A stretch of 64,000 nucleotides of DNA from Natronococcus sp. A-GB1 (GTDB lineage: Archaea > Halobacteriota > Halobacteria > Halobacteriales > Natrialbaceae): positions 62,001 through 126,000 of the forward strand of contig NZ_JARUKW010000005.1 in NCBI RefSeq assembly GCF_029688845.1, given 5' to 3'. A program made the position numbers and the translations under genes. Of this stretch, positions 1 through 64,000 are shown piece after piece. Each line of letters begins with the position of its first letter. Position 1 is the stretch's first letter. The notes beneath the pieces are model-generated. The model was given only the letters and a program-made list of their open reading frames with translations. It was not told the DNA's origin and did no database searches.

Positions 1-90
1 TGCCCTCGGTAAAAAAGTTCGCTGTATAGAGCGCACCTACCGAAGACCGCACAAAAACTGTTACAGTAGCCCGCCGGCTCTCGAGCCGCT

Positions 91-855
91 CTACTCCGGG
101 ATCGTCTCCCGGAACGTCTCCGGCTCGTCGTGGAAGCAGTCACCGACGACGATGGCGTCCGCACCGGCCTCGAGGATCTCGCTCGCCTTTTCGGAGCTGT
201 CGATCCCGCCGCCGTAGAACAGCGCCGTCTCCTCGAGATACCGAGCGGCGGCCTCGACGTCGTCGGGACCGCCGTAGGTGCCCGAGTACTCGACGTAGAA
301 GATCGGGAAGTCGTAGAACACCTCCGTCGCGAGGGCCGCACCGGCGACCTCGTCGGGACTGTAGGCGGTGTCGACGCCCGAGACGGCTGCAGCCGTCGAC
401 TCGAGGTGTTGGACGACGTACCCCTCGCCGACGAGCTTGTCCGCGAGCTCCGCGACCACCTCGACGCCCTTCGAGGCGATCAGGTCGCCGACGAGGGGAA
501 CGCTCGAGCCAAGCAGTTCGTCTGGTTTCTGTCCGACCTCGGTGAACAGCTCGACGTGCTTGCCGACGAAGTGGTCCCGGTCGCCGTTGTAGACGGCGGG
601 GATCGAGACGGCGTCGGCCGCCTCGATGGTCTCCCGCGAGACGTGGCTCGAGCTGTACGGCTCCTGAAAGATCGGAATCTCCGAGAGGACGTCCGTGACT
701 CGTTCGATCGCCTCGAGGCTGTTCGACTCGGTGACGCCGTCGGAGCCGCCGACGAGCACCAGATCGGTCCCCTCGAGGACGCCGAGATCCGACGGCAGGG
801 ACTTCGCCGGATCGACTTTCGTGACGTGGGTGATCCCATCCCAGTCGACGTTCAT
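91..855 (-). CDS. geranylgeranylglyceryl phosphate synthase family protein
   Basis: 254-residue member of the PcrB/GGGPS family, the (beta/alpha)8-barrel enzymes that join geranylgeranyl diphosphate to sn-glycerol-1-phosphate in the first ether-bond step of archaeal lipid synthesis. Visible are KVDP at residues 13-16, YVEYSGTYG at 187-195, GGGI at 215-218 and ADAIVVGD at 232-239, the usual phosphate-binding end of the barrel. Length is normal for the family. Haloarchaea often carry two paralogues, so the family call is firmer than the claim that this is the main housekeeping copy. It ends 70 bp before an unrelated same-strand gene. Confidence 0.82.
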   Translation of the reverse strand: MNVDWDGITHVTKVDPAKSLPSDLGVLEGTDLVLVGGSDGVTESNSLEAIERVTDVLSEIPIFQEPYSSSHVSRETIEAADAVSIPAVYNGDRDHFVGKHVELFTEVGQKPDELLGSSVPLVGDLIASKGVEVVAELADKLVGEGYVVQHLESTAAAVSGVDTAYSPDEVAGAALATEVFYDFPIFYVEYSGTYGGPDDVEAAARYLEETALFYGGGIDSSEKASEILEAGADAIVVGDCFHDEPETFRETIPE

Positions 856-925
856 GCGGACGGATTCAGCGGTCGCGTAAAATCCCTGTCGGTTCGGACC
901 GATTGGCGTCGCGGGACCGAGTCGG

Positions 926-1678
926 CTACTCGTCGAGCGGGGTTCCGTCGACCCGCTTTGCGCCCTCGGAGTCGTGGACGACGACCTCGCCCGGCTCCTG
1001 ATCCGCGGGTTCGTACTCGTCGCGGACGCCGATCGCCTCCTCGAGCTCTCGAACCGCGCGCTCTTTCAGCGCGCGGGCGAGTTCCTCCGCGTCCTCGCGG
1101 GAGATCTCTCGGCCCAGCCCCTCGCACTCGTGTGCGCGGAGGACGCCCGCCTTGTCCTCGCTGTCTGCACCTGCCTGCGCCGGGAGCGAAACGCTATCGA
1201 CGGCCTCGCCCATCGGCTGACTCGTTCCCGCGAGCCCGACGCTGAAGGGGTAGGTGCGACAGATCAGCGGTCGGTCCTCGTGGACGGTACAGGCGCCAAC
1301 GCCGGCCTCGTCCTCCACGTAGAACGCGCAGTCCCCACAGCCGTCGGTTTCGAGCGCCCACTCGAAGGTCTCGCCCTCGAGCCCGTCGTCGCCCTCCTCG
1401 AGGCCGTACGGCATCGGCCGAGCGACGTCGCGCCACTCGCGGTCCTCGGCGTCGGGAACCGTCTCGCCCTCGAGGTTGTCGTCGGTAGGCACGTCCTCGA
1501 GCCGGCGGACCTCGTCGGGGAACACCGTTGCCGTGTGTTCGTCCTCGCCGTGGCCCGTACAGCAGGCGCCACAGCGGGTACACTCGAAGCCGATCGACTC
1601 GATGGCGTCGGCCAGGTCGTCGACGGCCAGCTCGCGGGCGGACTCGAGTTCGGCTTCCAGCGATCGCACGTTCGTCAC
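926..1678 (-). CDS. YkgJ-type cysteine-cluster protein
   Basis: 250 residues of the YkgJ/UPF0153 zinc- or iron-chelating family. The CxxCxxCC cluster is at C33, C36, C39 and C40, and a second Cys set (CGDC, then CTVHEDRPLICRTYPF) follows in the middle, as in other members. The protein probably binds a metal or an Fe-S cluster, and its biochemical role is unknown. A GTG start at 1678 gives an N-terminus 30 residues ahead of the cluster. The C-terminal third is charged and haloarchaeal in style. It is divergent from the small gene at 1789. Confidence 0.8.
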   Translation of the reverse strand: MTNVRSLEAELESARELAVDDLADAIESIGFECTRCGACCTGHGEDEHTATVFPDEVRRLEDVPTDDNLEGETVPDAEDREWRDVARPMPYGLEEGDDGLEGETFEWALETDGCGDCAFYVEDEAGVGACTVHEDRPLICRTYPFSVGLAGTSQPMGEAVDSVSLPAQAGADSEDKAGVLRAHECEGLGREISREDAEELARALKERAVRELEEAIGVRDEYEPADQEPGEVVVHDSEGAKRVDGTPLDE

Positions 1679-1788
1679 TACGTCTCGAGGGGCAAAAGCC
1701 GGTCGCTTGGCGCTGCCTCCTACGATGGGGCGGACTGTCTTCTGTGCGAGGACGAACCGTTACCATCGCTTGAGACCTACGCTAGCAT

Positions 1789-2052
1789 ATGTCATCACTC
1801 AACGAGGAGATGGGCGACGTCCAGACGGAGATCGATCACGTCCGCGAGCACCTCCGGAGAGAGGTTCCCGACCTCTTCGCGTTCGACGTCACCGTCAGCC
1901 GGATCGAGTACAACGCGAACAGCAACAGCGTCACGCTCACCGTCGAACCCAGCTCCGAGGCCCGCAAGCAGATCTCCGAGGAGTTCGGCGGCGTCCGGGT
2001 ACGGATGGAGGATCAGCTCACCTTCGAGTTCCAGTTCACCTCGAACTCGTAG
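1789..2052 (+). CDS. conserved small haloarchaeal protein, unknown function
   Basis: 87 residues with no family I can name. The N-terminal 30 residues look helical and acidic. The rest alternates as beta strands (VTVSRIEYNANSNSVTLTVEP), like a small alpha/beta domain. Codon use and GC3 match the neighbours, and the ATG follows an AT-rich stretch (gctagcat), which suits a leaderless haloarchaeal start. Its 3' end overlaps the convergent MBL-fold gene by 17 bp. Confidence 0.65.
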   Translation: MSSLNEEMGDVQTEIDHVREHLRREVPDLFAFDVTVSRIEYNANSNSVTLTVEPSSEARKQISEEFGGVRVRMEDQLTFEFQFTSNS

Positions 2053-2821
2053 CGCGCTCGCCGTCCCACTCGAGTCGGCCCTCGACGGCGAGCTTCTCGA
2101 GGTGGGCCCGGACGGTCGCCCGCGCGAGGTCGCGAACCCCCTCGAGGTCCTTCTCGTAGGCGCCCTCGAGGACTGCCGCGAGCGAGCCGGCGCCGTCGTC
2201 GACGGCCTCGAGCACCCGTCGCTCGCGCTGGAGTCGGTGGGTGATGAGTCGCTCGAGGACCGCCCGCGGCGTCTCGACCGTGGGGCCGTGGCCGGGGTGT
2301 AGCGCCGGGGGATCGATCGCCCGGAGCCGGCGCAGCGTCGTCAGGTACGCGCGCATATCGCCCTCGGGGGCGCCGACGACGACGCTACCCTCGGCGACGG
2401 CACAGTCCCCGCAGACGATCGATCCGTCCGAGCCGGTCCCGAACGCGAGGTGGTCGGGCGCGTGTCCCGGTGTCTCCAGAACGCGCACGCGCTCGTCACC
2501 GAGGTCGATCGTCGCCCCTGGAAGCAGCTCCCGGTCGGGGTCCCGTCCCGTCGCCTCGCGGAACCGCTCGCTCCGTCCATACCGGCCCCAGACGGTCGCG
2601 CCGGTTTCGGCCGCGTAGGCGTCGACTGCGCCGACGTGGTCGGGATGGGTGTGGGTGACGACAACGTGTTCGACCGACCGCTCGGCGACGAGTCGATCGA
2701 GTTCGTCGGTGCGGGCCGCGGGATCGACGAGCACCGACGGCTCCTCGCCGAGCAGGTAGGCGTTGGTCGTCCCTCCAGGTGCGCGGGTACGGACGGGGAC
2801 GGCGACGGACGCGACGTTCAT
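2036..2821 (-). CDS. MBL-fold metallo-hydrolase (LACTB2/glyoxalase II-like)
   Basis: 261-residue metallo-beta-lactamase-fold hydrolase. The metal-binding THTHPDHVG motif lies at residues 56-64, followed by ETPGHAPDHLAFG, the GDCAV aspartate and HPGHGP, together the five usual metal-ligand motifs. After about residue 195 comes a helical region resembling the LACTB2 C-terminal winged helix (ATVRAHLEKL). The substrate is unknown: thioester, lactone or RNA hydrolysis all occur in relatives. It overlaps the convergent small gene at 2036-2052. Confidence 0.85.
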   Translation of the reverse strand: MNVASVAVPVRTRAPGGTTNAYLLGEEPSVLVDPAARTDELDRLVAERSVEHVVVTHTHPDHVGAVDAYAAETGATVWGRYGRSERFREATGRDPDRELLPGATIDLGDERVRVLETPGHAPDHLAFGTGSDGSIVCGDCAVAEGSVVVGAPEGDMRAYLTTLRRLRAIDPPALHPGHGPTVETPRAVLERLITHRLQRERRVLEAVDDGAGSLAAVLEGAYEKDLEGVRDLARATVRAHLEKLAVEGRLEWDGERATSSR

Positions 2822-2887
2822 GGGCGGTCATCACGGTCGGCAAAAAAAGGCGTATCGGAGACCGTCAGCGTTCGGTCCCGACGGTAA

Positions 2888-3169
2888 TCAGTGTTTGAGG
2901 AAGTACACTTGCTTGCGCGCGTCACGGAAGCTGTACCGGGAGCCGATCAGCTCGACGTCCTCGAGACGGTTGAGCGCGTAGCGAACGGTCCGGTCGGGCA
3001 GCAGCGACTCCTCGGCGAGCTGTCCCTGCGACAGCGGCGAGTCGGCCTCGAGAACCTTGGCGACGAGTTTCGCACTCGGCGGCAGGTCGCGAAGGCGGTC
3101 GCGGTACTCGTCTTCGGAAAGTGAGTCCTCGGCGGCAGCAGCGTGGTCCTCTGCGGTACTCATGCTCAT
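2888..3169 (-). CDS. small winged-helix transcriptional regulator (MarR-like)
   Basis: 93-residue DNA-binding protein. After an acidic N-terminus, residues about 30-80 form a winged helix-turn-helix: SAKLVAKVLE, LSQGQLAEESLLPDRTVRYALNRLEDVELI, then a short wing. The order matches MarR/TrmB-like one-domain regulators of haloarchaea. No effector domain is present. I chose the ATG at 3169; a GTG at 3178 and an ATG at 3163 are also in frame. The target is unknown. Confidence 0.72.
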   Translation of the reverse strand: MSMSTAEDHAAAAEDSLSEDEYRDRLRDLPPSAKLVAKVLEADSPLSQGQLAEESLLPDRTVRYALNRLEDVELIGSRYSFRDARKQVYFLKH

Positions 3170-3436
3170 ACCTACCACAGCGGAAGCAGAGGTGGTAAAG
3201 CTTCCCTATATGTGGATACGAACAATCCAGTTTGTAATAGGTGTATAGACGTCATATTATCACATCTATCTGAACCGTCCGGTTCCGGCATGACCGAGCG
3301 CTCTCGTAGCTACCTCGAGGCGGTAGTCGCCGGCTATCGACGGCGTTCGTACCGTGGATCGGCGTGTCACTTTCGGGACAGTCGCCGACGGACTCCAGTA
3401 TCGTTTTATCCTGTCGCTGCTGTAGTTGAACCCAGT

Positions 3437-4144
3437 GTGAAAGGACAGGAGTGGTACCAGGCCGACGACGTCGCCGCCGAGTACGACGACAAGCGCTTCT
3501 CCCAGGGCGGCCAGCTGATCGACCGCCGGGAGAAGGAAGCCGTACTCGAGGCTATCATGCCCGTCGAGGACCGCAACGTCCTCGAGATCGCCTGTGGTAC
3601 CGGGCGGTTTACCGTCATGCTCGCCGAGCGTGGCGCAGACGTCGTGGGACTGGACATTTCGGCAGCGATGTTGCAACAGGGACGCAAGAAAGCGCAGACG
3701 GCGAACCTGGAGGGAACCCTCGAGTTCCTGCGGGGCGACGCCGGACGACTGCCGTTTCCCGACGATCACTTCGACACCGTCATCGCGATGCGGTTTTTCC
3801 ACCTGGCGGACGATCCCGAGGCGTTCCTGCGGGAGATGCGTCGGGTCTCGCGCGACCAGATCGTCTTCGACACGTTCAACCGCTTCAGCGCGCGCAGCGT
3901 CTACAACTGGGCGCTTCCGATGGGGTCGCGGCTCTACTCGAAGAGCGAGGTCAGCGTACTGCTCGCGAAATCGAATCTGACACTGGTCGACGTCGAGGAC
4001 GACTTCCTGGCGCCGTACGGGCTCTATCGGTCGATCCCGAACCGGCTGGCAACCGCGATCCGCACGCTCGACGAGACGGTCGGTGGCCGTTCGCTGACCG
4101 ATCACTTCGCGTCGGTGTCGTACTGGAACACACGCGTTCGCTGA
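3437..4144 (+). CDS. class I SAM-dependent methyltransferase
   Basis: 235-residue Rossmann-fold methyltransferase of the Methyltransf_11/UbiE type. SAM motif I (LEIACGTGRFT) is at residues 49-59, the acidic end of strand 2 follows in VVGLDISAAML, and motif IV-like FPDDHFDTVIAM comes after. The GTG at 3437 is preferred because the preceding in-frame 98 codons are low-complexity and not conserved in style. The substrate is not evident. The downstream glycosyltransferase on the same strand hints at lipid or surface-glycan work, but the 54-bp gap makes an operon uncertain. Confidence 0.8.
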   Translation: MKGQEWYQADDVAAEYDDKRFSQGGQLIDRREKEAVLEAIMPVEDRNVLEIACGTGRFTVMLAERGADVVGLDISAAMLQQGRKKAQTANLEGTLEFLRGDAGRLPFPDDHFDTVIAMRFFHLADDPEAFLREMRRVSRDQIVFDTFNRFSARSVYNWALPMGSRLYSKSEVSVLLAKSNLTLVDVEDDFLAPYGLYRSIPNRLATAIRTLDETVGGRSLTDHFASVSYWNTRVR

Positions 4145-4198
4145 TCGCGGGATCGAATTCCGCCCTATTTTTATCCTCGGGTAGTTCTACTATACGGT

Positions 4199-5101
4199 AT
4201 GGAGCTCTCGGTAGTCGTCTCGACGCTCAACGACCGGGAGCGACTGCTGTCCTGTCTCGACGCGCTCGAGGCCGAAACCCCACACGGAACGGAGATCGTC
4301 GTCGTCAACGGCCCCTCCTCGGATGGAACGACGGGTGTCGTTCGCGAACGCGATGACGTCGATGTCCTCGTCGAGATCTCGGAACGAAACCCCAACGTCT
4401 CCCGGAACGCCGGCTTCGAGGTGGCGACGGGGGAGATCGTCGCCTTCCTCGACGCCGAGTACGCGATCGAACCCGGCTGGTACGAGGCCCTCGAGGATGC
4501 CACCGCCGACGGGTCCGACGTCGTCGCGGGGCCAACTCGGGAGGCCGACGGAACGGTCCCGGAGAGCGAGCGTACCCAACGGATCGTCGGCCACAGCGTG
4601 ACGGTCTTCGACGGCGGCAACGTCGCGTTCGACCGGACCTCGCTCGAGGCCCTGGACGGGTTCGACGAGTACCTCGAGAGCGACGGCGCACGCGACTGTG
4701 CCCACCGCGTGAGCGGCCTGGGCTTCGAGGTCGCCTGGTCGCCGTCGATGGCCGTCCGCAGCGACGTCGGCGCCGACGGCGGCCGGCCCGACCCGGAGTG
4801 GGGAACGACGTACCGGGCACTGGCCTACGGTCTCGGGAAGAACTACGGCCCGCGACCGACCGTACTCGGACGGACAGTCGGCAGCGCGATCCGGGACGGC
4901 CTCTCGGGGGTTCGGGAAATTATCACCGGGGACGCGACGCCGACCGGCTGGTTCTCCGACGGGGTCGACGTCGTCACGAACGCCGCGGGGGGGTTCAAAG
5001 ACGGCGTGCAGGCTCGCTACGCGGATCGATCGACCCGCCGCAATCCGAACGGACTGTCGGTGCGCCACGATCGAGCCGTTCGGATCTACGACCGCCGATG
5101 A
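4199..5101 (+). CDS. family 2 glycosyltransferase
   Basis: 300-residue GT-A glycosyltransferase. The N-terminus ELSVVVSTLNDRERLLSCL is the nucleotide-binding start of GT2 enzymes. NVSRNAGFEVATGEIVAFLDAE at residues 66-87 carries the RN.G and DxD-like (D-A-E) motifs, and GGNVAFDR with FDEYL matches the acceptor-side block. There is no membrane segment. It likely transfers a sugar from a nucleotide- or dolichyl-activated donor in cell-surface or N-glycan synthesis, with unknown specificity. A TATA-like run (ctatttttatcc) lies about 30 bp upstream. It abuts the convergent crotonase gene with no gap. Confidence 0.8.
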   Translation: MELSVVVSTLNDRERLLSCLDALEAETPHGTEIVVVNGPSSDGTTGVVRERDDVDVLVEISERNPNVSRNAGFEVATGEIVAFLDAEYAIEPGWYEALEDATADGSDVVAGPTREADGTVPESERTQRIVGHSVTVFDGGNVAFDRTSLEALDGFDEYLESDGARDCAHRVSGLGFEVAWSPSMAVRSDVGADGGRPDPEWGTTYRALAYGLGKNYGPRPTVLGRTVGSAIRDGLSGVREIITGDATPTGWFSDGVDVVTNAAGGFKDGVQARYADRSTRRNPNGLSVRHDRAVRIYDRR

Positions 5102-5890
5102 TCACTCCCGGCTGAACTGGGGTTCCCGATCGGCGGGCCGCGCATCGAACCCTTCCCGATAGTCCTCGGTGTCGTCGAGTTCGTGTCCCAGTGCCCGCTC
5201 GAACTCGAGCCCCCGCTCGAGAGGTGTCTCGAGCGCGGCGTTGAGGGCGCGTTTCCCGTTCTCGAGGCCCAGCGGTGCGTTCTCGCAGAGTCGGTCCGCG
5301 AACGCCTTCGTCCGCTCGTCGACCGCGTCGTCCGCACAGAGTTCGTGGACGAGTCCCATCCGCGTTGCCTCCTCTGGCTCGACGAACTCGCCGGTGAGGA
5401 CGATCTCCTTGGCCTTCGAGAGCCCGACCAGTCGGGGGAGCCGCTGCGTGCCGCCGCCGTGGGGGAACGTTCCCAGTGTGACCTCGAGCAGCCCGTACTT
5501 GGCGTCGCGGCCCAGAACCCGGAAGTCACAGAGCAGGGTCAGTTCGAACGCGCCGGCCGGCGCGGCCCGCTTGATCCCGGCAACGACCGGCTGGCGGGTC
5601 CCCTCGATGGTCTCGAGCAACGAGGGAAAGACGTCCCGATCGATGTCGGAGCCGGGCTCGACCCGGTCGCGCATCATCTCGAGGTCCATCCCGGCGCTGA
5701 GGACGGATCCCTCTCCGAGCAGGGTGATCGCCCAGACGTCCTCGTCGGCGTCGACGCGCTCGAACGCCGCGGTCAGATCCCGCATGAGATCGACCGACAT
5801 CGCGTTTCGTTTCTCGGGTCGGGCGAGGTAGACATCGGCCCGTCGGTCGTTCCGATCGATACGCGCGAGTCCAGTGCCAACGGATTCCAT
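5102..5890 (-). CDS. enoyl-CoA hydratase/isomerase (crotonase) family protein
   Basis: 262 residues of the crotonase fold. The oxyanion-hole stretch is SAGMDLEMM. The two glutamates equivalent to E144 and E164 of rat mitochondrial hydratase are both kept (in GAFELTLLCD and in KYGLLEVTLG), followed by GTFPHGGGTQRLPRLVG. It is therefore probably an active hydratase acting on enoyl-CoA esters. The second oxyanion segment reads AAPAGAFEL rather than GGGCEL. It converges on the GT2 gene and shows no operon partner. Confidence 0.84.
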   Translation of the reverse strand: MESVGTGLARIDRNDRRADVYLARPEKRNAMSVDLMRDLTAAFERVDADEDVWAITLLGEGSVLSAGMDLEMMRDRVEPGSDIDRDVFPSLLETIEGTRQPVVAGIKRAAPAGAFELTLLCDFRVLGRDAKYGLLEVTLGTFPHGGGTQRLPRLVGLSKAKEIVLTGEFVEPEEATRMGLVHELCADDAVDERTKAFADRLCENAPLGLENGKRALNAALETPLERGLEFERALGHELDDTEDYREGFDARPADREPQFSRE

Positions 5891-5971
5891 GGCGAACCGA
5901 TCAGACGCCAGGAGTATAACGGACGGGGTCGGCGACTATCCGACGAACCCGCTGTGACGCAAGGGGGCTCG

Positions 5972-6934
5972 TTACTCGGGATCGAAGCCGCCGGCGAGCC
6001 AGTCGAGCGCGAACAGCGCGACTGCACCGAGAGCGGCCCACGCTGTCGTCAACAGGATCGTCTCCGTCGTCATCGGGTGTACTTCGGCGATGTTGTGAAG
6101 CGGTGCGGGCACGGACCCGGCGATGAGACCAACGAGGAACACGAGCGTGAGCCCGCGGTGGCGATCCAGCGCGAACCTGACGACCCGTGCGATCGTAACG
6201 AGTCCGACGAAGCCGCCGACGATGAAGACGACGACGGTCGACCCCGGCTCTCCGACGGCGGCGAGCGTTCCGTTTCCAAGTACGAAATCCTGCAGCGACT
6301 GGCGGAACGCACTCAGTTCGCCCGTGAGAACGACGTACTGGCCGAGCAAGATCAGGATCAGCGATCCCGATATGCCCGGCAGAATCATCGCGCTGATCGC
6401 CAGTGCCCCGGAAATGAAGATAACGACGAGGCCGCTACCCGGTAGCTGGAGGATGTTGGCGGAAACGAGCAGCGCGAACCCGGTGCCGGCGACAGCCGCA
6501 AGGACGTGTTGACTCGAGTCGAACGTCAGGCTCCGGAAGAGGACGACCGCCGACGCGGCGATCAGTCCGATAAAGAAGCCAAAGAGCGGAAGCGGATGCG
6601 ATTCCGAGAGGGCTGTGACCGCCTCGGCGATGAGCGCGACGGCCGTTATCATCCCCACGCCCAATGGGAGCAGGAACTGCAGATCCATCTCGAGCAGTGC
6701 TTCCTTGGCGCGTCCCCGCCGCTCGGCGTCGTATCCTCGGAGCACGTCGATCGCTCGCCCGGGCGTAAGCGAGGTGACGGCGGCGATCAGCCGGCCGTAG
6801 AACCCGAGCAAGAGCGCAACGGTGCCGCCGGAGACGCCGGGGAGGGCGTCGGCGGTTCCCATACAGAGACCGTAGCAGTAGACCCGCAGCACCGAGAATC
6901 GCGGTCCGAGCCGCTGTTCGAGAGCGTGTAACAT
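5972..6934 (-). CDS. DUF368 membrane protein, putative polyprenyl-phosphate translocase
   Basis: 320-residue polytopic membrane protein of the DUF368 family. Two related re-entrant-type motifs are seen: ALPGVSGGTVALLLGFYGRL near residues 30-50 and ILPGISGSLILILLG in the middle, which suggests an internal duplication. About eight to ten hydrophobic segments follow. Bacterial DUF368 proteins (PopT) recycle undecaprenyl phosphate across the membrane. By inference this one could flip a dolichyl-phosphate carrier used in archaeal N-glycosylation. A TTTATG box about 90 bp upstream may be its promoter. Confidence 0.82.
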   Translation of the reverse strand: MLHALEQRLGPRFSVLRVYCYGLCMGTADALPGVSGGTVALLLGFYGRLIAAVTSLTPGRAIDVLRGYDAERRGRAKEALLEMDLQFLLPLGVGMITAVALIAEAVTALSESHPLPLFGFFIGLIAASAVVLFRSLTFDSSQHVLAAVAGTGFALLVSANILQLPGSGLVVIFISGALAISAMILPGISGSLILILLGQYVVLTGELSAFRQSLQDFVLGNGTLAAVGEPGSTVVVFIVGGFVGLVTIARVVRFALDRHRGLTLVFLVGLIAGSVPAPLHNIAEVHPMTTETILLTTAWAALGAVALFALDWLAGGFDPE

Positions 6935-7259
6935 ACCTGGGGGTCACCGTCCGATCGTCGTCGACGGCGGAGAGCCGACCGCCCGTTTCGCGACCATACG
7001 TAGCGAACGTTTCGGCTCCGACATAAATCGACTCACTCGACCCGACGGATGCGAACCCGACACAGGCCGAGTTCGGCGGCTCGAGCGATCCTCGAGCGGC
7101 GTTTCCTGTCGGATCTGAACTCGTCGGCGACTGCGATGTCGCACGCCCGTCGTCTCGAGGGTGTGTCGAGGTGTGACAGGGAAATCGCCAGACGGAGCGC
7201 CGACGGCTAGCGAAACAATTATATAGAAGTGCTGACGACATGGTTACTGAGGATCAACA
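6935..7259. other. intergenic region between DUF368 gene and thermosome gene
   Basis: 325 bp between divergent genes. It holds the thermosome promoter at its right end and a possible TATA element (minus-strand TTTATG near 7022-7030) for the DUF368 gene. I see no open frame with haloarchaeal codon bias and no strong repeat in the rest. Confidence 0.5.
7211..7226 (+). promoter_or_regulatory. thermosome gene promoter (BRE-like CGAAAC plus TATA)
   Basis: CGAAAC at 7211-7216 is followed directly by a TATA element, ttatatag, at 7219-7226. The ATG is at 7260, so a start about 25 bp downstream of the TATA would give a very short leader. A CGAA element ahead of the TATA box is the layout reported for heat-responsive cct promoters in Haloferax. 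Heat induction here is inference. Confidence 0.65.
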
Positions 7260-8837
7260 ATGGCACAACAGCGACGCATGGGCGGACAGCCTATGTTCAT
7301 TCTGAGCGAGGACAGTCAGCGAACCCAGGGCCGGGACGCCCAGTCGTCGAACATCATGGCCGGCAAGGCCGTCGCCGAGTCGGTACGGACGACACTCGGG
7401 CCCCGCGGGATGGACAAGATGCTCGTCGACTCGGGCGGCGAGGTCGTCATCACGAACGACGGCGCGACCATCCTCAACGAGATGGACATCGAACACCCCG
7501 CGGCCCAGATGCTCGTCGAGGTCGCCGACTCCCAGGAGGAAGAGGTCGGCGACGGGACGACGACCGCGGCCGTGATCGCCGGTAACCTGCTCGCCGAGGC
7601 CGAGGACCTCATCGAGCAGGACGTCCACGCGACGACGATCGTCGAGGGCTACCACGAGGCCGCCGAGATCGCCCTCGAGGCGATCGCCGAGCAGGTCAGC
7701 CAGGACGCCGTCGACGACGACGTGCTCAAACAGGTCGCCGAATCCAGCATGACGGGCAAGGGCACCGGCGGCCTGACCGCCGAGTCGCTGGCCGAGACGG
7801 TCGTCGAGGCCATCCGCCACGTCGAGGACGACAAGGGCGTCCACCGGGACAACGTCACCGTCCACACCCAGGTTGGCGCGTCCTCGAACGCGACCGAGCT
7901 CGTTCCCGGTATCGTCATCGACGAGGAGGCAGCCCACGACGCGATGCCCGACGAGGTCGAGGACGCCTCGATCGCCGTTCTCGACGTCGAACTCGGCGTC
8001 CGAACCGGCGACATCGACGCCGAGTACGCTATCGACTCGATCGACCAGCTCAACCAGGCGATCGACGCCGAGGAGAGCGAGGTTCGCGGCTACGCCGAGA
8101 CCCTCGCCGAGAGCGGCGCCGACGTCGTCTTCACGACCGACGACGTCGACGATCGCATCAGCTCGTTCCTCGCCAAGGAGGACGTGCTCGTCTTCGACAA
8201 CGTCGGCAGCTCCGACGCCCGCCAGATCGTCTCCGCGACCGGCGCGAACCGCGTCGGCGCCCTCGAGGATCTCGAGGAGAGTGACTTCGGCGCGGCCGAC
8301 CGGGTCCGCAGCCAGAACTACGGCGACGACGACCTCGCGTTCGTCGAGGGCGGCGCGGCCGCCGAGGCCGTCACCGTCTTCGTCCGCGGCGGCACCGAAC
8401 ACGTCGTCGACGAGCTCGAGCGCGCCATCGGCGACGCCCTCGACGTCGTCTCGACCGCGCTCGAGTCGGGCGAGGTCGTCCCCGGCGCCGGCGCGACCGA
8501 GATCGCGATCGCGGACAAGATCCGCTCGGCGGCCGCCGGCATCGAGGGCCGCAAGCAGCTCGCGGTCACCTCCTTCGCGGACGCGCTCGACGTCGTTCCG
8601 CGGACGCTGGCGACCAACACCGGCCAGGATCCGATCGACACCCTCGTCGATCTGCGGGCGGCCCACGAGGGCGGCGAGCGCGCCGGCCTCATCACCGACG
8701 GCGAGACCGTCACCATCGACGACCCATTCGAGTACGGCGTCGTCGACCCCGCGGACGTCAAGCGCGAGGCCATTCAGAGCGCGACCGAGGCCGCGACGAT
8801 GATCGTCCGCATCGACGACGTCATCGCCGCCGAGTAG
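7260..8837 (+). CDS. thermosome subunit (group II chaperonin, CCT3-like)
   Basis: 525-residue chaperonin subunit that refolds proteins with ATP in a double ring. Present are [12 protein letters not shown], the ATP-site motifs NDGATIL and [12 protein letters not shown], the ATPase-linked VVPGAGATE segment, and [15 protein letters not shown] near the end. The protein stops at RIDDVIAAE without the Gly/Met-rich tail of the longer haloarchaeal subunits (about 550-560 residues), which fits the shorter third subunit type. An ATTGT/ACAAT dyad with T-rich DNA at 8868-8886 may act as terminator. Confidence 0.95.
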
Positions 8838-8917
8838 TCGTCCGGTCGTCTTCTTCATCGAACTAATTGTATTTTTGACAATATAGTTAAGTAATAATAC
8901 ACAAATCGTCCTGTAGA

Positions 8918-9265
8918 ATGTCCCTCTCTCCGCCGTCCGACAGGCTGACTCCCGTCAATGACGTCGCAGGTCGAACCGTCTACCGCGACGAGGACCGCGA
9001 GACCTACCACGTGTGGTGGACCGACAGCGATCCCGAGGCCGTGACCACGGTCTTAGTGATGGCCGTCGCGTCGGTGCTCGAGACCGATTCCGAGGAACTC
9101 GAGGCGCTGTCGACGCGGGTCGATCCCGACGCTCTCGATACGTTGTTCGCCCACTGGGGTCGACACCGCATCGAGGACGGAACGACCTCGTTTCGGTTCG
9201 CCGGCTGCGCGATCGTTTGCCACGCCTCGGGCGAACTCGTCATCGATCCGCCGGCCGACCGCTGA
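8918..9265 (+). CDS. HalOD1-domain protein
   Basis: 115 residues made almost wholly of one HalOD1 output domain, a haloarchaeal domain found alone or fused to receiver domains. Markers are the VVMAVASVLETDSEELEALSTRVDPDALDTLF helix pair and the terminal beta hairpin (FRFAGCAIVCHASGELVID). The function is unknown; a signalling or protein-interaction role is usually assumed. The leader at 8879-8916 is AT-rich (atatagttaagtaataata), a likely promoter. Confidence 0.82.
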   Translation: MSLSPPSDRLTPVNDVAGRTVYRDEDRETYHVWWTDSDPEAVTTVLVMAVASVLETDSEELEALSTRVDPDALDTLFAHWGRHRIEDGTTSFRFAGCAIVCHASGELVIDPPADR

Positions 9266-9297
9266 TTCCTGCTCGGTCGACTGACCCCGATTCGCCC

Positions 9298-10104
9298 TCA
9301 ATCGACGGACTCGAGGACGACCTGATCACCGACGGCGAGTTCGAACGCCGTCTCGCCTCGCCCCCGATTGACGTCGAGTTCGACGTAGCCGTGGCTCCCG
9401 ACGGTCGCGAGTCGCTCGCCCGCAGGGACGGCCTCGAACGTGTCGCCGACCGGAACCTGTTCGCCGCTCGCGACGACTCGCTCGCGGCCCTCGAGGAACT
9501 CCCCGGGAACGTTCGTGATCACGTTCCCAAAGTCATCGACGACGAGCACCTCGCCGACGGCACGACCGTCCTTGAGGGTCGCCGCGGGGAGCTCGAGGTC
9601 GACCGGCTCGTCCGCCGGCGTCAGAAACGCCACGGCGTCGAGGCCGTCGCTCTCGTGAACCGCCGCGGCGGTCGGGGCGAAGACGTCCCGGCCGTGGAAG
9701 GTGTTGCTTCTCGGACCCTCGCCGCGGTCTGAAGCTGACTCGCCCGCGGGGACGACCGGCTCGAGGGCTTCCTCGTCGACGACGAAGGTTTCGAGAGTGG
9801 CGTCGCCGGCGAGCCGCCGAGCGGCGGGAAGCAAGACGCCGTTGTCGGGTCCCACGAGCGTGTGCTCCCCTGCACGGATGGCGATCGCGTCGCGGTCGGT
9901 GCCGACGCCAGGATCGACGACGACGAGGTGCGTAGCCGGCGGGAAGTACGGCAGCGTCTCCCGGAGCCAGAACGCCGCGGTACGGACGTCCTGACGCGGG
10001 AAGTCGTGTCCGACGTCGACCAGCCTCGCATCGGTGCGTCCGAGCAGGACCCCCTTCATCGCCGCGGGGTACGGCGTCCCGAAGTCCGACGTGAGCGTGA
10101 TCAT
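9298..10104 (-). CDS. SAM hydroxide adenosyltransferase (DUF62 family)
   Basis: 268 residues of the SAM hydroxide adenosyltransferase (DUF62, duf-62) family, which splits S-adenosylmethionine into adenosine and methionine with hydroxide as nucleophile. The start MITLTSDFG carries the conserved TDFG-like aspartate. VVDPGVGTDR and LVGPDNGVLLPAA form the nucleoside site, and VLVVDDFGNVITNV is the C-domain motif. I rejected a longer reading upstream of 10104 because its Arg/Gly-rich residues look like antisense noise. It lies 77 bp downstream of nadM on the same strand, a likely co-transcribed pair. Confidence 0.86.
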   Translation of the reverse strand: MITLTSDFGTPYPAAMKGVLLGRTDARLVDVGHDFPRQDVRTAAFWLRETLPYFPPATHLVVVDPGVGTDRDAIAIRAGEHTLVGPDNGVLLPAARRLAGDATLETFVVDEEALEPVVPAGESASDRGEGPRSNTFHGRDVFAPTAAAVHESDGLDAVAFLTPADEPVDLELPAATLKDGRAVGEVLVVDDFGNVITNVPGEFLEGRERVVASGEQVPVGDTFEAVPAGERLATVGSHGYVELDVNRGRGETAFELAVGDQVVLESVD

Positions 10105-10181
10105 GGCCGCGGATACGGCGCGGTCGATAAAAAACGAACGCGGCTCGAGGTCGCGGTCACCCTCCGGGTGGGCCCGAAAGA

Positions 10182-10697
10182 TTAGTCGCCGTTCGTATCG
10201 GAGCCGCTGACCATCTGGATCCGTTCGATCCCGCCGATCTCGTCGACGACCTCGGCGACGGCCTCGGGGACCAGCGACTCCCAGTCGCCGCCGTTGATCA
10301 TCCGCTCGCGAACCTCGGTTCCCTCGAGGACCTCGCGGTTGAACATCGGCGACTGGCGCACTTCGAAGTTGGCCTCGCGAAACAGCTGGACGACCAGCGG
10401 GTTGTTCGAGTAGGCGACGTCGAAGTCCGGGCTCATACTCTGGACGTGGCTTACCCACACCGAGTTTCGCTCCAGGTCCTCGATGGGGACGGCGTAGGTG
10501 ACGACGTCGGTGTCGACGAGCGACTTGGTGATCATCATGATCCGTTCGCCGGCGGTGAACGGATTCCGAACCGAGTGTGAGTTGTCGGCGCTTCCGATCC
10601 CCAACACGAGTTCGTCGACGTCGTCGGCGATCTGCTCGACCATGTTACGGTGGCCGTTGTGAAACGGCTGGAAACGGCCGATGTAGAACCCCCTCAT
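10182..10697 (-). CDS. nadM: nicotinamide-nucleotide adenylyltransferase
   Basis: 171-residue archaeal NMN adenylyltransferase, which makes NAD+ from NMN and ATP. The start MRGFYIGRFQPFHNGH carries the nucleotidyltransferase GRFQPFHNGH signature with the HxGH-type histidines, and NPFTAGERIMMI plus the later SVRNPF segment match the family. The C-terminal SGSDTNGD tail is acidic. It is followed by the SAM hydroxide adenosyltransferase and divergent from lonB, which starts 224 bp away. Confidence 0.93.
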   Translation of the reverse strand: MRGFYIGRFQPFHNGHRNMVEQIADDVDELVLGIGSADNSHSVRNPFTAGERIMMITKSLVDTDVVTYAVPIEDLERNSVWVSHVQSMSPDFDVAYSNNPLVVQLFREANFEVRQSPMFNREVLEGTEVRERMINGGDWESLVPEAVAEVVDEIGGIERIQMVSGSDTNGD

Positions 10698-10921
10698 GCC
10701 GAGTACTGTTTCAGGGCTGCGCTTAAGCGTGGCGGGTTCCCTCGCGAGGGCGACGGATCGAGTCGGTATTTACGACCGGTCGGCGATCGCACTCAAACAG
10801 GGACGGGGAGATCACTGGCATCGGGAGCTGTAATCCGCGATTACGGCCACGGACGCTGCGTTCCGCATGGAGAAAGTATATCAGTCGCAATCCCTTCGGA
10901 TCAGGTACTGAACAGAGTTCT

Positions 10922-13147
10922 ATGAGTAACGATACGAACGTTGATGACTCCCCCGAAGGCGCACCTGACGACGCTCCCGGCGAGGACCGACGGGAGCGAT
11001 CGCCGGATCGCCAGGGGGACCGGTCGCCGGGGGCAGACTCCGGCGACCGGCCCGACGAGTCCGACGGGAGGCCGGTCGAGGAAACCGGCCGCGAGTCGGA
11101 GCCCGACGAGTCCGAGCAACGTCCGTCCGACGGGCTCGAGGAGGAGCCCGAAGCCGACGAGGAGCCCGAAGCCGACGAGGGTATCGAGACCGTCGAGGAC
11201 CTCGGGAGCACCGTAGAGGTCGATCCCGGGGTCGAAGTCGACGAGGAAAACGCCGAGGACGACCTGCTCGGCGGACTCAAGATCGATTCGACGGACGACA
11301 TCGAGGTTCCCGATCGACTCGTCGATCAGGTGATCGGACAGGACGAGGCTCGAGACATCATCATCAAGGCGGCCAAGCAGCGCCGACACGTGATGATGAT
11401 CGGTTCGCCCGGAACCGGGAAGTCGATGCTAGCCAAGGCGATGAGCCAGCTACTTCCCCAGGAGGACCTCCAAGACGTCCTCGTATACCACAACCCAGAC
11501 GACGGCAACGAGCCGAAGGTCAGGACGGTTCCGGCCGGAAAGGGCGAACAGATCATCGATGCCCACAAGGAGGAAGCCCGCAAGCGCAACCAGATGCGTT
11601 CGATCCTGATGTGGATCATCATCGCGATCGTCGTCGGGTACGCGATCCTCTCCGGACAGATCCTGCTCGGCATCCTCGCGGCGGGTATCATCTGGTTTAT
11701 CTTCCGCTACACCTCGCGGGGCACGGACGCGATGGTGCCGAACATGATCGTCGACAACGGCGACCAGCGCCAGGCGCCCTTCGAGGACGCCACCGGCGCC
11801 CACGCCGGTGCCCTGCTGGGCGACGTCCGCCACGACCCGTTCCAGTCCGGCGGGATGGAGACGCCGAGCCACGACCGGGTCGAACCCGGCGGTATCCACA
11901 AGGCCAACAAGGGCGTGCTGTTCGTCGACGAGATCAACACGCTCGACGTCCGCACTCAGCAGAAGCTGATGACCGCGATCCAGGAGGGCGAGTTCGCCAT
12001 CACGGGCCAGTCCGAGCGCTCCTCGGGTGCGATGGTCCAGACCGAGCCTGTCCCCTGTGACTTCATCATGATCGCCGCGGGGAACCTCGACGCGATGGAG
12101 AACATGCACCCCGCCCTGCGCTCGCGGATCAAGGGCTACGGGTACGAGGTGTACATGGACGACACCATCGAGGACACCGCCGAGATGCGCCGCAAGTACG
12201 CCCGCTTCATCGCCCAGGAGATCGACCGCGACGGGCGTCTCCCCCACTTCACTCGGGAGGCCGTCGAGGAGGTCATCCTCGAGGCCAAGCGCCGTGCGGG
12301 CCGCAAGGAGCATCTCACCCTCGAGTTCCGGAGCCTCGGCGGGCTGGTCCGGGTCGCCGGCGACATCGCCCGGGCCGAGGACGCCGAGTTCACGACCCGC
12401 GAGGACGTCCTCGAGGCAAAGGGCCGCTCGCGCTCGATCGAGCAACAGCTCGCCGACGACTACATCGAACGGCGCAAGGACTACGAGCTGCAGGTTACCC
12501 ACGACGGGATGGAGGGCCGGGTCAACGGCCTCGCCGTCATGGGCGAGGACTCGGGTATCATGCTGCCCGTCATGGCCGAGATCGCGCCCGCGCAGGGCCA
12601 GGGTCAGGTCATCGCCACGGGGCAGCTCAAGGAGATGGCCGAGGAGTCGGTCCAGAACGTCTCGGCGATCATCAAGAAGTTCTCCGACGTCAACCTCTCG
12701 GAGAAGGACGTTCACATCCAGTTCGTCCAGGCCGGCCAGCAGGGTGTCGACGGCGATTCGGCGTCGATCACGGTCGCGACGGCCGTCATCAGCGCCCTCG
12801 AGGATATCCCGATCGACCAGTCGGTCGCCATGACCGGCTCGCTGTCGGTTCGCGGCGACGTCCTCCCGGTCGGCGGGGTGACCCACAAGATCGAGGCGGC
12901 CGCCAAGGCCGGCTGTACGAGGGTCATCATCCCGAAGGCCAACGAACAGGACGTGATGATCGAGGACGAGTACGACGAGATGATCGAGATCATCCCCTGC
13001 TCGAACATCAGCGAAGTGCTCGACGTCGCCCTGATGGGTGAACCGAAGAAGGACTCGCTGGTCGATCGGCTCAAGTCGATCACCGGATCGGCGTTCGACC
13101 AGCAGGCCGTCGGTTCGGCCAGCGGTTCGAACCCGAGTCTGCAGTAG
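10922..13147 (+). CDS. lonB: archaeal Lon protease LonB (membrane-anchored)
   Basis: 741-residue ATP-dependent protease. Residues 1-115 are a highly acidic low-complexity lead. Walker A GSPGTGKS is near residue 161. Two membrane segments lie at about 225-260 inside the AAA+ domain, as expected for archaeal LonB. VLFVDEINTLD is Walker B. The proteolytic domain has the catalytic Ser in GDSASI (S613) and Lys in THKIEAA (K656). It degrades damaged and regulatory proteins at the membrane; in Haloferax LonB controls carotenoid and lipid balance. The stop is followed immediately by the CPBP gene. Confidence 0.96.
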   Translation: MSNDTNVDDSPEGAPDDAPGEDRRERSPDRQGDRSPGADSGDRPDESDGRPVEETGRESEPDESEQRPSDGLEEEPEADEEPEADEGIETVEDLGSTVEVDPGVEVDEENAEDDLLGGLKIDSTDDIEVPDRLVDQVIGQDEARDIIIKAAKQRRHVMMIGSPGTGKSMLAKAMSQLLPQEDLQDVLVYHNPDDGNEPKVRTVPAGKGEQIIDAHKEEARKRNQMRSILMWIIIAIVVGYAILSGQILLGILAAGIIWFIFRYTSRGTDAMVPNMIVDNGDQRQAPFEDATGAHAGALLGDVRHDPFQSGGMETPSHDRVEPGGIHKANKGVLFVDEINTLDVRTQQKLMTAIQEGEFAITGQSERSSGAMVQTEPVPCDFIMIAAGNLDAMENMHPALRSRIKGYGYEVYMDDTIEDTAEMRRKYARFIAQEIDRDGRLPHFTREAVEEVILEAKRRAGRKEHLTLEFRSLGGLVRVAGDIARAEDAEFTTREDVLEAKGRSRSIEQQLADDYIERRKDYELQVTHDGMEGRVNGLAVMGEDSGIMLPVMAEIAPAQGQGQVIATGQLKEMAEESVQNVSAIIKKFSDVNLSEKDVHIQFVQAGQQGVDGDSASITVATAVISALEDIPIDQSVAMTGSLSVRGDVLPVGGVTHKIEAAAKAGCTRVIIPKANEQDVMIEDEYDEMIEIIPCSNISEVLDVALMGEPKKDSLVDRLKSITGSAFDQQAVGSASGSNPSLQ

Positions 13148-14107
13148 ATGACTCAGTGGACGGCGTTCGCGGCGATCACCGGCGTCGTCCTCCTCGTGTT
13201 GCTGGTTCTTTCACACCTCACGCAGTCGGCGTTCGACGAGATCGATCTCGAGGAGGGTTCCGACGACGCTGCGGACGAGCCCGATCACGCCCTCGACGCC
13301 GAAGCGTCGCCGCTCGAAAACGACCAGGAGGAGTTCCACGAAACGCCGGTCGGGGCCGAGGCCGAGGTAGACGCTTCCCGCTCGAGTCCGACGTCGGCAG
13401 CTGCCGACGACGTGTCCGCGACTGAGACGGTCCGTGATATCGAGTCGAAGGCGGCCGAGCCGTCCACTCGAGATCGCCAGGAGGGCGTCGATCCCGACTC
13501 GCTGACGACGGGGATGATGCTCGCGAACGTCGCGGTCTCGCAGGGGCTGTTCGCGCTGATTCTGCTGGGGGCGATCGTCTACACGGGCGTCCCGGCCGAC
13601 GCGCTAGGGATCGAATTTTCCAGGGGGTACCTCGAGACCGGGCTGGTCGTCGGCACCGCGGTCGGGGTCGTCCTCTACGTCGCTAACGAACTCGGCGCCG
13701 CCCTCGCGACTCGGCTGGGTTTTGACCACGACGAACAGCTCCGGGAGCTGCTGGCGCCCGACTCGGCTCGAGGATGGGCCGTGCTGCTCGGGGGCGTGTT
13801 GCCGCTGATCGCCGTCTTCGAGGAGCTGCTGTTCCGGGCGGCGCTGATCGGCGCGCTCTCGGTCGGCTTCGGCGTCTCGCCGTGGCTGCTCGCGGTGGTC
13901 TCTTCGATCGCGTTCGCGCTGGGTCACGGGATGCAGGGCGACGTCGGCGTCGTCGTCACCGGAGCGCTCGGGTTCGTGCTGGCGGCGGTCTTTATCGTGA
14001 CCGAGAGCTTTCTGGTCGTCGTCGTCGCGCACTACCTGATCAATGCCTTCGAGTTCGTCGTCCACGAGGGGATCGACCTCGAGTGGGCCCGAACCCTCGA
14101 AAGCTAA
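13148..14107 (+). CDS. CPBP-family intramembrane metalloprotease
   Basis: 319 residues. One N-terminal membrane segment is followed by an acidic linker (about 30-110) and then a multi-pass CAAX-protease/bacteriocin-processing (CPBP) domain. The signature EELLFR is at residues 225-230, with the later ALGHGMQGD (His motif) and HYLINAFEF (last motif). Its start codon directly follows the lonB stop, so the two membrane proteases are almost surely one transcript. The substrate is unknown. Confidence 0.85.
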   Translation: MTQWTAFAAITGVVLLVLLVLSHLTQSAFDEIDLEEGSDDAADEPDHALDAEASPLENDQEEFHETPVGAEAEVDASRSSPTSAAADDVSATETVRDIESKAAEPSTRDRQEGVDPDSLTTGMMLANVAVSQGLFALILLGAIVYTGVPADALGIEFSRGYLETGLVVGTAVGVVLYVANELGAALATRLGFDHDEQLRELLAPDSARGWAVLLGGVLPLIAVFEELLFRAALIGALSVGFGVSPWLLAVVSSIAFALGHGMQGDVGVVVTGALGFVLAAVFIVTESFLVVVVAHYLINAFEFVVHEGIDLEWARTLES

Positions 14108-14132
14108 GGGGGACGGGACGCTCGAGTCGCGT

Positions 14133-14477
14133 ATGAGCGATACGATCGAACTCTCGGCGTCGATGCGGCGGCTGATCGTCTACGGAATCCTGTTTTACTT
14201 CGCCCTGTTTGCGTACGCGACGCTGGCCGAGGACGCGATGGCGATGCTCGTGACGGAGTTCGCCTTCGGGGTGATCGCGGTCGGGATCGGCGCGATCCTC
14301 TACCGAGAGGCCGACGAGCCGACCTCGGTCGTCACGGGGGCGGCGGTCTGTCTGATCGCGGGCGGGGTCCTCCAGTTCGCCCACCTGGTGAGCGGACTGG
14401 TAGTCATCGATCTGGCGAGTACGCTGCTGGTCTACGCCGGCATCGGGCTCTACATCTACGCGGCCTGGAACAGCTAG
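14133..14477 (+). CDS. small four-helix membrane protein, unknown function
   Basis: 114 residues starting MSDTIELSASMRRL. Four hydrophobic segments of about 20 residues follow with short polar turns. No catalytic motif is visible. The gene begins 25 bp after the CPBP stop on the same strand, so it probably belongs to the lonB transcript. The ATG at 14133 is chosen because earlier codons overlap the CPBP gene. Confidence 0.65.
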   Translation: MSDTIELSASMRRLIVYGILFYFALFAYATLAEDAMAMLVTEFAFGVIAVGIGAILYREADEPTSVVTGAAVCLIAGGVLQFAHLVSGLVVIDLASTLLVYAGIGLYIYAAWNS

Positions 14478-14537
14478 AAACCGGAGTATCAGTAGATAGC
14501 AGCACGAATTAGTTCTACGAAACAGTTTGTGAAATCT

Positions 14538-14985
14538 GCGTTCCGTACAGTCGGACGACATATCATGTCGGGCCATCCACTCCATCTGCGGTGGCGCGCG
14601 CTGTCGGTGAGGCGCGACCGAAGGGAGCGCCTCGAAAGAGCGAACGGGGAACGGAGTGACCCGTGAGCAGACCGGCCGAACGTCAGTGAGGTCGGTCGAC
14701 GATGCTGCGCGAGGGATGAGTAAGGGAGCGACGCGACCGAACGAATCGGCTGGGGAGGGCGTGGCGATCCCCTGTGTTCGTGCGAGCAGCGTCTGCTATC
14801 GTTGCAACTACCGCGAAAGCCCCTGGCCGGCTCGAGGGCTGCGGCTCGCTGCGCGCCTCCCTCGCTCCGCTCGGTCGGTGCTTGCGTCACCTCGCTCCCC
14901 GAGCCGGCCAGCCCCTTTCAGTCCCGCCCAGCGGTGGTTGGTCGGCACTGTAGACACAACGCCGGACGTTCCATACGCTTGCGTA
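14538..14985 (+). repeat. structured non-coding repeat, copy A (long form)
   Basis: Longest of three related intergenic elements (others at 49528-49825 and 57622-57925). Shared blocks include gtggcgcgcgctgtcg, cgaacgtcagtgagg, gcgagggatgag, ggcgatcccctgtg and cccctttcagtccc, and the end is a CCGCC/GGTGG hairpin. Hairpins at 14609-14633, 14640-14668, 14670-14697 and 14715-14747 each contain tandem G.A mismatches flanked by short Watson-Crick steps. Copy A has two extra hairpins in its first half and an inserted 89-bp palindromic module at 14823-14911. Open frames through it differ between copies, so I do not call a protein. It may be a structured RNA or a palindromic mobile element. Confidence 0.75.
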
Positions 14986-15043
14986 AGTAGCGATTCAGCC
15001 GACTCGAGTTCACAACTGAGCGAAGAAGCCGCAGCACCAGCTA

Positions 15044-15514
15044 CTACAATCCCTCGAGCGAGCGCAGCTTCTGTTCGACCGGCGGGGGTGCGGCGCTGGG
15101 GCCGTCGCGGACCCGGTGGTCCGGGATCAGGATCGGCGCGGGGTTCGTGTCCAGCGCCGTCCGGACCAGGTTGAGATCCTCGCTCTCCTCGTGGTCGAGT
15201 TCCGGAGTCATCCGCGTCAGCGTGCGGACATCGACCTGATCGCCGTAGGGAATCTCCCGAACGCCCTCCAGCACCGCCCGCTGGTCGGTCGGCATCGTCA
15301 GCGCGACCTGGACGTCGTCGAACTCGACTTCCTCGAGCCCGTCGAGGTACTCGAAGATCCGCTCGAGGACGGGGTGGTCGTCCTCGGCGTCGTCCTCGGG
15401 CGTCTCGGGGAACGTGACCCGCAGCACCCGGCCGCCCGCGACGCCGACCTGCACGTATCGGTCGAGGTACGACGACTCCCGCGCGTAGATCCCGGCGTCG
15501 GTGACATCCTCCAT
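15044..15514 (-). CDS. MGMT-family protein lacking the active-site cysteine
   Basis: 156 residues whose second half matches O6-alkylguanine DNA alkyltransferases: VREIPYGDQVDVRTLTRM, then LVRTALDTNPAPILIPDHRVRDG. The invariant PCHRV active site reads PDHRV, so the alkyl-accepting cysteine is an aspartate. That places it with alkyltransferase-like proteins that bind, but cannot dealkylate, damaged bases. It is divergent from trpC with a 96-bp gap holding the TGTACA boxes. The ATG at 15514 gives the natural domain start. Confidence 0.78.
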   Translation of the reverse strand: MEDVTDAGIYARESSYLDRYVQVGVAGGRVLRVTFPETPEDDAEDDHPVLERIFEYLDGLEEVEFDDVQVALTMPTDQRAVLEGVREIPYGDQVDVRTLTRMTPELDHEESEDLNLVRTALDTNPAPILIPDHRVRDGPSAAPPPVEQKLRSLEGL

Positions 15515-15578
15515 GCGCGGCGATACGAGCGACGGACTTGAATATTCGCCGGTCGTTCGGGCGCCGCGGACGCAAGCC

Positions 15579-15607
15579 TTATGTACATAACAGTACGTCG
15601 ATGTACA
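15579..15607 (+). promoter_or_regulatory. trpC operator candidate: GTAC cores phased at 10 bp (TRP-box-like)
   Basis: The perfect 12-bp palindrome TTATGTACATAA at 15579-15590 and a second TGTACA at 15602-15607 flank a weaker AGTACG. GTAC cores lie at 15583, 15593 and 15603, exactly 10 bp apart, ending 4 bp before the trpC ATG. TGTACA is the TRP box bound by TrpY in Methanothermobacter. Control by a TrpY-like regulator is inference. Confidence 0.5.
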
Positions 15608-15610
15608 ATA

Positions 15611-16399
15611 ATGAACTCTCCGACGGAGCTCGCACCCGAAGTACGGTCGATCCTCGAGGCCGCCGGGGAGCGATCGAACGCCGATCGAGACCGGCTCTCG
15701 GTCGACGCGCGGTCGCTGCCCGACGCGCTGGCTCGAGCGGAGGCCGACGGCCGGGTCCCGATCATCGCCGAAGTGAAACCCACGAGTCCGACCGCCGAAG
15801 GCACCCGCGCGGACGATCCCGTCGAACTCGCGGAGGCGATGGTTGCGGGCGGCGCGGCGGCGATCTCGGTATTGACAGAACCCGACCACTTCGGGGGGTC
15901 GGCCGAGGCCCTCGAACGAGTGCGGGCGGCCGTCGACGTCCCGGTCCTGCGGAAGGACTTCGTGCTCGAGGAGCGCGGGATGGACGTCGTCGAGGCCGAC
16001 CTGCTCCTGCTCATCGCGCGGTTCGTAGAGGACCTCGAGGGGCTGGTCGAGGCCGCCCGCGACCGGGGCTTTCAGCCCCTCGTGGAGGTCCACGACCGCG
16101 GAGAGCTCGAGGACGCCCTCGAGGCGGGCGCCGAGATCGTCGGCGTGAACAACCGGGATCTGGCGAAACTCGAGGTCGATCTCGGAACGTTTGAATCCCT
16201 CAGTCCCCACGTTCCGGACGACGTGACGCTGATCGCCGAGAGCGGCGTCTCGACTCCCGATGACGTTCGGCGGATGCGCGAGGCGGGCGCCGACGCCCTG
16301 CTGGTCGGCAGCGCGATCATGGACCACGACGGCGCGGGCGACGTGACCGAGAACACGCGACGACTCGCGGACACGACACAGGAGACATCTAATGAGTAA
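15611..16399 (+). CDS. trpC: indole-3-glycerol-phosphate synthase
   Basis: 262-residue (beta/alpha)8 enzyme closing the indole ring in tryptophan synthesis. Motifs are [15 protein letters not shown] (catalytic Lys), [24 protein letters not shown] (catalytic Lys and Glu), [15 protein letters not shown] and IAESGVST, with [11 protein letters not shown] for phosphate binding. The ATG at 15611 is preferred to one at 15581, which lies within the operator-like repeats. Its end overlaps trpB by 8 bp, showing a translationally coupled trpCBA operon. Confidence 0.95.
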
Positions 16400-17651
16400 A
16401 CCGGAGCGAAACCGCGACCGAGACAGCGAGGCAACGTTCGGCGAGTACGGCGGCCAGTACGTCCCCGAGGCGCTGATGCCCGCCGTTCAGGAGCTCGAGG
16501 ACGCCTACGAGCGCTACGTCCTCGAGAACGAGGACGGCTTTATGGACGAGTTCCGCGATCGGATGCGGGACTTCGGCGGGCGTCCGACCCCACTCCAGCG
16601 CGCGGATCGGCTCAGCGATCGGTACGATCGCGAGATCTACCTCAAACGCGAGGACCTGCTCCACGGCGGGGCCCACAAGCTCAACAACGCGCTGGGGCAG
16701 GTGTTGCTGGCGAAGTACATGGGCAAGGAGCGGATCATCGCCGAGACCGGGGCGGGCCAGCACGGTACCGCGACAGCGATGGCTGCGGCCCACCTCGATA
16801 TGCCCTGCGAGATCTACATGGGCCGGACCGACATCAACCGCCAGCGACCCAACGTCTACCGGATGCGGATGAACGGCGCTGAGGTCAACCCGGTCACCGC
16901 CGGCTCCGGAACCCTGAAGGAGGCGATCAACGAGACGATGCGCGACTGGGCGACGACCGTCGAGCGGACCCACTACGTGATCGGCTCGATCGTCGGTCCG
17001 CACCCGTTCCCGAAGCTCGTTCGCGACTTCCAGTCGGTGATCGGTCGGGAGGCCCGCGACCAGATCCGGGAGAAGGCGGGTCGGCTCCCCGACAGCGTTC
17101 TCGCGTGTGCGGGCGGGGGCTCGAACACGATGGGAACGTTCCACGAGTTCGTGCCGGACGAGGGAGTGAAGCTGTACGCGGTCGAGGCCGGCGGCTCGAG
17201 CCTCGAGATCGACGAGGAAAACGCGCTGGCACCGAACTCGGCGACGCTGTCGACGGGCACCGACGGCGTGCTCCACGGCGCGATGACCAAGCTCCTCCAA
17301 AGCGGCGACGGGCAGATCATGGAGTCACACAGCGTCAGCGCGGGGCTCGACTACGCCGGCGTCGGTCCCGAGCTGTCGTATCTGGTCGACACCGGTCGAG
17401 TGACGCCCGTCAGCGTCGGCGACGACGCGGCGCTCAACGGCTTCCATCGCCTGTCGAACCTCGAGGGGATCATCCCCGCACTGGAGACGAGCCACGCACT
17501 GGGGTACTTAGAAGAAAACTACGAGGAACTCGGCGACCTCGTCGTCGTCAACGCCTCCGGCCGGGGCGACAAGGACCTCGAGACGGTGCTCGAGGAGACC
17601 GAGAAGCGCGATCTCGAGGCCGCGCCGGACGTCGAGGTGTTCGACCAATGA
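16392..17651 (+). CDS. trpB: tryptophan synthase beta subunit
   Basis: 419-residue PLP enzyme condensing indole with serine. [12 protein letters not shown] gives the PLP lysine K96, [12 protein letters not shown] carries the catalytic Glu region, and [10 protein letters not shown] is the phosphate-binding glycine loop. The C-terminal tail is acidic. The alpha-subunit-type contact segments are present, so it is TrpB1-like. It overlaps both trpC (8 bp) and trpA (4 bp, ATGA), which fits stoichiometric expression. Confidence 0.97.
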
Positions 17652-18526
17652 GTGAGATCGAGGCGGCCATCCGCGAGAACCATCCCGCCCTGATCACGTA
17701 CATCACCGCCGGCGATCCCTCGCTCGAGGACACGAAGGCGTACGTCGAAGCCCTGGACCGGGGCGGCGCGGACCTGATCGAACTCGGACTCCCGTTCTCG
17801 GAGCCGATCGCCGAGGGGCCGACGATCCAGGCGGCGATCAACCGCGCGCTCGACGCGGGCACGACCCCCGAGGGCTTCTTCGAGCTGGTCGACGACCTCG
17901 AGACGGAGGCGCCGCTGCTGGTGATGACGTACTACAATATGCTCCTCCAGTACGGGCCAAGCGAGGCGCAACGCGCCTCGGATAGTCGAGCGGTGGAACC
18001 GCGAGACAAGCCGGACGTCCGCCCGTTCGTCGAGCGCGCCGCCGAGGTCGGGCTCTCCGGACTCATCGTCCCCGACCTGCCCGCGGAGGAGGCCGATCCG
18101 CTGCGAACGGCCTGTGACGACCACGGGCTCGACCTCGTCTTCATCGTCGCGCCGACGACCGAGGGCGAGCGACTCGATCGGATCATGTCACAGGTGTCGG
18201 GCTTCGCCTACGTCCAGGCCCGCCTGGGCACGACGGGTGCGCGGGCGGACGTCTCGAACGCGACCCACGACAGCCTAACCCGCCTCGAGCAGTATGATGT
18301 TCCGAAGGCGGTCGGCTTCGGCGTCAGCGAGGGTGACCACGCCGCAGAGATAATCGAGGCCGGCGCCGACGGCGTCATCGTCGGCAGCGCGCTCGTCGAC
18401 CTGATCGCCGAACACGGCGAGGGCGACGCCCCCGCGGCCGACGCCCTCGAGGCCAAAGCCGCGGAGCTCAAACGCGGCGCCCGCCGGGGCGGCGGGGTAG
18501 ATGTACCGGAACCAGAACAGCCATAA
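17648..18526 (+). CDS. trpA: tryptophan synthase alpha subunit with in-frame palindromic insert
   Basis: 292-residue TIM-barrel subunit that releases indole from indole-glycerol phosphate. [18 protein letters not shown] holds the catalytic pair: the first Glu (E49 in Salmonella) is kept, and the position of Asp60 is Glu. YNMLLQYG is followed by an unusual run of about 17-20 residues (104-123, rich in Arg, Ser, Glu) before FVERAAEVG. That insert is encoded by two perfect hairpins at 17962-18007. [12 protein letters not shown] matches the C-terminus. It is the last trp gene, 24 bp before the ADH synthase gene. Confidence 0.93.
17962..18007 (+). repeat. double-hairpin palindromic insert inside trpA
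   Basis: The first hairpin has an 8-bp stem CGAGGCGC/GCGCCTCG (17962-17969, 17973-17980) and loop AAC. The second has stem GTC/GAC, a tandem GA/GA step, stem GCGGT/ACCGC and loop GGA (17985-18007). The GAGGCGC stem and the GA/GA design recur in the intergenic repeat at 14609-14633. It adds codons in frame. Confidence 0.65.
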
Positions 18527-18550
18527 CCACCTGATTGCTAGACACTCGCA

Positions 18551-19345
18551 ATGACTACAGGCACCGAGGCACGACTCGAGCGGATCGGTACAGACGGATC
18601 GTACGTAATCGTCCCGATGGACCACGGCATCACGATGGGCGCCGTCCAGGGACTGAAAGACATCGAATCGACCATCGACGGCGTGACGCGCGGCGGCGCC
18701 GACGCCGTCCTCACTCAGAAGGGGATCGCCCCCCGCGTCCACGACAACAAGAATGGTAAGGGGTACATCGTCCACCTCAACGGGTCGACGACGATCGGCC
18801 CCGACGAGCAGGACAAACGGCTAACCGGCACCGTCGAGGAGGCGATCCGAGTCGGCGCGGACGCCGTCTCCTTCCACATCAACGTCGGCTCGAACTACGA
18901 GCCCGACCAGACCAGCCAGCTCGCAGAGATCACCGCGGAGGCCGACCGGTTCGGCATCCCCGTTCTGGCGATGGCCTACGCCCGCGGGCCGGGCGTCGAC
19001 TCGACCGACCCCGAGTCGCTCGGCCACGCCGTCCGCCTCGCCGAGGAGGTCGGCGCCGACCTCGTGAAAACGGGCTACAGCGGCGACGCCGACAGCTTCC
19101 AGCACGTCATCGAATCGACCCGGCTGCCCGTCGTCATCGCCGGCGGCTCGCGGGGCACCGACCGCGAGACCCTCGAGATGGTCCGGGGCGCGACCGACGC
19201 CGGCGGCGCCGGCATCTCGATGGGGCGCTCGATCTTCCAGCACGAGGACCCCGAGGCGATCGCGACGGCCGTCGGCGGGATCGTCCACGACGATCTCTCC
19301 GTCGACGAAGCCCTGACCAGGTCCGGGCTGGCACTCGAGGTCTGA
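18551..19345 (+). CDS. 2-amino-3,7-dideoxy-D-threo-hept-6-ulosonate synthase
   Basis: 264-residue class I aldolase-like enzyme of the archaeal shikimate route (AroA', once annotated as fructose-bisphosphate aldolase). VPMDHGITMGA carries the catalytic Asp, and NGSTTIGPD, SFHINVGSNYE, MAYARGPG and DLVKTGYSGD (Schiff-base Lys) follow in order, then VIAGGSRGTDRE and GGAGISMGRSIFQ for phosphate binding. It lies 24 bp after trpA, so it is probably co-transcribed. The next pathway enzyme, DHQ synthase II, is 3.8 kb downstream. Confidence 0.92.
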   Translation: MTTGTEARLERIGTDGSYVIVPMDHGITMGAVQGLKDIESTIDGVTRGGADAVLTQKGIAPRVHDNKNGKGYIVHLNGSTTIGPDEQDKRLTGTVEEAIRVGADAVSFHINVGSNYEPDQTSQLAEITAEADRFGIPVLAMAYARGPGVDSTDPESLGHAVRLAEEVGADLVKTGYSGDADSFQHVIESTRLPVVIAGGSRGTDRETLEMVRGATDAGGAGISMGRSIFQHEDPEAIATAVGGIVHDDLSVDEALTRSGLALEV

Positions 19346-19477
19346 TCGGTAGCGCACTCGTCCGTTTCGTTCGTGTTCGACCCTCTCACGTACGGACCGG
19401 TCCCTTTTTCGGAGTTACTGTCAGCGCACAGAGAACCGCTATCTCCGTGCGACGCGTCCGTTCGTTCGGAGAGTTCA

Positions 19478-20071
19478 ATGAGCACACCAACTACCGAACC
19501 CGGAACCTACTCGTTACAGAAGGGGTGGCGGACGCTCGCGATCGCGGGCGGTGTCGTCGCGCTGCTCGGCCTGCTCGCGATACTACTACCGTTCGCGACC
19601 GGCATCGCGATCACGTACCTCGTCGGCGCCCTGCTGGTCGTCGGCGGAATCGTCCACGCCGGACACGCGTTCACCGCGCGCGGCTGGCGGGGATCGCTGT
19701 GGCAGCTCGCACTTGCAGTGGTGTCGATCGGTGCTGGATTGCTGCTGCTCGTCAATCCGATCCTGGGCCTGCTCAGTCTAACGATGCTGGTCGTCGCGTA
19801 CCTGCTCGTCGACGGTATCGCCGAACTGGGCGTGAGTCTTCGGATGGCAGGCGAACCGGGACGGTCCTGGATCGCCGCCAGCGGCGTCCTCTCGCTCGTT
19901 CTCGCGGGGCTTCTGTGGGCCGGTTTCCCCGCCACTGCAGCCTGGGCGATCGGGCTGCTCGTCGGGATCAGTCTCCTCACGACGGGGCTCTCGATGGCCG
20001 CCGTCGCCTACGGCGGACGCCGGCTCGAGGACGACGTGGCACCGCCGGCGACTGAACCGCGCGGCGCCTGA
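19478..20071 (+). CDS. HdeD/DUF308 family membrane protein
   Basis: 197 residues with six hydrophobic segments arranged as three related hairpins, the DUF308 (HdeD-like) pattern: LVGALLVVGGIVHAGHAF, LGLLSLTMLVVAYLLVDGIAELG and AIGLLVGISLLTTGLSMAAV. In E. coli HdeD is linked to acid resistance; the haloarchaeal role is unknown. The ATG at 19478 follows an uninformative 130-bp gap after the ADH synthase gene. The tail is short and polar. Confidence 0.8.
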   Translation: MSTPTTEPGTYSLQKGWRTLAIAGGVVALLGLLAILLPFATGIAITYLVGALLVVGGIVHAGHAFTARGWRGSLWQLALAVVSIGAGLLLLVNPILGLLSLTMLVVAYLLVDGIAELGVSLRMAGEPGRSWIAASGVLSLVLAGLLWAGFPATAAWAIGLLVGISLLTTGLSMAAVAYGGRRLEDDVAPPATEPRGA

Positions 20072-20103
20072 GACGCCGTCTCCGCTTTTCGGCCGAACTG
20101 CGC

Positions 20104-21048
20104 TCACCCCCGGATGCCGACTGGATCCGTCTCGAGCAGTGCCTCGACGACCGCCGAACCGACGCGCTCGGCGTTGTCGATCGCCAGCGCGAGACTCGCC
20201 TCGGTTCCGTCGAAGCTCTCTTCGACCGTCTCGCCGGGCGCCGGGCGGTCGTAGTTGGCGACCGCGCGCACGCTCAGGTAGCGCTCGAGCAGGCCGAAGC
20301 GCTCGAGGGCGGTCGTCGTCGCGGCGTCTTCCATCTGGGTCGTCGCGTAGGAGGCGACCCCGTACTGCTCGCAGAGCCAGTCGACCTCCCTGGCGTAGCG
20401 CGGCCCGTGCCAGAACTCGTCGCCGCAGACGGTCGTCCCGACCTCGACGGTCGGCCCATCGTCGGGTGCGGTCGGGTACCGATCCTGGTAGATCCGGACA
20501 TCGGAATCGGCCCCGAGGTCGATCTGCGCTGCTGCGTCGAGCGCCGGCTCGAGGAGCCGATCCTCGAGTCGGTGCACGTAGTCCCGCGGTCGGTAGGCGA
20601 GAGTGTCGATCGACTCGGCAGGGTCGTCCGATCGCTCGTCATCGGTTTCGGTGCGGTCCCAGCGGTGTTTGCGATCCCAGTCGACGATCGCGTCCGCGAG
20701 GGCGACCGAGCCCAGCGCGGCTCGAGACGGCGGGCCGCCCGCGATCCCCGCCGAGAGGACGTACGCCGACTCGAGGTCGAGCCCCGGGCTCGCGAGCAGC
20801 GCGGTCGTCGTCGTCGCGGCGTCGCTCTTGCCGATCCCGGTCGTCGTGATCGCGACGCCGTCGTCGGTGAGGTAGACCGGCGTGTCGGCCCCCGGGACGG
20901 TCAGCGCGTCGACGAGGTCGGCGCGCTCGAGCCAGGGACGGCGCTCGTCCAGGGGCGGTTCGGCGACCGCGACGAGCACGAGCGCGGCGGGACGAACCGG
21001 ATCGTTCGGCTCGAGGTGTCGCGGCTCCGGACACGGGGGGTCGCTCAT
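20104..21048 (-). CDS. purine nucleoside permease/phosphorylase-like (NUP family)
   Basis: 314 residues resembling the NUP family, which is related to nucleoside phosphorylases: GVAITTTGIGKSDAATTTTALLAS is the nucleoside-binding glycine block, AYVLSAGIAGGPPSRAALGSVALADAIVDWD is typical of the fold, and QMEDAATTTALERFG carries the ME catalytic-type motif. No membrane segments are visible, so nucleoside cleavage or binding is more likely than permeation. I start at the ATG at 21048; the open frame extends further but turns Arg/Gly-rich. Confidence 0.7.
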   Translation of the reverse strand: MSDPPCPEPRHLEPNDPVRPAALVLVAVAEPPLDERRPWLERADLVDALTVPGADTPVYLTDDGVAITTTGIGKSDAATTTTALLASPGLDLESAYVLSAGIAGGPPSRAALGSVALADAIVDWDRKHRWDRTETDDERSDDPAESIDTLAYRPRDYVHRLEDRLLEPALDAAAQIDLGADSDVRIYQDRYPTAPDDGPTVEVGTTVCGDEFWHGPRYAREVDWLCEQYGVASYATTQMEDAATTTALERFGLLERYLSVRAVANYDRPAPGETVEESFDGTEASLALAIDNAERVGSAVVEALLETDPVGIRG

Positions 21049-21126
21049 GGTCGACGGTTGGCGCCCGGGCGAAAAGGCTTGCCGGAAGCCGGAACCGTTT
21101 CGTGGGTCGCTTTCGTCCGTCGAGCC

Positions 21127-21696
21127 GTGACAGACGAGGCGCTCACGCTCGACGACGAGATCCTCGCCCGTGCGCGGATCCACGCCCGCGAGGTCGCCGC
21201 CGAACACGACCTCGAGCTCGAGGTCGGCGCGCTCGAGTGGGACGTCTCGGCGCGGGCACGGCGTCGCGCGGGGCTGTGCCGGTGGGACGCCGACCGCGAG
21301 GTGGCGACGATCGTCCTCGCACGCCGGGCCTACGAGCGCTACGAGTGGCCCGAGTTCGCAGCGGTCGTCCGCCACGAGCTCGTCCACGCCCTCGAGTTCC
21401 AGCGCACCGGCGAGTCGGGCCACGGCGAGCGCTTTCGTACGCTTGCGGCGCGGCTCGAGGCGCCCCGCCGTTGCCGATCCTTCGCCAACCCGCGGTACGT
21501 GCTCCGCTGTCGGGGGGACGACTGCGACTGGCGGGCGACGCGCCACCGGGCGTCCGAGCCCGTTCGGACGCCGGGCCGGTATCGGTGTGGCGACTGCGGG
21601 GGCGCCCTCGAGGTCGAACACGCCGACAGCGGCCGAACATGGAACACCGCGAGCGGGTACGGAGGCGCGAAGGCCGCGCTCGGCGAGGACTGGTGA
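21127..21696 (+). CDS. SprT-like zinc metalloprotease-domain protein
   Basis: 189 residues with an SprT-like domain: VVRHELVHALEFQ gives the HExxH-type zinc site (HELVH), GHGERFRTLAARL adds the third ligand region, and a C-terminal zinc ribbon (CRGDDCDW, then YRCGDCGG) follows as in SprT/Spartan relatives. Relatives cleave DNA-crosslinked proteins, which is inference here. Start GTG at 21127. It is divergent from the NUP-like gene. Confidence 0.83.
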   Translation: MTDEALTLDDEILARARIHAREVAAEHDLELEVGALEWDVSARARRRAGLCRWDADREVATIVLARRAYERYEWPEFAAVVRHELVHALEFQRTGESGHGERFRTLAARLEAPRRCRSFANPRYVLRCRGDDCDWRATRHRASEPVRTPGRYRCGDCGGALEVEHADSGRTWNTASGYGGAKAALGEDW

Positions 21697-21741
21697 GCGG
21701 AGCGCGGAACACTTATCCGGAAACCGAGTACAGATCCAGCC

Positions 21742-22281
21742 ATGGGAATACTCGATCTGATGCTCGGGCGGTCGGGCGAGGGCCAACAGGGAATCGATGG
21801 CCACTCCTACAAGCTGCCCGAGGAGAGCCACGAGTTCGTCTACCCCGTCGCCGTCCGCCGGATCGAGCTCGATGCGATCGCGGAGCTGCTGGCGGCCGAC
21901 GAGTCGGCGCCATCGCTGGCCGAAAACGCCGACGAGCTCCAGGATACCTTCGACGAGCTGTTCGACGGCCAGGGACCCGACGCGACCGACATCGCCGCCA
22001 GGGAGGAGGCCGCTCGCTCGACGGTCGAAACCGTCCTCGAGACCTGGCGCGAGCAGGTCCCCGACGGGGACGACGGGCTCGGCGTCGTCTACGTCCAGCA
22101 GGGCGAGTTCGAGGCGATCCGATCGTTCGTCAAGCGCTGTAAGCAACGCGACGACGGCAGCAGCGAGTTCGAACTCCCGGAGTCGCTGCCCGCGGTCGCC
22201 GCCCTGCTGTCACGGCTGGACGAGGCGACCGACAGCCGGTACCGGGCGGTCGTCCACACCGATCTGTTACCCGAGGCGTAG
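21742..22281 (+). CDS. conserved haloarchaeal protein, unknown function
   Basis: 179 residues, acidic, without a recognised domain. It begins MGILDLMLGRSGEGQQ and has regular alternation of helices (AENADELQDTFDELFDG, AARSTVETVLETWREQ) that suggests an all-alpha fold. There are no cysteines other than one and no membrane segment. Codon use matches neighbours. It sits 45 bp after the SprT gene on the same strand and converges on the HAD gene with a 6-bp gap. Confidence 0.6.
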   Translation: MGILDLMLGRSGEGQQGIDGHSYKLPEESHEFVYPVAVRRIELDAIAELLAADESAPSLAENADELQDTFDELFDGQGPDATDIAAREEAARSTVETVLETWREQVPDGDDGLGVVYVQQGEFEAIRSFVKRCKQRDDGSSEFELPESLPAVAALLSRLDEATDSRYRAVVHTDLLPEA

Positions 22282-22287
22282 TCGCGA

Positions 22288-22956
22288 TCAGACGATCGAC
22301 GCGAACTCCTCGAGGGAGTCGAGTTCGTACGTCGGCTCGTGCTCGCGGCCGACGTCGTCGCGGCCGACGTCGATCCACGCCGAGTCGAGCCCCATCGCGT
22401 TGGCGCCCGCGACGTCGGCCCGCAGGGAGTCGCCGACGTGGATCGCTCGCTCCGGGCTCGCCTCGAGCGCGCCCAGCGCCCGCTCGAACGGCGCGGCGTC
22501 GGGCTTTGGGAAGACGCCAGCGTTGGGATTCGTGTAGACGCGGACGTCGAAGGCGTCCTCGATGCCGAGCGCCCGCAGCTTCTGGATCTGGGTCTTCCGG
22601 CCGCCGTTGGTGATCAGCCCGACCCGACCGCGTTCGCGGGCGTACTCGAGGGCGGTCTCCGCGCCGGGGCGAAACCGGACGGCGCTTGGGTTCTGCACCT
22701 CGAGATACTGCTCGGCCAGCGAGGGCGCGAGGTCGGCGTCGGCCCGGTCGGCGACTTCTTTGAACAGCTCCCTGTAGAACTGTTCGGCGGTCTGAACGGT
22801 CGGCACCTCGGGAACGGCCGCGCGGAGATCGGCGGGGGTACAGAACGGGTCGCGGTCGACGCCCTCGAAGGCGCGCTCGAGCACCGCGGCGGGATCCTGT
22901 GTGGGCTCGCAGAGCGTGCTATCGAGATCGAAACAGATCGCGTCGTAGGCTGCCAT
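22288..22956 (-). CDS. HAD-superfamily hydrolase
   Basis: 222-residue phosphatase-like protein of the HAD superfamily (Gph/YjjG-like). Motif I is CFDLDSTLCEP near the N-terminus (nucleophile Asp and second Asp), motif II is LITNGG, motif III the Lys in KPDAAPFERAL, and motif IV HVGDSLRADVAGANAMG. The helical cap between motifs I and II makes it a type C1 HAD. The substrate is unknown. The ATG at 22956 places motif I at the usual distance. Confidence 0.87.
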   Translation of the reverse strand: MAAYDAICFDLDSTLCEPTQDPAAVLERAFEGVDRDPFCTPADLRAAVPEVPTVQTAEQFYRELFKEVADRADADLAPSLAEQYLEVQNPSAVRFRPGAETALEYARERGRVGLITNGGRKTQIQKLRALGIEDAFDVRVYTNPNAGVFPKPDAAPFERALGALEASPERAIHVGDSLRADVAGANAMGLDSAWIDVGRDDVGREHEPTYELDSLEEFASIV

Positions 22957-23110
22957 CTGGTATCCGGTACGGTGGCGAGCGTTCTGAACGTTTCGACCCG
23001 TGACAGATGCGAACTCGGCGCACTGCCGCGGGTGTCGGTCCGACCTTTCGATCCCCACGACTGCTGTCGGATCCGCCACGTTCAAGCCGTTCCCCTTCGA
23101 GACTCGAGCT

Positions 23111-24313
23111 ATGACGAGAGCTGTCTGGGTCAAAGCCGACGACGCCGTCGGCGACTGGGACGCCCGCCGCGCACGGATCACGACCGCGCTCGAGGCGGGC
23201 GCCGACTGGGTACTGGTCGACGAGGACGACGTCGAACGCGTCAGCGAACTCGGCGAGATCAACGTCGCGGCGTTTCGCACCGACGGGGACGTCACCTTGG
23301 TCGACGACGTCGACGTCGTCGACGCCGAGGCGGAGTCGGAGCCGGAGTCGACCGCCGAGCCCGACGCCGTCGTCGTCGGCAAGAACGGCGAGGGCGACGG
23401 GACGATCGATCTGCCGACCGATCTGTCGGGTTCGGCCGACCTCTCGACGCTGCGCCGCGAGGGCGAGCTCGACCGGGGTGCGTACGTTCGCATCCTCGGG
23501 ACGGAGTACGAGGCCTTCGCCGAGTCGGCCGCCGAGGAAGCCGACCACACGATCGTCGTCGGCGAGGACTGGACGATCATCCCGCTCGAGAACCTGATCG
23601 CGCGGATCGGCGACGAAACGGAACTCGTTGCGGGCGTCACGAACGCCGAGGAGGCCAGAACTGCCTTCGAGACGCTCGAGATCGGCGCCGACGCCGTCCT
23701 GTTGGATTCGGACGACCCCGACGAGATCCGCCGCACCGTCGAGGTCCGGGACGCCGCCGAGCGCGAGTCGCTCGATCTCGAGTACGCCGAGGTCCTCGAC
23801 GTCGAACAGATCGGCAGCGCCGACCGGGTCTGCGTCGACACCGGTTCCCTGCTCGAGCACGACGAGGGGATGCTCGTCGGCTCGATGGCCCGCGGGCTCG
23901 TGTTCGTCCACGCCGAGACCGCCGAGTCGCCGTACGTCGCCTCCCGTCCGTTCCGGGTCAACGCGGGCGCGGTTCACGCCTACGTCCGCACCCCCGACGG
24001 CGGCACGAAGTACCTCTCGGAACTCCAGAGCGGCGACGAGGTCCAGGTCGTCGACACCGACGGCAACACCCGCGAGGCGATCGTCGGCCGCGTCAAGATC
24101 GAAAAACGGCCGATGTTCCGGGTCGCCCTCGAGACCGACGACGGCGATCGCGTCGAGACGCTGCTCCAGAACGCCGAGACGATCAAGGTGCCCACGAGCG
24201 CGGGCCGAAAGGCGGTGACCGACCTCGAGGCGGGCGACGAACTCCTCCTGTACTACGAGGACACGGCTCGTCACTTCGGCGAGGCCGTCGAGGAGAGCAT
24301 CATCGAGAAATAG
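23111..24313 (+). CDS. 3-dehydroquinate synthase II
   Basis: 400-residue archaeal DHQ synthase (AroB'), which oxidises and cyclises the ADH product with NAD+ to 3-dehydroquinate. The start TRAVWVKADDAVGDWDARR, the VLDVEQIGSADRVCVDTGSLL block, GMLVGSMARGLVFVHAE and FRVNAGAVHAYV match the family, as does the beta-rich end with ETLLQNAETIKV. A variable acidic stretch lies at about 75-110. Together with ADH synthase at 18551 and aroD at 39960, three archaeal early shikimate steps are in this window. Confidence 0.94.
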   Translation: MTRAVWVKADDAVGDWDARRARITTALEAGADWVLVDEDDVERVSELGEINVAAFRTDGDVTLVDDVDVVDAEAESEPESTAEPDAVVVGKNGEGDGTIDLPTDLSGSADLSTLRREGELDRGAYVRILGTEYEAFAESAAEEADHTIVVGEDWTIIPLENLIARIGDETELVAGVTNAEEARTAFETLEIGADAVLLDSDDPDEIRRTVEVRDAAERESLDLEYAEVLDVEQIGSADRVCVDTGSLLEHDEGMLVGSMARGLVFVHAETAESPYVASRPFRVNAGAVHAYVRTPDGGTKYLSELQSGDEVQVVDTDGNTREAIVGRVKIEKRPMFRVALETDDGDRVETLLQNAETIKVPTSAGRKAVTDLEAGDELLLYYEDTARHFGEAVEESIIEK

Positions 24314-24319
24314 TCGCCG

Positions 24320-24745
24320 TCAGTTCGTGGGTTCGTCCTCGTCCGGGTTGGCCGGCTCGAGGCGCGTCGTACACCAGTGACAGAACGTGAGATCCTCGTC
24401 GAGGGGTTTGCCGCAGTGGGGACAGCTCGGCCCGTCATGGTCGGCGCCGTTGTTCGATCCCGGCGGGAATCCCATCGACCGGAACGTCGCGTCGATCGCG
24501 GCAAAGAGGATGATAAACGAGATGACGAACTGGCTTATCGTGTCGGTCTCGGTGGTGATGACGCTCACCGCTCCCGAGAGCGAGTCGGCGGCCGCGATCT
24601 GATCGGTGGGAAACAAGATCGCCAGCGACGCCACGAAGATACCGCCGAAGGCGAGACCACGAATCCAGTCGCGGATAAACACGTGGCCCGCACCGGGAAG
24701 GAGCACGGAGAGTCCGGCGGCCGCGAGCGCGCGGATCCAAGTCAT
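24320..24745 (-). CDS. zinc-ribbon membrane protein
   Basis: 141 residues: two or three hydrophobic segments (LSVLLPGAGHVFI, GLAFGGIFVASLAILF, FVISFIILFAAI) followed by a C-terminal zinc ribbon with CPHCGKPLDEDLTFCHWC. The layout suits a small membrane protein of the haloarchaeal zinc-ribbon/DUF type; its role is unknown. It converges on the DHQ synthase gene with a 6-bp gap. Confidence 0.7.
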   Translation of the reverse strand: MTWIRALAAAGLSVLLPGAGHVFIRDWIRGLAFGGIFVASLAILFPTDQIAAADSLSGAVSVITTETDTISQFVISFIILFAAIDATFRSMGFPPGSNNGADHDGPSCPHCGKPLDEDLTFCHWCTTRLEPANPDEDEPTN

Positions 24746-24835
24746 TGTATGTCAACCCGGTGGTGGAGCGGCGCCCTTAACATTCCGATTTCTCTTGACG
24801 TCCGCCTTCGACTGCACTCGTGGGCTTCGGCCGTA

Positions 24836-25321
24836 TTAGTCGGACGGACACGTCACCTCGAGATCGACGATATGGGAACTCGTGAAGCTGCTCCCGTCGA
24901 GCTTGACAGTCGCCTCCGGCTCCTCCTCGAGTTCCTCGCAGTCGACCGTTCCCTCGAACTCGGTGAAGGTGCCGGATTCGACCTCGGTCTCCTCGAACTC
25001 GATCTTGACGCCGGACGATGTCTCGATCTCAGTTACCGTGATATCCTCGTTCAGCCGGTTCGTAACGTTCAGCAGCTCCCGCTCGCCAAGCGGCGCCGCC
25101 GCGTCCGTCGCACTCTCGTTCGCGCTTTCGGTCGCGTTCTCCGACCCGGCGTGGTCAGGTACGTCGGCCTCGACGGCCTCGACGGCGACGTTCGCATCCT
25201 CGTCGTCGACGACCTCAACGGCGATCGAGCGGTCCATCGAGACGACGCTTGCGCCGGCACTCGCGGTGATCAGCAGGGCAATCGCGACGGCGATCAGGGC
25301 GATTCCAGCGCGTGCGCTCAT
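24836..25321 (-). CDS. secreted or anchored acidic protein, unknown function
   Basis: 161 residues. An N-terminal hydrophobic segment (GIALIAVAIALLITASAGASVV) looks like a signal peptide or anchor. The rest is acidic with N-glycosylation sequons (NAT, NES, NVT) and a beta-rich C-terminal half with a Cys pair (VDCEEL and VTCPSD). Its ATG overlaps the stop of the upstream DUF7344-like regulator (ATGA at 25318-25321), so the two are co-translated. A surface protein is inferred. Confidence 0.65.
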   Translation of the reverse strand: MSARAGIALIAVAIALLITASAGASVVSMDRSIAVEVVDDEDANVAVEAVEADVPDHAGSENATESANESATDAAAPLGERELLNVTNRLNEDITVTEIETSSGVKIEFEETEVESGTFTEFEGTVDCEELEEEPEATVKLDGSSFTSSHIVDLEVTCPSD

Positions 25322-25887
25322 CGTTTCGGCGGCCCCTCGTGGCCGATGCGGTTGCGCCGCAGGTAGTAGGTGTGGACGATCGCCGAGGCGCCGAACATCG
25401 CGGTGAACAGGGCGCCCAGCGCGACGGCCGAGAGCTCGCCGATCGGGTACACCGGCACCCACGCGAGCGCAGTGATCACGGCAGCGACCCCCGATAGGCC
25501 CAGGTAGCAGTGGCTCCACGGAATGTCGTCCTCGGGGACGTACTCGAGGTACAGCTGAAGCTTTCGAGCCTCGTCGGTGAGTGTGACCTCCCCTCGGTTG
25601 CGGTCGTACTCGATGACCCCGGTCTCGTCGAGGCGGGGCAGGTGTGACTGGCGCAACGAGGTGTAGACTCGTTTCCGCTTCTTCCAGGGAAGCTCGTCCG
25701 CGGGTGTCTCGTACTCCCACGAGGACACCGAATCGACGAGCGTGCGCAGGTCCACGCGCTCCTTCTCTTCCCGTTTGAGATAGTGCAGTACCCAGCGTCG
25801 ACGCTGGTTGCTCAACATCTCGAAGACATCGTCTCGATCGAGCTCACCAGTTTCGAGCTCCTCCTCATCCAATTTGCTAACACTCAT
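25318..25887 (-). CDS. DUF7344-like HTH regulator with two membrane segments
   Basis: 189 residues. Residues about 15-110 are a winged helix: DVFEMLSNQRRRWVLHYLKR, then LVDSV, KKRKRVYTSLRQSHLPRLDETGVIEYDR, the pattern of the haloarchaeal family I know as DUF7344. Two hydrophobic helices follow (about 130-180). Paralogues lie at 37608-38156 and 39507-39941. The start is the ATG at 25887, next to the conserved MSVSKL; the longer reading adds low-complexity residues. It probably regulates the adjacent surface-protein genes. Confidence 0.78.
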   Translation of the reverse strand: MSVSKLDEEELETGELDRDDVFEMLSNQRRRWVLHYLKREEKERVDLRTLVDSVSSWEYETPADELPWKKRKRVYTSLRQSHLPRLDETGVIEYDRNRGEVTLTDEARKLQLYLEYVPEDDIPWSHCYLGLSGVAAVITALAWVPVYPIGELSAVALGALFTAMFGASAIVHTYYLRRNRIGHEGPPKR

Positions 25888-26298
25888 TCGGATCCCTCCC
25901 TTCGTAACCCCGGCGCCACCCCCCGGTGAGCGTGAGGTACACTTGCTCATGTTTACCGTCGATATTTACTATTGAGAGCATAGAGGATAGCTTCCAAACA
26001 GTAGCAAGGGATGATTCGATTGACGGGATCTGTATGCGGTGTTTTCGGGCGTTCGGCACTGTTCGGGCAAATTACACAGTGACATGGTTCTGGCAGTGCT
26101 TGCCGGTTCGTTTGATACTACTGTCACAGTTCAAGACAGTATTGACCGACCGATAGCGGAGTTCAGGGTCGGCTTGCCGTCTTGCAGGCGTTGCCAGAGG
26201 TTGGCTAACGTGCCTATAGTAAGGGGGCGGCCGCTCGTCGTCGGGTTCGGGTACGTCCGATCTCGCGGGTGGCGAGAATCCGGACGTGCGAGGGGACG
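25888..26298. other. intergenic region left of the signal peptidase gene
   Basis: 411 bp, clearly more AT-rich than the surrounding genes (for example 25945-26160). It contains divergent promoters for the DUF7344-like gene and the signal peptidase, and a dyad ACTGTC/GACAGT at 26121-26141. I find no convincing gene. Lower GC suggests remnant or acquired DNA. Confidence 0.45.
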
Positions 26299-27462
26299 AT
26301 GAGTACACAGCAACAGGGGAACGCGTGGAGACTCGTGAAGCTCGCCGCGATCGGCGCCGCCGCCGTCGTACTGCTCGCGATCGTCGCGGGACACCTGCTC
26401 GGGGTTCCAATCGCGCTCAGCTACGTCGAAACCGGCAGCATGGAGCCGACGATCGAGACCGGCGACGGCTTCGTCGCGGTTCCGACCGCCGTCGCCGGCC
26501 CCGTCGAGGAGGGCGACGTGATCGTCTTCGACGCCCAGGAGATCGAGGGCGGCGGGCTCACGACCCACCGGGTCGTCGAGGTCACCGACCAGGGCTACGT
26601 CACCCAGGGCGACGCGAACCCGTTCCCCGACCAGGACTCCGGCGAACCACTCGTCACCGACGGCCAGGTCGTCGCAACGGCCCTCGAGGTCAACGGCGAG
26701 CCGGTGACGGTTCCCCACCTCGGGTCTACGGTGATGGGCGTGGAGAGCGGCCTCGAGTCCGGCCAGCAACAGCTGGCGTCGACGTTCGGCACGACCGCCG
26801 TGCTCGGCACCCAGGGGCTGTCGTATCTGTTGCTCGCGTTCGGCCTGGTCGTCCTCGGCGTCTCGCTCGCGCTCGAGCGACGGAGCGGTGCGACCCGCGA
26901 GCGCAGTCGGGAGCGCTCGCGCGCGGACGTGTACGACGCGCGGACACTCGTCCTCGGGCTGGCCGCACTGCTGGTCGTCGTCTCGCTGGCGACGATGGTC
27001 GCGATGTCGGGGACGACCGAAACGGGGATCGTCAGCGCGGAGTTCGACTCCGATCGCCCCGACGTGATTCCGATGGGTGAGACCGAGAGCCACGAGTACG
27101 AGCTGTACAACGGCGGCCTGCTACCGACCGTAACGATGGTCGAGCCGGCCAGCGAGGGGGTCGCCGTCGACGAGCGGACGACGCTTGGCTACGGCGAGAA
27201 CGAAACGGCGACCGTTGCCTACACGGCGCCGCCCGAGACGGGGTACTACCTCCGTTCCGTGAGCGAACGCACCTACTTCGCGGTGTTGCCGGAGCCGGTG
27301 ATCGCGACCCTCCACGGGATCCACCCGTGGGCGGCGATGGCGTCGGTGACGGCGGTGCTGACGGGGATAATCGTCGCACCGCTGGCCCTGCTGGTCGGCA
27401 CCGGAACGATCAGAACGCGCTCGCGGTCTCGCTCGCGTTCTCCGGGCGGCGTAAACGACTGA
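26299..27462 (+). CDS. signal peptidase I (S26B type) with C-terminal extension
   Basis: 387 residues. A hydrophobic N-terminal segment is followed by the catalytic ETGSMEPTIETGD (Ser), TTHRVVEV (His in place of the bacterial Lys) and VTQGDANPFPD (Asp), the S26B/SipW arrangement. After the protease domain come three further membrane segments and an extracellular beta-type region (about 240-335), an unusually long extension. It lies 49 bp before the DUF5305 gene. It probably cleaves SipW-type signal peptides of the secreted proteins in this block. Confidence 0.88.
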   Translation: MSTQQQGNAWRLVKLAAIGAAAVVLLAIVAGHLLGVPIALSYVETGSMEPTIETGDGFVAVPTAVAGPVEEGDVIVFDAQEIEGGGLTTHRVVEVTDQGYVTQGDANPFPDQDSGEPLVTDGQVVATALEVNGEPVTVPHLGSTVMGVESGLESGQQQLASTFGTTAVLGTQGLSYLLLAFGLVVLGVSLALERRSGATRERSRERSRADVYDARTLVLGLAALLVVVSLATMVAMSGTTETGIVSAEFDSDRPDVIPMGETESHEYELYNGGLLPTVTMVEPASEGVAVDERTTLGYGENETATVAYTAPPETGYYLRSVSERTYFAVLPEPVIATLHGIHPWAAMASVTAVLTGIIVAPLALLVGTGTIRTRSRSRSRSPGGVND

Positions 27463-27511
27463 GAACCATGTTTCGATACAGACAACGACTCGAACGACGG
27501 GGGGATCGACC

Positions 27512-28711
27512 GTGATCAGTGACCGACGGCGCGTGCGGCTTCGCACCGCGCTCGACGAGTGGTTCGTCGTGGTGGTCGTCGCCCTGCTCGCACTCGCCCT
27601 GCTCGGGGGGTGGGGCGCCTACGGCGCGGTCGCCGACGACGGCGACGAGGAGTTCGAGCAGCGAACCGTCGAGGCGTGGTCGACGACGGGCGGCTTCGAC
27701 CACAGCGCGACCGTCCAGGAGGAAAACGAGGTGTTCCCGGTCGGCACCGAGCTCTCGGATCGCTCGATGTACTTCGCCGAGGTCGCACCCGAGCTCGAGG
27801 CGACCTTCACCTACGCGTACGACGCGCCCGACGGCGACGTCGCGGTCGACGTCGAAGCCGATCGCGTGATTCGGTCGGTCGGCGAGACCGACGACGAGGA
27901 AGAGGAGGTTCTCGAGTACTGGGCGACAAACGAGACGCTCGCCCAGGAGGAGACCGAGTCCCTCGCACCCGGCGAGGAGCAGACGACGTCGTTCAGCGTC
28001 GACGTGCCCGAAACGACCGCGGAGGCCGAGGCAATCCAGGAGGACCTCAACGAATCCGTGGGTGACCTCGAGACGGTCGTCGAGGTCCAGGTGGCTCTCG
28101 AGGGGACGATCGACGGCGAGTCGGTCGATCGCGTCGACAGCTACGAGCTGGTCATTGAGCCCGACGACGCGACGTACGCGGTCGAGGCGCCTGCGGCCGA
28201 GGAACGGACCGAGGAACGAACCGAGGAGGTTGCGGTCGCGGGGAGCTCCGGCGGGCTCAGTTCTGTTGTTCTCGCCCTGCTCGGGGTCGGGTCGGTCGCG
28301 GCCCTCGGCGTCCTCGGGGTCGCCCGGCGGAAGGGCACCCTCGCGCCCTCGGCGGCCGAACTCGAGCGGATCAACGACCAGTACGAGCGCGAGGAGTTCG
28401 ACGACTGGATCTCGCGCGGGAGGCTGCCCGCGGAGGTCCGCGAGCGCTCTCGGATCGAGATCGCGACCCTCGAGGACCTCGTGGACGTCGCCGTCGACTG
28501 CGATCGCCGCGTGCTCGAGGACGAGCGCGACGGGCGGTACTACGTCGTCGACGATCGGTCAGTGTACGTGTACGTGCCCGAGGGGCTCGAGGACGATCGA
28601 AATCCGGTTCTCGAGGTCGACCCGCAGGAAGCCGAGGAGCCCACTGTTATTGGTGACGGCTCGGGTGAGGAGAGTGGGCTCGAGGACGAGAGCGACGACG
28701 TCGATTCGTAG
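27512..28711 (+). CDS. DUF5305 family membrane protein
   Basis: 399 residues. The N-terminal membrane helix (FVVVVVALLALALLGGWGAYG) is followed by an extracellular beta-rich domain of about 200 residues, a second helix at about 250-275 (LSSVVLALLGVGSVAALGVLG) and a cytosolic tail with DVAVDCDRRVLEDERDGRYYVVDDRSVYVYVP. This is the DUF5305 pattern, which in haloarchaea is found beside S26B signal peptidases. Start GTG at 27512. Function unknown; a partner in secretion or assembly is inferred. Confidence 0.8.
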   Translation: MISDRRRVRLRTALDEWFVVVVVALLALALLGGWGAYGAVADDGDEEFEQRTVEAWSTTGGFDHSATVQEENEVFPVGTELSDRSMYFAEVAPELEATFTYAYDAPDGDVAVDVEADRVIRSVGETDDEEEEVLEYWATNETLAQEETESLAPGEEQTTSFSVDVPETTAEAEAIQEDLNESVGDLETVVEVQVALEGTIDGESVDRVDSYELVIEPDDATYAVEAPAAEERTEERTEEVAVAGSSGGLSSVVLALLGVGSVAALGVLGVARRKGTLAPSAAELERINDQYEREEFDDWISRGRLPAEVRERSRIEIATLEDLVDVAVDCDRRVLEDERDGRYYVVDDRSVYVYVPEGLEDDRNPVLEVDPQEAEEPTVIGDGSGEESGLEDESDDVDS

Positions 28712-29175
28712 CGGTTTTCGGGTTTCTCGAGTCGATTCGGACGAATTGTGGAACGGTGGCGTGTTTTGTTCTTCGGTCGCTCGGCCGAGCCGCAGAACGT
28801 GTTGGAAGCCGAACTGTCGTCGATGTCCTCATATCGGGTAGTTGGTGACCGACTCAAGGACCGGATCGCCACTTTCACTGAGAACAACTGTCATTCGACG
28901 CCGACAGGCTCGGCTTGAGCCGTCGTTTCACGGTTCACGTACTCCCGTTCGCCGCGACATGTTCCGCTTGCAGGCCCCACTGGCAGCCCGTACTCTTTCG
29001 CCGAACGACGTCACGCAAGCACTACTGAACTGCAGAGTCGGGATGTTGCACCTCCTGCCAGTGTATACAAAAGGGGTGTGCTATCGATAGCCGAAATGCA
29101 TGCGCTCGAAGACGACGACCACGTTGGCGAGCGACGGTCGGCTGGCGGCTCGAGCGCGCAACAACTGGTGTTACC
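28712..29175. other. intergenic region before the DUF1102 pair
   Basis: 464 bp. A gtatacaaaag TATA-like element is near 29062-29075, about 100 bp ahead of the DUF1102 start. A 50-codon open stretch at about 28766-28918 reads like a natural protein end but has no start and no recognisable family. I treat it as a possible remnant only. Confidence 0.4.
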
Positions 29176-29706
29176 ATGGAACGACGTAAATTCCTGATCG
29201 GTGCGGGGAGTACAGCAATCGGAGCAAGTGCGCTCGTCGGTTCGGGTGCGTTCGGATTCGTGCGTGCGGAACGTGATTTAACGGTCGACGTTGTCGACGA
29301 TAGTGACGCGTATCTTCGCCTCGTCGCGAATAGTGCGTATGCTGACGATGAGGGTGGCCAACTCGCCCTCGATTTTGCGGGCGGTTTCGATGACCAGAAC
29401 GGCGATGGGCTCAACGACAACGCCGATTCGCGATTCGACGACGTGTTTCGCATCGAAAATCAGGGAACGAACGACGCTCGAATCTCTTTCCACGACGAAG
29501 AGGGCGAAACTGGGTACGATTCTCCGGGAGCCGTCTGGTATTATACTGAAGGTGAGGGAGGACAAGCGCCCGGTGACGGAGAAATCACAGATAATCCAGT
29601 TATTGGATCTGGTGAGACTCTTTCCGTTCATGTGATTTTCTCACTAACCGAGTACGAGGAGAGTGACCTCCCAGATCACCTCGGAATCGTTGCAGAAGAA
29701 CCCTAA
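29176..29706 (+). CDS. DUF1102 secreted protein (SipW-like signal)
   Basis: 176 residues. The start MERRKFLIGAGSTAIGASALVGSGAF is a SipW/Tat-like signal with a charged n-region, then FVRAERDLTVDVVDDSDAYLRL, the conserved opening of DUF1102 domains. The mature part is acidic, beta-rich and contains one predicted donor-strand-like edge near its end. Base composition is lower in GC than the flanks. It is followed by a paralogue 57 bp away. Secretion to the surface is inferred from the signal. Confidence 0.8.
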   Translation: MERRKFLIGAGSTAIGASALVGSGAFGFVRAERDLTVDVVDDSDAYLRLVANSAYADDEGGQLALDFAGGFDDQNGDGLNDNADSRFDDVFRIENQGTNDARISFHDEEGETGYDSPGAVWYYTEGEGGQAPGDGEITDNPVIGSGETLSVHVIFSLTEYEESDLPDHLGIVAEEP

Positions 29707-29763
29707 TAGAAACCGTTCCATCTCACCTACCGCCGTCACGTGCAGTAGGTGCACGATCAACCA

Positions 29764-30324
29764 ATGAGACGAAGACACTATTTGGGTAAACTCGCTGGCC
29801 TCTTTATAGGGGCGAGCGCAATTGTCGGTTCGGGGGCATTCTCCAGCGTGAGGACCGACCGCAGTTTCACTGCAGTCGTTGAAGATGATCCGGATGCGTA
29901 TCTGTCAATCGACAGCGTGTCTGGTGGTGGTCGGGCTGTTAAAGATGGAGGCGTCATCCGATTCACGCTTCCAGGCGTGTTCGAGGAGATGGACGGGTTG
30001 TCGGATGCTTCTGGACTTGGTACGAACTCAACCTACGAGTTCGCTGATGATGCCGCAGCCAGTGGCGGAGAAGGACTATTTGAGGTGAAAAACAACGGAA
30101 CGAATACAGTCGAGGTATACTTTAAACACGAACCGAAAGCTAACGAGCCTAGAGTGGAGGTGTTCAGTGTCGCCGATGCCGATCGGGATACCCTGAACGA
30201 GAAGAACTCTCTACGACTCGAACCAGGTCACCGCTTTAGAGCCGGATTGAGAGTGCATACTGATAATGTCACTCCGGACCGATACCAAACGGTTATTTCG
30301 ACTATCTCTAAAGCAGTAGACTAA
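29764..30324 (+). CDS. DUF1102 secreted protein, second copy
   Basis: 186 residues, paralogous to the preceding gene: MRRRHYLGKLAGLF, then GASAIVGSGAFSSVRTDRSFTAVVEDDPDAYLSI. The mature domain has several acidic turns and N-glycosylation sequons (NGT, NST). The ATG at 29764 is preferred to a GTG at 29749 because the Arg-rich n-region begins there. T-rich DNA after the stop (attttatctatttctttt) is a likely terminator. Lower GC than neighbours suggests an acquired or relaxed region. Confidence 0.8.
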   Translation: MRRRHYLGKLAGLFIGASAIVGSGAFSSVRTDRSFTAVVEDDPDAYLSIDSVSGGGRAVKDGGVIRFTLPGVFEEMDGLSDASGLGTNSTYEFADDAAASGGEGLFEVKNNGTNTVEVYFKHEPKANEPRVEVFSVADADRDTLNEKNSLRLEPGHRFRAGLRVHTDNVTPDRYQTVISTISKAVD

Positions 30325-30381
30325 CAGTATAGAATCGATACTAGAACGCTATTTTATCTATTTCTTTTAGCGGCTACGGCT

Positions 30382-30456
30382 CTATAGTTGGTTGACAACT
30401 TTCGACAGCGTCTCGAGAGAGTACTGCCCCGGTGCAGTCGCCTCGGTGGGATCAAT
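30382..30456 (-). pseudogene. 3'-terminal fragment of an aroD-like gene
   Basis: Reading the minus strand gives 24 residues and a stop. They match the C-terminus of the intact aroD at 39960-40664: 17 of 24 are identical, including EATAPGQY and LETLS. Upstream of the first matching codon the similarity stops and the frame closes. It is a degraded second copy or a piece left by recombination, with no start and no catalytic residues. Confidence 0.7.
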
Positions 30457-30559
30457 CGCTCTCGGACGGGCTCAAGGACATTGTCAGCCTCGTTCTCGAG
30501 AATCGATTGAAATCAGACCTGATAACACTAGCCTATAAACTAGATACCTTCGCTCGAGA

Positions 30560-30862
30560 TCACGATCCGTTCGTGTTCGTAATCTCAATGGTCGTTGGTG
30601 TCCCGTCTTTCTCGAGCCAAAGCCACTCCTCATCCTCGTCGTCGACGACCTCGCGTCCCTCGAGCTCCTCCCCGTCGGCGGTCACGACCGAGAGATCCTC
30701 GACGGTATCCGCCTCGGGTTCCTCCAGCAGTCGGTCGGTTCGCAGCTCGAGTGACGAGTCCGCCGGGTTCCCGGAGATCGAGACGGCGACGCTCTCGTCG
30801 CTCGCCTCGACGTCTAGCTCCGGTTCGTCGTCGGCTGGATGCTCGAGCCTGTCATCGCCGTC
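30560..30862 (-). pseudogene. in-frame continuation beyond the stop of the acidic protein
   Basis: Directly after the TAA at 30863-30865 the same frame stays open for 100 codons to a TGA at 30560. It begins DGDDRLEHPADDEPELDVEAS and continues with a regular beta-type domain (SVAVSISGNPADSSLELRTDRLLEE, VVTADGEELEGREVVDDEDEEWLWLEKDGTPTTIEI). No good start codon is present. It looks like the C-terminal domain of the upstream gene cut off by a nonsense change. Confidence 0.55.
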
Positions 30863-31738
30863 TTACGCTTCTGTAGAGGTGCTTTCGCCGTCGTTGTCCG
30901 ACTCGTTTGTCTCGGTGTCGTCCGCTTCGGTCTCCTCCACAGATTCGTTCCGTGTGTCGTCACTGTCGTTGGAACCGTTCTCCACTGCCACCTCCGCGTC
31001 CTCTGTCGGCGCTTCGTCGTCTTCGCTGTTACCTTCATCGCGCTCGGCAGAGGCCTCGTCCTGAGTCGAGGGCTGACTCGAGTTCTCGGAACTGTTGGAC
31101 TCGTCCGGCTCGGAATCGTCAGCCGTGGTCGTTTCGACCGTCTGGACGCTGGCAGGTGTCGACTCGTCCGGTTCGCTCTCGTTCTCGCTCGAGTCGCTCT
31201 CATTGCTGTCGTTCGCCTCTGTTTCGGTCGACTCGTCGTCGGTGTCGTCTGCCTCCGCGCCAGAAACATCGACTTGGTCCGACTCGGATTCTTCGTCTGT
31301 CGCGTTCGCCTCGCTCGAGTCAGTCTCGTCGTCATCCGTCTCGGGATCGGTGTCATTCTCTGCCACTCCGTCGACGACGCCTTCCTCGGGTGTGTCATCC
31401 GATTCGTTCGCCTCGAGTTCGTTCTCGTCGGCGTCGAGCGTTTCGTCCTTATCGTCGGACTCGAGGTCCTCGCCATCCTCACTCGTCGCGACCGTCTCGT
31501 TCTCAGTGTCGCTCGCTTCGATCTCGTTGCCGTCGGCTTCGTCCTCCTCGGGAAGCTCGCTCGGCAGGTCGGTGTCGACCTCCGAAACCCCGTCGCCGAA
31601 CTCCGAGTCGGTTTCGAACGTTCCAGTTGCGTCTCCGGACGCCGAGAGCAGCGCGATCGTCCCGTAGCCACCCGCGAACGCGAGGACGACGACCAGCACC
31701 GCCAGCAGCGCGAGGACGGGTCGACGTCGCGCGGTCAT
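30863..31738 (-). CDS. signal-anchored Asp/Glu/Ser-rich protein, probably truncated
   Basis: 291 residues. MTARRRP is followed by one membrane segment (VLALLAVLVVVLAFAGGYGTIALL), then about 260 residues of low-complexity Asp, Glu, Ser, Thr and Asn with many NxS/T sequons. Such regions act as extended, glycosylated stalks. The ATG overlaps the stop of the signal peptidase gene (ATGA at 31735-31738), so they are co-translated. It ends at a TAA after which a folded domain continues in frame, so this may be a broken anchor protein. Confidence 0.65.
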   Translation of the reverse strand: MTARRRPVLALLAVLVVVLAFAGGYGTIALLSASGDATGTFETDSEFGDGVSEVDTDLPSELPEEDEADGNEIEASDTENETVATSEDGEDLESDDKDETLDADENELEANESDDTPEEGVVDGVAENDTDPETDDDETDSSEANATDEESESDQVDVSGAEADDTDDESTETEANDSNESDSSENESEPDESTPASVQTVETTTADDSEPDESNSSENSSQPSTQDEASAERDEGNSEDDEAPTEDAEVAVENGSNDSDDTRNESVEETEADDTETNESDNDGESTSTEA

Positions 31739-32643
31739 CGGTCCACCTCGGGCTCTGGCTCCTCGAGTTCCTCGGAGGTCGTCTCCGTCGCATCCTCGAG
31801 ATCCTCGGACGGGTCGTCCCCTCGCGACGACAGCCACAGGACCGCGACCAGCACGAGACAGATCGCCGTCGCGATGGCGACCGAGATGGTCACGACCATC
31901 GGGAACAGGTAGGCCAGAAGCCCGCTCACCGGCGCCAGTACGGCGAGGACACCGACCGCACGCAATAGCATTCGGTCGGTGACGACGAGCGTGTCCTCGG
32001 ATTCCGCTGACTGTTCGGGATCCCGGCCGTCCTCGAGCGCACCGTCACCGTCGCCGGATTCCGTCACCGCGCTCTCGTCTCGCGACCCTCTCGTAAACGA
32101 CCAGACTTCGTTCAGCGCGAGAAGGCCGAACGGAAGCACGACGAGCGCCAGGAACCCTTCGGTCGTGTTGGCGAACTCGATAACGTGGCCGATAGCAGGA
32201 ATCGTCAACACGACGGTCCCCAGTACGTTCTCGTGGGGGACCGGATTTGCGTCGGGCTCGTCGTTCGCGTCGCCCTGGGTCTCGTAGAGGTAGCCGTCCG
32301 ACGTCTGCTCGACGCCGATCACCCGGTGGGTGACCGGTGCCTCGGCGTCGCCCCTGTAGAAGGTGATGACGTCACCGGTCTCGATCGTCGCGGGATCTTG
32401 CTCGCCGACGACGACCGCGTCGCCGGGCTCGATCTCCGGCGCCATGCTCCCGGTCATCACGACGAAGCTGTAGTCCGCGCCGATCACCGCCGGGACGGCG
32501 TAGATCACGAACACCGCGACGACCGCGACCAGGACCAGCGCGGCGAGGAGGTGAAGCCCGCGCTTCCAGAGCGGTTTCGACGACGTCTGCGAGGACGGGT
32601 CGATCGGCTCCGACCCGGACTCGACCGGGCGGGCGTCGCTCAT
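31735..32643 (-). CDS. signal peptidase I (S26B type), second copy
   Basis: 302 residues. A cytosolic lead and one membrane helix are followed by VMTGSMAPEIEPGD (catalytic Ser), PVTHRVIGVE (His) and ETQGDANDEPD (Asp). Three more hydrophobic segments and an acidic tail follow. It is of SipW type, like the enzyme at 26299, but shorter. Its start overlaps the stop of a 38-residue open frame, and its stop overlaps the anchored protein. It lies downstream of a SipW-type substrate, the classical substrate-peptidase arrangement of tasA/sipW operons. Confidence 0.87.
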   Translation of the reverse strand: MSDARPVESGSEPIDPSSQTSSKPLWKRGLHLLAALVLVAVVAVFVIYAVPAVIGADYSFVVMTGSMAPEIEPGDAVVVGEQDPATIETGDVITFYRGDAEAPVTHRVIGVEQTSDGYLYETQGDANDEPDANPVPHENVLGTVVLTIPAIGHVIEFANTTEGFLALVVLPFGLLALNEVWSFTRGSRDESAVTESGDGDGALEDGRDPEQSAESEDTLVVTDRMLLRAVGVLAVLAPVSGLLAYLFPMVVTISVAIATAICLVLVAVLWLSSRGDDPSEDLEDATETTSEELEEPEPEVDR

Positions 32644-32756
32644 CGCTCCCGACCTCCGTCGGGGATCTCGAGAGGACAGCGTTCGTCCTCGAGGGCGTCT
32701 TCGTGATCGGTACGGAATCGGAACGGTCGGATCGGCTGTTGAGTGTTGGGTGTCAT
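32640..32756 (-). CDS. 38-residue coupled open frame
   Basis: A 38-residue frame starting MTPNTQQPIRPFRFRTDHED and ending at a TGA that overlaps the signal peptidase ATG (ATGA). It begins 12 bp after the stop of the SipW-type gene, filling an otherwise empty 125-bp gap. It is charged, has one Cys and has no signal peptide. It could be a real coupling peptide or just a leader. Confidence 0.4.
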   Translation of the reverse strand: MTPNTQQPIRPFRFRTDHEDALEDERCPLEIPDGGRER

Positions 32757-32767
32757 GGCTCGAGGAG

Positions 32768-33814
32768 TCAGGGACAGATGTAGACGGTCACGTTGCTGAT
32801 CGCGGGCCAGATCTCGTTTCCGTTGCTGCCCGCCTCGGTCGTCTCCGTGCAGACCTCCCCGGTTCGCGTCGACGGGGGGTGAATCTCGATTTCGTTAGGG
32901 TTGCTGGCGGGCCCATTATCACCCGGCGGATTGCGGCCTGGGGGTCCGTTGTCCGGTGGCCCGCCACGGACGACGACCTTGCAGATTCGCGGCGCGGCGT
33001 CCTCGCTACCGTCCAGCAGGAGTCTGAAATTCGCACAGACCGTGTCGCCGTCGGGCTTGTTCGTCACGGTCAACGCCTCGAGCTCGTAGTCGCCCTCGGC
33101 TTCGATCGGGAACCGATCTCCGGGAGAGACCGAGTCCGGATCGATATCGGCCTTCCCCAGTTCCTCGCAGTCCGGACACGCTGGCTCGGGATCAGGACAG
33201 TCCGCGGCGTCGGCGAAGGGGTTCTCGATGTCGGCCTCCGAGACGTGGCGACACTGCTGGGCGAAAAACTCGAGGTGGAGGTTGCTCGAGAGACCCAAGA
33301 GTCCATCGCTATCGTCGGCAGGTAGTGACCACTCGAGAGTCAGACACACCGTCTCGTCGCCGTCGATACAGTCGTCGTCGAGCCGCAGGCCGTCGTCGAA
33401 CTCCAGGCGGAGGTCGTTCAGCGTGCCGTCGAAGAGCGTTTCCCCGCTGCCGGAGCCACAGGCTGGATCGTACCGAAGCGTCACCTCCAGAACTGCGCCG
33501 AGCAGGTCGGCCTCCGGTGGACAGTCCGTCCGCATCCAGAGCCGGGCCGCGTTCCCTTCGACGGTGATCTCGAGCGTTTCGGTTCCCGAGGCGCCTGGGT
33601 CGAGTCCGTCGAACCCGAACGCAACGCCGTTTCCGTTTTGGGTGCAGCTATCGCAGTCGATCTCGAGGCCGAGCGTGCCAGCCTGGGCGGTGCTCTCGGA
33701 CAACTGTTCGGAGTCGTTCAACACCGCGTGCGTGCCAGCACCGCCGACCGCTCCGAGAGCACCGACGCCGCTGATCCCGGCGAGGATCCGGCGTCGGGAG
33801 AACCCGTCGCTCAT
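32768..33814 (-). CDS. SipW-dependent-type secreted protein with central Cys-rich region
   Basis: 348 residues. The signal SRRRILAGISGVGALGAVGGAG is of the SipW-cognate type. The mature start LSESTAQAGTLGLEIDCDSC and the later LHLEFFAQQCRHVSEADI are the conserved ends of a TasA-like domain (residues about 35-205). A Cys/Pro-rich connector (CPDPEPACPDCEE) and a second beta domain follow, so it is about 100 residues longer than its paralogues. The downstream signal peptidase likely processes it. Confidence 0.8.
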   Translation of the reverse strand: MSDGFSRRRILAGISGVGALGAVGGAGTHAVLNDSEQLSESTAQAGTLGLEIDCDSCTQNGNGVAFGFDGLDPGASGTETLEITVEGNAARLWMRTDCPPEADLLGAVLEVTLRYDPACGSGSGETLFDGTLNDLRLEFDDGLRLDDDCIDGDETVCLTLEWSLPADDSDGLLGLSSNLHLEFFAQQCRHVSEADIENPFADAADCPDPEPACPDCEELGKADIDPDSVSPGDRFPIEAEGDYELEALTVTNKPDGDTVCANFRLLLDGSEDAAPRICKVVVRGGPPDNGPPGRNPPGDNGPASNPNEIEIHPPSTRTGEVCTETTEAGSNGNEIWPAISNVTVYICP

Positions 33815-34192
33815 CCAATCACCCACTGATTGATTTCGATGACCCTTCCGTGGGGCCGAGAATGTGCTCCGAAGGACGGGCTGAGTCGATGGAGAAACCC
33901 GATCGGCAAGGTCGAACGGGAGCCGTAGCGGGTCCGCGCACACTCGCACGCGTCCGGAGTCGTAGTTGTACGTGCTTTCATAGATCTCTCCCGCGATCGG
34001 CCCACCGAGCGATCTGGACCTCCGCAGTTACGATCGCAGTGGCTGCCTGTTCGGTTATGTATGAATCTCGTACCGTTCTGTGTGGACCGTCAGGGCGGGT
34101 ATACCGGTCGGGAGACAGATGTCCACGCGATTGTTCTGTATCAGGGACTAACAGCAGGGAAAGCCTGGGCAGTGATTGTAGTGTAGTATAGC
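33815..34192. other. intergenic region between two SipW-type genes
   Basis: 378 bp without a credible gene. A TATA-like TTCATACATAAC lies on the minus strand near 34055, about 240 bp ahead of the downstream start, which would leave a long leader. Direct repeats or a tRNA-like hairpin of the kind at 35596 are not seen here. Confidence 0.45.
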
Positions 34193-35572
34193 CTAGGCCC
34201 CTCCTGGCGGTCCGGACGGTTCGTCGTTGTGCCGGCACTGCTCGGTGTAAAAGCCGAGATCGAATACAACCGACTTCCCTTGGAGATCGTTGACGTCGTC
34301 GATCCCCTCGATCTCCGTGTCCGTTGGGAGACACCACTCGAATCCGATACAGAACGTCTCGTTGGCGGGGAAACACTCCCTCGGTACTCCCGGTGGATCC
34401 GGGTCCGGCGGATCCGGGTCGTCCACGTCACAGACGAAGAACTCGATGTTGCTGATCGCAGCCCGCTGACCTCCACGGGTTTCGAGGTTGGTTACGATTT
34501 CGGTACTGGTCGTGCATCCCAGGTCGTCGAACGTCTCCCTATCATTTCCTCCCCTCACGTGGATTCCGCAGATCCCGTAGTCGCCGTCGATCACCTCGGC
34601 CGTGAACGCGACCGGTTCGCTTTCGTCATCGTCTTTGAACTCCGTGATATCGATGCTGATCGTCGCGTCGCGCGCGAGGTATTCACCGCCGCCGAACGGC
34701 GGCGGTCGGCTGGTCTGCTCGTTGAAATTGAACTCGTTACCGTTGACTGCACTACCGCCGTCGACATCGCCGAACCCTCCGCCATCCCCGATGTCGACCT
34801 TTCCGACCAACACGCACTCGCCGTCGCTGCTATCGTCACCGCTGTCGCTACCATTGTCCTCGGCGTCCTCGACTGCAACACCGCCGTACACGCTCGGATC
34901 GAGCGGGATGCCACCTTTTAGGTCCGCGAGGACCTCTCTCAGGCTTCCCTCGTCGAAAATAACCGTATCCTCGTCGTCGACCTCGTTCGTACACTCGAGG
35001 TCGTACCACAGCTGGACATCGATCGCGTCGGCGAGCGCCGGATCGGTCTCGGCGAGATCCCCCAGAAACCAGACGTAACCAGGGTTGTCACAGAGATGGT
35101 AACTAAACGTGATCTCGCCACAGTCACCCGGCTTGACGTCCTCGAGTTCGATGAGGTGATCCTGTGTTCGCTTGTCGTTATCGAAGTCGCCGGGACCGAA
35201 GTTCGAGAGCGTCTCGCAGGTGAGGTACTCCTGAATGTTCCTGTCGTTGTCGCTGTATCTGACGTCAGTATCACCCAGGTCGAGCGACTGCTCGCCGGAG
35301 CTATCGTGGTCCGGATGCGCGTTCACGTACGGGTAGCCCGCCGGACCGTAGGGCGCGTAATGGTCTCCGTTTTCCTCCGGTCCGAAATACTTCTGTTGCC
35401 AGTCGATTCGGAGGTCGAGCTGACCTGCGACCAGTTCGTTGTCCTCGATATCCTCTCTATCGGCGAGGTACGCGGTCGTCCCGAGTCCCGCCCCGGCGGA
35501 GGCGATGCCGATTCCGCCGAGGCCCGCGAGAATCTTTCGTCGTGAGAGTTCGAAATCGTTCCCTGTATTCAT
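34193..35572 (-). CDS. SipW-dependent-type secreted protein (TasA-like), largest copy
   Basis: 459 residues. The signal SRRKILAGLGGIGIASAGAG is followed by LGTTAYLADREDIEDNELVAG, the conserved cleavage-site region. DVKPGDCGEITFSYHLCDNPGYVWF is the PGD-containing core strand, and LGFYTEQCRHNDEP closes the domain. A 130-residue insert with NxS/T sites and a Gly-rich segment sits in between. The mature protein is strongly acidic. It has a structured leader upstream (35596-35656) and probably forms an extracellular fibre subunit or matrix protein. Confidence 0.82.
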   Translation of the reverse strand: MNTGNDFELSRRKILAGLGGIGIASAGAGLGTTAYLADREDIEDNELVAGQLDLRIDWQQKYFGPEENGDHYAPYGPAGYPYVNAHPDHDSSGEQSLDLGDTDVRYSDNDRNIQEYLTCETLSNFGPGDFDNDKRTQDHLIELEDVKPGDCGEITFSYHLCDNPGYVWFLGDLAETDPALADAIDVQLWYDLECTNEVDDEDTVIFDEGSLREVLADLKGGIPLDPSVYGGVAVEDAEDNGSDSGDDSSDGECVLVGKVDIGDGGGFGDVDGGSAVNGNEFNFNEQTSRPPPFGGGEYLARDATISIDITEFKDDDESEPVAFTAEVIDGDYGICGIHVRGGNDRETFDDLGCTTSTEIVTNLETRGGQRAAISNIEFFVCDVDDPDPPDPDPPGVPRECFPANETFCIGFEWCLPTDTEIEGIDDVNDLQGKSVVFDLGFYTEQCRHNDEPSGPPGGA

Positions 35573-35595
35573 CGTCGTCCATCCCCTTCCGGGAA

Positions 35596-35656
35596 ACCCG
35601 CTGGCGGAATCGAACCGCCGTATGTCGCCGTCGTAGCGATGAGTCCCAACGCGGGT
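35596..35656 (-). promoter_or_regulatory. tRNA-like leader hairpins of the 34193 gene
   Basis: Read on the minus strand, a closing stem ACCCGC/GCGGGT encloses a 4-bp hairpin with loop TACGACG and a perfect T-arm-like hairpin, GGCGG, loop TTCGATT, CCGCC, directly joined to the acceptor-like 3' strand. The D-arm is missing. It lies 24 bp before the ATG. A matching element precedes the next paralogue. Confidence 0.5.
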
Positions 35657-35676
35657 GGTAGTGGAGAGATAAACGC

Positions 35677-36453
35677 TCAGCTCTCTCCGAACTCGTCGTT
35701 GTGCCGGGACTGTTCGGCGTAGAATTCGAGGTCCGCGCTCAGCTCGGCGCCCTGAATCTCGTTACCGATACTCGTACTACCATCTTTCCGCCTTCCGACT
35801 GAAATATAGATACAAACGACTACGTACGGGAATGACGCAGGTTCAGGACCAATCGAGAGCGGGTCCTCATCATTGCTAGCGATGACTAACCCTTCATCGA
35901 GGCTGTCGAGGAGATCATTGAGAGTATTGTAGTCGACAACCGAGAGACTACCCGCGTCGGGCCCGCCCGGCTGATAGACCCTGACCGTTGCATCGGCAGT
36001 CTCGCCGAGGGTTGCAAGATCCTCAGTATCGTGAAGATCATCAGCATCCAGCTCTGCATCGGTTTCGGATCCGTCACGGTCCTTGATGTTGTCAGCTCTC
36101 ACCAGCACATAGCCGGGATTATCATGGACAGTTACCTTCCAGCAGAACTTGTATTCGTCACCGGGTTTAGCGTCGCCGATACCGATTTCGCCACTAATGA
36201 AGGCACCGTCATCAGTATCGCCAGCATCAGTATTCCAATCGATGTGCTGGTCCTCTTTATCTTGGAGGACCTCGTGCCCAAAGGGATCAACCGTCAGGCC
36301 AAACTCGCCTGCGGTGATCGTGTTCTCGTCGAACTCCTCCTGATCGCTGAAGTACGCCGTCGTGCCGAGTCCTGCGCCCGCGGAGGCGACGCCGACCACG
36401 CCGAAGCCAGCGAGCGCCTTGCGCCGTGAAATCTCGAGGTTCTTTTTACTCAT
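35677..36453 (-). CDS. SipW-dependent-type secreted protein (TasA-like)
   Basis: 258 residues. The signal SRRKALAGFGVVGVASAGAG runs into LGTTAYFSDQEEFDENTITAGEFGL. GIGDAKPGDEYKFCWKVTVHDNPGYVLV is the core strand pair, and LEFYAEQSRHNDEFGES the closing strand, so the TasA-like domain is complete. Acidic loops connect the strands. A strong GGAGG lies 8 bp before the start, unusual among the leaderless genes here. It sits between two paralogues in tandem. Confidence 0.82.
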   Translation of the reverse strand: MSKKNLEISRRKALAGFGVVGVASAGAGLGTTAYFSDQEEFDENTITAGEFGLTVDPFGHEVLQDKEDQHIDWNTDAGDTDDGAFISGEIGIGDAKPGDEYKFCWKVTVHDNPGYVLVRADNIKDRDGSETDAELDADDLHDTEDLATLGETADATVRVYQPGGPDAGSLSVVDYNTLNDLLDSLDEGLVIASNDEDPLSIGPEPASFPYVVVCIYISVGRRKDGSTSIGNEIQGAELSADLEFYAEQSRHNDEFGES

Positions 36454-36477
36454 CGGTTGTCCTCCCCCTTAGGGGAA

Positions 36478-36540
36478 ACCCACCGACGGAATCGAACCGC
36501 CTCGTCGCCGCGTGTGTAGCGACGGCGTACCAACATGGGT
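36478..36540 (-). promoter_or_regulatory. tRNA-like leader hairpins of the 35677 gene
   Basis: The closing stem ACCCAT/GTGGGT (one G.T) encloses a 6-bp CGTCGC/GCGACG hairpin and a T-arm-like hairpin GGCGG, loop TTCGATT, CCGTC. The closing stem differs from the copy at 35596 by paired changes (A-T for G-C, T.G for C-G), so structure is conserved beyond sequence. It ends 24 bp before the ATG. Confidence 0.5.
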
Positions 36541-36564
36541 GGAAGAGTGGTGAGGGTAGATTTC

Positions 36565-37275
36565 TCAGTCGCCGAGTTCGTCCAGTCCGTCGTCAAGCTC
36601 CTCCAGAACATTCTCGGTGTTGTTGTGCCGGCACTGCTCGGCGTAGAAGAGCAGATCCCAGCTGGCCTCTGCACCCTGAATCTCGTTACCGACGGTGGGT
36701 GGAATGATGATCTCGACGCAGAGCTCCACTGGGTCCTCGGGATCGTGACAATCTTCCCCGTCACCAGTCGGAACGATGGTTCCACCTAGAACGTCGCTAG
36801 CATCGACCGTCTCCCCATTGACTGAGATCGTGACGTCGGCAACCTCACCGAGAGTCGAGAGTTCGTCTTTCTCTTTGATTCCATGAGGAAGTTCATCCAG
36901 GTTCCCCGCATCCTTTCCGTTCTGATCGTCAGCGTTGGCGGCGCCGAGTGCCACGTATCCAGGGTTGTCGTGGACAGTAATCTCCCAACAGAACTCGTAC
37001 TCGTCACCGGGTTTGGCATCGTCGATGGTGATTACGCCATCTGCAAAGACACTGCCTTCACTATCCAGCAGATCGCTTTCATCGACGTTGAGGTCGGAAG
37101 ATTCACCCTCGACTGTCAGCCCGAACTCGCCCGCGGTGATCCTGTTGCCCTCGAATTCCTCCTGGTCGCTGAAATACGCCGTCGTTCCCAGCCCCGCGCC
37201 AGCCGAGGCAACGCCGACCATACCCAGTCCCGCGAGCGCCTTTCGCCGTGAGATTTCGAATCCGTTGTTCGTCAT
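36565..37275 (-). CDS. SipW-dependent-type secreted protein (TasA-like)
   Basis: 236 residues, closest to the 35677 paralogue. Signal SRRKALAGLGMVGVASAGAG, then LGTTAYFSDQEEFEGNRITAGEFGL. DDAKPGDEYEFCWEITVHDNPGYVALGA is the core pair and LLFYAEQCRHNNTENVLEE closes the domain, with a 16-residue acidic C-terminal tail. Its leader lacks the T-arm-like hairpin but keeps a CCCGAC/GTCGGG dyad at 37303-37338. It is the first gene of the four-gene minus-strand array. Confidence 0.82.
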   Translation of the reverse strand: MTNNGFEISRRKALAGLGMVGVASAGAGLGTTAYFSDQEEFEGNRITAGEFGLTVEGESSDLNVDESDLLDSEGSVFADGVITIDDAKPGDEYEFCWEITVHDNPGYVALGAANADDQNGKDAGNLDELPHGIKEKDELSTLGEVADVTISVNGETVDASDVLGGTIVPTGDGEDCHDPEDPVELCVEIIIPPTVGNEIQGAEASWDLLFYAEQCRHNNTENVLEELDDGLDELGD

Positions 37276-37607
37276 TTGTGGTCATCTCCCCGGCTCGGCC
37301 CGCCCGACGGACCGCGACCGGTTACTCGAGTCGTCGGGACATACCCCTGTAGTTACAATTCCCCATCCCCCGACCGAACGGGCGAATCAACGCGTCTAAC
37401 GTCGGATGGAACCGTTCGAGTGATCGGTCAAGCCACGCCAGAATCCGTCACCGAATCATCAGCGCGGGCGGTACGACACCCCTGCCGTTCGAGCGATCGG
37501 TTGACCGCAGCGGAATCGAGCGCAAAATCGCTCTCGAGAGCGCCCGACGAGCCAACAGGACCGTCGTACCGCCGACACGCTGCTCATACATTTGCCCGAT
37601 AGCCAAC
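37276..37607. other. divergent promoter region of the secreted-protein array
   Basis: 332 bp between the minus-strand SipW-type array and the plus-strand DUF7344-like regulator. It should hold both promoters. A CCCGAC/GTCGGG dyad (37303-37308, 37333-37338) lies in the leader of the SipW-type gene. No open frame here is convincing. Confidence 0.5.
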
Positions 37608-38156
37608 ATGGGTCCGTATCGACGACTCATGCGCGTTCGAAACACCTCCCTCTCTGAAGATCAGATCCACAGGCTCCTGGGGAACAGTCGCCGCAGTGCG
37701 ACGCTTCGTCAGCTCGGGGAGAACGGCGGGACCGTCTCGCTCCGAGAGCTGTCGGAGCGGGTCGCGGCCCTCGAGACCGGGGAGACGCCGCCGCCGTCGA
37801 ACGTCAGGGAGAGCGTCTACAACTCGCTCCACCAGACCCACCTCCCGCAGCTCGAGGAGGTCGGCGTCGTCGAGTACGATCGCGACCGCCGTCAGGTCCG
37901 ACTCTGCAAACACGCCCGGGAGGTCGATCTCTACATGGAGGTCGTCACGCAGTACGGGGTGACGTGGTCGGAGATCTACCGCGCGCTCGGGGTGTCCGGT
38001 CTGCTGGTCGTCCTCGGCGCCCTGCTCGAGGCTCCGCTTCTGGGCGGGGTCGATCCGCTCCTCTGGACGAGTCTGTTCCTAGCGCTGTTCGCCCTCCTCT
38101 CGCTGTACCAGCTGTGGGCGAACCGAAGTCTCGTGCTCTCGGGGTTTCGAGAATAA
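37608..38156 (+). CDS. DUF7344-like HTH regulator with membrane segments
   Basis: 182 residues. Residues about 15-110 form the winged helix (IHRLLGNSRRSATLRQLGENGG, VRESVYNSLHQTHLPQLEEVGVVEYDRDRRQVRL), followed by two hydrophobic helices (ALGVSGLLVVLGALLEA, LLWTSLFLALFALLSLYQLW). It matches the regulator at 25318. Start could be 37608 or the ATG at 37629. It faces away from the four SipW-type genes and shares their promoter region, so it likely controls them. Confidence 0.75.
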   Translation: MGPYRRLMRVRNTSLSEDQIHRLLGNSRRSATLRQLGENGGTVSLRELSERVAALETGETPPPSNVRESVYNSLHQTHLPQLEEVGVVEYDRDRRQVRLCKHAREVDLYMEVVTQYGVTWSEIYRALGVSGLLVVLGALLEAPLLGGVDPLLWTSLFLALFALLSLYQLWANRSLVLSGFRE

Positions 38157-38234
38157 ACGACCTTTCGCGGATAAACAACCGTCCGACGGCAGCTTTCGAG
38201 GGAGAGTCCCCGAACGGTCTCGCGGCGTAGTGGT

Positions 38235-39026
38235 TCAGACTCCGGCCTCGAGGAGTCTATCGTTACACTCCTCGCAGGTCGCGGCGACGACGTCGTACTG
38301 CCGACAGCATGACTCGACGACCGCCTGCTCGAAGTTTACGGTGCCGTCGCAGGTCGGGCAGCGCTCGAGAAACAGTCGCAGCGCGCCGAGAACCTCGCTG
38401 CGTTGGGCGAGCGACAGCTGGTCCCAGCTCTCGACCCGCTCCTCGAGCAGCCTGGCGCTGGCCACGTCCGCGACGAACGCCGAGCGGGACTCCCACTGTC
38501 CGATCCGCTCTCCCTCGACCACCGCGACGAACGCGGTGCCGTGCCAGCGGATCTCGAGGTCCGAGGGTGAAAGGCCGACGAGCTCGGCGAGCGCATCTCG
38601 ATCGGCGTGTTCCACGCCGACGGCTGCACACTCCCGTCGCCACGCACGCTCGAACGTCGGCTCGAGGACGAGGTCGTCGGCGACTGGATCCTCCATTACG
38701 ACGCCCGTCTGTTTGAGGTAGCGGTCGACCCGTAACTCGTCGATCGGAGTCGCGTCCGGCGACTTCCCGAACCAGTCGAGGACTCGGGCCGGAAAGTAGC
38801 GCTTCGTCAGCGACGGCGTTCCGGGGACGAGATAGCCTCGCAGCCAGATCGCTCCAATTGCGACGACGAACAGTACGATTCCCGCGACCGGAACGGCGGC
38901 ACCGACGGCGACCGCCGCGACCGTCGCAACCGCGACGTTGAGTACCGTACACGGGAGACACCTGTTCTTCCCGGTGTACTCCGGTCGGGTTACTCGCTCG
39001 AGCAGAGTAGCCCATGGTCTCGTCAT
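38235..39026 (-). CDS. membrane protein with C-terminal CxxC zinc site, unknown function
   Basis: 263 residues. A KNRCLPCTVLNVA segment (two Cys) precedes one or two hydrophobic helices (about 30-65). A soluble middle follows and then CPTCDGTVNFEQAVVESCCRQYDVVAATCEEC, a four-plus cysteine cluster typical of a zinc ribbon. I do not recognise the family. It converges on the DUF7344-like gene at 37608 across 78 bp. Confidence 0.65.
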   Translation of the reverse strand: MTRPWATLLERVTRPEYTGKNRCLPCTVLNVAVATVAAVAVGAAVPVAGIVLFVVAIGAIWLRGYLVPGTPSLTKRYFPARVLDWFGKSPDATPIDELRVDRYLKQTGVVMEDPVADDLVLEPTFERAWRRECAAVGVEHADRDALAELVGLSPSDLEIRWHGTAFVAVVEGERIGQWESRSAFVADVASARLLEERVESWDQLSLAQRSEVLGALRLFLERCPTCDGTVNFEQAVVESCCRQYDVVAATCEECNDRLLEAGV

Positions 39027-39506
39027 ACGTTCGCTCGGATCCTGGACGAAATATGTATGACCACTCTACCGCATTTGATCGCTCCTCGCTCGCAACGGTC
39101 GGCGAACCGCATCGGGCTCGCTCGCATCACCGAATCGGCGGTCTGGCGACGTGCCGTCCCCGATCCGATCACTTGCGGCTCCTCGGCGGCTTAACAGGTT
39201 GTTCGTGGTTTTCAAGCCTGCCCTGATAGACGACAGGAAGATCGTGTAGCGACTTCAAGCTCATTCGTCCCCTCTGCTCGAGCGCTCATACCGGGATAGC
39301 GCTCTGTCGTTCCCACCTAGCTTCCGAAGCGACCACTCGTATCCCTCGTCTCGGTGTGACTTCCGGAGAAGACTGTTTCGGATACACCGACAGTTACGCC
39401 CTACTGAAGGCGCTCCTTGTCTCTCGATCGATATTGGTATTGGTGTTAAACGGTCTCACTGTCTTATTAGCGATCCGAGGAATATCCGATCGAGGACAGG
39501 TCAGAG
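39027..39506. other. intergenic region without a recognised gene
   Basis: 480 bp between divergent genes. Two AT-rich stretches (near 39040-39060 and 39430-39490) are the likely promoters of the flanking genes. Frames inside are short and lack haloarchaeal codon bias. I see no repeat. Confidence 0.45.
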
Positions 39507-39941
39507 ATGGACGAGGGAGAGGTACACGAGGTTCGACGGGGGGTATCGAACGAGAAGCGGTCCGCGAGGGACGAACTCTTTCACGCGTTGAGCAACCAGC
39601 GACGGCGGCACGTGCTGACGTATCTGCGAGTGAACGGAGGGGAGGCGACGGTCAGAGAACTCTCGGAGTGGCTCGCCGCGCGCGAAAACGGCGTGAGCCT
39701 CGAGGAGGTGTCTTACAAGCAGCGAAAGCGGACGTACACGTCGCTCATCCAGATCCACCTGGGGACGCTTCGCGACGGGGGGTTCATCCGATACGACAGA
39801 GGACGCGGACGCGTCGAGTTGACCGCGGACGGTCGCCGCCTCGCGCGCGTTCTCGAGCGGGATCTGATCGGTGACGATCGAGCGGCGTCCGACGGCTCCG
39901 GGACGACCCTGCTCGAGCGCTGGAAGCGCCGCCTCTCGTAA
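39507..39941 (+). CDS. DUF7344-like HTH regulator, soluble
   Basis: 144 residues with the same winged helix as the genes at 25318 and 37608: ELFHALSNQRRRHVLTYLRVNGG, LEEVSYKQRKRTYTSLIQIHLGTLRDGGFIRYDRGRGRVELT. It has no membrane helices, so it is a soluble variant. It lies 18 bp from the convergent aroD stop. The target is unknown; its position suggests the nearby secreted-protein block. Confidence 0.75.
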   Translation: MDEGEVHEVRRGVSNEKRSARDELFHALSNQRRRHVLTYLRVNGGEATVRELSEWLAARENGVSLEEVSYKQRKRTYTSLIQIHLGTLRDGGFIRYDRGRGRVELTADGRRLARVLERDLIGDDRAASDGSGTTLLERWKRRLS

Positions 39942-39959
39942 GCAGCGAACGTCGCCCGC

Positions 39960-40664
39960 TTAGTTTTCCATCGCCGCCCCGTCGAGATCGGCAACTAACC
40001 TCGAGAGCGTCTCGAGATCGTACTGTCCGGGCGCGGTCGCCTCGGCGGGGTCGACGGGCGCGTAGCCGATTCTCGAGCCGTACACCGGCGCCACGGCCCG
40101 CGTGTGCCGCCCGACCTCGCCCATCGCCATCGTCGCCACCCGATCGCCGTGATACGCGAGCTGCTCGGTCGCCGACAGCAACGCGATCGTGTCCGCCTTC
40201 GACTCCGCCGTCACAGCCAGCTTCGCGACGTCGGCGTACTTGCCCGCCTCGGTCAGCGTCGAGACCAGCTCGCCGCGGGGCGGAGTCCCCTCGAAGTCGT
40301 GCGAAGAAGCGATAACCGAGACGTCCCGTTCGCGGGCGGTCTCGAGGACGTCTTCGGCCTCTCCCTCGAGAATCGACTCGAGTTCGATGTCGATCGCGCC
40401 GACGGCGTCGAACGCGGTCGCCGCCGAGAGGGTCTCGAGCCGATCGCCGTCGTCGCCCTCCCACTCGCCGCCCTCCCAGGCGGCGCGGTTGGTCGCGATG
40501 AGCGGGAGGGCCCCATCGTACCCCTCGAGCGCCTCGAGGGGATCGTCAGTCAGGTCCATCCGGAACTCGACGGCATCCGCGTGCTCGCGGGCCGTCGGCT
40601 CGTCGGCGTCGGCGAGATCGGCGGTCGCGGCCGCAAGCGTAAACGAGTCGAAGTCGATACCCAT
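39960..40664 (-). CDS. aroD: 3-dehydroquinate dehydratase, type I
   Basis: 234-residue TIM-barrel enzyme that dehydrates 3-dehydroquinate through a Schiff base. EHADAVEFRMDL opens the barrel, IDIELESI and VIASSHDFEGTP carry the catalytic Glu and His, AKLAVTAES the Schiff-base Lys, and GSRIGYAPVDPAEATAPGQY the substrate loop. The C-terminus is duplicated as a fragment at 30382-30456. tfb lies upstream on the same strand, separated by an 82-bp dyad. Confidence 0.92.
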   Translation of the reverse strand: MGIDFDSFTLAAATADLADADEPTAREHADAVEFRMDLTDDPLEALEGYDGALPLIATNRAAWEGGEWEGDDGDRLETLSAATAFDAVGAIDIELESILEGEAEDVLETARERDVSVIASSHDFEGTPPRGELVSTLTEAGKYADVAKLAVTAESKADTIALLSATEQLAYHGDRVATMAMGEVGRHTRAVAPVYGSRIGYAPVDPAEATAPGQYDLETLSRLVADLDGAAMEN

Positions 40665-40714
40665 AGCCGGTTGTGAGAACGGGGCGGCGAAAAACGGTGT
40701 CGTTTCGGCGAGTT

Positions 40715-40796
40715 ATACGGATTGCTGTAACGATGTGCCGGCGTAACCGCGACCCGTGCGGCGGTTACGCCGGTACTGACTTACAGTAAACCGTAT
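40715..40796. repeat. 82-bp interrupted palindrome between tfb and aroD
   Basis: A 13-bp perfect stem CCGGCGTAACCGC/GCGGTTACGCCGG (40738-40750, 40761-40773) has a 10-base loop. Outside it CTGTAA/TTACAG (40725-40730, 40781-40786) and ATACGG/CCGTAT (40715-40720, 40791-40796) continue the dyad with small internal loops. Its right end touches the tfb stop codon. It could be a terminator-like hairpin or a mobile palindrome. Confidence 0.6.
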
Positions 40797-41776
40797 CAAG
40801 CCATCCCGAGGGTTTCCTCGGCCTCGAGCAGCTCGTGGTACCGGTTCCGGATGGTGACCTCGGAGATGTCGGCGACGTCGCTCACCGCGGCCTGGGTCGT
40901 CTTCTCGTTGGTCAGCAGGGCGGCGGCGTACACAGCGGCAGCCGCGAGGCCGACCGGCGACTTCCCCGAGTGAACGCCCTTCTCCTTGGCGTTCTGGAGC
41001 AGGCCGCGGGCGCGGTGTTCGGCCTCGTCGGAGAGCTCGAGTCCCGACGCGAAGCGGGGGACGTAGCTCTCGGGGTCGGCGGGCTGGACCTCGAGGCCGA
41101 GTTCGCGGACGACGTAGCGGTAGGTGCGGGCGATCTCGTTTTTCTCGACGCGGGAGACGTCGGCGATCTCGTCCAGCGAGCGCGGAACGCCGGCCTGGCG
41201 CGCGGCGGCGTAGACGCAGGCCGTCGAGACGCCCTCGATCGAGCGTCCGGGAAGGAGGTCCTCGTCGAGTGCACGACGGTAGATCACGCTGGCGGTCTCG
41301 CGGACGTTCGTCGGCAGTCCCAGGGCACTCGCCATCCGGTCGATCTCGCCGAGTGCCTGCTTGAGGTTGCGTTCCTTGGAGTCGCGGGTACGGAAGCGCT
41401 CGTTCCACTTGCGAAGGCGCTGCATCTTCTCGCGCTGGCGCGAGCCGAGCGAGTTGCCGTAGGCGTCCTTGTTGCGCCAGTCGATGTTCGTCGACAGCCC
41501 CTTGTCGTGCATCGTGTTCGTCGTCGGCGCGCCGACGCGGGACTTCTCGTTTTTCTCGCTGGCGTCGAAGGCGCGCCATTCGGGGCCGCGGTCGACGGAA
41601 TCCTCCTCGACGACGAGGCCACAGTCCTCACAGACCGTCTCGCCGTGTTCGTCGTCGACGACGAGGTTGCCCGTACACTCGGGACAGACGACGTCGCTTT
41701 CCTCGCTCTCGGTCGTCTCCTCGCTCGTTTCGTGTTCGCTACGTCGGACTCTCGTGCTCGGTGATGCGTTAGTCAT
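40796..41776 (-). CDS. tfb: transcription initiation factor IIB
   Basis: 326-residue archaeal TFB, which bridges TBP-promoter complexes and RNA polymerase. The zinc ribbon is VVCPECTGNLVV with CEDCGLVVEE near residues 30-55; the B-reader/linker follows (GPEWRAFDASEKNEKSRVGAP). Two cyclin repeats (about 125-220 and 220-310) contain the BRE-recognising helix near the end (SDVADISEVTIRNRYHEL). Haloarchaea carry several tfb paralogues, and which one this is cannot be told from sequence alone. Confidence 0.96.
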   Translation of the reverse strand: MTNASPSTRVRRSEHETSEETTESEESDVVCPECTGNLVVDDEHGETVCEDCGLVVEEDSVDRGPEWRAFDASEKNEKSRVGAPTTNTMHDKGLSTNIDWRNKDAYGNSLGSRQREKMQRLRKWNERFRTRDSKERNLKQALGEIDRMASALGLPTNVRETASVIYRRALDEDLLPGRSIEGVSTACVYAAARQAGVPRSLDEIADVSRVEKNEIARTYRYVVRELGLEVQPADPESYVPRFASGLELSDEAEHRARGLLQNAKEKGVHSGKSPVGLAAAAVYAAALLTNEKTTQAAVSDVADISEVTIRNRYHELLEAEETLGMA

Positions 41777-42001
41777 GGGATGGCGGGTACTGCCCGGTAG
41801 GTCGCGTACAGAATCCGGACGGAGTTGCTACCTACCTGGTTCCGAGACACCGGAGTTAATGGTTTCGAAATCGCCGCCGTGCTCCGCTCGAGACGCGGTT
41901 CATCGTCAAAATCCGTGTAGGACCCGAAGCCGCGAGCGCTCGGGTCCGGGACGGAAGCAACGAAACGGGAGTTCCAAACGGCTCCGCGCCGAGCCCCGCG
42001 T

Positions 42002-42517
42002 ATGGACGTTGCAGTCGGGAGCACGAACCCGGTCAAGGTCGACGCGGTCGAACGCACGCTCGAGCGGTACGCTCCGACGGTCACGCCGATCGCGGTCGAC
42101 TCCGGCGTGGCCGAACAGCCCCGCTCGGTCGCCGAGACGGTCTCCGGTGCCGAGAACCGGGCGCGGCGAGCCCTCGAGGCGACCGGCTGCGAGTACGGGA
42201 TCGGCCTCGAGGGTGGCGTCGCCCGACTCGAGGGGACGACGGGGCTCTCGCTGATCATGTGGGGCGCGGCGACCGACGGCCACCGTCTCGAGCGCGGAAG
42301 CGGGCCGACGCTTCGGCTCCCCGATCGGATCGCGGACCGACTCGAGAACGGCGAGGAGCTCGGCCCGGTGATGGACGACGTCCTCGGTCGGGACGACGTC
42401 GCCGAAACGGACGGGGCCGCGGGGGTGCTCACCGACGGACTCACCGACCGAACGCGAGCGCTCGGCGAGGCGGTCGCCTGTAGCGTCGGCCCACTTCTGA
42501 CGCCGGAGTACGAGTAG
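42002..42517 (+). CDS. DUF84/YjjX-family inosine/xanthosine triphosphatase
   Basis: 171 residues. The start MDVAVGSTNPVKVDAVERTL is the nucleotide-binding N-terminus of the DUF84 family, followed by GVAEQPRSVAETVSGAENRARRAL and GIGLEGGVARLEG. YjjX relatives hydrolyse non-canonical purine NTPs, so nucleotide-pool cleaning is likely. Length is normal. It is divergent from tfb. Confidence 0.85.
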   Translation: MDVAVGSTNPVKVDAVERTLERYAPTVTPIAVDSGVAEQPRSVAETVSGAENRARRALEATGCEYGIGLEGGVARLEGTTGLSLIMWGAATDGHRLERGSGPTLRLPDRIADRLENGEELGPVMDDVLGRDDVAETDGAAGVLTDGLTDRTRALGEAVACSVGPLLTPEYE

Positions 42518-42704
42518 TCGGCCGGTCGCGCCGCGTTGAGATTTCTCCCACGGACAGTCGTCGATTCGTACCGATTAGCCGACCGTACCAACACGACGTT
42601 TCGCTCTCCGGTTTCCGCCCCTACGTCTCGAGCAATCGCAAGACGGGAGTGAGTTAACCGGTCGTACCAAACCCCCTAAGAGCGTTCCGACTGTGGCATG
42701 TCGT

Positions 42705-42938
42705 ATGAGCACCGCAACGGCTACCGACCTCACGAGCAAACAGCGCCGGATCCTCCAGTACTTCCGGGAGCACGCGGCGACGAAGACGTACTTCAAGTCG
42801 CGACTCATCGCCCAGGAGCTGGGGATGACGGCCAAGGAGGTCGGATCGAACATCACCGCGCTCCAGGAGAGCGACTCCGGCGTCGAGATCGAGAAGTGGG
42901 GCTACTCCTCGAGTACGACCTGGAAGGTCAGCCTGTAG
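42705..42938 (+). CDS. small haloarchaeal HTH protein (DUF7123-like)
   Basis: 77 residues almost entirely one winged-helix-like unit: TSKQRRILQYFREHAATKTYFKSRLIAQELGMTAKEVGSNITALQE, then a beta wing ending WGYSSSTTWKVSL. I know it as the DUF7123 family. The ATG at 42705 is preferred to an earlier GTG. It probably binds DNA, with an unknown target. Confidence 0.72.
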   Translation: MSTATATDLTSKQRRILQYFREHAATKTYFKSRLIAQELGMTAKEVGSNITALQESDSGVEIEKWGYSSSTTWKVSL

Positions 42939-43003
42939 CGCTTCGAGACGAGGCGGCTGCTAATGCGTTCTATCCTGTAAACAGTCCCCGTCGAGTCGAC
43001 TCC

Positions 43004-43621
43004 CTACCCCTCGTAGGCGACGAACTGGTCGGCGTTGCGCGCGAGTCGACGTGCCCGGTCGCCGAAGGAGTCGGCGTGGCGAACGACAAGAACGAGCACG
43101 GTCTCGGGCCGTTCGACCGCGTACCCGTCCTCGCGAGAGAGCAGTCCGGCCTCCTCGAGTTCGCCGGCGTACTTGCTCACCGTCGGCGCCGAGACCTCGA
43201 GGGCGTCCGCCAGGTCGCCGGCCGTCGAGTCCGACGACAGCAGCAGTTCGATCAGCATTCCCCGCGGGGTGTCCCGGCGGAGATACCCCAGCGTGCGTTT
43301 CTCGAACTCGTCGAACCGATCGGCGGGGACGAACCGCTTGTAGTCGCCGTCACGGTAGCGCTCGATGGCGCCTTGCTCCTCGAGCTGCCGGAGGTGGTGT
43401 TGAGTCTCGCCGGTACCGAGCTGCAGATCGTCACGGATCTTCGAGAAGTGCGCGCCGGGCGTCGTTGAGAGATATCCCGAGATCGCGTCGCGAGCGTCGC
43501 TCTCTCCGGTGTCGGCGCTCGCGGTTTCCGAGAGGCCCGCCACCGGTGCGGTGGCACCGAGTGCGGCGAACCGACGCAGGGTCGAGCGTTTGTCGTCGTC
43601 GACCCCTTCGGACGATGTCAT
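43004..43621 (-). CDS. membrane-anchored transcriptional regulator with two winged helices
   Basis: 205 residues. A charged start and weak hydrophobic segment (FAALGATAPVAGLSETAS) are followed by two winged-helix units: GAHFSKIRDDLQLGTGETQHHLRQLEEQGAIERYRDGDYKRF and TPRGMLIELLLSSDSTAGDLADALEVSAPTVSKYAGELEEAGLL. This double-wHTH layout is common in haloarchaeal regulators. The ATG at 43621 is chosen over an upstream start. No effector domain is visible. Confidence 0.75.
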   Translation of the reverse strand: MTSSEGVDDDKRSTLRRFAALGATAPVAGLSETASADTGESDARDAISGYLSTTPGAHFSKIRDDLQLGTGETQHHLRQLEEQGAIERYRDGDYKRFVPADRFDEFEKRTLGYLRRDTPRGMLIELLLSSDSTAGDLADALEVSAPTVSKYAGELEEAGLLSREDGYAVERPETVLVLVVRHADSFGDRARRLARNADQFVAYEG

Positions 43622-43702
43622 GACTTCTACAGTCAGCAATGTGACCCGCGGTAAAACAGGTTTCGCTCCGTCTCGGATCCCAAGATCAGCGGTGAAACGG
43701 CC

Positions 43703-44794
43703 TCAGTCGGTACTCTGGGAGGGATCTGTCGTGTCGTCCCCTGCAGGCGACGGCTCCTCGTCGATCTCCTCGAACTCGATCGCCGAGTTCGCCTCGAGCT
43801 CCGCGTCGATCTCGCCGAGGATCTCGCTGATGTCGTCGAGGCCGATCAGCTCGCGGGTCTCCTCGTCGAACTCGAGGCTCTCGAGCTGGTCGCCGTCTTC
43901 CTTGACGTCGCTGCCCGAGAGGTGTTTGCCGTAGCGCCCGACCATCGAGGTCAGCTCCTGTGGCATGACGAAGGTGGTCGACTCGCTCTGACCGATGTTC
44001 TCGAGCGTCTCCAGTCCCTGATCAATGATGGCGCGTTCGCCCATCGACTCGGCCGAGCGCGCCCGGAGGACCGTCGAGATGGCGTCACCCTGGGCCTCGA
44101 GGATCTGGCTCTGCTTCTGGCCCTGTGCGCGGATGATCTCGCTCTGCTTGTCACCTTCCGCCTTCTCGACGGCGCTGCGGCGTTCACCCTGGGCCTCGAG
44201 GATCATGGCGCGGCGCTTCCGTTCCGCGGAGGTCTGTTTCTCCATCGACTGCTGGACGTCCTGCGAGGGGTTTACCTCCCGAACTTCGACCGACTCGATC
44301 CGGATGCCCCACTCGTCGGTGGGCTCGTCGAGCTCCTGGCGGATCCTTGCGTTGATCTCCTGGCGCTTGTTCAGCGTGTCGTCGAGCTCCATATCGCCGA
44401 TGACGGCACGCAGGGTCGTCTGAGCGAGATTTGAGACGGCCTTCTTGTAGTCGTCGACCTCGAGAAACGCCCGCTTGACGTTCATCACGCGCATGTAGAT
44501 GACGGCGTCGGCCGTCACGGGCGAGTTGTCCCGCGTGATCGCCTCCTGGCGTGGGACGTCGACCGTCTGGGTCCGCATGTCGAACCGATAGGTGTTCGAG
44601 ACGAACGGCGGAACGACGTTGATCCCGGGCTCGAGCAGCTTGCGGTACTCGCCGAGGACGGTCAGCGTTTTCTTCTCGTAGGCGTCGACGATGACGATAC
44701 TGCTCCGGAGGACGATCGGAACGAGCACCAACACCAACAGTCCGATCGCCAGTCCGGCGACGGTCGTCACGAAAAGCGGCGTGAACAAGGACAT
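43703..44794 (-). CDS. SPFH/Band 7 (stomatin-like) protein, copy 2
   Basis: 363 residues. One N-terminal membrane segment, then the SPFH domain (VDAYEKKTLTVLGEYRKLLEPGINVVPPFVSNTYRFDMRTQTVDVPRQE, DTLNKRQEINARIRQELDE) and a coiled coil of KAEGDKQSEIIRAQGQ type. An acidic tail of about 70 residues follows. It is a near-duplicate of the gene at 44915, including a 173-bp stretch identical at DNA level (43833-44005). Such proteins form membrane scaffolds with NfeD partners. Confidence 0.9.
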   Translation of the reverse strand: MSLFTPLFVTTVAGLAIGLLVLVLVPIVLRSSIVIVDAYEKKTLTVLGEYRKLLEPGINVVPPFVSNTYRFDMRTQTVDVPRQEAITRDNSPVTADAVIYMRVMNVKRAFLEVDDYKKAVSNLAQTTLRAVIGDMELDDTLNKRQEINARIRQELDEPTDEWGIRIESVEVREVNPSQDVQQSMEKQTSAERKRRAMILEAQGERRSAVEKAEGDKQSEIIRAQGQKQSQILEAQGDAISTVLRARSAESMGERAIIDQGLETLENIGQSESTTFVMPQELTSMVGRYGKHLSGSDVKEDGDQLESLEFDEETRELIGLDDISEILGEIDAELEANSAIEFEEIDEEPSPAGDDTTDPSQSTD

Positions 44795-44811
44795 GCTTCT
44801 ACGACGAACTC

Positions 44812-44828
44812 AACACTTCAAAAGTGTT
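44812..44828 (-). promoter_or_regulatory. short palindrome in the SPFH copy 2 promoter
   Basis: AACACTT and AAGTGTT (44812-44818 and 44822-44828) flank a 3-base spacer, 18 bp ahead of the ATG at 44794. TATA-like DNA (tttatcagtatatt on the minus strand) lies just upstream. A dyad at this spot could be an operator or the core of a start-site element. Confidence 0.35.
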
Positions 44829-44914
44829 TCTAATATACTGATAAATTTGGGACGGAGCCGACGCGAAGGGGGTCGTCACACCGAACCGTAAAAACCGCCG
44901 TCTCGGACGGAGCG

Positions 44915-46120
44915 CTAGTTGTCCGCGCTCGAGTCGTCAACCGGCGGTTCGGCGTCGTCGGGGTCGGCATCGTCGGTCGCGGGTTCGGTCGTTCCACCGT
45001 CGGTCTGCTGGAACTCCTGGTCCATCTCCTCGATGACCTCGTCGGGGTCGGTGATCTCGGCGGGGTCCTCGCCCTCCTTGATCGCCTGGGCCTCCTGTTC
45101 CATCGCCTCGACGTCCATCTCGGCCTCCTGGTCGATCTCGCCGATGATCTCGGCGATATCGTCGAGGCCGATCAGCTCGCGGGTCTCCTCGTCGAACTCG
45201 AGGCTCTCGAGCTGGTCGCCGTCTTCCTTGACGTCGCTGCCCGAGAGGTGTTTGCCGTAGCGCCCGACCATCGAGGTCAGCTCCTGTGGCATGACGAAGG
45301 TGGTCGACTCGCTCTGACCGATGTTCTCGAGGGCGTCCATTCCCTTGTCGATGACCGCACGCTCGCCCATCGACTCGGCCGAGCGGGCACGGAGAACCGT
45401 CGAGATCGAGTCACCCTGCGCTTCCAGGATCTGGCTCTGCTTCTCACCCTGTGCGCGGATGATCTCACTCTGCTTGTCACCTTCCGCCTTCTCGACGGCG
45501 CTGCGGCGTTCACCTTGGGCCTCGAGGATCATGGCGCGGCGTTTCCGTTCGGCGGAGGTCTGTTGCTCCATGGCGCGCTGGACGTCCTTCGAGGGGTTCA
45601 CTTCTCGAACTTCGACGCTCTCCACCCGAATACCCCACTCGTCGGTGGGTTCGTCGAGCTCCTGGCGGATCTTCGCGTTGATCTCCTGGCGTTTGTTCAA
45701 CGTGTCGTCGAGCTCCATGTCGCCCAGCACGGCCCGCAGGGTCGTCTGGGCGAGGTTCGAGACGGCCTTCTTGTAGTCGTCGACCTCGAGGAAGGCCTTC
45801 TTCGCGTCCATCACCTTGATGTAGACGACGGCGTCGGCGGTCACGGGCGAGTTGTCCCGCGTGATCGCCTCCTGGCGCGGGACGTCCAGGGTCTGGGTTC
45901 GCATGTCGAACCGATAGGTGTTCGAGACGAACGGCGGGACCCAGTTGATCCCGGGCTCGAGCAGCTTGCGGTACTCGCCGAAGACGGTCAGAGCGCGTTT
46001 CTCGTAGGCGTCGACGATCTCGATCGCGCTCAGTAGCGCGGCGACGACGACGACGAGAACCAGCGCACCTAGAAACAGCAGTGCACCGCCGGTTTGCATG
46101 GGGAGTAATTCGATCGCCAT
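44915..46120 (-). CDS. SPFH/Band 7 (stomatin-like) protein, copy 1
   Basis: 401 residues. One membrane helix (LLFLGALVLVVVVAALLSAIEIVDAYEK), the SPFH domain (about 35-210), coiled coil (AERKRRAMILEAQGERRSAVEKAEGDKQSEII) and an acidic tail with many Glu/Asp (about 300-401). It sits 58 bp downstream of nfeD on the same strand, the classic stomatin-NfeD pair. It is homologous to copy 2 almost throughout and differs mainly in the tail. Confidence 0.9.
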   Translation of the reverse strand: MAIELLPMQTGGALLFLGALVLVVVVAALLSAIEIVDAYEKRALTVFGEYRKLLEPGINWVPPFVSNTYRFDMRTQTLDVPRQEAITRDNSPVTADAVVYIKVMDAKKAFLEVDDYKKAVSNLAQTTLRAVLGDMELDDTLNKRQEINAKIRQELDEPTDEWGIRVESVEVREVNPSKDVQRAMEQQTSAERKRRAMILEAQGERRSAVEKAEGDKQSEIIRAQGEKQSQILEAQGDSISTVLRARSAESMGERAVIDKGMDALENIGQSESTTFVMPQELTSMVGRYGKHLSGSDVKEDGDQLESLEFDEETRELIGLDDIAEIIGEIDQEAEMDVEAMEQEAQAIKEGEDPAEITDPDEVIEEMDQEFQQTDGGTTEPATDDADPDDAEPPVDDSSADN

Positions 46121-46178
46121 ACGTCGATCTTACGGCGGTGAGGGGAAAAACGTTCCCCTGGTCAACATATCCCGTCGG

Positions 46179-46781
46179 TCAGTCGGATTTCTCGGTCTCG
46201 GGTTCGCGGATCGAGTCGTCGGCGTTCGATTCCGTGGCTCCGGTCTCGTCGACCGTCGGCTCCTCGGCGTCCGAGGAGTCGCGGGCGAGCGCCCGGTCGA
46301 TCTCGTCCTCGCCGATCGAGCCCAGCGACTCGACCGTCAGCACGTTTCCGCCGCCGGGATCGAGGACGATGATCTCCTCACCTTCCTCGATGGTGCCACT
46401 CGAGGTCCGGGCGCTGTAGTAGGGGGCGAACCCACCCTGCTCGAGTTTGACCTCGCCGCCGCGGTTGGTGACCGTCTCGGTGACGTAGCCGGTGGTTCCG
46501 GCCAGCGACTCCGAGTCCGAGGTCTGGGGGGTCCCCTTCCCGCCGTAGAAGTCGAACTCGCGGTAGACGTAGGTCGCCACGAGCCCGATCGCCAGTGTCA
46601 GCCCCGCTAGCACCAGCAGGTTCGCCGCCGGCGGGAACAGCATCCCGATGAGTCCCGCACCGACCAGGGCGATGCCGATGACGATCAGGTGGGCCCCCGG
46701 CGACAGCGCCTCGAGCCCCATCAACACGAGACCCGTCGCCAGCAACACGAGGGGGATATTCTCGAAGAGAACTTCGATCAT
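46179..46781 (-). CDS. NfeD-family membrane protein
   Basis: 200 residues. Four hydrophobic segments at about 8-75 (NIPLVLLATGLVLMGLEALSPG, HLIVIGIALVGAGLIGMLF, NLLVLAGLTLAIGLVATYVYREF) are followed by an OB-fold domain (SLAGTTGYVTETVTNRGGEV, EEGEEIIVLDPGGGNVLTVESLG) and an acidic tail. NfeD proteins associate with stomatins, and the SPFH gene lies just downstream. There is no ClpP-like protease domain, so it is the short NfeD form. Confidence 0.88.
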   Translation of the reverse strand: MIEVLFENIPLVLLATGLVLMGLEALSPGAHLIVIGIALVGAGLIGMLFPPAANLLVLAGLTLAIGLVATYVYREFDFYGGKGTPQTSDSESLAGTTGYVTETVTNRGGEVKLEQGGFAPYYSARTSSGTIEEGEEIIVLDPGGGNVLTVESLGSIGEDEIDRALARDSSDAEEPTVDETGATESNADDSIREPETEKSD

Positions 46782-46823
46782 GCCCGATGCTAAGGTCTCG
46801 CCGTGATTAAATGTTTAGTGGGC

Positions 46824-47174
46824 TCAGAACGGCAGCGAGACGACCCGGACGATCACGAGAAGCATCGCGATCGCACCCAGTACGACGAAGACCGCGTTCT
46901 CGAGGTCGGGATCGCCGCGTTCGATCGGCGTCGAACTCGGCTCGGGCGCGTAGGGGTCGTCCTCCTCGGTCTCCTCGCTCGCGTCTGCCTCGTCGGTATC
47001 GTAGCTGGAGAGGTCGATCGGGATTCGATCGCGATCACCGCTGCGGGCGGGCTCGACACCGGAGGTGTCCCGGACGTTCCGCACCGTTTCCCGTTCGTCG
47101 GTTGACCCCGTCATCGGCTGCTCCCGCGTCCCGTCGTCGCCCTCGCGTCGGTCGCCGGAGGCGTCGCCTGCCAT
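46824..47174 (-). CDS. tail-anchored acidic protein, unknown function
   Basis: 116 residues. Residues 1-90 are polar and acidic without pattern. The last 25 (LENAVFVVLGAIAMLLVIVRVVSLPF) are one hydrophobic helix, so the protein is probably tail-anchored. No family is recognised. It lies 45 bp after pyk on the same strand and 42 bp before nfeD. Confidence 0.55.
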   Translation of the reverse strand: MAGDASGDRREGDDGTREQPMTGSTDERETVRNVRDTSGVEPARSGDRDRIPIDLSSYDTDEADASEETEEDDPYAPEPSSTPIERGDPDLENAVFVVLGAIAMLLVIVRVVSLPF

Positions 47175-47219
47175 ACCTCGAGGTTAGAGCGCCGCGGTCA
47201 AAAACCCGCGGTCCTCGAC

Positions 47220-48980
47220 TCAGTTTCGCTCGGTTCGGTCGCCGATGTCGCCGCCGTAGACGACGCCGCGCTCGGCGTCGAGCGTCACCATCGATCCGTC
47301 CTCGAGTTCGTCGACGTCGGCGCCGCTGATCATCGGCACGTCGATCTCGCGGGCGACGAGGGCGGGGTAGCCCGTCATTCCCCGCTGTGCGTTGACGATC
47401 CCGCCGATCCGCTCGAGGTTGCCCTCGAACTCGTCGTCGAACGCCGCTCCGAGTGCGACGATTGCGCCGTCGGGAATTTCCGAGAGGTCGCCATCTCGAA
47501 GCCGAACCACGGGGCCGGTCGTCCGTCCCTCGACGACGACCCGTCCCGTCGTCAGCGCGTCCGCGGCGACGTGGACCTTCATCATGTTCGTCGTGTTCGC
47601 CCCCTCGAGTTCGGTCATCATGCCACAGAGGACGACGACGGTGTCGCCGCTGTCGGCGACCCCCGCGTCGAGCGCCGCCTGGACCGCCTTCTCGACGACG
47701 GCGTCGGCGCCCTGGTCGGAAACCCGGGCGTACAGCGGCGTCACGCCCCACGAGAGGGCGAGTTGACGGCGGACTTCGTGGCTCTGGGTTGAGGCGACGA
47801 CGGGAACGCCGGGGCGGTACTTCGCCGTCTTCAGTGCCGTGTAGCCGGACTCGGTGGCAGCGACGATCGCCTCCGCGCCGATGTCCCGGGCCATGTAGCG
47901 CGCCGACCGGGCCAGCGCGTCCGTTCGGGCGTCCCCCGCGGTCGGGACGCGCTGCTCCAGGGTTTCGTCGTACTCCTCGGAGTCCTCGACCTGACGGACG
48001 ATGCTGTCCATGGCGTCGACGACTTCGGGAGGGTGGTCGCCGATCGCCGTCTCCGCCGACAGCATCACCGCGTCGGTTCCGTCCAGCACGGCGTTGGCGA
48101 CGTCGGACGCCTCGGCGCGGGTCGGTCGCCGGGCGTGGACCATCGAGTCGAGCATCTCCGTCGCCGTGATCACCGGCGAGCCCGCGTTGTGACAGTTCCG
48201 AATGATCCGCTTCTGGATCATCGGGACGTCCTCCATCGGACACTCGACGCCCAGATCACCGCGGGCGACCATGATGCCGTAGGAGGCCTCGATGATCTCG
48301 TCTAAGTTCTCGACGGCGCCCGCCCGTTCGATCTTCGAGATGACCGGAATGTCCTCGGCGCCCAGTTCCTCGAGGACCTCGCTGACCTCGTAGACGTCCT
48401 CGGCGTCGCGGACGAAACTCGCCGCGACGAAGTCGACCTCCTTCTCGGCGCCGAGCTCGAGGTCCTTCCGGTCGGACTCGGTGACGATATTGAGGTCGAG
48501 GTCAACGCCGGGAACGTTGACGCCCTTTCGACCGCCGAGTTCGCCGCCGGTGTCGACGCGGGCCCGGACCGCGTCGCCGGATCGCTCGAGCACCGTCGTC
48601 TCGATCAGGCCGTCGTCGAGCAGGATGCGGTCGCCCGCCTCGACCTCCCGAATGGGAAGCGAGAGACCCACGCGCTCGGGGGAAGCCTCCTCGCTCTCGA
48701 CGAACTCGATCTCCGAACCCGTCTCGAGCGAGACGGTGTCGCCCTCCGGAAGCGGGGCCGTCCTGACCTCCGGTCCCTTCATGTCGAGCATGACCGCGAC
48801 CGGTTCGTCCCGCTGTTCGTCGACGGCGCGCACGCGGTCGATCAACGTTGCGCGATCCTCGAGGCTGCCGTGGCTCGCGTTCAGCCGAGCGACGGACATC
48901 CCGGCGTCGGCGAGTGCCGAAATCGTTCCCCGGTCGTCCGAGGCGGGTCCCAGGGTACAGACGATCTTCGCGTTTCTCAT
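47220..48980 (-). CDS. pyk: pyruvate kinase
   Basis: 586 residues. It converts PEP and ADP to pyruvate and ATP. The start MRNAKIVCTLGPAS is canonical; VPVISKIERAGAVENL holds the catalytic Lys, EASYGIMVARGDLGVE and ITATEMLDSMVHARRPTRAEASDVANAVLDGTDAVMLSAETAIG are signature blocks. Residues about 475-586 add the PEP-utiliser-like mobile domain of longer pyruvate kinases (GGIVNAQRGMTGYPALVAREIDVP), in which the usual phosphohistidine position is Tyr. The ATG at 48980 is preferred to one 9 codons upstream. Confidence 0.94.
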   Translation of the reverse strand: MRNAKIVCTLGPASDDRGTISALADAGMSVARLNASHGSLEDRATLIDRVRAVDEQRDEPVAVMLDMKGPEVRTAPLPEGDTVSLETGSEIEFVESEEASPERVGLSLPIREVEAGDRILLDDGLIETTVLERSGDAVRARVDTGGELGGRKGVNVPGVDLDLNIVTESDRKDLELGAEKEVDFVAASFVRDAEDVYEVSEVLEELGAEDIPVISKIERAGAVENLDEIIEASYGIMVARGDLGVECPMEDVPMIQKRIIRNCHNAGSPVITATEMLDSMVHARRPTRAEASDVANAVLDGTDAVMLSAETAIGDHPPEVVDAMDSIVRQVEDSEEYDETLEQRVPTAGDARTDALARSARYMARDIGAEAIVAATESGYTALKTAKYRPGVPVVASTQSHEVRRQLALSWGVTPLYARVSDQGADAVVEKAVQAALDAGVADSGDTVVVLCGMMTELEGANTTNMMKVHVAADALTTGRVVVEGRTTGPVVRLRDGDLSEIPDGAIVALGAAFDDEFEGNLERIGGIVNAQRGMTGYPALVAREIDVPMISGADVDELEDGSMVTLDAERGVVYGGDIGDRTERN

Positions 48981-49098
48981 GTCCCCTGATAGCGCGAGCA
49001 CCGTCAAAAAGCTGCGTGGTTTACTCGGTCACGAGTTCCTTCCAGACCCATCATGTGCCACGGGAACGGTTTTCCGACGTTCGTGCCTCTCTTCGTAT

Positions 49099-49386
49099 AT
49101 GCCAACGTTCGCGTCCGTCGTGGAGCTTGCCGACCGGGACGTCCAGAACATGCAAGAGCTCGCATCGATCTGGGGCGAGATCCGAACGGAGTTCGAGGAA
49201 CACGACACCACGCTCGAGGACTCCTACGCGATGCTCGGCGAGCACGACTTTCTCGTCATCTTCGAGGCCCCGGACCAGGACTCGGCGTACAAGGCCGCAC
49301 TGACACTGCACCGCCACGGGCTGGACGCCCAGACGATGGCGCTGAAGGATACCGACGAGTTCGCCGACCTCGTCGACGAGGTCTGA
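49099..49386 (+). CDS. GYD-domain protein
   Basis: 95 residues of the GYD family: MPTFASVVELADRDVQNMQELASIWGEIRTEFEEHDTTLEDSYAMLGEHDFLVIFEAPDQDSAYKAALTLHRHGLD is divided over a ferredoxin-like fold of two beta-alpha-beta units, with the GEHD turn typical of the family. The function is unknown. It is divergent from pyk and just left of repeat copy B. Confidence 0.78.
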   Translation: MPTFASVVELADRDVQNMQELASIWGEIRTEFEEHDTTLEDSYAMLGEHDFLVIFEAPDQDSAYKAALTLHRHGLDAQTMALKDTDEFADLVDEV

Positions 49387-49527
49387 CTCGGAGCGGTTCT
49401 CCCGGTACTCGGGAGGACGCGTCCTTACGGTTTCGCACTGACACTGACACTACAGCGTGCGTTCTTGCCTTCCTTCCAGTTTCGGGTCGAATCCGATCGA
49501 CTCCCGAGTATCGCTACTCGAGAAGAT

Positions 49528-49825
49528 GACGCGTTCCGCACAGGTGAACGACGTATCAGCTCGGTCGGACCATCCCTCCGACAGTGGCGCGCGCTGTCGA
49601 CCGACCGAACGTCAGTGAGGACGTCGACGACACTGTGCGAGGGATGAGCGAACGACCGAAGGGAGTGAGCGAGTCGGCTGGGGAGGGCGTGGCGATCCCC
49701 TGTGTTCGTGCCAGCAGGACTGCTATCGTCGTCACTACCTCGAAAGCCCCTGGCCCCTTTCAGTCCCACCCGGCAGTGGTTGGTTGAGGCTGCAGATACA
49801 ATGCCGGACGGTCCATACGCACGTT
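49528..49825 (+). repeat. structured non-coding repeat, copy B (short form)
   Basis: 298 bp, same order of blocks as copies A and C. A hairpin with loop GTCA and a GA/GA step is at 49596-49628; the 33-base hairpin at 49643-49675 has steps GAT/GTC, GA/GA, GC/GC, GA/GA, AC/GT, GA/GA, CC/GG around loop GAA. GAAAGCCCC and CCCCTTTC follow, then a CCAC/GTGG hairpin. It fills the 508-bp gap between the GYD and metG genes. It contains no convincing gene. Confidence 0.75.
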
Positions 49826-49894
49826 CTTTGTAACGGCTCCCTCCAAACCGCCCCTCCGGAACGCCTCCGACTCGAGCAAATACCGTGAGAACGA

Positions 49895-51997
49895 CTACCG
49901 AACCTTCTCGCCGACCTCGGCGTCGCCGTGGGTCGTCAGCAAGTCGGCCTGTTCGCCCGCGGCGAGGACCATTCCGTTCGACTCGACGCCGAACAGCTCG
50001 GCGGGCTCCATGTTCGCCAGCAGGATGCACTTCTCACCGGGGAGTTCCTCGAGGTCGTGGAGCTGCTTGATCCCCGCGACGACCTGGCGGGTCTCGAAGC
50101 CGATGTCGACCTCGAGTTTGGCGAGGTCGTCGGCGCCCTCGATCCCCTCGGCCGTCTCGATGCGGCCGACGCGGATGTCGACGTCCTGGAACTCCTCGAA
50201 GCCGATGCGGTCCTCGAGCAGGGGCTCGAGGTCACTCGTCTCCTCGTCTCCGTCTGCCATGTCTGCGGTTTCGTCCTCGTCGGTGTCGTCGCTTTCGGTT
50301 TCCTCGTCTCCCGCGGCAGCAACGCGCTCCTCGAGTTTCTCGTTCAGTTCGTCGACACGGTCGTCCTCGATCTTCTCGAACAGCTCGCCGGGCTCCGCGA
50401 AGTTTCGAGGTGGCGCCTCGAGGGCGGCCTCGAGACCGGCGTCCGCGATCTCGCCCTCCTCGCCGATCTGGTCCCACAGCAGCTGGGATTTGTTGGGCGT
50501 GATCGGCTCGAGCAGGACGGCGATGGCCTTGGCGATCTGGACGCAGTCGCGGATGACCTGCTGAGCGCGCTCGGGATCGTCGTCGGTGAGATTCCAGGGC
50601 TCGTTGCGCTGGATGTACTCGTTGCCGAACTGCGCCAGGCGAGTCGCTGCCTGGCCGATGCCTCGCAGCGAGTAGTCGTTGACGGCCTCGCGGACCTCGC
50701 CGATCGCGCCCTCGATTCGCTCTTCGACCTCTTCGGAGACGTCCGCGTCCGGAGTGCCCTCGAAGTTCCGGTAGGCGAACAGCAGCGAGCGGTACCAGAA
50801 GTTGCCGACCGTTCCCACTAACTCGCCGTTGACCTTCTCCTGGAAGGCGTCCCAGGAGAAGTCGACGTCCTGCTGGAGGCCGCCGGTAGTCGTCAGGTAG
50901 TACCGCAGCAGGTCGGGATGGAAGCCCTCCTCTAAGTACTCCTCGGCCCAGATCGCCCGGTTACGGCTCGTCGAGAGCCCCTTCCCGTTGATCGTGATGA
51001 AGCCGGTTGCCGCGACGGCTCGCGGGGCGTTGTAGCCGGCGCCCTCGAGCATCGCGGGCCAGAAGATCGTGTGGTGCTGGATGATGTCCCGGCCGATGAC
51101 GTGAACGATCTCCCCGTCGTCTTTCCAGACGCGCTCCCAGTCGTACTCGTCGGTGCCGACGCGCTCGCTGTACTGCTTCGTCGAAGCGATGTACTCGACT
51201 GGGGCGTCGACCCAGACGTAGAGGACGATATCCTCTTCCTCGGATCCGGGATAGTCGATCCCCCACTCCATGTCCCGCGTGAGACACCAGTCCTGGAGCC
51301 CCTCTTCGATCCACTGGCGGGGCTGGTTACGGGCGTTCGAGGTCCCCTCGAGGCCGTCCAGGAACTCGGTGAGGTAGTCCGAAAACTCCGAGACGCGGAA
51401 GAACTTGTGGCTCCGGTGGCGGTATTCGGCCGGGTTCCCTGTGATCGTACTTTTCGGATCCTCGACCTCGCCGGGCTCGAGGTGGCGCTGACAGCCCTCG
51501 TCGCACTCGTCGCCGCGGGCCTTCTCCCCGCAGTACGGACAGGTGCCCTGAACGTAGCGATCCGGCAGGTACTGGTCGGCGTCGGGGTCGTAGGCGACCT
51601 GGATCTCCCTCTCGTAGACGTAGCCCTCCTCGTCTAAGCTGCGGACGATCTCCTGGGTGAGTTCGGTGTTGGTCTCGTCGTGGGTGTGGCCGTAGTTGTC
51701 GAAGTCGACGTTGAACTTCGGGAACGTCTCCTCGTACTGCTCGTGCCAGTCCAGCGCGAACTCCGCGGGATCGACGCCCTCCTGTTCGGCGTTGACCGCA
51801 ACCGGGGTACCGTGCATGTCCGAGCCGGAGACGTAGGCCGTCTCCTGGCCCAGCGTCTCGAGGGCGCGGTTGAAGGCGTCTGCGCCGATATACCCGCGGA
51901 GGTGACCGATGTGGAGGTCGCCGTTGGCGTACGGCAACCCGCAGGTCACGATCGCGGGACTATCAGTTGGAAACTCGTCGGTGCTCATACTCGCCAT
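49895..51997 (-). CDS. metG: methionyl-tRNA synthetase
   Basis: 700 residues. The class I HIGH motif is in GDLHIGHLRGYI near residue 27, the zinc knuckle is CPYCGEKARGDECDEGC, and the KMSKS site reads KGLSTSR. The anticodon-binding helical bundle follows (about 400-545). After an acidic linker (about 560-600) comes a C-terminal EMAP/tRNA-binding domain (DIRVGRIETAEG, QVVAGIKQLH, GEKCILLANMEPAELFGVESNGMVLA). The start at 51997 or the ATG at 51988 are both possible. Confidence 0.96.
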   Translation of the reverse strand: MASMSTDEFPTDSPAIVTCGLPYANGDLHIGHLRGYIGADAFNRALETLGQETAYVSGSDMHGTPVAVNAEQEGVDPAEFALDWHEQYEETFPKFNVDFDNYGHTHDETNTELTQEIVRSLDEEGYVYEREIQVAYDPDADQYLPDRYVQGTCPYCGEKARGDECDEGCQRHLEPGEVEDPKSTITGNPAEYRHRSHKFFRVSEFSDYLTEFLDGLEGTSNARNQPRQWIEEGLQDWCLTRDMEWGIDYPGSEEEDIVLYVWVDAPVEYIASTKQYSERVGTDEYDWERVWKDDGEIVHVIGRDIIQHHTIFWPAMLEGAGYNAPRAVAATGFITINGKGLSTSRNRAIWAEEYLEEGFHPDLLRYYLTTTGGLQQDVDFSWDAFQEKVNGELVGTVGNFWYRSLLFAYRNFEGTPDADVSEEVEERIEGAIGEVREAVNDYSLRGIGQAATRLAQFGNEYIQRNEPWNLTDDDPERAQQVIRDCVQIAKAIAVLLEPITPNKSQLLWDQIGEEGEIADAGLEAALEAPPRNFAEPGELFEKIEDDRVDELNEKLEERVAAAGDEETESDDTDEDETADMADGDEETSDLEPLLEDRIGFEEFQDVDIRVGRIETAEGIEGADDLAKLEVDIGFETRQVVAGIKQLHDLEELPGEKCILLANMEPAELFGVESNGMVLAAGEQADLLTTHGDAEVGEKVR

Positions 51998-52037
51998 GAG
52001 TCGGTGCCGGGCGTAAAAGCCGCCGGTTTCCGCTCGG

Positions 52038-52367
52038 TCACTCGGTCGCGTCGCCGACGACCCAGACCTCCGGCAGCAGGCCGGCTCGAGCGCCGATCAG
52101 CAGTCCGAGCCCAACCAGCAGGGACGCGAAGAAGACGACGGTCGACATCGCACCACCGACGGGGACGACGAGCGAGACGGCGGTGACCACCCACGCCAGC
52201 CAGGCCAGTGCCTCCCAGGGTCGCCCGCCGTACAGCCGCCAGCTCGAGAGCGAGAGCGCGAAGCCGCCGAGCGCGGCCGCCACCAGGACGCCCTCGAGGA
52301 TGGTCGACGCCGCGATCAGCGCGCCGACGCCGACGATCGAGACGGCATCGATCCGGTCCAGGCCCAT
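52038..52367 (-). CDS. small membrane protein, unknown function
   Basis: 109 residues with four hydrophobic segments (AVSIVGVGALIAASTILEGVLVAAALGGFALSL is two, then ALAWLAWVVTAVSLVVPVGG and VVFFASLLVGLGLLIGARAG). There are no motifs and the short tail is acidic. I take the ATG at 52367. It lies between hflX and metG on the same strand, 40 bp ahead of metG and 70 bp after hflX. Confidence 0.6.
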   Translation of the reverse strand: MGLDRIDAVSIVGVGALIAASTILEGVLVAAALGGFALSLSSWRLYGGRPWEALAWLAWVVTAVSLVVPVGGAMSTVVFFASLLVGLGLLIGARAGLLPEVWVVGDATE

Positions 52368-52437
52368 ACTGATTATCTTCCGGCGACGTGCCAAACGGGT
52401 ATCGATCGGCTCTCAACCACGGTCGGCCGTGCCCCGC

Positions 52438-53751
52438 TTACCCGAACTTTTCGGCCCGACCCTGCAGCCGCTCGAGCACCGACGGCCGACCGCGACACGT
52501 GAGCGTGACCGTCTCACCCTCGTAGTCGACCGACTCGACGGTCGTGCGGTCGTAAGCAGTCGAGACCAGCGACATCGCGTCGTCGGTGTTCGGCAGCCGA
52601 AGCGTCGCCCGCTTCTCGGGGAACCGCTCCCGAATCGCCGAGCGAACGGTCTCGAGGTTCGTCCCCTCGAGCAGGCTCGCGAGGATCGGCTCGGCCGCCG
52701 GCTCGGGAACGAGATCCGCAGCTACCGAGGAGCGCCGACGGCGTTCCTCGTCGGACAGCGTCTCGGCCTTGTTGAGTACGGGGACGATCCGATCCTCGTC
52801 GACCGCCTGTGCGTCGAGCACCTCGAGAGACACCGACAGCCGTTCGCGGAACGTCTCGAGGGGATCGCCCGCATCGACGACCAGGACGACGACGTCGGCC
52901 GCGGCCGCCTCCGACAGCGTCGAGCTGAACGACTCGACAAGGTCGTGGGGTAGGTCGTCGACGAACCCGACCGTGTCGGTGACGAGCGCGGGCCGGCCCT
53001 CGAGGGTCGCCCGCCGGGTCGTCGTCTCGAGGGTCTCGAACAGCCGGTCCTCGATCGCCGCGGTGGCGTCCTTTCCGTCGCCGTCCGCGGGAGCGTCCTC
53101 GGCGCGATCCTCGAGACTCATCTCGTCGGCGAGGCGGTGCAACAGCGTCGACTTCCCGGCGTTGGTGTAGCCCGCCAGGGTGACGAGATCGAACCCCTCC
53201 TCGCGGCGCCGCTGCCGGAACTGCTCGGCGGGCTCTGGCAGCTCCTCGAGTTTCGTCTCGAGGCGGTCGATCCGCTCCTCGACGTCGTAGATCCGGGACC
53301 CCTTCTCGGTCTGCTGGTTCAACATCCCCTCGTCGGCCGCGGCGATCACCCGCGGCAGGTCGTAGCGCAGGCGCGCCAGCTCGACCTGGAGCTGGGCCCG
53401 CCGGGTGCCGGCCTGGCTCTCGAAGAGCTCAAGGACGAGCCGGTAGCGATCGACGACGATCGTCTCCTCGGGCATCCGTTGCTCGATGGTGTGGTGCTGG
53501 TCGGGCGTGAGCTCGCCGTCGACGACGACGCGGCCGGCTTCCCGCTCCTCGACGACGGCCGCGAGCTCCTCGAGCTTCCCGCTGCCGAGGTAGGTCCCGG
53601 AGTCGTTCGGCCCGACCTGCGTGACGGTCGCGACGACGTCGTCCCCGTTGGCCCGGACGAGCGCCTCGATCTCGTCGGTCTCGACGGGGGCGTTCGGCGA
53701 TCGTTTCGCGATAACTGTGCGTGCGGTCTGCGTGGGTGCTGATCGTGACAT
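52438..53751 (-). CDS. hflX: GTPase HflX
   Basis: 437 residues. An N-terminal HflX domain (VTQVGPNDSGTYLGSGKLEELA, then VVDGELTPDQHHTIEQRM) and a coiled region with ELARLRYDLPRV and TEKGSRIYDVEERIDRL precede the G domain. G1 is AGYTNAGKSTLLHRL, G3 is VTDTVGFVDDLPHDLVESF and G4 VPVLNKAE. A haloarchaeal insert of about 25 acidic residues lies inside the G domain. It binds ribosomes and helps recycle stalled ones. Confidence 0.94.
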   Translation of the reverse strand: MSRSAPTQTARTVIAKRSPNAPVETDEIEALVRANGDDVVATVTQVGPNDSGTYLGSGKLEELAAVVEEREAGRVVVDGELTPDQHHTIEQRMPEETIVVDRYRLVLELFESQAGTRRAQLQVELARLRYDLPRVIAAADEGMLNQQTEKGSRIYDVEERIDRLETKLEELPEPAEQFRQRRREEGFDLVTLAGYTNAGKSTLLHRLADEMSLEDRAEDAPADGDGKDATAAIEDRLFETLETTTRRATLEGRPALVTDTVGFVDDLPHDLVESFSSTLSEAAAADVVVLVVDAGDPLETFRERLSVSLEVLDAQAVDEDRIVPVLNKAETLSDEERRRRSSVAADLVPEPAAEPILASLLEGTNLETVRSAIRERFPEKRATLRLPNTDDAMSLVSTAYDRTTVESVDYEGETVTLTCRGRPSVLERLQGRAEKFG

Positions 53752-54020
53752 GAGCGTCTGTAGCTGCGAGTACTGCGTGGCTCCGGCTCGAGTCCGTGCC
53801 GGGCGAAACGAGCGGGGACCGGGGGCTGCGTCGCCGTCGACCGAACCGTCGACGACGGCGGCGAACCCGACTCACCGAGCGAAAACGATCTCCATCTGCT
53901 GTGGCGTGGATTTGCCGAGCATACCACTAATCGGTTGTGGTAGTGTGGGTAGCTGTGACATATCCTCTCGGGAGTACGGCCGTTTCGATCGAACTCGTCG
54001 CGAAAAGCGAGCCGAATACC

Positions 54021-54269
54021 TTACTCCCCGAACAGCTCGTCGACGGCCTCGCGCGCGGCGAGGGCGGCGTCGTCGGCGACCTGCTCCGGGTCGGTCTCAT
54101 CTTCGGGCGCGTTCAGGTAGACGTCGACCTCGAGGACGCCGTCCTCGAAGACGATCGTCACATCGTAGTCCCGAACCTCGGATTGCTTGTACCGGGAGAA
54201 GATCAGTCCCTCCGCCGCGTCGGACGCGGTCTGGACGACCTCCTCGTCGGTCGGCTCCTCACTCGACAT
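54021..54269 (-). CDS. DUF3194 family protein
   Basis: 82 residues, acidic, of the archaeal DUF3194 family (VVQTASDAAEGLIFSRYKQSEVRDYDVTIVFEDGVLEVDVYLN), a beta-rich domain that almost always follows the prefoldin beta gene. Its start directly abuts the pfdB stop, so the two are one transcript. The function is unknown. Confidence 0.85.
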   Translation of the reverse strand: MSSEEPTDEEVVQTASDAAEGLIFSRYKQSEVRDYDVTIVFEDGVLEVDVYLNAPEDETDPEQVADDAALAAREAVDELFGE

Positions 54270-54671
54270 TTACGCGCCGCCGGCACCGGGACCGCCCGGA
54301 CCTGCCGGGCCGCCCATGCCGCCGCCCGCGCCGCCGAGCAGTTCCTCGAGCTCGCCCTGGAGGTCCTCGAACTGCTCCTGGACGCGCTCTTCTTGCTTCT
54401 CTAAGGTCTCGAGACGGATCTCGAGGGTGTCGACCTTCTCTTCGAGGTCGTCCTCGGCCGTGTCGTAGTCGGTCTCGACGAACAGCTCGCCGACGTTGCG
54501 GTACATCGTCGTCTCCTCGTCGATGTTGTCGAGCTCGTCGAGGGCGCTCTCGGCCTCCTCGAGGTTCGTCTCGGCCTGCTGTTTCTGCATGGCGACTTCC
54601 TGTGCGGTCTCCTGAAGGCCCTGGAGCTGCTCGATCTTCTCCTGTGCTTCCGGCGGCAGGTTTCCTTGCAT
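54270..54671 (-). CDS. pfdB: prefoldin subunit beta
   Basis: 133 residues. Two long coiled-coil helices ([37 protein letters not shown] and [35 protein letters not shown]) flank the beta hairpin containing [16 protein letters not shown], the prefoldin beta signature. A Gly/Pro-rich tail ([14 protein letters not shown]) is a haloarchaeal addition. Prefoldin passes nascent chains to the thermosome. It is co-transcribed with DUF3194. Confidence 0.93.
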
Positions 54672-54793
54672 ATCTCGACCGTCGCCCTCCGGACTGATAA
54701 AGCCAAGCTTTGTCGCTCGAACGAAAGCGAGCGCCCGAGCCCGTTGGGCGTGCAACCTCGAAACCTATCCCCCTCGCGGTCGTCCCTCCGGTG

Positions 54794-55966
54794 ATGCGAC
54801 GACGCGACCTGCTCGCTGCCGGCGCCCTCTCGAGCGCGCTCTCGCTTGCGGGCTGTCTCGAGACGCTCGAGCGCGAGGACGCCTGGCGGGAGCTGGTCGT
54901 CGACCCACCTGAGGGCGCCTACGTACCGCCGAAGGTCGACGAGATGCTTCCGCTTGGCACTGCGACCGCCGACGGTCTCGAGGTCTCGCTGTCGGCAACG
55001 CGACCCCACTCGTTCTGGACGGTCGCCGACGGCGAGCGGGCGCGTGCGGACGTCCGGGACCACCACGACATCCACCTGATGGCGACGGTCACCGACGCCG
55101 AGACCGGTCTCGCGGTTCCGACGTCGGTGTCGACGGCGATCAACAGCCGCGAGGAACGGATCGACGAGCGAACGCTGTGGCCGATGCTCTCCCAGCGGAT
55201 GGGATTTCACTACGGCGACAACGTCCCGCTGGGCGAGGACGGCCACCACAACGCGACCGTTCGGATCGAACCGACGAGCGCCCAGGTCTCCGGCACTCTC
55301 GCCGACCGGCTCGACGCGGCCCGCACCGTCGACCTCGAGTTCGAGTACGCGGCCGCGGAGATCGAGTCGCTCGATCGCCGGCTAATCGACGAGGACGAGG
55401 GGCGTGGCGAGAGCGGGGCAGTCGAGCCGATGGAACACGGTCACGGCCACGGGGACCACGAGTCGGAAGCGGAGAACGACCGGGATGACCACGACAGCCA
55501 CAGCGACCACGAGTCCGAGAACGACCACGGCGATCACGACGCTCACGACGACGACTACGACGCGGAAGCTGACCTCGAGACGGCTACCGACACGTGGTTC
55601 GGAACCGCCCACAGCGGGGATCTCGAGTTCGGCGTCGGCGTCCTCGAGCGGGGGTCGGACGGGACCGGCGAGGACACCGTCGTCGTGAGCGCTCGCACGC
55701 GGTACAACCAGTTTTTGATCCCGTTTGCTGGGCTGTCGGTCGCTCCGGTTCGGGACGGATCGCTCGGCGAGAAAACCCCGCTCGGGGAGCGACTCGACGC
55801 TGAGCTGGGTCACCACTACGGCGCTCCCCTCGAGCGGGAGCGCCTCGAGTCGACGGCCGAGCTGGCGGTGGTCGTCGACGCGACGCCGCAGCTCTCGCGC
55901 CACGAGGGGTACGAGACGGCGTTTTTCGACCTCGAGCCAGCGACGGTGGGGATCGCCCTCGAGTAG
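54794..55966 (+). CDS. Tp34/P19-like metal-binding lipoprotein (DUF7350-type)
   Basis: 390 residues. MRRRDLLAAGALSSALSLAGC is a Tat-type signal with lipobox LAGC (Cys near 21). The first half has HSFWTV, DHHDIHLMATVTDAETG and LWPMLSQRMGFHYGDNVPL, recalling periplasmic P19/Tp34 iron- or copper-binding proteins. A linker of about 60 residues is rich in His, Asp and Glu (HGHGHGDHE), a likely metal sink. A second half repeats the pattern with ELGHHYGAPL. Metal uptake is inferred. Confidence 0.75.
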   Translation: MRRRDLLAAGALSSALSLAGCLETLEREDAWRELVVDPPEGAYVPPKVDEMLPLGTATADGLEVSLSATRPHSFWTVADGERARADVRDHHDIHLMATVTDAETGLAVPTSVSTAINSREERIDERTLWPMLSQRMGFHYGDNVPLGEDGHHNATVRIEPTSAQVSGTLADRLDAARTVDLEFEYAAAEIESLDRRLIDEDEGRGESGAVEPMEHGHGHGDHESEAENDRDDHDSHSDHESENDHGDHDAHDDDYDAEADLETATDTWFGTAHSGDLEFGVGVLERGSDGTGEDTVVVSARTRYNQFLIPFAGLSVAPVRDGSLGEKTPLGERLDAELGHHYGAPLERERLESTAELAVVVDATPQLSRHEGYETAFFDLEPATVGIALE

Positions 55967-55972
55967 AACCGA

Positions 55973-56458
55973 TCAGTCGGCTCGAGCGAGGTGGCCGTCC
56001 GCGCTGCGGACCAGGAGGATCCCGACGGCGAGCATGAGCACGCTCACCGCGAGCCAGTGGGGGTTCCAGGCTTCGGTGCCGTGAACGACGTTGTGCAGGT
56101 CGAGCACGTAGTGGCTGACGACGCCGTCGAAGACGTTGAAGGCGCCCGCCCCGACGACGACGGAGCCGATCAGGTACCGCGTCGAGAAGCGGGCGTCGGT
56201 GCCGTTGACGAGTCGCCAGGTGAGCCCGAGACCGACGCCCATCACGCCAAGCATCAACAACAAGAAGAGACCGTCGAACATGACGTTCGTCCGCATCCCG
56301 TCGAGGCTGTAGGGGTCGTAGATCCCCGACAGCAGGTGGTGGGTCTGCAGCGTCAGATGGAAGATCACGACGTCGATAATCGCACCGAAGCCGAAGCCGA
56401 CGGTTCCACCGGCCAGCAGAACGCGCCGAGGGCTCCCCGTGCTCGAATCCGTTACCAT
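55973..56458 (-). CDS. DUF2243 family membrane protein
   Basis: 161 residues with four hydrophobic segments and conserved His-rich turns (VVIFHLTLQTHHLLSGIYDP, HYVLDLHNVVHG). This is the DUF2243 pattern. The histidines could bind metal or heme. It converges on the metal-binding-type lipoprotein gene with only 6 bp between, so a shared metal theme is plausible. Function unknown. Confidence 0.82.
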   Translation of the reverse strand: MVTDSSTGSPRRVLLAGGTVGFGFGAIIDVVIFHLTLQTHHLLSGIYDPYSLDGMRTNVMFDGLFLLLMLGVMGVGLGLTWRLVNGTDARFSTRYLIGSVVVGAGAFNVFDGVVSHYVLDLHNVVHGTEAWNPHWLAVSVLMLAVGILLVRSADGHLARAD

Positions 56459-56506
56459 ACCGCAGTCCTTCGCGGACCGCAGGGAAAAACGGCCGGCCGA
56501 CGACTG

Positions 56507-56779
56507 CTACGTTTCCGAACGCGACCGAACCTGGTCGCCGACGTCGGCGGTTCGCTCGGCGACGTCGACCAGCGAGAACCAGGTGTTCAGCGCCGCGCGA
56601 AGCGCGACCGGATCCGCGGCCTCGATCTCGAGCGAGACGATCGATCCCTCGCGGTCGATCGTCGTCTGCGACCGGTCGTCGTCGATCTCGCCGACCTCGA
56701 GGGCGACCGATTCGGCGACGAGGCGGGCTCGAGCCGGGTCGTCGTACTCGAGGTCGAGGGTCGCGCCGTGGGCGGACAC
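56507..56779 (-). CDS. KEOPS complex subunit Pcc1
   Basis: 90 residues: VSAHGATLDLEYDDPARARLVAESVALE and RSQTTIDREGSIVSLEIEAADPVALRAALNTWFSLVDVAERT, the beta-alpha-beta core of Pcc1, the small dimerising KEOPS subunit used for t6A modification of tRNA. Start is GTG at 56779, 5 bp after the rpoP stop. The proximity to rpoP and L37Ae is the usual archaeal order. Confidence 0.85.
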   Translation of the reverse strand: MSAHGATLDLEYDDPARARLVAESVALEVGEIDDDRSQTTIDREGSIVSLEIEAADPVALRAALNTWFSLVDVAERTADVGDQVRSRSET

Positions 56780-56784
56780 GGACG

Positions 56785-56919
56785 CTACCGAACGCTGACT
56801 TCCTTGACGTCGCGGCTGCGTTCCTTCAGGAGGACGCGGTGGCCACAGTAGGGACACCGAACGCCGCCGTACTCGTCGAGCTGAACGTCGCGTTTACAGC
56901 GGGAGCACTTGTAGCTCAT
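56785..56919 (-). CDS. rpoP: DNA-directed RNA polymerase subunit P (Rpo12)
   Basis: 44-residue protein, below the size most scans report. Reading the minus strand from the ATG at 56919 gives [19 protein letters not shown], then [18 protein letters not shown], with the four zinc cysteines CSRC and CPYC of the archaeal/eukaryal Rpb12-like subunit. It is a structural part of RNA polymerase. It lies between L37Ae (20 bp upstream) and pcc1 (5 bp downstream), so all three form one operon. Confidence 0.9.
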
Positions 56920-56939
56920 GCGTAGAGAGTGAGAGACCG

Positions 56940-57197
56940 TTATTCGTCTTCGGCCAGCGCGGCTCGAATCGAGCGCTGGACGGTGCGACCTGCGGGAGTC
57001 TCCGGCCGGTAGGCGCCGCCGGTGAAGACCTCGCCGGTCTCGTCGTTCTTCCAGATGCCGGTGCCGACGCGGGTGACGCTGTCGCCGTCGACTTCGGCGT
57101 TTTCCATGTCGTCTTCGATCTCGCTGACGCGGCGTCGAGCGACGCGACCGTAGCGTGCGCCAAAACGGCCCGCGCTGCCGACTTCTTGGTTACCCAT
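56940..57197 (-). CDS. 50S ribosomal protein L37Ae lacking zinc cysteines
   Basis: 85 residues with [24 protein letters not shown] at the N-terminus and [33 protein letters not shown] at the C-terminus, matching L37Ae. The four zinc-binding cysteines expected in the middle are absent; the segment reads [13 protein letters not shown]. It still keeps the FTGGAY core. Start ATG at 57197. It begins the rpoP-pcc1 operon. Confidence 0.85.
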
Positions 57198-57245
57198 AGT
57201 ACCGCTATCTATCGCTACTGGATTCTTAAACCTGTTGAGTTGCGA

Positions 57246-57452
57246 CTACTCCTCCGCGGCACGTTCGGCGACGGGGCCGGCGAGCAGCTCGCGGAAGACG
57301 AGCGCGAGCGCAGCGACCGGACCGGCCGGGGCCAACGGTGCGGCGAGCAGCCCGGTCCCGAGTCCCGTCGCCGCGATCGTCGTCTGGAGGGCGAGACCGC
57401 TCACCGAGAGCAGCGGGATCGCAGCCAGGATCGCGTCGGGTCGCTCGAGCAT
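57246..57452 (-). CDS. small hydrophobic protein, unknown function
   Basis: 68 residues, very hydrophobic and alanine-rich (DAILAAIPLLSVSGLALQTTIAATGLG, then LAPAGPVAALALVFRELLAGP). Two membrane helices are likely. It lies 48 bp ahead of the L37Ae gene on the same strand. I do not recognise the family. Confidence 0.5.
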   Translation of the reverse strand: MLERPDAILAAIPLLSVSGLALQTTIAATGLGTGLLAAPLAPAGPVAALALVFRELLAGPVAERAAEE

Positions 57453-57621
57453 GGCTAATTATATCTAATTACGCCTGGTCGGATAAGGGGCCGACAACCA
57501 GCAGCACCTGTCGCTTCTCCGGAGTGAGGAAAACGATCGTTTCCGACTGGTTCGTTACTAGTAGCTGGTGGTGCGATTTTACCGTTCGATTCGTTTGTGC
57601 GTCCGAAGCGGTCGGTTCGCC

Positions 57622-57925
57622 ATGTAGAGAGTGCGAATGGAAGGTCCAGCCTCGAGTCTGCAACCCCGACTATCCACCGCTGGGTGGGACTGAAAGGGGC
57701 CAGGGGCTTTCGGGCTGATGCTGACGAGTAGCAGTCCTGCTCGCACGAGCACAGGGAATCGCCACGTCCTCCCCACCCGATTCGCTCGGTCGCGTCGCTC
57801 CCTTGCTCATCCCTCGCACAGTGTCGTCGCCCGTCCTCACTGACGTTCGGACGGCCGACAGCGCGCGCCACTGCAGAAGGGATGATCAGACCGAGCTGAT
57901 ACGTCGTTCACCCGTACTAAACACG
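57622..57925 (-). repeat. structured non-coding repeat, copy C (inverted)
   Basis: 304 bp, reading on the minus strand. A hairpin with loop GTCA and stem GTCGGCCGTCC/GGACGGGCGAC (one G.G mismatch) lies at 57826-57859. The 33-base hairpin at 57779-57811 has steps GAT/ATC, GA/GA, GC/GC, AA/GA, GG/CC, GA/GA, GC/GC around loop GAC. A CCACC/GGTGG hairpin at 57674-57687 ends it. It fills the 513-bp gap between the small hydrophobic gene and the DUF2103 gene. Confidence 0.75.
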
Positions 57926-57965
57926 AGTTTCACGCAATGTACGGAGTGCAAAACTTGTATGACTG

Positions 57966-58700
57966 TCACTGAAACTCCGAGTCGCCGAGCACGTCGTTGA
58001 GGTCGTCCCGGATCCGCTCGCCCAGCTCCCGATTGGGTGCTGTCGTGACGACGCGATTCTCCTGGACGCTCGAGCCGTCCCGGATGAGCATCCGGACGTT
58101 GCCGCCGTCGTCGGCGCGGGTGACTTTCGCTCGGAGCCCGGACTGCGAGCCCTTCCCGCCCGCGTCGATCGGGCCCGGAATTACCTTCTTGACGTGGGGA
58201 TGGCCCGCGACGGTCTGGATCGCGCGCATTCCGGTGCGGCCGCCGATCAGCGTCGAGTGGCTGCCGCCGATCTTCTCGGCCGGCGGGGTCTCGACGACCT
58301 CGAGGGCTCGGTTCCCGCGGCGCTCGAGGGTCGCCTCCACGGGGTCCTCGGCGTCGCCGTCGACGCGATAGAAGGGGTAGTGGACCTCGCGTCGAACGGC
58401 ACGGATCACCTCCCGGCTCCCGCTGGCGTACACCTCCTCGGGACGTTTGCGGCGGATCTCGTCGGCGAGCAGCCCCGCGAAGTTCCGCAGTTCGACGACC
58501 CCGTTCTCGCCCTCCTCGGGCGTGGTGGTGACCGTCGTCTCCGCGATGACGGGATCGTCGGCGTCCTCGCCGGCCAGCATCGTCAGCGTCGCCCGCTCGC
58601 GGGTCGCCTCGAGCACGATCGCCTCGGTGTTCTCGGCCCGGCAGACCAGACAGAAGTCACCGGGTTTCTCGAGGGCCGAGCCGCAGTGGCGACACTCCAT
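57966..58700 (-). CDS. DUF2103 family protein with N-terminal zinc site
   Basis: 244 residues. The start MECRHCGSALEKPGDFCLVC is a treble-clef zinc site. EKIGGSHSTLIGGRTGMRAIQTVAGHPHVKKVIPGPI and GLRAKVTRADDGGNVRMLIRDGSSVQENRVVTTA form the DUF2103 core. Its role is unknown; it looks nucleic-acid related from its zinc site and basic patches. It lies 48 bp after the zinc-ribbon membrane gene on the same strand. Confidence 0.82.
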   Translation of the reverse strand: MECRHCGSALEKPGDFCLVCRAENTEAIVLEATRERATLTMLAGEDADDPVIAETTVTTTPEEGENGVVELRNFAGLLADEIRRKRPEEVYASGSREVIRAVRREVHYPFYRVDGDAEDPVEATLERRGNRALEVVETPPAEKIGGSHSTLIGGRTGMRAIQTVAGHPHVKKVIPGPIDAGGKGSQSGLRAKVTRADDGGNVRMLIRDGSSVQENRVVTTAPNRELGERIRDDLNDVLGDSEFQ

Positions 58701-58748
58701 AGTGGCGATTCGGGAGAGCGGTGTAAAACGGCCCTGTTTTTCCTCGGA

Positions 58749-59177
58749 CTACGCCGAGCCCATCTCGTCGGCGAGTTTCGTTCCGCAGGCCCGGCAGTAC
58801 CGCGATCCCTCGAGGACGACGGCCTCGCAGTTCGGACACGCGAGCCCGGAGCCGTCGACGGACGCGGTCTCGACGTCGGTGCCACAGGAGGGGCAGTACG
58901 CGGCGTCCTCGGAGACGTCGGCGCCGCAGTCCGGACAGCGCTCTCGTCCCTCCCAGAGCACCTGCCGGCGTGATCGGGAGATGTAGTTGTACGCCCCCCA
59001 GAGGACGTTTCCGATCCCCATCGTCCACCAGATCGTCAGGATCGCGACGAGGATGTGGGAGGCGACGGAGCCGAACTCCCGGTCGACCATCACGACTCGG
59101 TCCCGACCCTCGTCCTCGATTTTCCATCCCTGCGCCACGAGGTCGTCGATCTCCCGCTGCAGGCGTTCGCTTCGCAT
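58749..59177 (-). CDS. zinc-ribbon membrane protein
   Basis: 142 residues. A short N-terminal part (LVAQGWKIEDEGRDRVVMVDR) precedes a membrane stretch (VASHILVAILTIWWTMGIGNVLWGAY). The C-terminus has two zinc ribbons, CPDCGADVSEDAAYCPSCG and CPNCEAVVLEGSRYCRACG. It is of the zinc-ribbon membrane type found across haloarchaea, with unknown role. Confidence 0.75.
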   Translation of the reverse strand: MRSERLQREIDDLVAQGWKIEDEGRDRVVMVDREFGSVASHILVAILTIWWTMGIGNVLWGAYNYISRSRRQVLWEGRERCPDCGADVSEDAAYCPSCGTDVETASVDGSGLACPNCEAVVLEGSRYCRACGTKLADEMGSA

Positions 59178-59258
59178 GCTCGAGGGAGGACTCGAGCGGA
59201 CAAAAGCCTATCAGACGCGTTCAGCGTGGCCCGTCGACGGGAAAGCCGTCGAGACGAG

Positions 59259-60629
59259 TCAGCCCAGGTCGACGGGGTCGACCTTCAGGTACTCCCGGGC
59301 GACGACCGTCGCGTACGACCCCTTCGGCAGCGCAAAGGAGAGCGTCAGCGGACCGCGCTCGAGCCCCAGTTCCGTTCGGACGAGGATCGCCCGACGGGTC
59401 CCCGTCGAGTGGAACTCCCCCGGCAGGTCGAAGTCGCCGGGCTCGAGCCCCAGCTCCTCGAGCACGTTGCGTTCGATCTCGCCCTGCTCGCCGTCGGCCA
59501 GTTCGGAGTCGGTGCCGACCAGTGGCGCTGTGACGAACGCCCGGCCGCGCTCGCAGTGGCGGGTGACGGAGTCGACCCGTCGCTCGTCGACGTGCTGGAG
59601 CCGGTCGGTGTCGGGAAGCTCGAGGCCGTCCGGAGCGTCCGAGTCCGAGAAGCAGACGACGTCGCCCGCGACGGGTCGATCGAACGGGAGCCCGCGCTCG
59701 AGTCGCTCGCTCAGCATCCGGTTGAAGGCGTACGACTGGGCTGCGTGGACGAACAGCCGCTGGAGGTTCGAGGGGACGCGCTCGAGGGCCGCCCGGAACT
59801 CCTCGGGACCCGGCTCGTCCTCGCACTCGGCCAGCGCGTGACACATCGAGCGCTCGTAGCGCAGTCGGTTGGGAATCCGCTCGAGCGCCTCCTGCCAGTC
59901 TCTGGTCTCCTGGACGAACGCCCGTGCCTCCTGGGTTCCCTCGGGCTCCGCGTCGGTCGGGTTCCCCAGGTAGGCCATCACGGCCCCCTCCCAGTTTCCG
60001 CGAACGATCTCGAGACCGACCTTGTGGGTGACCGGGCGTCGGCTGCCGAAGCGCTGTTGGCCGAAAAAGTTCGGAACGCCGATCGGCGTCGCGCGGTTTT
60101 CGTCTCTTTCGCCGTCGCCTCGTGGGCCCTCGAGCCCGCCGAACTCGCACAGCTCGTCGGTGATCGCCTCGGCGTTTTCCGGGCGCTCCGGGTCGCCGAC
60201 GACGACCTCGAAGGCGTTGCCCGCCAGGTCGCCGAACTCGAGGTTCCGTCCCGCCCGCCCCAGCACCTCGAGGTCGGCGCCGTCGACGTCGGGTAGGTCC
60301 GCGGGCTCGGCGCCGTAGACCGAGAACAGCTGCGTGGTCACGGCGTACTTGTCCTTCGTGCCGGCCCAGTTTACGCGCTCGCGGGAGATCCCCAGGGCGT
60401 CCGAAATTCGGGAGGCGAAGTCGTTCGTGTCCCACCCCCGCAGCGTCGCCCGAAAGACGAGGTGGGGGTAGGCATCGGTCGAGGACTCGAGGGGTTCGGT
60501 GTCGAAGCGCTCGAGTTCGCGAACCCGGAACTGGTCGTCCGCGGCGCGGAGGCGGCCGCCGACGCCGTCGGTGTCGCTGACGTAGTGATCGATCCCGACG
60601 GCCTGCTCTGTAGGGTGGGCTGGGCGCAT
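59259..60629 (-). CDS. truD: tRNA pseudouridine(13) synthase TruD
   Basis: 456 residues. Makes pseudouridine 13 in t[22 protein letters not shown] has the catalytic Asp, [15 protein letters not shown] is the family signature, and [16 protein letters not shown] with [14 protein letters not shown]-like C-terminal strands completes the PUA-free TruD fold. The inserted TRUD subdomain lies at about 195-380. Length and order are normal for archaeal TruD. Confidence 0.94.
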
Positions 60630-60711
60630 GCTCGTTGCCGGCGGTTCGGCCGCCGCGGGTAAATCGGTTCGTTCTCGAGCCAGCGGATTCGACCGTCGGT
60701 GGCGTGGTCGA

Positions 60712-60840
60712 CTACAGCGTCACGTCCCACGCGTGGCCACAGCCGGGACACTCGAAGTCCGCCGACACGTCGCCGCTACCGTAGTTCTTCCCGATCAGCT
60801 CTCCCAGCCCGTCGCTGCACTCCGGACATCGAGCGTTCAT
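60712..60840 (-). CDS. 42-residue zinc-ribbon protein
   Basis: Reading from the ATG at 60840: [20 protein letters not shown], then [14 protein letters not shown] and a stop. CPEC and CPGC form a compact zinc ribbon. It lies alone between truD and the hydrolase gene, with haloarchaeal codon bias. Such tiny CPxCG proteins are a common haloarchaeal class, some with roles in growth or biofilm; the role of this one is unknown. Confidence 0.75.
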
Positions 60841-60916
60841 TTCCGCTTTAGGTACCGAACCGGTGGTGATTAACAGCACATCACATTACTTTGGATTATC
60901 TATTATAGAACGAAAA

Positions 60917-61588
60917 CTAACTGTCGCCGTTTGGCCGTTCGGCGACGCCGTCGACGAGGCTCCGGACGTACTCGAGTTCGTCCTCGAGCACCGTGTGGCC
61001 GACGCCCTCGTAGATCCGTTTCTCGACGTCGGCCTCGAGGGCCTCGAAGACGCGGGCGGTCTCCTCGACGCGCTCGACGGGGATGTGCGGATCCTGATCG
61101 CCGCAGCCGACGAACACCGGGCTCCCGTCCATCGACCCTTCGTACTCCCGAGGGGTTTCCTCGGGGCCGATCAGGCCGCCGCTGAGCGCGACGACGCCGC
61201 CGTAGCGGTCGGGGTTCCGGGCGGCGTACTCCGTCGCGAGACAGCCGCCCTGCGAGAACCCGAGCAGCACCGTTCGCTCGAGGGGGACGCTCCTGTCGTC
61301 GTCGTCGGTCGTCACCTCCTCGAGGACGTCCTCGAGCAGCCCGAGTGCCGACTCGAGGTGGGGCTGGTTCGACTCGATTTCGGCGAGAAACGAGTTCGGG
61401 TACCAGGTTCCCCGCGCCGCCTGCGGGGCGAGGGAGGCGACGTCGTCCCGACCGATCTCCTCGGCGAGCCCGAGCATCCCTCGCGCCCGGGCGCCGCGGC
61501 CGTGGATCAGGATCATCGCCGCCGAGGCGTCGGCGAGAGCAGCACCGGCCCGCTCGATCGGCTGTCCGCCGTGTGGATCGCCAGTCAT
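60917..61588 (-). CDS. alpha/beta hydrolase (phospholipase/carboxylesterase-like)
   Basis: 223 residues. AAMILIHGRGARARGML is the oxyanion strand, TVLLGFSQGGCLATEYA the GxSxG nucleophile elbow (Ser), FVGCGDQDPHIPVERVEE the acid and GVGHTVLEDELEYVR the His. This is the carboxylesterase/dienelactone-hydrolase-type fold. Substrate unknown. The ATG at 61588 is preferred to an earlier start because the preceding residues are Arg-rich. Confidence 0.84.
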   Translation of the reverse strand: MTGDPHGGQPIERAGAALADASAAMILIHGRGARARGMLGLAEEIGRDDVASLAPQAARGTWYPNSFLAEIESNQPHLESALGLLEDVLEEVTTDDDDRSVPLERTVLLGFSQGGCLATEYAARNPDRYGGVVALSGGLIGPEETPREYEGSMDGSPVFVGCGDQDPHIPVERVEETARVFEALEADVEKRIYEGVGHTVLEDELEYVRSLVDGVAERPNGDS

Positions 61589-61646
61589 ACTCGATCGAGG
61601 GCCGCCAGCCGAAAGACGTTTGCGAGCCGGCGAAGCGGACAGCGAG

Positions 61647-61985
61647 TTAGAACAGCGAGAGTTCGCCCGTGACGCGGTCGACGACGTCCTCGTCACCCGG
61701 CCCGACCGCCAGCGCGGTGACGGTGCCCGACTCGAGCTGGGTGTGGCCCGCATCCCGGATCACGGCGCTTGGAAGGCCGCGACTCTCCGCGATTTCGGAG
61801 AGCTCGTGGAGCTGCCGTTCGCTTTCGCCTTTGAGGACGACCTTCTTCTGGCCGCCCGACTTCCAGCGGTCGCGGGTTCGCTTGTCGGCTTTCTCGTAGG
61901 CCGACAGCGAGGCATGGGCGACCTGCGCGGCGAGCTTTCCCTGTCCCATTCCGATGTCGGTGCGGGCGACGATGGCCTGTTTCAT
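61647..61985 (-). CDS. pth2: peptidyl-tRNA hydrolase Pth2
   Basis: 112 residues. [32 protein letters not shown] and [49 protein letters not shown] are the archaeal/eukaryal Pth2 core, which frees tRNA from stalled peptides. The ATG at 61985 marks the domain start. It is upstream of the hydrolase gene by 58 bp on the same strand. Confidence 0.94.
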
Positions 61986-62075
61986 GCTCGAGTGAACGGG
62001 GCCGATCCCTATAGCCGCGGCGAAAGTCCCGGCGCGATCCGAACCGTTTTGTGCCGTAACTCTGACGGTCGAACC

Positions 62076-62645
62076 GTGACGAAGCCATCGACCCCGCTCG
62101 TCGATCCCGACGGCTACTTCGCTCGAGCGGACGCGTTCTCCCTTCCGCGTGCGGCCGGGCTCGTCGTCGCGTACTGGCTCGGCTCGCTCGCCGTCGATCT
62201 CGGCTGGTGGCTCGCCGGCGACCTCGCTGGCGATCCCGTGACGCTGCTCTCCGCGCTCCAACAGCTCGAGGCAACGCTGCTGTACTGGGTCGTGCCGACG
62301 GTCGTCCTCTACGGGCTCGTCCTCGTTGTCGGCGCCGAGGGCGAACCGGCCGAGACGCTCTCGCTTGCGGCCTGGGGGCTCGTTCCCCTGCTGGCTGGGA
62401 TGGCTGTCTTCAACCTCGCGCTCGCCGCGCTCGCGACCCTCGGCGTCGATCCAGGCGCGATTCCGTCGGACCCCAACGTCTGGCTGTTTGCCCCTCTCGC
62501 GCTCCTGGCTTGCGGCTGGGCCGCGTACGTCTGGCGCGGCGGGCTCGCGGTCGGGTTTGGCCTCGAGCGCTCGAGCGCCACCGCGACCGCCCTGCTGGCG
62601 GGCGGGGTCTGTGCGGTCATGCTCGTCTTCCCGACCCTCGTCTGA
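62076..62645 (+). CDS. membrane protein (Yip1-like), unknown function
   Basis: 189 residues with about six hydrophobic segments ([107 protein letters not shown]). The pattern resembles haloarchaeal YIP1-type proteins. Start GTG at 62076. It is divergent from pth2 and 63 bp ahead of dcd. Confidence 0.68.
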
Positions 62646-62708
62646 GCAGTTGGGTCAGTCCGGTCCCAAGTCGAACCGTTTACACCCCCACCGTTCGACT
62701 CGTCGCGT

Positions 62709-64000
62709 ATGATCCTCTCCGACGCCGATATTCTGAAGCGCCTCGAGGAGGGCGACCTCGCGATCGACCCCCTCGACGATCCCGAACTGCAGATCCAGCC
62801 CGCGAGCGTCGACCTCCGCTTGGGCCGGGAGTTCCTCGAGTTCCAGCGGACGAACATCTCCTGTATCCACCCCGACGCCGAACACGAGGTCGACGAGTAC
62901 GTCACCGAGACCGTCGTCGACGACGGCGACGACTTCATCCTCCATCCGGGCGACTTCGTGCTGGGGACGACCCACGAGCGCGTCGAGATTCCGGCCGACC
63001 TGATCGCTCACGTCGAGGGCCGCTCCTCACTGGGCCGCCTTGCCGTCGTCGTGCACGCGTCGTTGCCCGCCGACGAGGAGGTCTTCCTGTGGACCCCGGA
63101 GGACGGATACGGCTTCTACGAGATCGGCGACATCGTCGAAAACGAGCGCCCGGCTCACGCGGTCGCGTTCGATCCGAAGACGCTTCGAGTGAGCACGCAC
63201 CCAGTGACGAACTACATCACGAATCCGACGAAACGGATCTACCGCGTCACGCTCGAGTCCGGACGACAGGTACACGTTACGAAGGACCACAACCTGTTCA
63301 CGATCGACGAGTGGGGCGGCGTCACCCGGATTCCGAGCGAGGACGCCGAGGGAACGCACGTGATGGTTCCCGATCAGCTCCCCGGACCGCGCGGAACGGA
63401 GACCGAACTGGACCTCGTAACGCTGTTCGAGGGAGACGACGAGGTCGTCGCGTATGCAGCCGACGGGTTAGGAGCCGTTCGGTGGACCGACGATATCGGA
63501 CGAACGACCCGCCGGCACTACGAGTCGAGAAACGCGGCCCCGCTCTCCTGTGTCTCATCCGTGAAGACGCCGGAGGACGCCGAGGTCGCGTTCAAACGAA
63601 GCGACGCGCGGCTCCCCCGGCACCTCGAGATCACGCCCGAGTTCGGGTGGGTCCTCGGCTTCTACATCGCCGAGGGATCCGTCCGCCGAAAGCAGGTCCA
63701 GATCGCGAACACCGACCCGGAGCTGCTCGACCGCGTCGAATCGTGGTTCGAGCAGTACGAGACGAGTATCTACCGACGGGAACGAAATGACGGCATCGAA
63801 CGGCTGACCGTCTGCTCGGCACTTTGGGCGAAACTGTTCCGCCGGCTGGCGGGCGAGGGTGGCCAAAAGAATGTCCCGGAACGTGCGTGGAACTGGTCCG
63901 ACGAGGTGCTGGAGGCGCTGCTCGAGGGGATGCTTGACGGAGACGGCTGTCAGCGCGAGACGAGAGACACGCTGTACACGGCAAACGAAGCGCTCGCCGA
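62709..64000 (+). CDS. dcd: dCTP deaminase with intein (cut by window edge)
   Basis: The N-extein, residues 1-117, is dCTP deaminase, which makes dUTP from d[49 protein letters not shown]. At residue 118 (63060) an intein starts with [12 protein letters not shown] (block A), has TKDHNLFT (block B, Thr and His), then LGFYIAEGS and [11 protein letters not shown], the two LAGLIDADG-type motifs of its homing endonuclease. The remaining intein and the C-extein lie beyond the edge, so the splice junction is not seen. Confidence 0.9.

Follow-up and report, generated by a model that had tools for sequence, protein, structure and literature searches.

A dispersed family of non-coding elements in Halobacteria with a core that folds on one strand and lies in exchangeable modules in Natronococcus

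The window analyzed here, a 64,000-nt stretch of the Natronococcus sp. A-GB1 genome, contains three copies of a non-coding element. Our best-supported statement is that these copies belong to a family that is found throughout the class and whose members maintain a single-strand fold. The structure is strand-specific, the copies are dispersed through intergenic DNA in many genera of Halobacteria, a single-copy orthologue is conserved in one genus, and in Natronococcus the element is swapped for other contents at fixed slots. We favor, with moderate confidence, the reading that this is a pan-haloarchaeal dispersed non-coding family in which selection maintains single-strand folding of the core, with RNA as the likeliest form, and that it is a structured RNA spread as a non-autonomous repeat. 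The core would be transcribed, and all copies would bind the same partner, either another RNA or a protein with RNA-binding activity (L7Ae, for example), via hairpins P3 and P2 and the tail described below, and the element would spread as a passive, non-autonomous unit. In Natronococcus, the core would be carried in a module (module A) exchanged by recombination at short shared arms, and module A would be one of several slot fillers beside modules B, C and D and accessory genes. The one-strand structure and the place of the element among several interchangeable slot fillers are two points that the original prediction for this DNA had not foreseen.

Copies in the window and structure of the core

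Exactly three good copies of the core were found in the window (Table 1). A covariance model (R1) matched them with E-values of 2e-23, 3e-23 and 2e-18 (89–111 bits), which are rough values from a short calibration; the fourth-best match in the window had an E-value of 0.04. The six blocks that had been proposed as shared are present in the same order in all three copies, with copy 3 inverted on the minus strand. The elements lie where they had been placed, within limits drawn slightly too wide for the exchangeable modules, whose approximate limits are those in Table 1. The claim that length varies only in hairpin tips was nearly right; copy 1 also carries an additional hairpin block that separates P1 from P2, its 3' module contains a long hairpin (approximately 14824–14911), and other copies have extra hairpins in P3. 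In the whole A-GB1 genome (4.5 Mb), 55 matching pieces were found, corresponding to about 20 copies. All full-length copies follow one layout, which accommodates additional hairpin blocks at three sites: the P2 base, the interior of P3 and the 3' module. The module in Natronococcus is 280–590 bp long, has the core inside it and is set in intergenic slots with short arms.

Table 1. Parts of the three copies in the 64,000-nt window (G002, G003 and G005 are compared genomes; L034 is another locus)
Feature	Position	Strand	Remark
Copy 1 left arm of slot, GTGAAATCTGCGTTCCGTACAG	14529..14550	+	Arm common to other copies and to orthologous slots with other contents
Copy 1 exchangeable module A, long form	14551..14977	+	Orthologous slot: module B in G003, module C in G002
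Copy 1 structured core P1-P2-P3-tail	14593..14764	+	R1 matches 14658-14764; P1 5' arm from sequence
Copy 1 P1	14595-14600 with 14706-14711	+	
Copy 1 P3	14715-14747	+	
Copy 1 extra hairpin block between P1 and P2, long form	14602..14669	+	Also in L034; missing from most copies
Copy 1 second module M2, GACTGAAAGGGGC..hairpin..GGGGCTTTC	14814..14929	-	67 M2 instances, either orientation relative to core
Copy 1 right arm	14978..14996	+	
Copy 2 module A, short form	49544..49819	+	No element at G002 orthologous site; module A in G003 and G005
Copy 2 structured core	49586..49692	+	R1, 109.8 bits
Copy 2 M2 without long hairpin	49741..49771	-	Sequence
Copy 2 right arm	49820..49837	+	
Copy 3 left arm, GTGAAACTCGTGTTTAGTACGG	57912..57933	-	
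Copy 3 module A, short form	57635..57911	-	G003 orthologous slot: B-like hairpin with SnoaL-like and cupin genes
Copy 3 structured core	57762..57869	-	R1, 110.5 bits
Copy 3 M2 without long hairpin	57683..57712	+	Sequence
Copy 3 right arm	57612..57634	-	

The conserved core of approximately 108–150 nt comprises a helix (P1), two hairpins (P2, which is variable, and P3, whose tandem G.A mismatches are invariant) and a conserved purine-rich tail, CGGCUGGGGAGGnnGUGG, 3' of P3. P1 has the form CGYGYG/GYGCG, closes P2 and shows paired changes such as CGCGT/ACGCG and CGCAC/GTGCG. The sequence of P2 has turned over almost completely while complementarity was kept, and a stem score of at least 7 was reached in 82% of copies versus 6% of shuffles. 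Its apex often reads stem-GA-N6 to 8-YGA-stem, an arrangement that resembles a kink loop. P3 follows the scheme GAU-[GA]-GC-[GA]-NN-[GA]-NN-loop-NN-[GA]-NN-[GA]-GC-[GA]-AUC, in which tandem sheared G.A mismatches alternate with Watson-Crick dinucleotides. The outer tandem G.A was invariant in 43 of 43 sequences, and the NN pairs covaried; at one position in the same 43 sequences, C-G occurred 28 times, G-C 8 times, U-A 6 times and A-U once.

A set of 142 distinct cores was collected from DNA-similarity matches and by scanning 84,980 species genomes with a search pattern, which gave at least 118 stretches; the 80 that were listed all came from Halobacteria. In loci from L093 onward, the GCGAGGGATGAG and AATCGGCTGGGGAGG columns were partly set by the search pattern, leaving the P1 5' arms, P2 and inner P3 free, and the loci from the own-genome, similarity and covariance-model searches were not pattern-selected. 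In a MAFFT alignment (A1), 93.2% of cells were paired, and double-change cells numbered 142 versus 41 in shuffles and 9–38 in slid controls. In a model-fitted alignment of 113 copies (A2), 94.3% of cells were paired, with 450 double changes versus 121 in shuffles, and changes on both sides were seen in 23 of 25 pairs. The helices are thus backed by both-side changes above the shuffled and slid controls. The original prediction had looked to a covariance-model search for further copies with paired changes, and many were found.

The core folds on one strand

The mismatches within the stems were counted after the stems had been chosen by Watson-Crick pairs only. P1 contained 95 G.U versus 2 A.C mismatches and P2 contained 39 versus 16; A.G and C.T mismatches numbered 41 and 7. 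Because G.U far exceeds A.C, the plus strand is the folding strand. A double-stranded palindrome, in which both strands would be equally important, does not fit these counts well. Of the two natures first proposed, structured RNA or palindromic mobile DNA, the structured character held and the simple DNA palindrome did not, since only one strand folds. Strand mutational bias could account for part of the G.U excess; double changes are nevertheless frequent.

RNA is the natural reading of a single-strand fold, and single-stranded DNA also fits, because G.T and tandem G.A pairs form there too. REP/REPIN hairpins, IS200/IS605 ends and integron attC sites are folded sites recognized by a recombinase or transposase. 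The main alternative is that the core is likewise a folded single-stranded DNA site for such an enzyme, with the fold selected for mobility and not as RNA; we regard this as a real but lesser possibility, and the evidence bearing on it is given in the next three sections.

Spread across Halobacteria and a single-copy orthologue

Among 194 Halobacteria genomes that were at least 90% complete, the covariance model found the core in 115, representing 41 of 65 genera. The copy number per genome was often at least 20, and some genera have one copy; no more than 20 candidates were scored in any genome, a cap that many genomes reached. Natronococcus copies match along the full module and those of more distant Halobacteria along the core only.

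In one genus (g43), a single orthologous copy was present in six species between cbiG and cbiF (names read from the translated proteins) and antisense to both. Its core and M2 show higher conservation than the spacer around them, and its P3 has been rebuilt with paired changes, e.g., GAU/AUC to GAC/GUC. This conservation points to a function beyond mobility and argues against a site selected for mobility only; gene conversion is another possible cause. A riboswitch for cobalamin genes was rejected in view of the antisense position and of the other neighbors seen in other genera.

Cores were also observed near a DUF373-like gene in four genera (L093, L125, L139 and L147, from Halosimplex, Halogranum, an uncultured member of the Halobacteriales and Halobium), which is above chance expectation and possibly an ancient orthologous position.

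Intergenic dispersal and search for a mobility partner

Among 116 cores in 8-kb loci, 107 were intergenic according to gene calls made with a home-made composition score. All nine close core pairs were inverted, and more convergent pairs occurred among the model matches. In Natrinema, conservation breaks off abruptly on both sides, approximately 8 nt ahead of P1 and approximately 30 nt past the core. The sequence 3' of the core is different in Halosimplex and others. The multi-copy spread and the inversion of close pairs are also compatible with an element that moves as DNA, and the single-stranded DNA site is further favored by dispersal in any orientation, by the sharp ends in Natrinema, by presence/absence polymorphism and by the lack of a promoter at a fixed distance. 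It is opposed by the search for an enzyme. The Y1 transposase (PF01797) was absent from G042 and G061 (both single-contig assemblies), G130, G101, G210 and G029, in each of which at least 20 copies were scored; G004 and G005 lacked it as well. A RAYT/Y1 partner was rejected, its presence being uncorrelated with that of core copies. No recurrent partner protein or transposase was found beside the cores, and an all-against-all comparison of the nearby ORFs yielded housekeeping paralogues only. A phage or plasmid element was likewise rejected; no phage record matched, and three haloarchaeal plasmid records did.

Convergent core doublets were observed at L094, L113, L118, L154, L193 and L207, and in Natrinema a shared inner CCACGATAGCAG makes them a long palindrome.

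Exchange of contents at Natronococcus slots

About 20 slots were compared in three species; the closest relative compared (G003) is approximately 95% identical, and orthologous regions of G003 and/or G002 were retrieved for 15 copies beyond those in the window. Sixteen slots were interpretable against G003. Eight keep module A there (copy 2, L038, L039, L040, L043, L044, L049 and L050), seven have other contents and one (L046) is empty. The seven replacements are module B (copy 1 and L035), a B-like hairpin with genes (copy 3), module D with a SelO gene (L033), an alpha/beta-hydrolase gene (L034), module C (L045) and a nucleotidyltransferase gene (L047). The clearest swap is L045, whose flanks are near-identical up to ...CGGTACGTACAG and from CTTACCCGCGG on; between these flanks, one species has module A (approximately 310 bp) and the other has module C (128 bp).

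In six of the seven swapped slots, the left junction and a CGnTACGTACAG-like arm are no more than a few bases apart, with the arm resembling the motif only loosely in two of these slots; the left junction of L034 is located further out. The right-arm motif GTTCCATTCGCACTCTCTACGTAACG adjoins module A, module B, small genes or nothing, and a reversed control gave no match. The fold sits inside the exchanged module, away from its junctions, which is a further point against a folded recombination site. Ordinary homologous recombination between the arms is a possible mechanism. A bolder proposal is that fixed intergenic slots with short recurring arms let small cassettes (structured RNA-like elements, hairpin repeats and accessory genes) be exchanged by a dedicated, undescribed recombination system acting on folded single strands, with the three-helix core as a part of the machinery or as its commonest cargo; we consider this rather unlikely.

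An ordinary MITE, non-autonomous, with imperfect inverted ends (CGTTACGTA..) and a transposase acting in trans, would make the core a hitch-hiking structure. This is improbable. Natronococcus modules are indeed bounded by imperfect inverted arms, CGTTnCGTACAGGTG / CGTTACGTAGAGAGTG, and an orthologous site, that of copy 2 in G002, is empty, with breakpoints near window positions 49533/49853. However, these arms were found in Natronococcus only, whereas the core is class-wide, and identical arms flank other modules, genes or nothing. Different contents in one orthologous slot are not predicted by plain transposition, and no target duplication was visible at the empty G002 site, the one such site examined. 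Furthermore, no transposase is linked to the element, and covariation at 23 of 25 pairs does not suit a passenger structure. No autonomous transposon copy was seen in the loci examined.

Several further repeats and slot contents were noted. M2 is a second widespread haloarchaeal hairpin family (GGTGGGACTGAAAGGGGC..hairpin..GGGGCTTTC), with 67 instances in the examined loci, which can point the same way as the core or the opposite way (e.g., L124:7790-8000, L255 at about 1600-1760, and the copy 1 instance in the window); its stems show a mild strand asymmetry (G.U 21 versus A.C 9; G.G 23 versus C.C 5). Module B is a different hairpin repeat in the same kind of slot, AACCTCTTTTAnCGGGGGCATCGGCTGGCGTC..GACGCCAGCCTCAACCCCCGGCAAAAC.. 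(L275, L292, L296, L300, L303, L309 and L326). Module C, another filler of about 130 bp, GCGGAGGCGGTATCACTGCGGTAGCG..AAAAAGGTACGTGTG, was seen at L312, L276, L281 and the right flank of L046, where it directly adjoins module A. Accessory genes in slots (L318, L315, L329 and L283) encode SelO-like, alpha/beta-hydrolase, plastocyanin-like, SnoaL and cupin proteins. Repeat D (..GATAGCTGCCAAGAGAGGTCTGCTGAATA..) precedes several slot genes and can also recur, inverted, beyond the gene. Arm-only palindromes, CGTTACGTTCGCACTCTCTACGTAACG, without content (L291:1500, L302:1500, L305:1500 and L061:1443) are possibly empty slots or remnants of internal deletion.

Neighboring genes, coding potential and known families

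A cis-regulatory UTR element of the neighboring genes (terminator, attenuator or riboswitch) was considered as well. In its favor, the distance from the core to the end of a predicted gene is often less than 100 bp, and each of the three window copies reads in sense with the gene that it closely follows. The 107 intergenic cores showed no orientation bias relative to their upstream and downstream neighbors (sense-sense 38, anti-anti 30, divergent 21 and convergent 18) and no linked gene family, so that placement is intergenic without UTR bias. Together with the antisense position of the g43 orthologue relative to cbiG and cbiF, these counts make a UTR element very unlikely. No AT-rich peak, TATA-like box or T-run was found at a fixed distance from the cores. 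The missing fixed promoter and terminator and the lack of a co-transcription preference with neighbors also weigh against the transcription that the RNA reading supposes.

Remnants of a protein gene or of a known insertion sequence, which the original prediction had named as the finding that would overturn it, have nothing in their favor and can be practically dismissed, given the lack of a shared frame, the variable hairpin lengths, the lack of a repeated neighboring transposase and the fact that no longer homologue with a conserved open frame was seen. The predicted inconsistency of frames was borne out; P2 and P3 lengths differ between copies by non-multiples of three, and these changes break every frame, on which ground coding sequence was rejected.

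No match to Rfam 15 reached the gathering score. The sub-threshold matches to CRISPR-DR10 (E-value 0.76) and sR16 (E-value 2) were at chance level and were rejected. Searches of the open-access literature by sequence and keyword returned no description of the family, in agreement with the proposal of an undescribed, dispersed haloarchaeal family that is non-coding and structured. Twenty-two conserved haloarchaeal intergenic ncRNAs without function have been reported (PMC7002113). Like the structured ncRNA families of Rfam, the core has covarying helices, conserved unpaired segments and single-strand specificity; it differs from them in its high and variable copy number, as well as in the absence of a gathering-score match. 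The family adds a well-supported structured member to an archaeal class with few described RNA families, and its abundance should make its function testable by ordinary RNA-seq and deletion experiments.

Comparison with mobile elements and cassettes

REP/REPIN sequences are intergenic imperfect palindromes that occur singly or as inverted doublets with RAYT transposases. The present family is likewise intergenic with inverted doublets (the nine close pairs above), but it has no obligatory Y1/RAYT partner, and its core has long conserved unpaired segments and sequence-variable stems. Integron attC sites are recognized as folded single strands. The slots resemble archaeal integrons with gene cassettes in having variable cargo at defined sites; they differ in being single-cargo slots across the chromosome, with the fold inside one type of cargo.

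Close parallels are the SMRs, MITEs and PATEs of Haloquadratum walsbyi, which are also short, non-coding, multi-copy and dispersed without a transposase (PMC3119063). That paper describes PATEs as having near-terminal palindromes related to IS605 and calls the mode of SMR movement unknown; the text consulted contains no strand-specific covarying three-helix core, such as the one found here across 41 genera. The paper also reports 'SwitchRepeats', in which either of two distinct repeats occupies the same position, and 'deletion-coupled insertions' between Haloquadratum strains, whose mechanism it calls undescribed, with no sequence conservation readable as targeting. Slot exchange resembles both phenomena, with the difference from the deletion-coupled insertions that short shared arms mark the junctions in Natronococcus. 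The slot comparison thus supplies concrete junctions and short arms for an old haloarchaeal puzzle, the replacement of unrelated sequences by one another at identical positions, and because the short arms recur at junctions, the exchange mechanism becomes testable. If true, a dedicated slot recombination system would explain the deletion-coupled insertions. PMC3119063 gives SMR-A as approximately 110 bp with terminal inverted repeats and no target duplication, a size similar to that of the core (approximately 108 nt).

Follow-up and report, generated by a model that had tools for sequence, protein, structure and literature searches.

The three hairpins found between 14609 and 14697 of the window (the whole 64,000-nucleotide stretch of Natronococcus sp. 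A-GB1 contig NZ_JARUKW010000005.1 that was analyzed) belong to repeats that are dispersed, are inserted as modules at different positions, lie between genes, and are constrained to fold on one strand. In our reading, these repeats form a new mosaic family, resembling REP and BOX, that folds as one strand. Going one step further, we consider the chances about even that the hairpins represent a class-wide Halobacteria family of intergenic, non-coding mosaic repeats that would fold as single-stranded DNA (ssDNA) and be mobilized non-autonomously.

The hairpins sit in the 566 bp that separate two convergent genes (14133-14477 on the + strand and 15044-15514 on the - strand), and all three were present and folded as the initial annotation had described, in the sequence as well as in RNA minimum-energy folds. 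Hairpin 1 (14608-14634, stem 14609-14633, + strand; GAGGCGC-GA-CC-GAA-GG-GA-GCGCCTC) has GA steps at 14616-14617 and 14625-14626 and a C-GAA-G loop, and reaches -16.6 kcal/mol as RNA (z = -4.0 vs. shuffles). Hairpin 2 (14640-14668, + strand; GC-GA-ACGGG-GA-AC-GGA-GT-GA-CCCGT-GA-GC) has two such steps (14642-43/14665-66 and 14649-50/14658-59) and a C-GGA-G loop (-12.3 kcal/mol as RNA, z = -3.4), and hairpin 3 (14670-14697, + strand; GACCGGCC-GA-AC-GTCA-GT-GA-GGTCGGTC, with one G.T pair) has GA steps at 14678-79/14688-89 and a C-GTCA-G loop (-16.5 kcal/mol as RNA, z = -4.3). When folded with the ViennaRNA DNA parameters, which may under-credit sheared GA pairs, hairpins 1 and 3 retained most of their fold and hairpin 2 was weak. 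Around the hairpins, mechanically called ORFs (14043-14585, 14489-14890, and 14656-15174) overlap the surrounding element on both strands, and automatic annotation could yield spurious proteins from them. The gene at 15047-15514 (- strand) encodes a conserved Natronococcus protein that matches an O6-methylguanine methyltransferase DNA-binding domain below the cut-off (24.7 vs. 27 bits).

The hairpins lie within copy A (14528-14978, + strand) of a dispersed composite host element of ~450 bp, delimited by BLAST comparison with 14 further copies from the same genome; many diverged copies exist in the Natronococcus genome, and 15 were aligned. The element consists of conserved blocks, and between them are sites that hold hairpins in some copies and none in others. 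On the + strand of copy A, the blocks comprise an arm block, GCGGTGGCGCGCGCTGT (14588-14604), whose positions 14595-14600 pair with 14706-14711 to form helix P1; a block, TGCGCGAGGGATGAGT (14706-14721), that contains the 3' side of P1 followed by the GAGGGATGAG motif; the block TCGGCTGGGGAGGGCGTGG (14746-14764), present at 25 places in this genome at ≤2 mismatches and in 81 of 194 genomes of the class at ≤1 mismatch; and a 3' end block running from CCCCTTTCAGTCCCGCCC to GGACGTTCC (14912-14978). A central imperfect palindrome, GAAAGCCCCTGGCCGGC...GCCGGCCAGCCCCTTTC (14815-14919, + strand), is absent from other copies or much longer in them. The block at 14805-14946 (CGAAAGCCCC...CCCCTTTCAGTCCC) matches plasmids of many Halobacteria genera on its own, and the central palindrome may therefore also be an independent module. 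The host core motif, TCGGYTGGGGAGGRYGTGG, occurs at 23 genome places at ≤1 mismatch and at 25 with two, vs. one match for a reversed-pattern control; matches to the element core among named genome records came from Natronococcus species and one Natrialbaceae archaeon. The genus-level set comprised the window's genome and eight other searched genomes of the same genus.

Two further copies of the element in the window, B (49531-49820, + strand) and C (57633-57933, - strand), are devoid of hairpins 1 and 2. Hairpin 3 forms the tip of the host helix P2, which is found in every aligned copy of the element. The initial annotation had hairpin 3 kept in both copies with a longer stem; this holds for copy C, where the stem is longer and once interrupted, and partly for copy B, where the tip and the GA step are retained and a 1-nt deletion breaks the stem. 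The proposal that a single element repeats one motif also needs some correction: hairpins 1 and 2 form an independently distributed module, whereas hairpin 3 is the host's own. At the locus orthologous to that of copy A, a hairpin-rich insert of another kind is present in genome G087 and a third kind, with T runs, in G089 and G092; the gaps are short or nearly empty in G088, G090, G091, and G094. The loci from G092 and G089 (L100 and L101), together with L086, L088, L164, and L165, show a second element type (hairpin-TTTTT-AGNGTAGA/TCCAG-TTTTTG...AAAAAGG) that resembles a bidirectional terminator.

We refer to hairpins 1 and 2 together as the double-hairpin (DH) unit (61-62 nt; 14607-14668, + strand; 84.9 bits with model R1). 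An exact insert of ~64 bp bearing this unit is missing from 13 of the 15 aligned copies, B and C included; the two that carry it are copy A and the one at G000:C7:56481. By DNA similarity search, the unit was detected in 94 of 125 Natrialbaceae genomes, and a covariance model derived from 29 units, with at most 13 candidates scored per genome, detected it in 313 of 391 Halobacteria genomes (E ≤ 1e-4); in a phylum-wide sample, with at most 27 scored per genome, all matches among those listed fell in the window's own order and none outside the class. The units occupy varied sites: the 5' base of P2, the P2 tip loop, the loop of a GGGGA..TCCCC hairpin, and positions beyond the host element. They also form tandem arrays that repeat every 63-65 bp (G393:C1:1244923-1245309, G172:C11:93770-94081, L074, and L096). 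Some genomes are rich in DH units and have no host motif (e.g. G126, G127, G134, and G144), and the reverse is seen in G146, which is rich in the host motif and has no DH unit; the unit and its host are thus distributed separately. Pairs of copies from the same genome have different sub-blocks in common, which indicates mosaic evolution.

Genome G248 contains imperfect palindromes of ~540 bp with two inverted arms and, between these, DH units or other hairpins (L182 1644-2177, L206 430-970, and L208 442-975; TGGCGCGCGCTGGC ends). Their outer ends are the arm block GCGGTGGCGCGCGCTGT, and no ORF was found between the inverted arm ends in the sequences examined. These palindromes are probably fuller relatives of the Natronococcus element, and their two-armed form suggests that the Natronococcus copies are one-armed relatives. 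A phage origin of the repeats was considered and set aside, given no match to phage records.

The folded shape of one strand, here the + strand, is under well-supported constraint. In a MAFFT alignment of 29 units, 96% of the cells were paired, six pairs changed on both sides, and the covariation score exceeded that of shuffles (0.212 vs. 0.100; reached by 0 of 500), with slid structures only 28-47% paired. We take this independent alignment as the main evidence, because a larger alignment of 117 DH units was fitted to the model. In the latter, the six GA dinucleotides were 98-100% conserved (G in 111-117 and A in 110-117 of those present); the pair next to one inner step, by contrast, varied in concert on its two sides (C/A/G 53/35/23 with G/T/C 51/36/22), as did the pair beside the other (A/G/C 53/33/25 with T/C/G 55/35/24). 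Helix P2, including hairpin 3, behaved similarly; 8 of its 13 pairs changed on both sides, and 0 of 500 shuffles reached its covariation score. With GA steps nearly invariant and neighboring pairs covarying, the constraint on shape that the initial annotation suggested is supported, and the steps were conserved in related loci, so that the lack of conservation it had named as a refutation was not seen. Because the steps persist almost invariably throughout the class while their paired neighbors change, we conclude that the folded shape is one on which the cells, or else the repeats, depend.

Haloarchaeal intergenic DNA in general bears the signature of this GA-step hairpin grammar. Across 130 kb of unselected intergenic DNA from five genomes, GA/GA was found in 13 hairpins with a 2x2 step, compared with three for the next commonest step and with a mean of 0.3 (maximum 3) GA/GA hairpins in 20 composition-matched shuffles. 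The loops were tallied over all collected loci, a set enriched for these repeats: GNA accounted for 103 of 187 triloops, with C-G closure in 94 of these 103 and a free second pair, and among tetraloops ~6 of 40 were GNRA in the counts listed, the third base of GNNA showing no purine bias. The GNRA-like or GGA loop bias that had been anticipated thus gave way to C-GNA-G triloops, GNRA being rare. Extraordinarily stable DNA mini-hairpins have a GNA or GNNA loop on at least two G-C pairs, with a Tm of 78°C for GCGAAGC (PMC4686876). In each of hairpins 1-3, two or more pairs support a loop of the C-GNA-G or C-GNNA-G form; hairpin 1 agrees fully with the published two-G-C-pair rule, and in hairpins 2 and 3 one of the two pairs above the GA step is C-G and the other A-T. 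Judged by sequence, the loops appear to fit the stable DNA mini-hairpin rule better than they fit the usual RNA tetraloop. C-GAA-G triloops were also the commonest in perfect hairpins without a GA step in the intergenic DNA of the five genomes.

To place the units relative to genes, which were called with a home-made codon-usage caller, we used 94 non-duplicate loci. A clear flanking gene pair was present at 92 (49 tandem, 27 convergent, and 16 divergent); of the other two, one falls within a called ORF and one at the end of a contig. Of the units in tandem contexts, 18 were sense and 31 antisense (p=0.085), and without a sense bias a unit need not lie on the transcript of the upstream gene. 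No recurrent partner gene was found next to the repeats; the neighbors that did recur, at 3-7 loci, were mostly accounted for by duplicate or orthologous loci and by protein families that are common anyway. No clear target-site duplication was seen by eye at the insert or at the palindromic elements.

Hairpins 1 and 2 are thus a separately distributed DH unit inserted into a loop or junction of the larger host element, and we propose that the folded form may be single-stranded DNA, exposed during replication or recombination or extruded by supercoiling. The proposal of an ssDNA fold stems from the loops, which follow the rule for extraordinarily stable DNA mini-hairpins. Such compact hairpins could act as recognition structures, or as priming or template-switch structures, and the repeats might thereby be copied and shuffled; they would be tolerated between genes and most likely be non-autonomous, using an enzyme of the host or of a resident element. 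No mobilizing enzyme or transposition event was found among the loci and neighbors examined. Two observations speak against ssDNA folding: G.T/G.U pairs are tolerated, one P1 pair being G.U in 18 of 21 sequences in an RNA-like manner, and the ViennaRNA DNA parameters give hairpin 2 little stability. A bolder version strikes us as rather unlikely: that a class-wide system of ssDNA hairpins is spread and shuffled without a Y1 transposase by a protein or copying process not yet described, which would recognize a code made up of the tandem GA step and the C-GNA-G loop.

The main rival reading takes the element for a structured non-coding RNA that exists in many copies and may be mobile, with the GA hairpins as protein-bound or transcript-stabilizing domains; we regard this as possible, if tentatively so. 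Structured RNAs typically combine covarying helices with fixed single-stranded motifs, as seen here (GAGGGATGAGCGAG and TCGGCTGGGGAGGG); P1 has many G.U pairs; and minimum-energy RNA folds reproduce the hairpins exactly. Against an RNA, no Rfam match in the window exceeds its gathering score, with only two sub-threshold matches around the element; units lack a sense bias relative to neighboring genes; inspection by eye showed no promoter-like motif at the 5' end of the element; and GNA triloops outnumber GNRA tetraloops. A sub-threshold Rfam match to the DnaX frameshift element (14619-14668) was taken as chance, and a long-range RNA fold of 261 nt (z = -1.0) was not informative. On the strength of the loop rule, we lean towards DNA rather than RNA for the folded strand. 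A particular RNA reading, that the GA steps form kink-turns or k-loops recognized by L7Ae, as the initial annotation had suggested, is very improbable: tandem GA steps are what such motifs would offer, but all steps here are symmetrical 2x2 GA/GA without the defining 3-nt bulge (alignments A1 and A3), 116 of 117 units have gaps in the columns where a bulge would lie, and neither a C/D-box match nor any other Rfam family was found. The canonical k-turn is excluded by geometry.

If instead the hairpins served as transcription terminators or as 3'-UTR stabilizers after genes, their position between genes would be expected, as would the depletion of divergent relative to convergent contexts (Fisher p=0.011), and some termination sites in Haloferax do have hairpin structures upstream (PMC7237163). 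Yet no T run adjoins the copy A hairpins, the convergent excess is itself not significant (p=0.14), and the tandem contexts (18 sense vs. 31 antisense) run counter to the sense orientation that a terminator of the upstream gene should have, so that this function seems improbable. We see an equally poor prospect for hairpins of the REP/RAYT type moved by a Y1 (IS200/IS605-like) transposase. Short dispersed hairpins, their mosaic arrangement, inverted arm pairs, the lack of a visible target-site duplication at the insert, and one Y1 match in the window's genome are in keeping with that mechanism. Against it, Y1_Tnp has no match in 7 of 20 unit-rich genomes yet has one in 16 of 20 unit-free genomes, we noticed no tag of the GTAG/CGTC type, and transposase neighbors are absent. 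The unit-rich genomes with no match to PF01797 are G011, G074, G026, G025, G248, G414, and G354 (G354 and G414 being incomplete assemblies), and hence a Y1 transposase is not required. Finally, chance palindromes of GC-rich DNA would suit the composition and the unremarkable RNA folding energy of the whole element (z = -1.0), but 13 GA/GA hairpins vs. 0.3 in shuffles, the covariation, and the class-wide recurrence have already refuted this reading, to which we give practically no credence.

A comparison with known systems places the haloarchaeal repeats near, and outside, several of them. In the pneumococcal BOX element, boxA-boxB(n)-boxC, the hairpin module may be missing, occur once, or recur while the host fold stays undisturbed, and BOX is intergenic and over-represented between convergent genes, an easily comparable empty site not having been found (PMC3049150). 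The haloarchaeal element also has a variable hairpin module inside conserved flanks, but it differs in phylum and sequence; DH, moreover, is spread over a whole class, can be found away from its host element and in genomes that lack the host motif, and has invariant GA steps and GNA loops. With REP, BIME, and REPIN sequences the repeats share short, imperfect, extragenic hairpins in high copy, with mosaic and inverted pairs; they differ from REP/RAYT in having repeat-rich genomes without a Y1 transposase (7 of 20) and a folding rule of their own. The text of a survey of GTAG/CGTC repeats mentions no haloarchaea and describes unpaired GA residues in one Pseudomonas family (PMC3733652). As for MITEs, the ~540-bp elements of G248 have inverted arm ends, whereas the Natronococcus copies are one-armed. 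The double-hairpin elements of Allomyces mitochondria consist of two adjacent GC-rich hairpins acting as one insertable unit, and we know of no description of a GA-step grammar for mitochondrial hairpin elements. Repetitive hairpin-forming elements also occur in sponge mitochondrial genomes (PMC2800124). DH resembles these mitochondrial elements in its adjacent GC-rich pair and differs in genome and sequence. The d(GCGAAGC) mini-hairpin has in common with the repeats a C-GNA-G loop, two G-C-rich pairs, and a sheared G-A in the loop (PMC4686876), but it is known there as a synthetic motif, whereas here the motif is natural and sits atop tandem GA steps in genomic repeats. Kink-turns share the tandem GA pairs, but their asymmetric bulge is absent here.

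Our search, which covered the open-access literature, turned up no account of this repeat or of a class-wide counterpart of REP or BOX in haloarchaea. Short hairpin repeats of the REP and BOX kinds are known from bacteria, and the haloarchaeal family adds a class-wide case, with a sharp and testable folding rule that is held by selection or by a copying mechanism across most of the sampled Halobacteria genomes. The DNA mini-hairpin motif would thereby gain a natural setting, and the family would offer a route to the factor that recognizes it.
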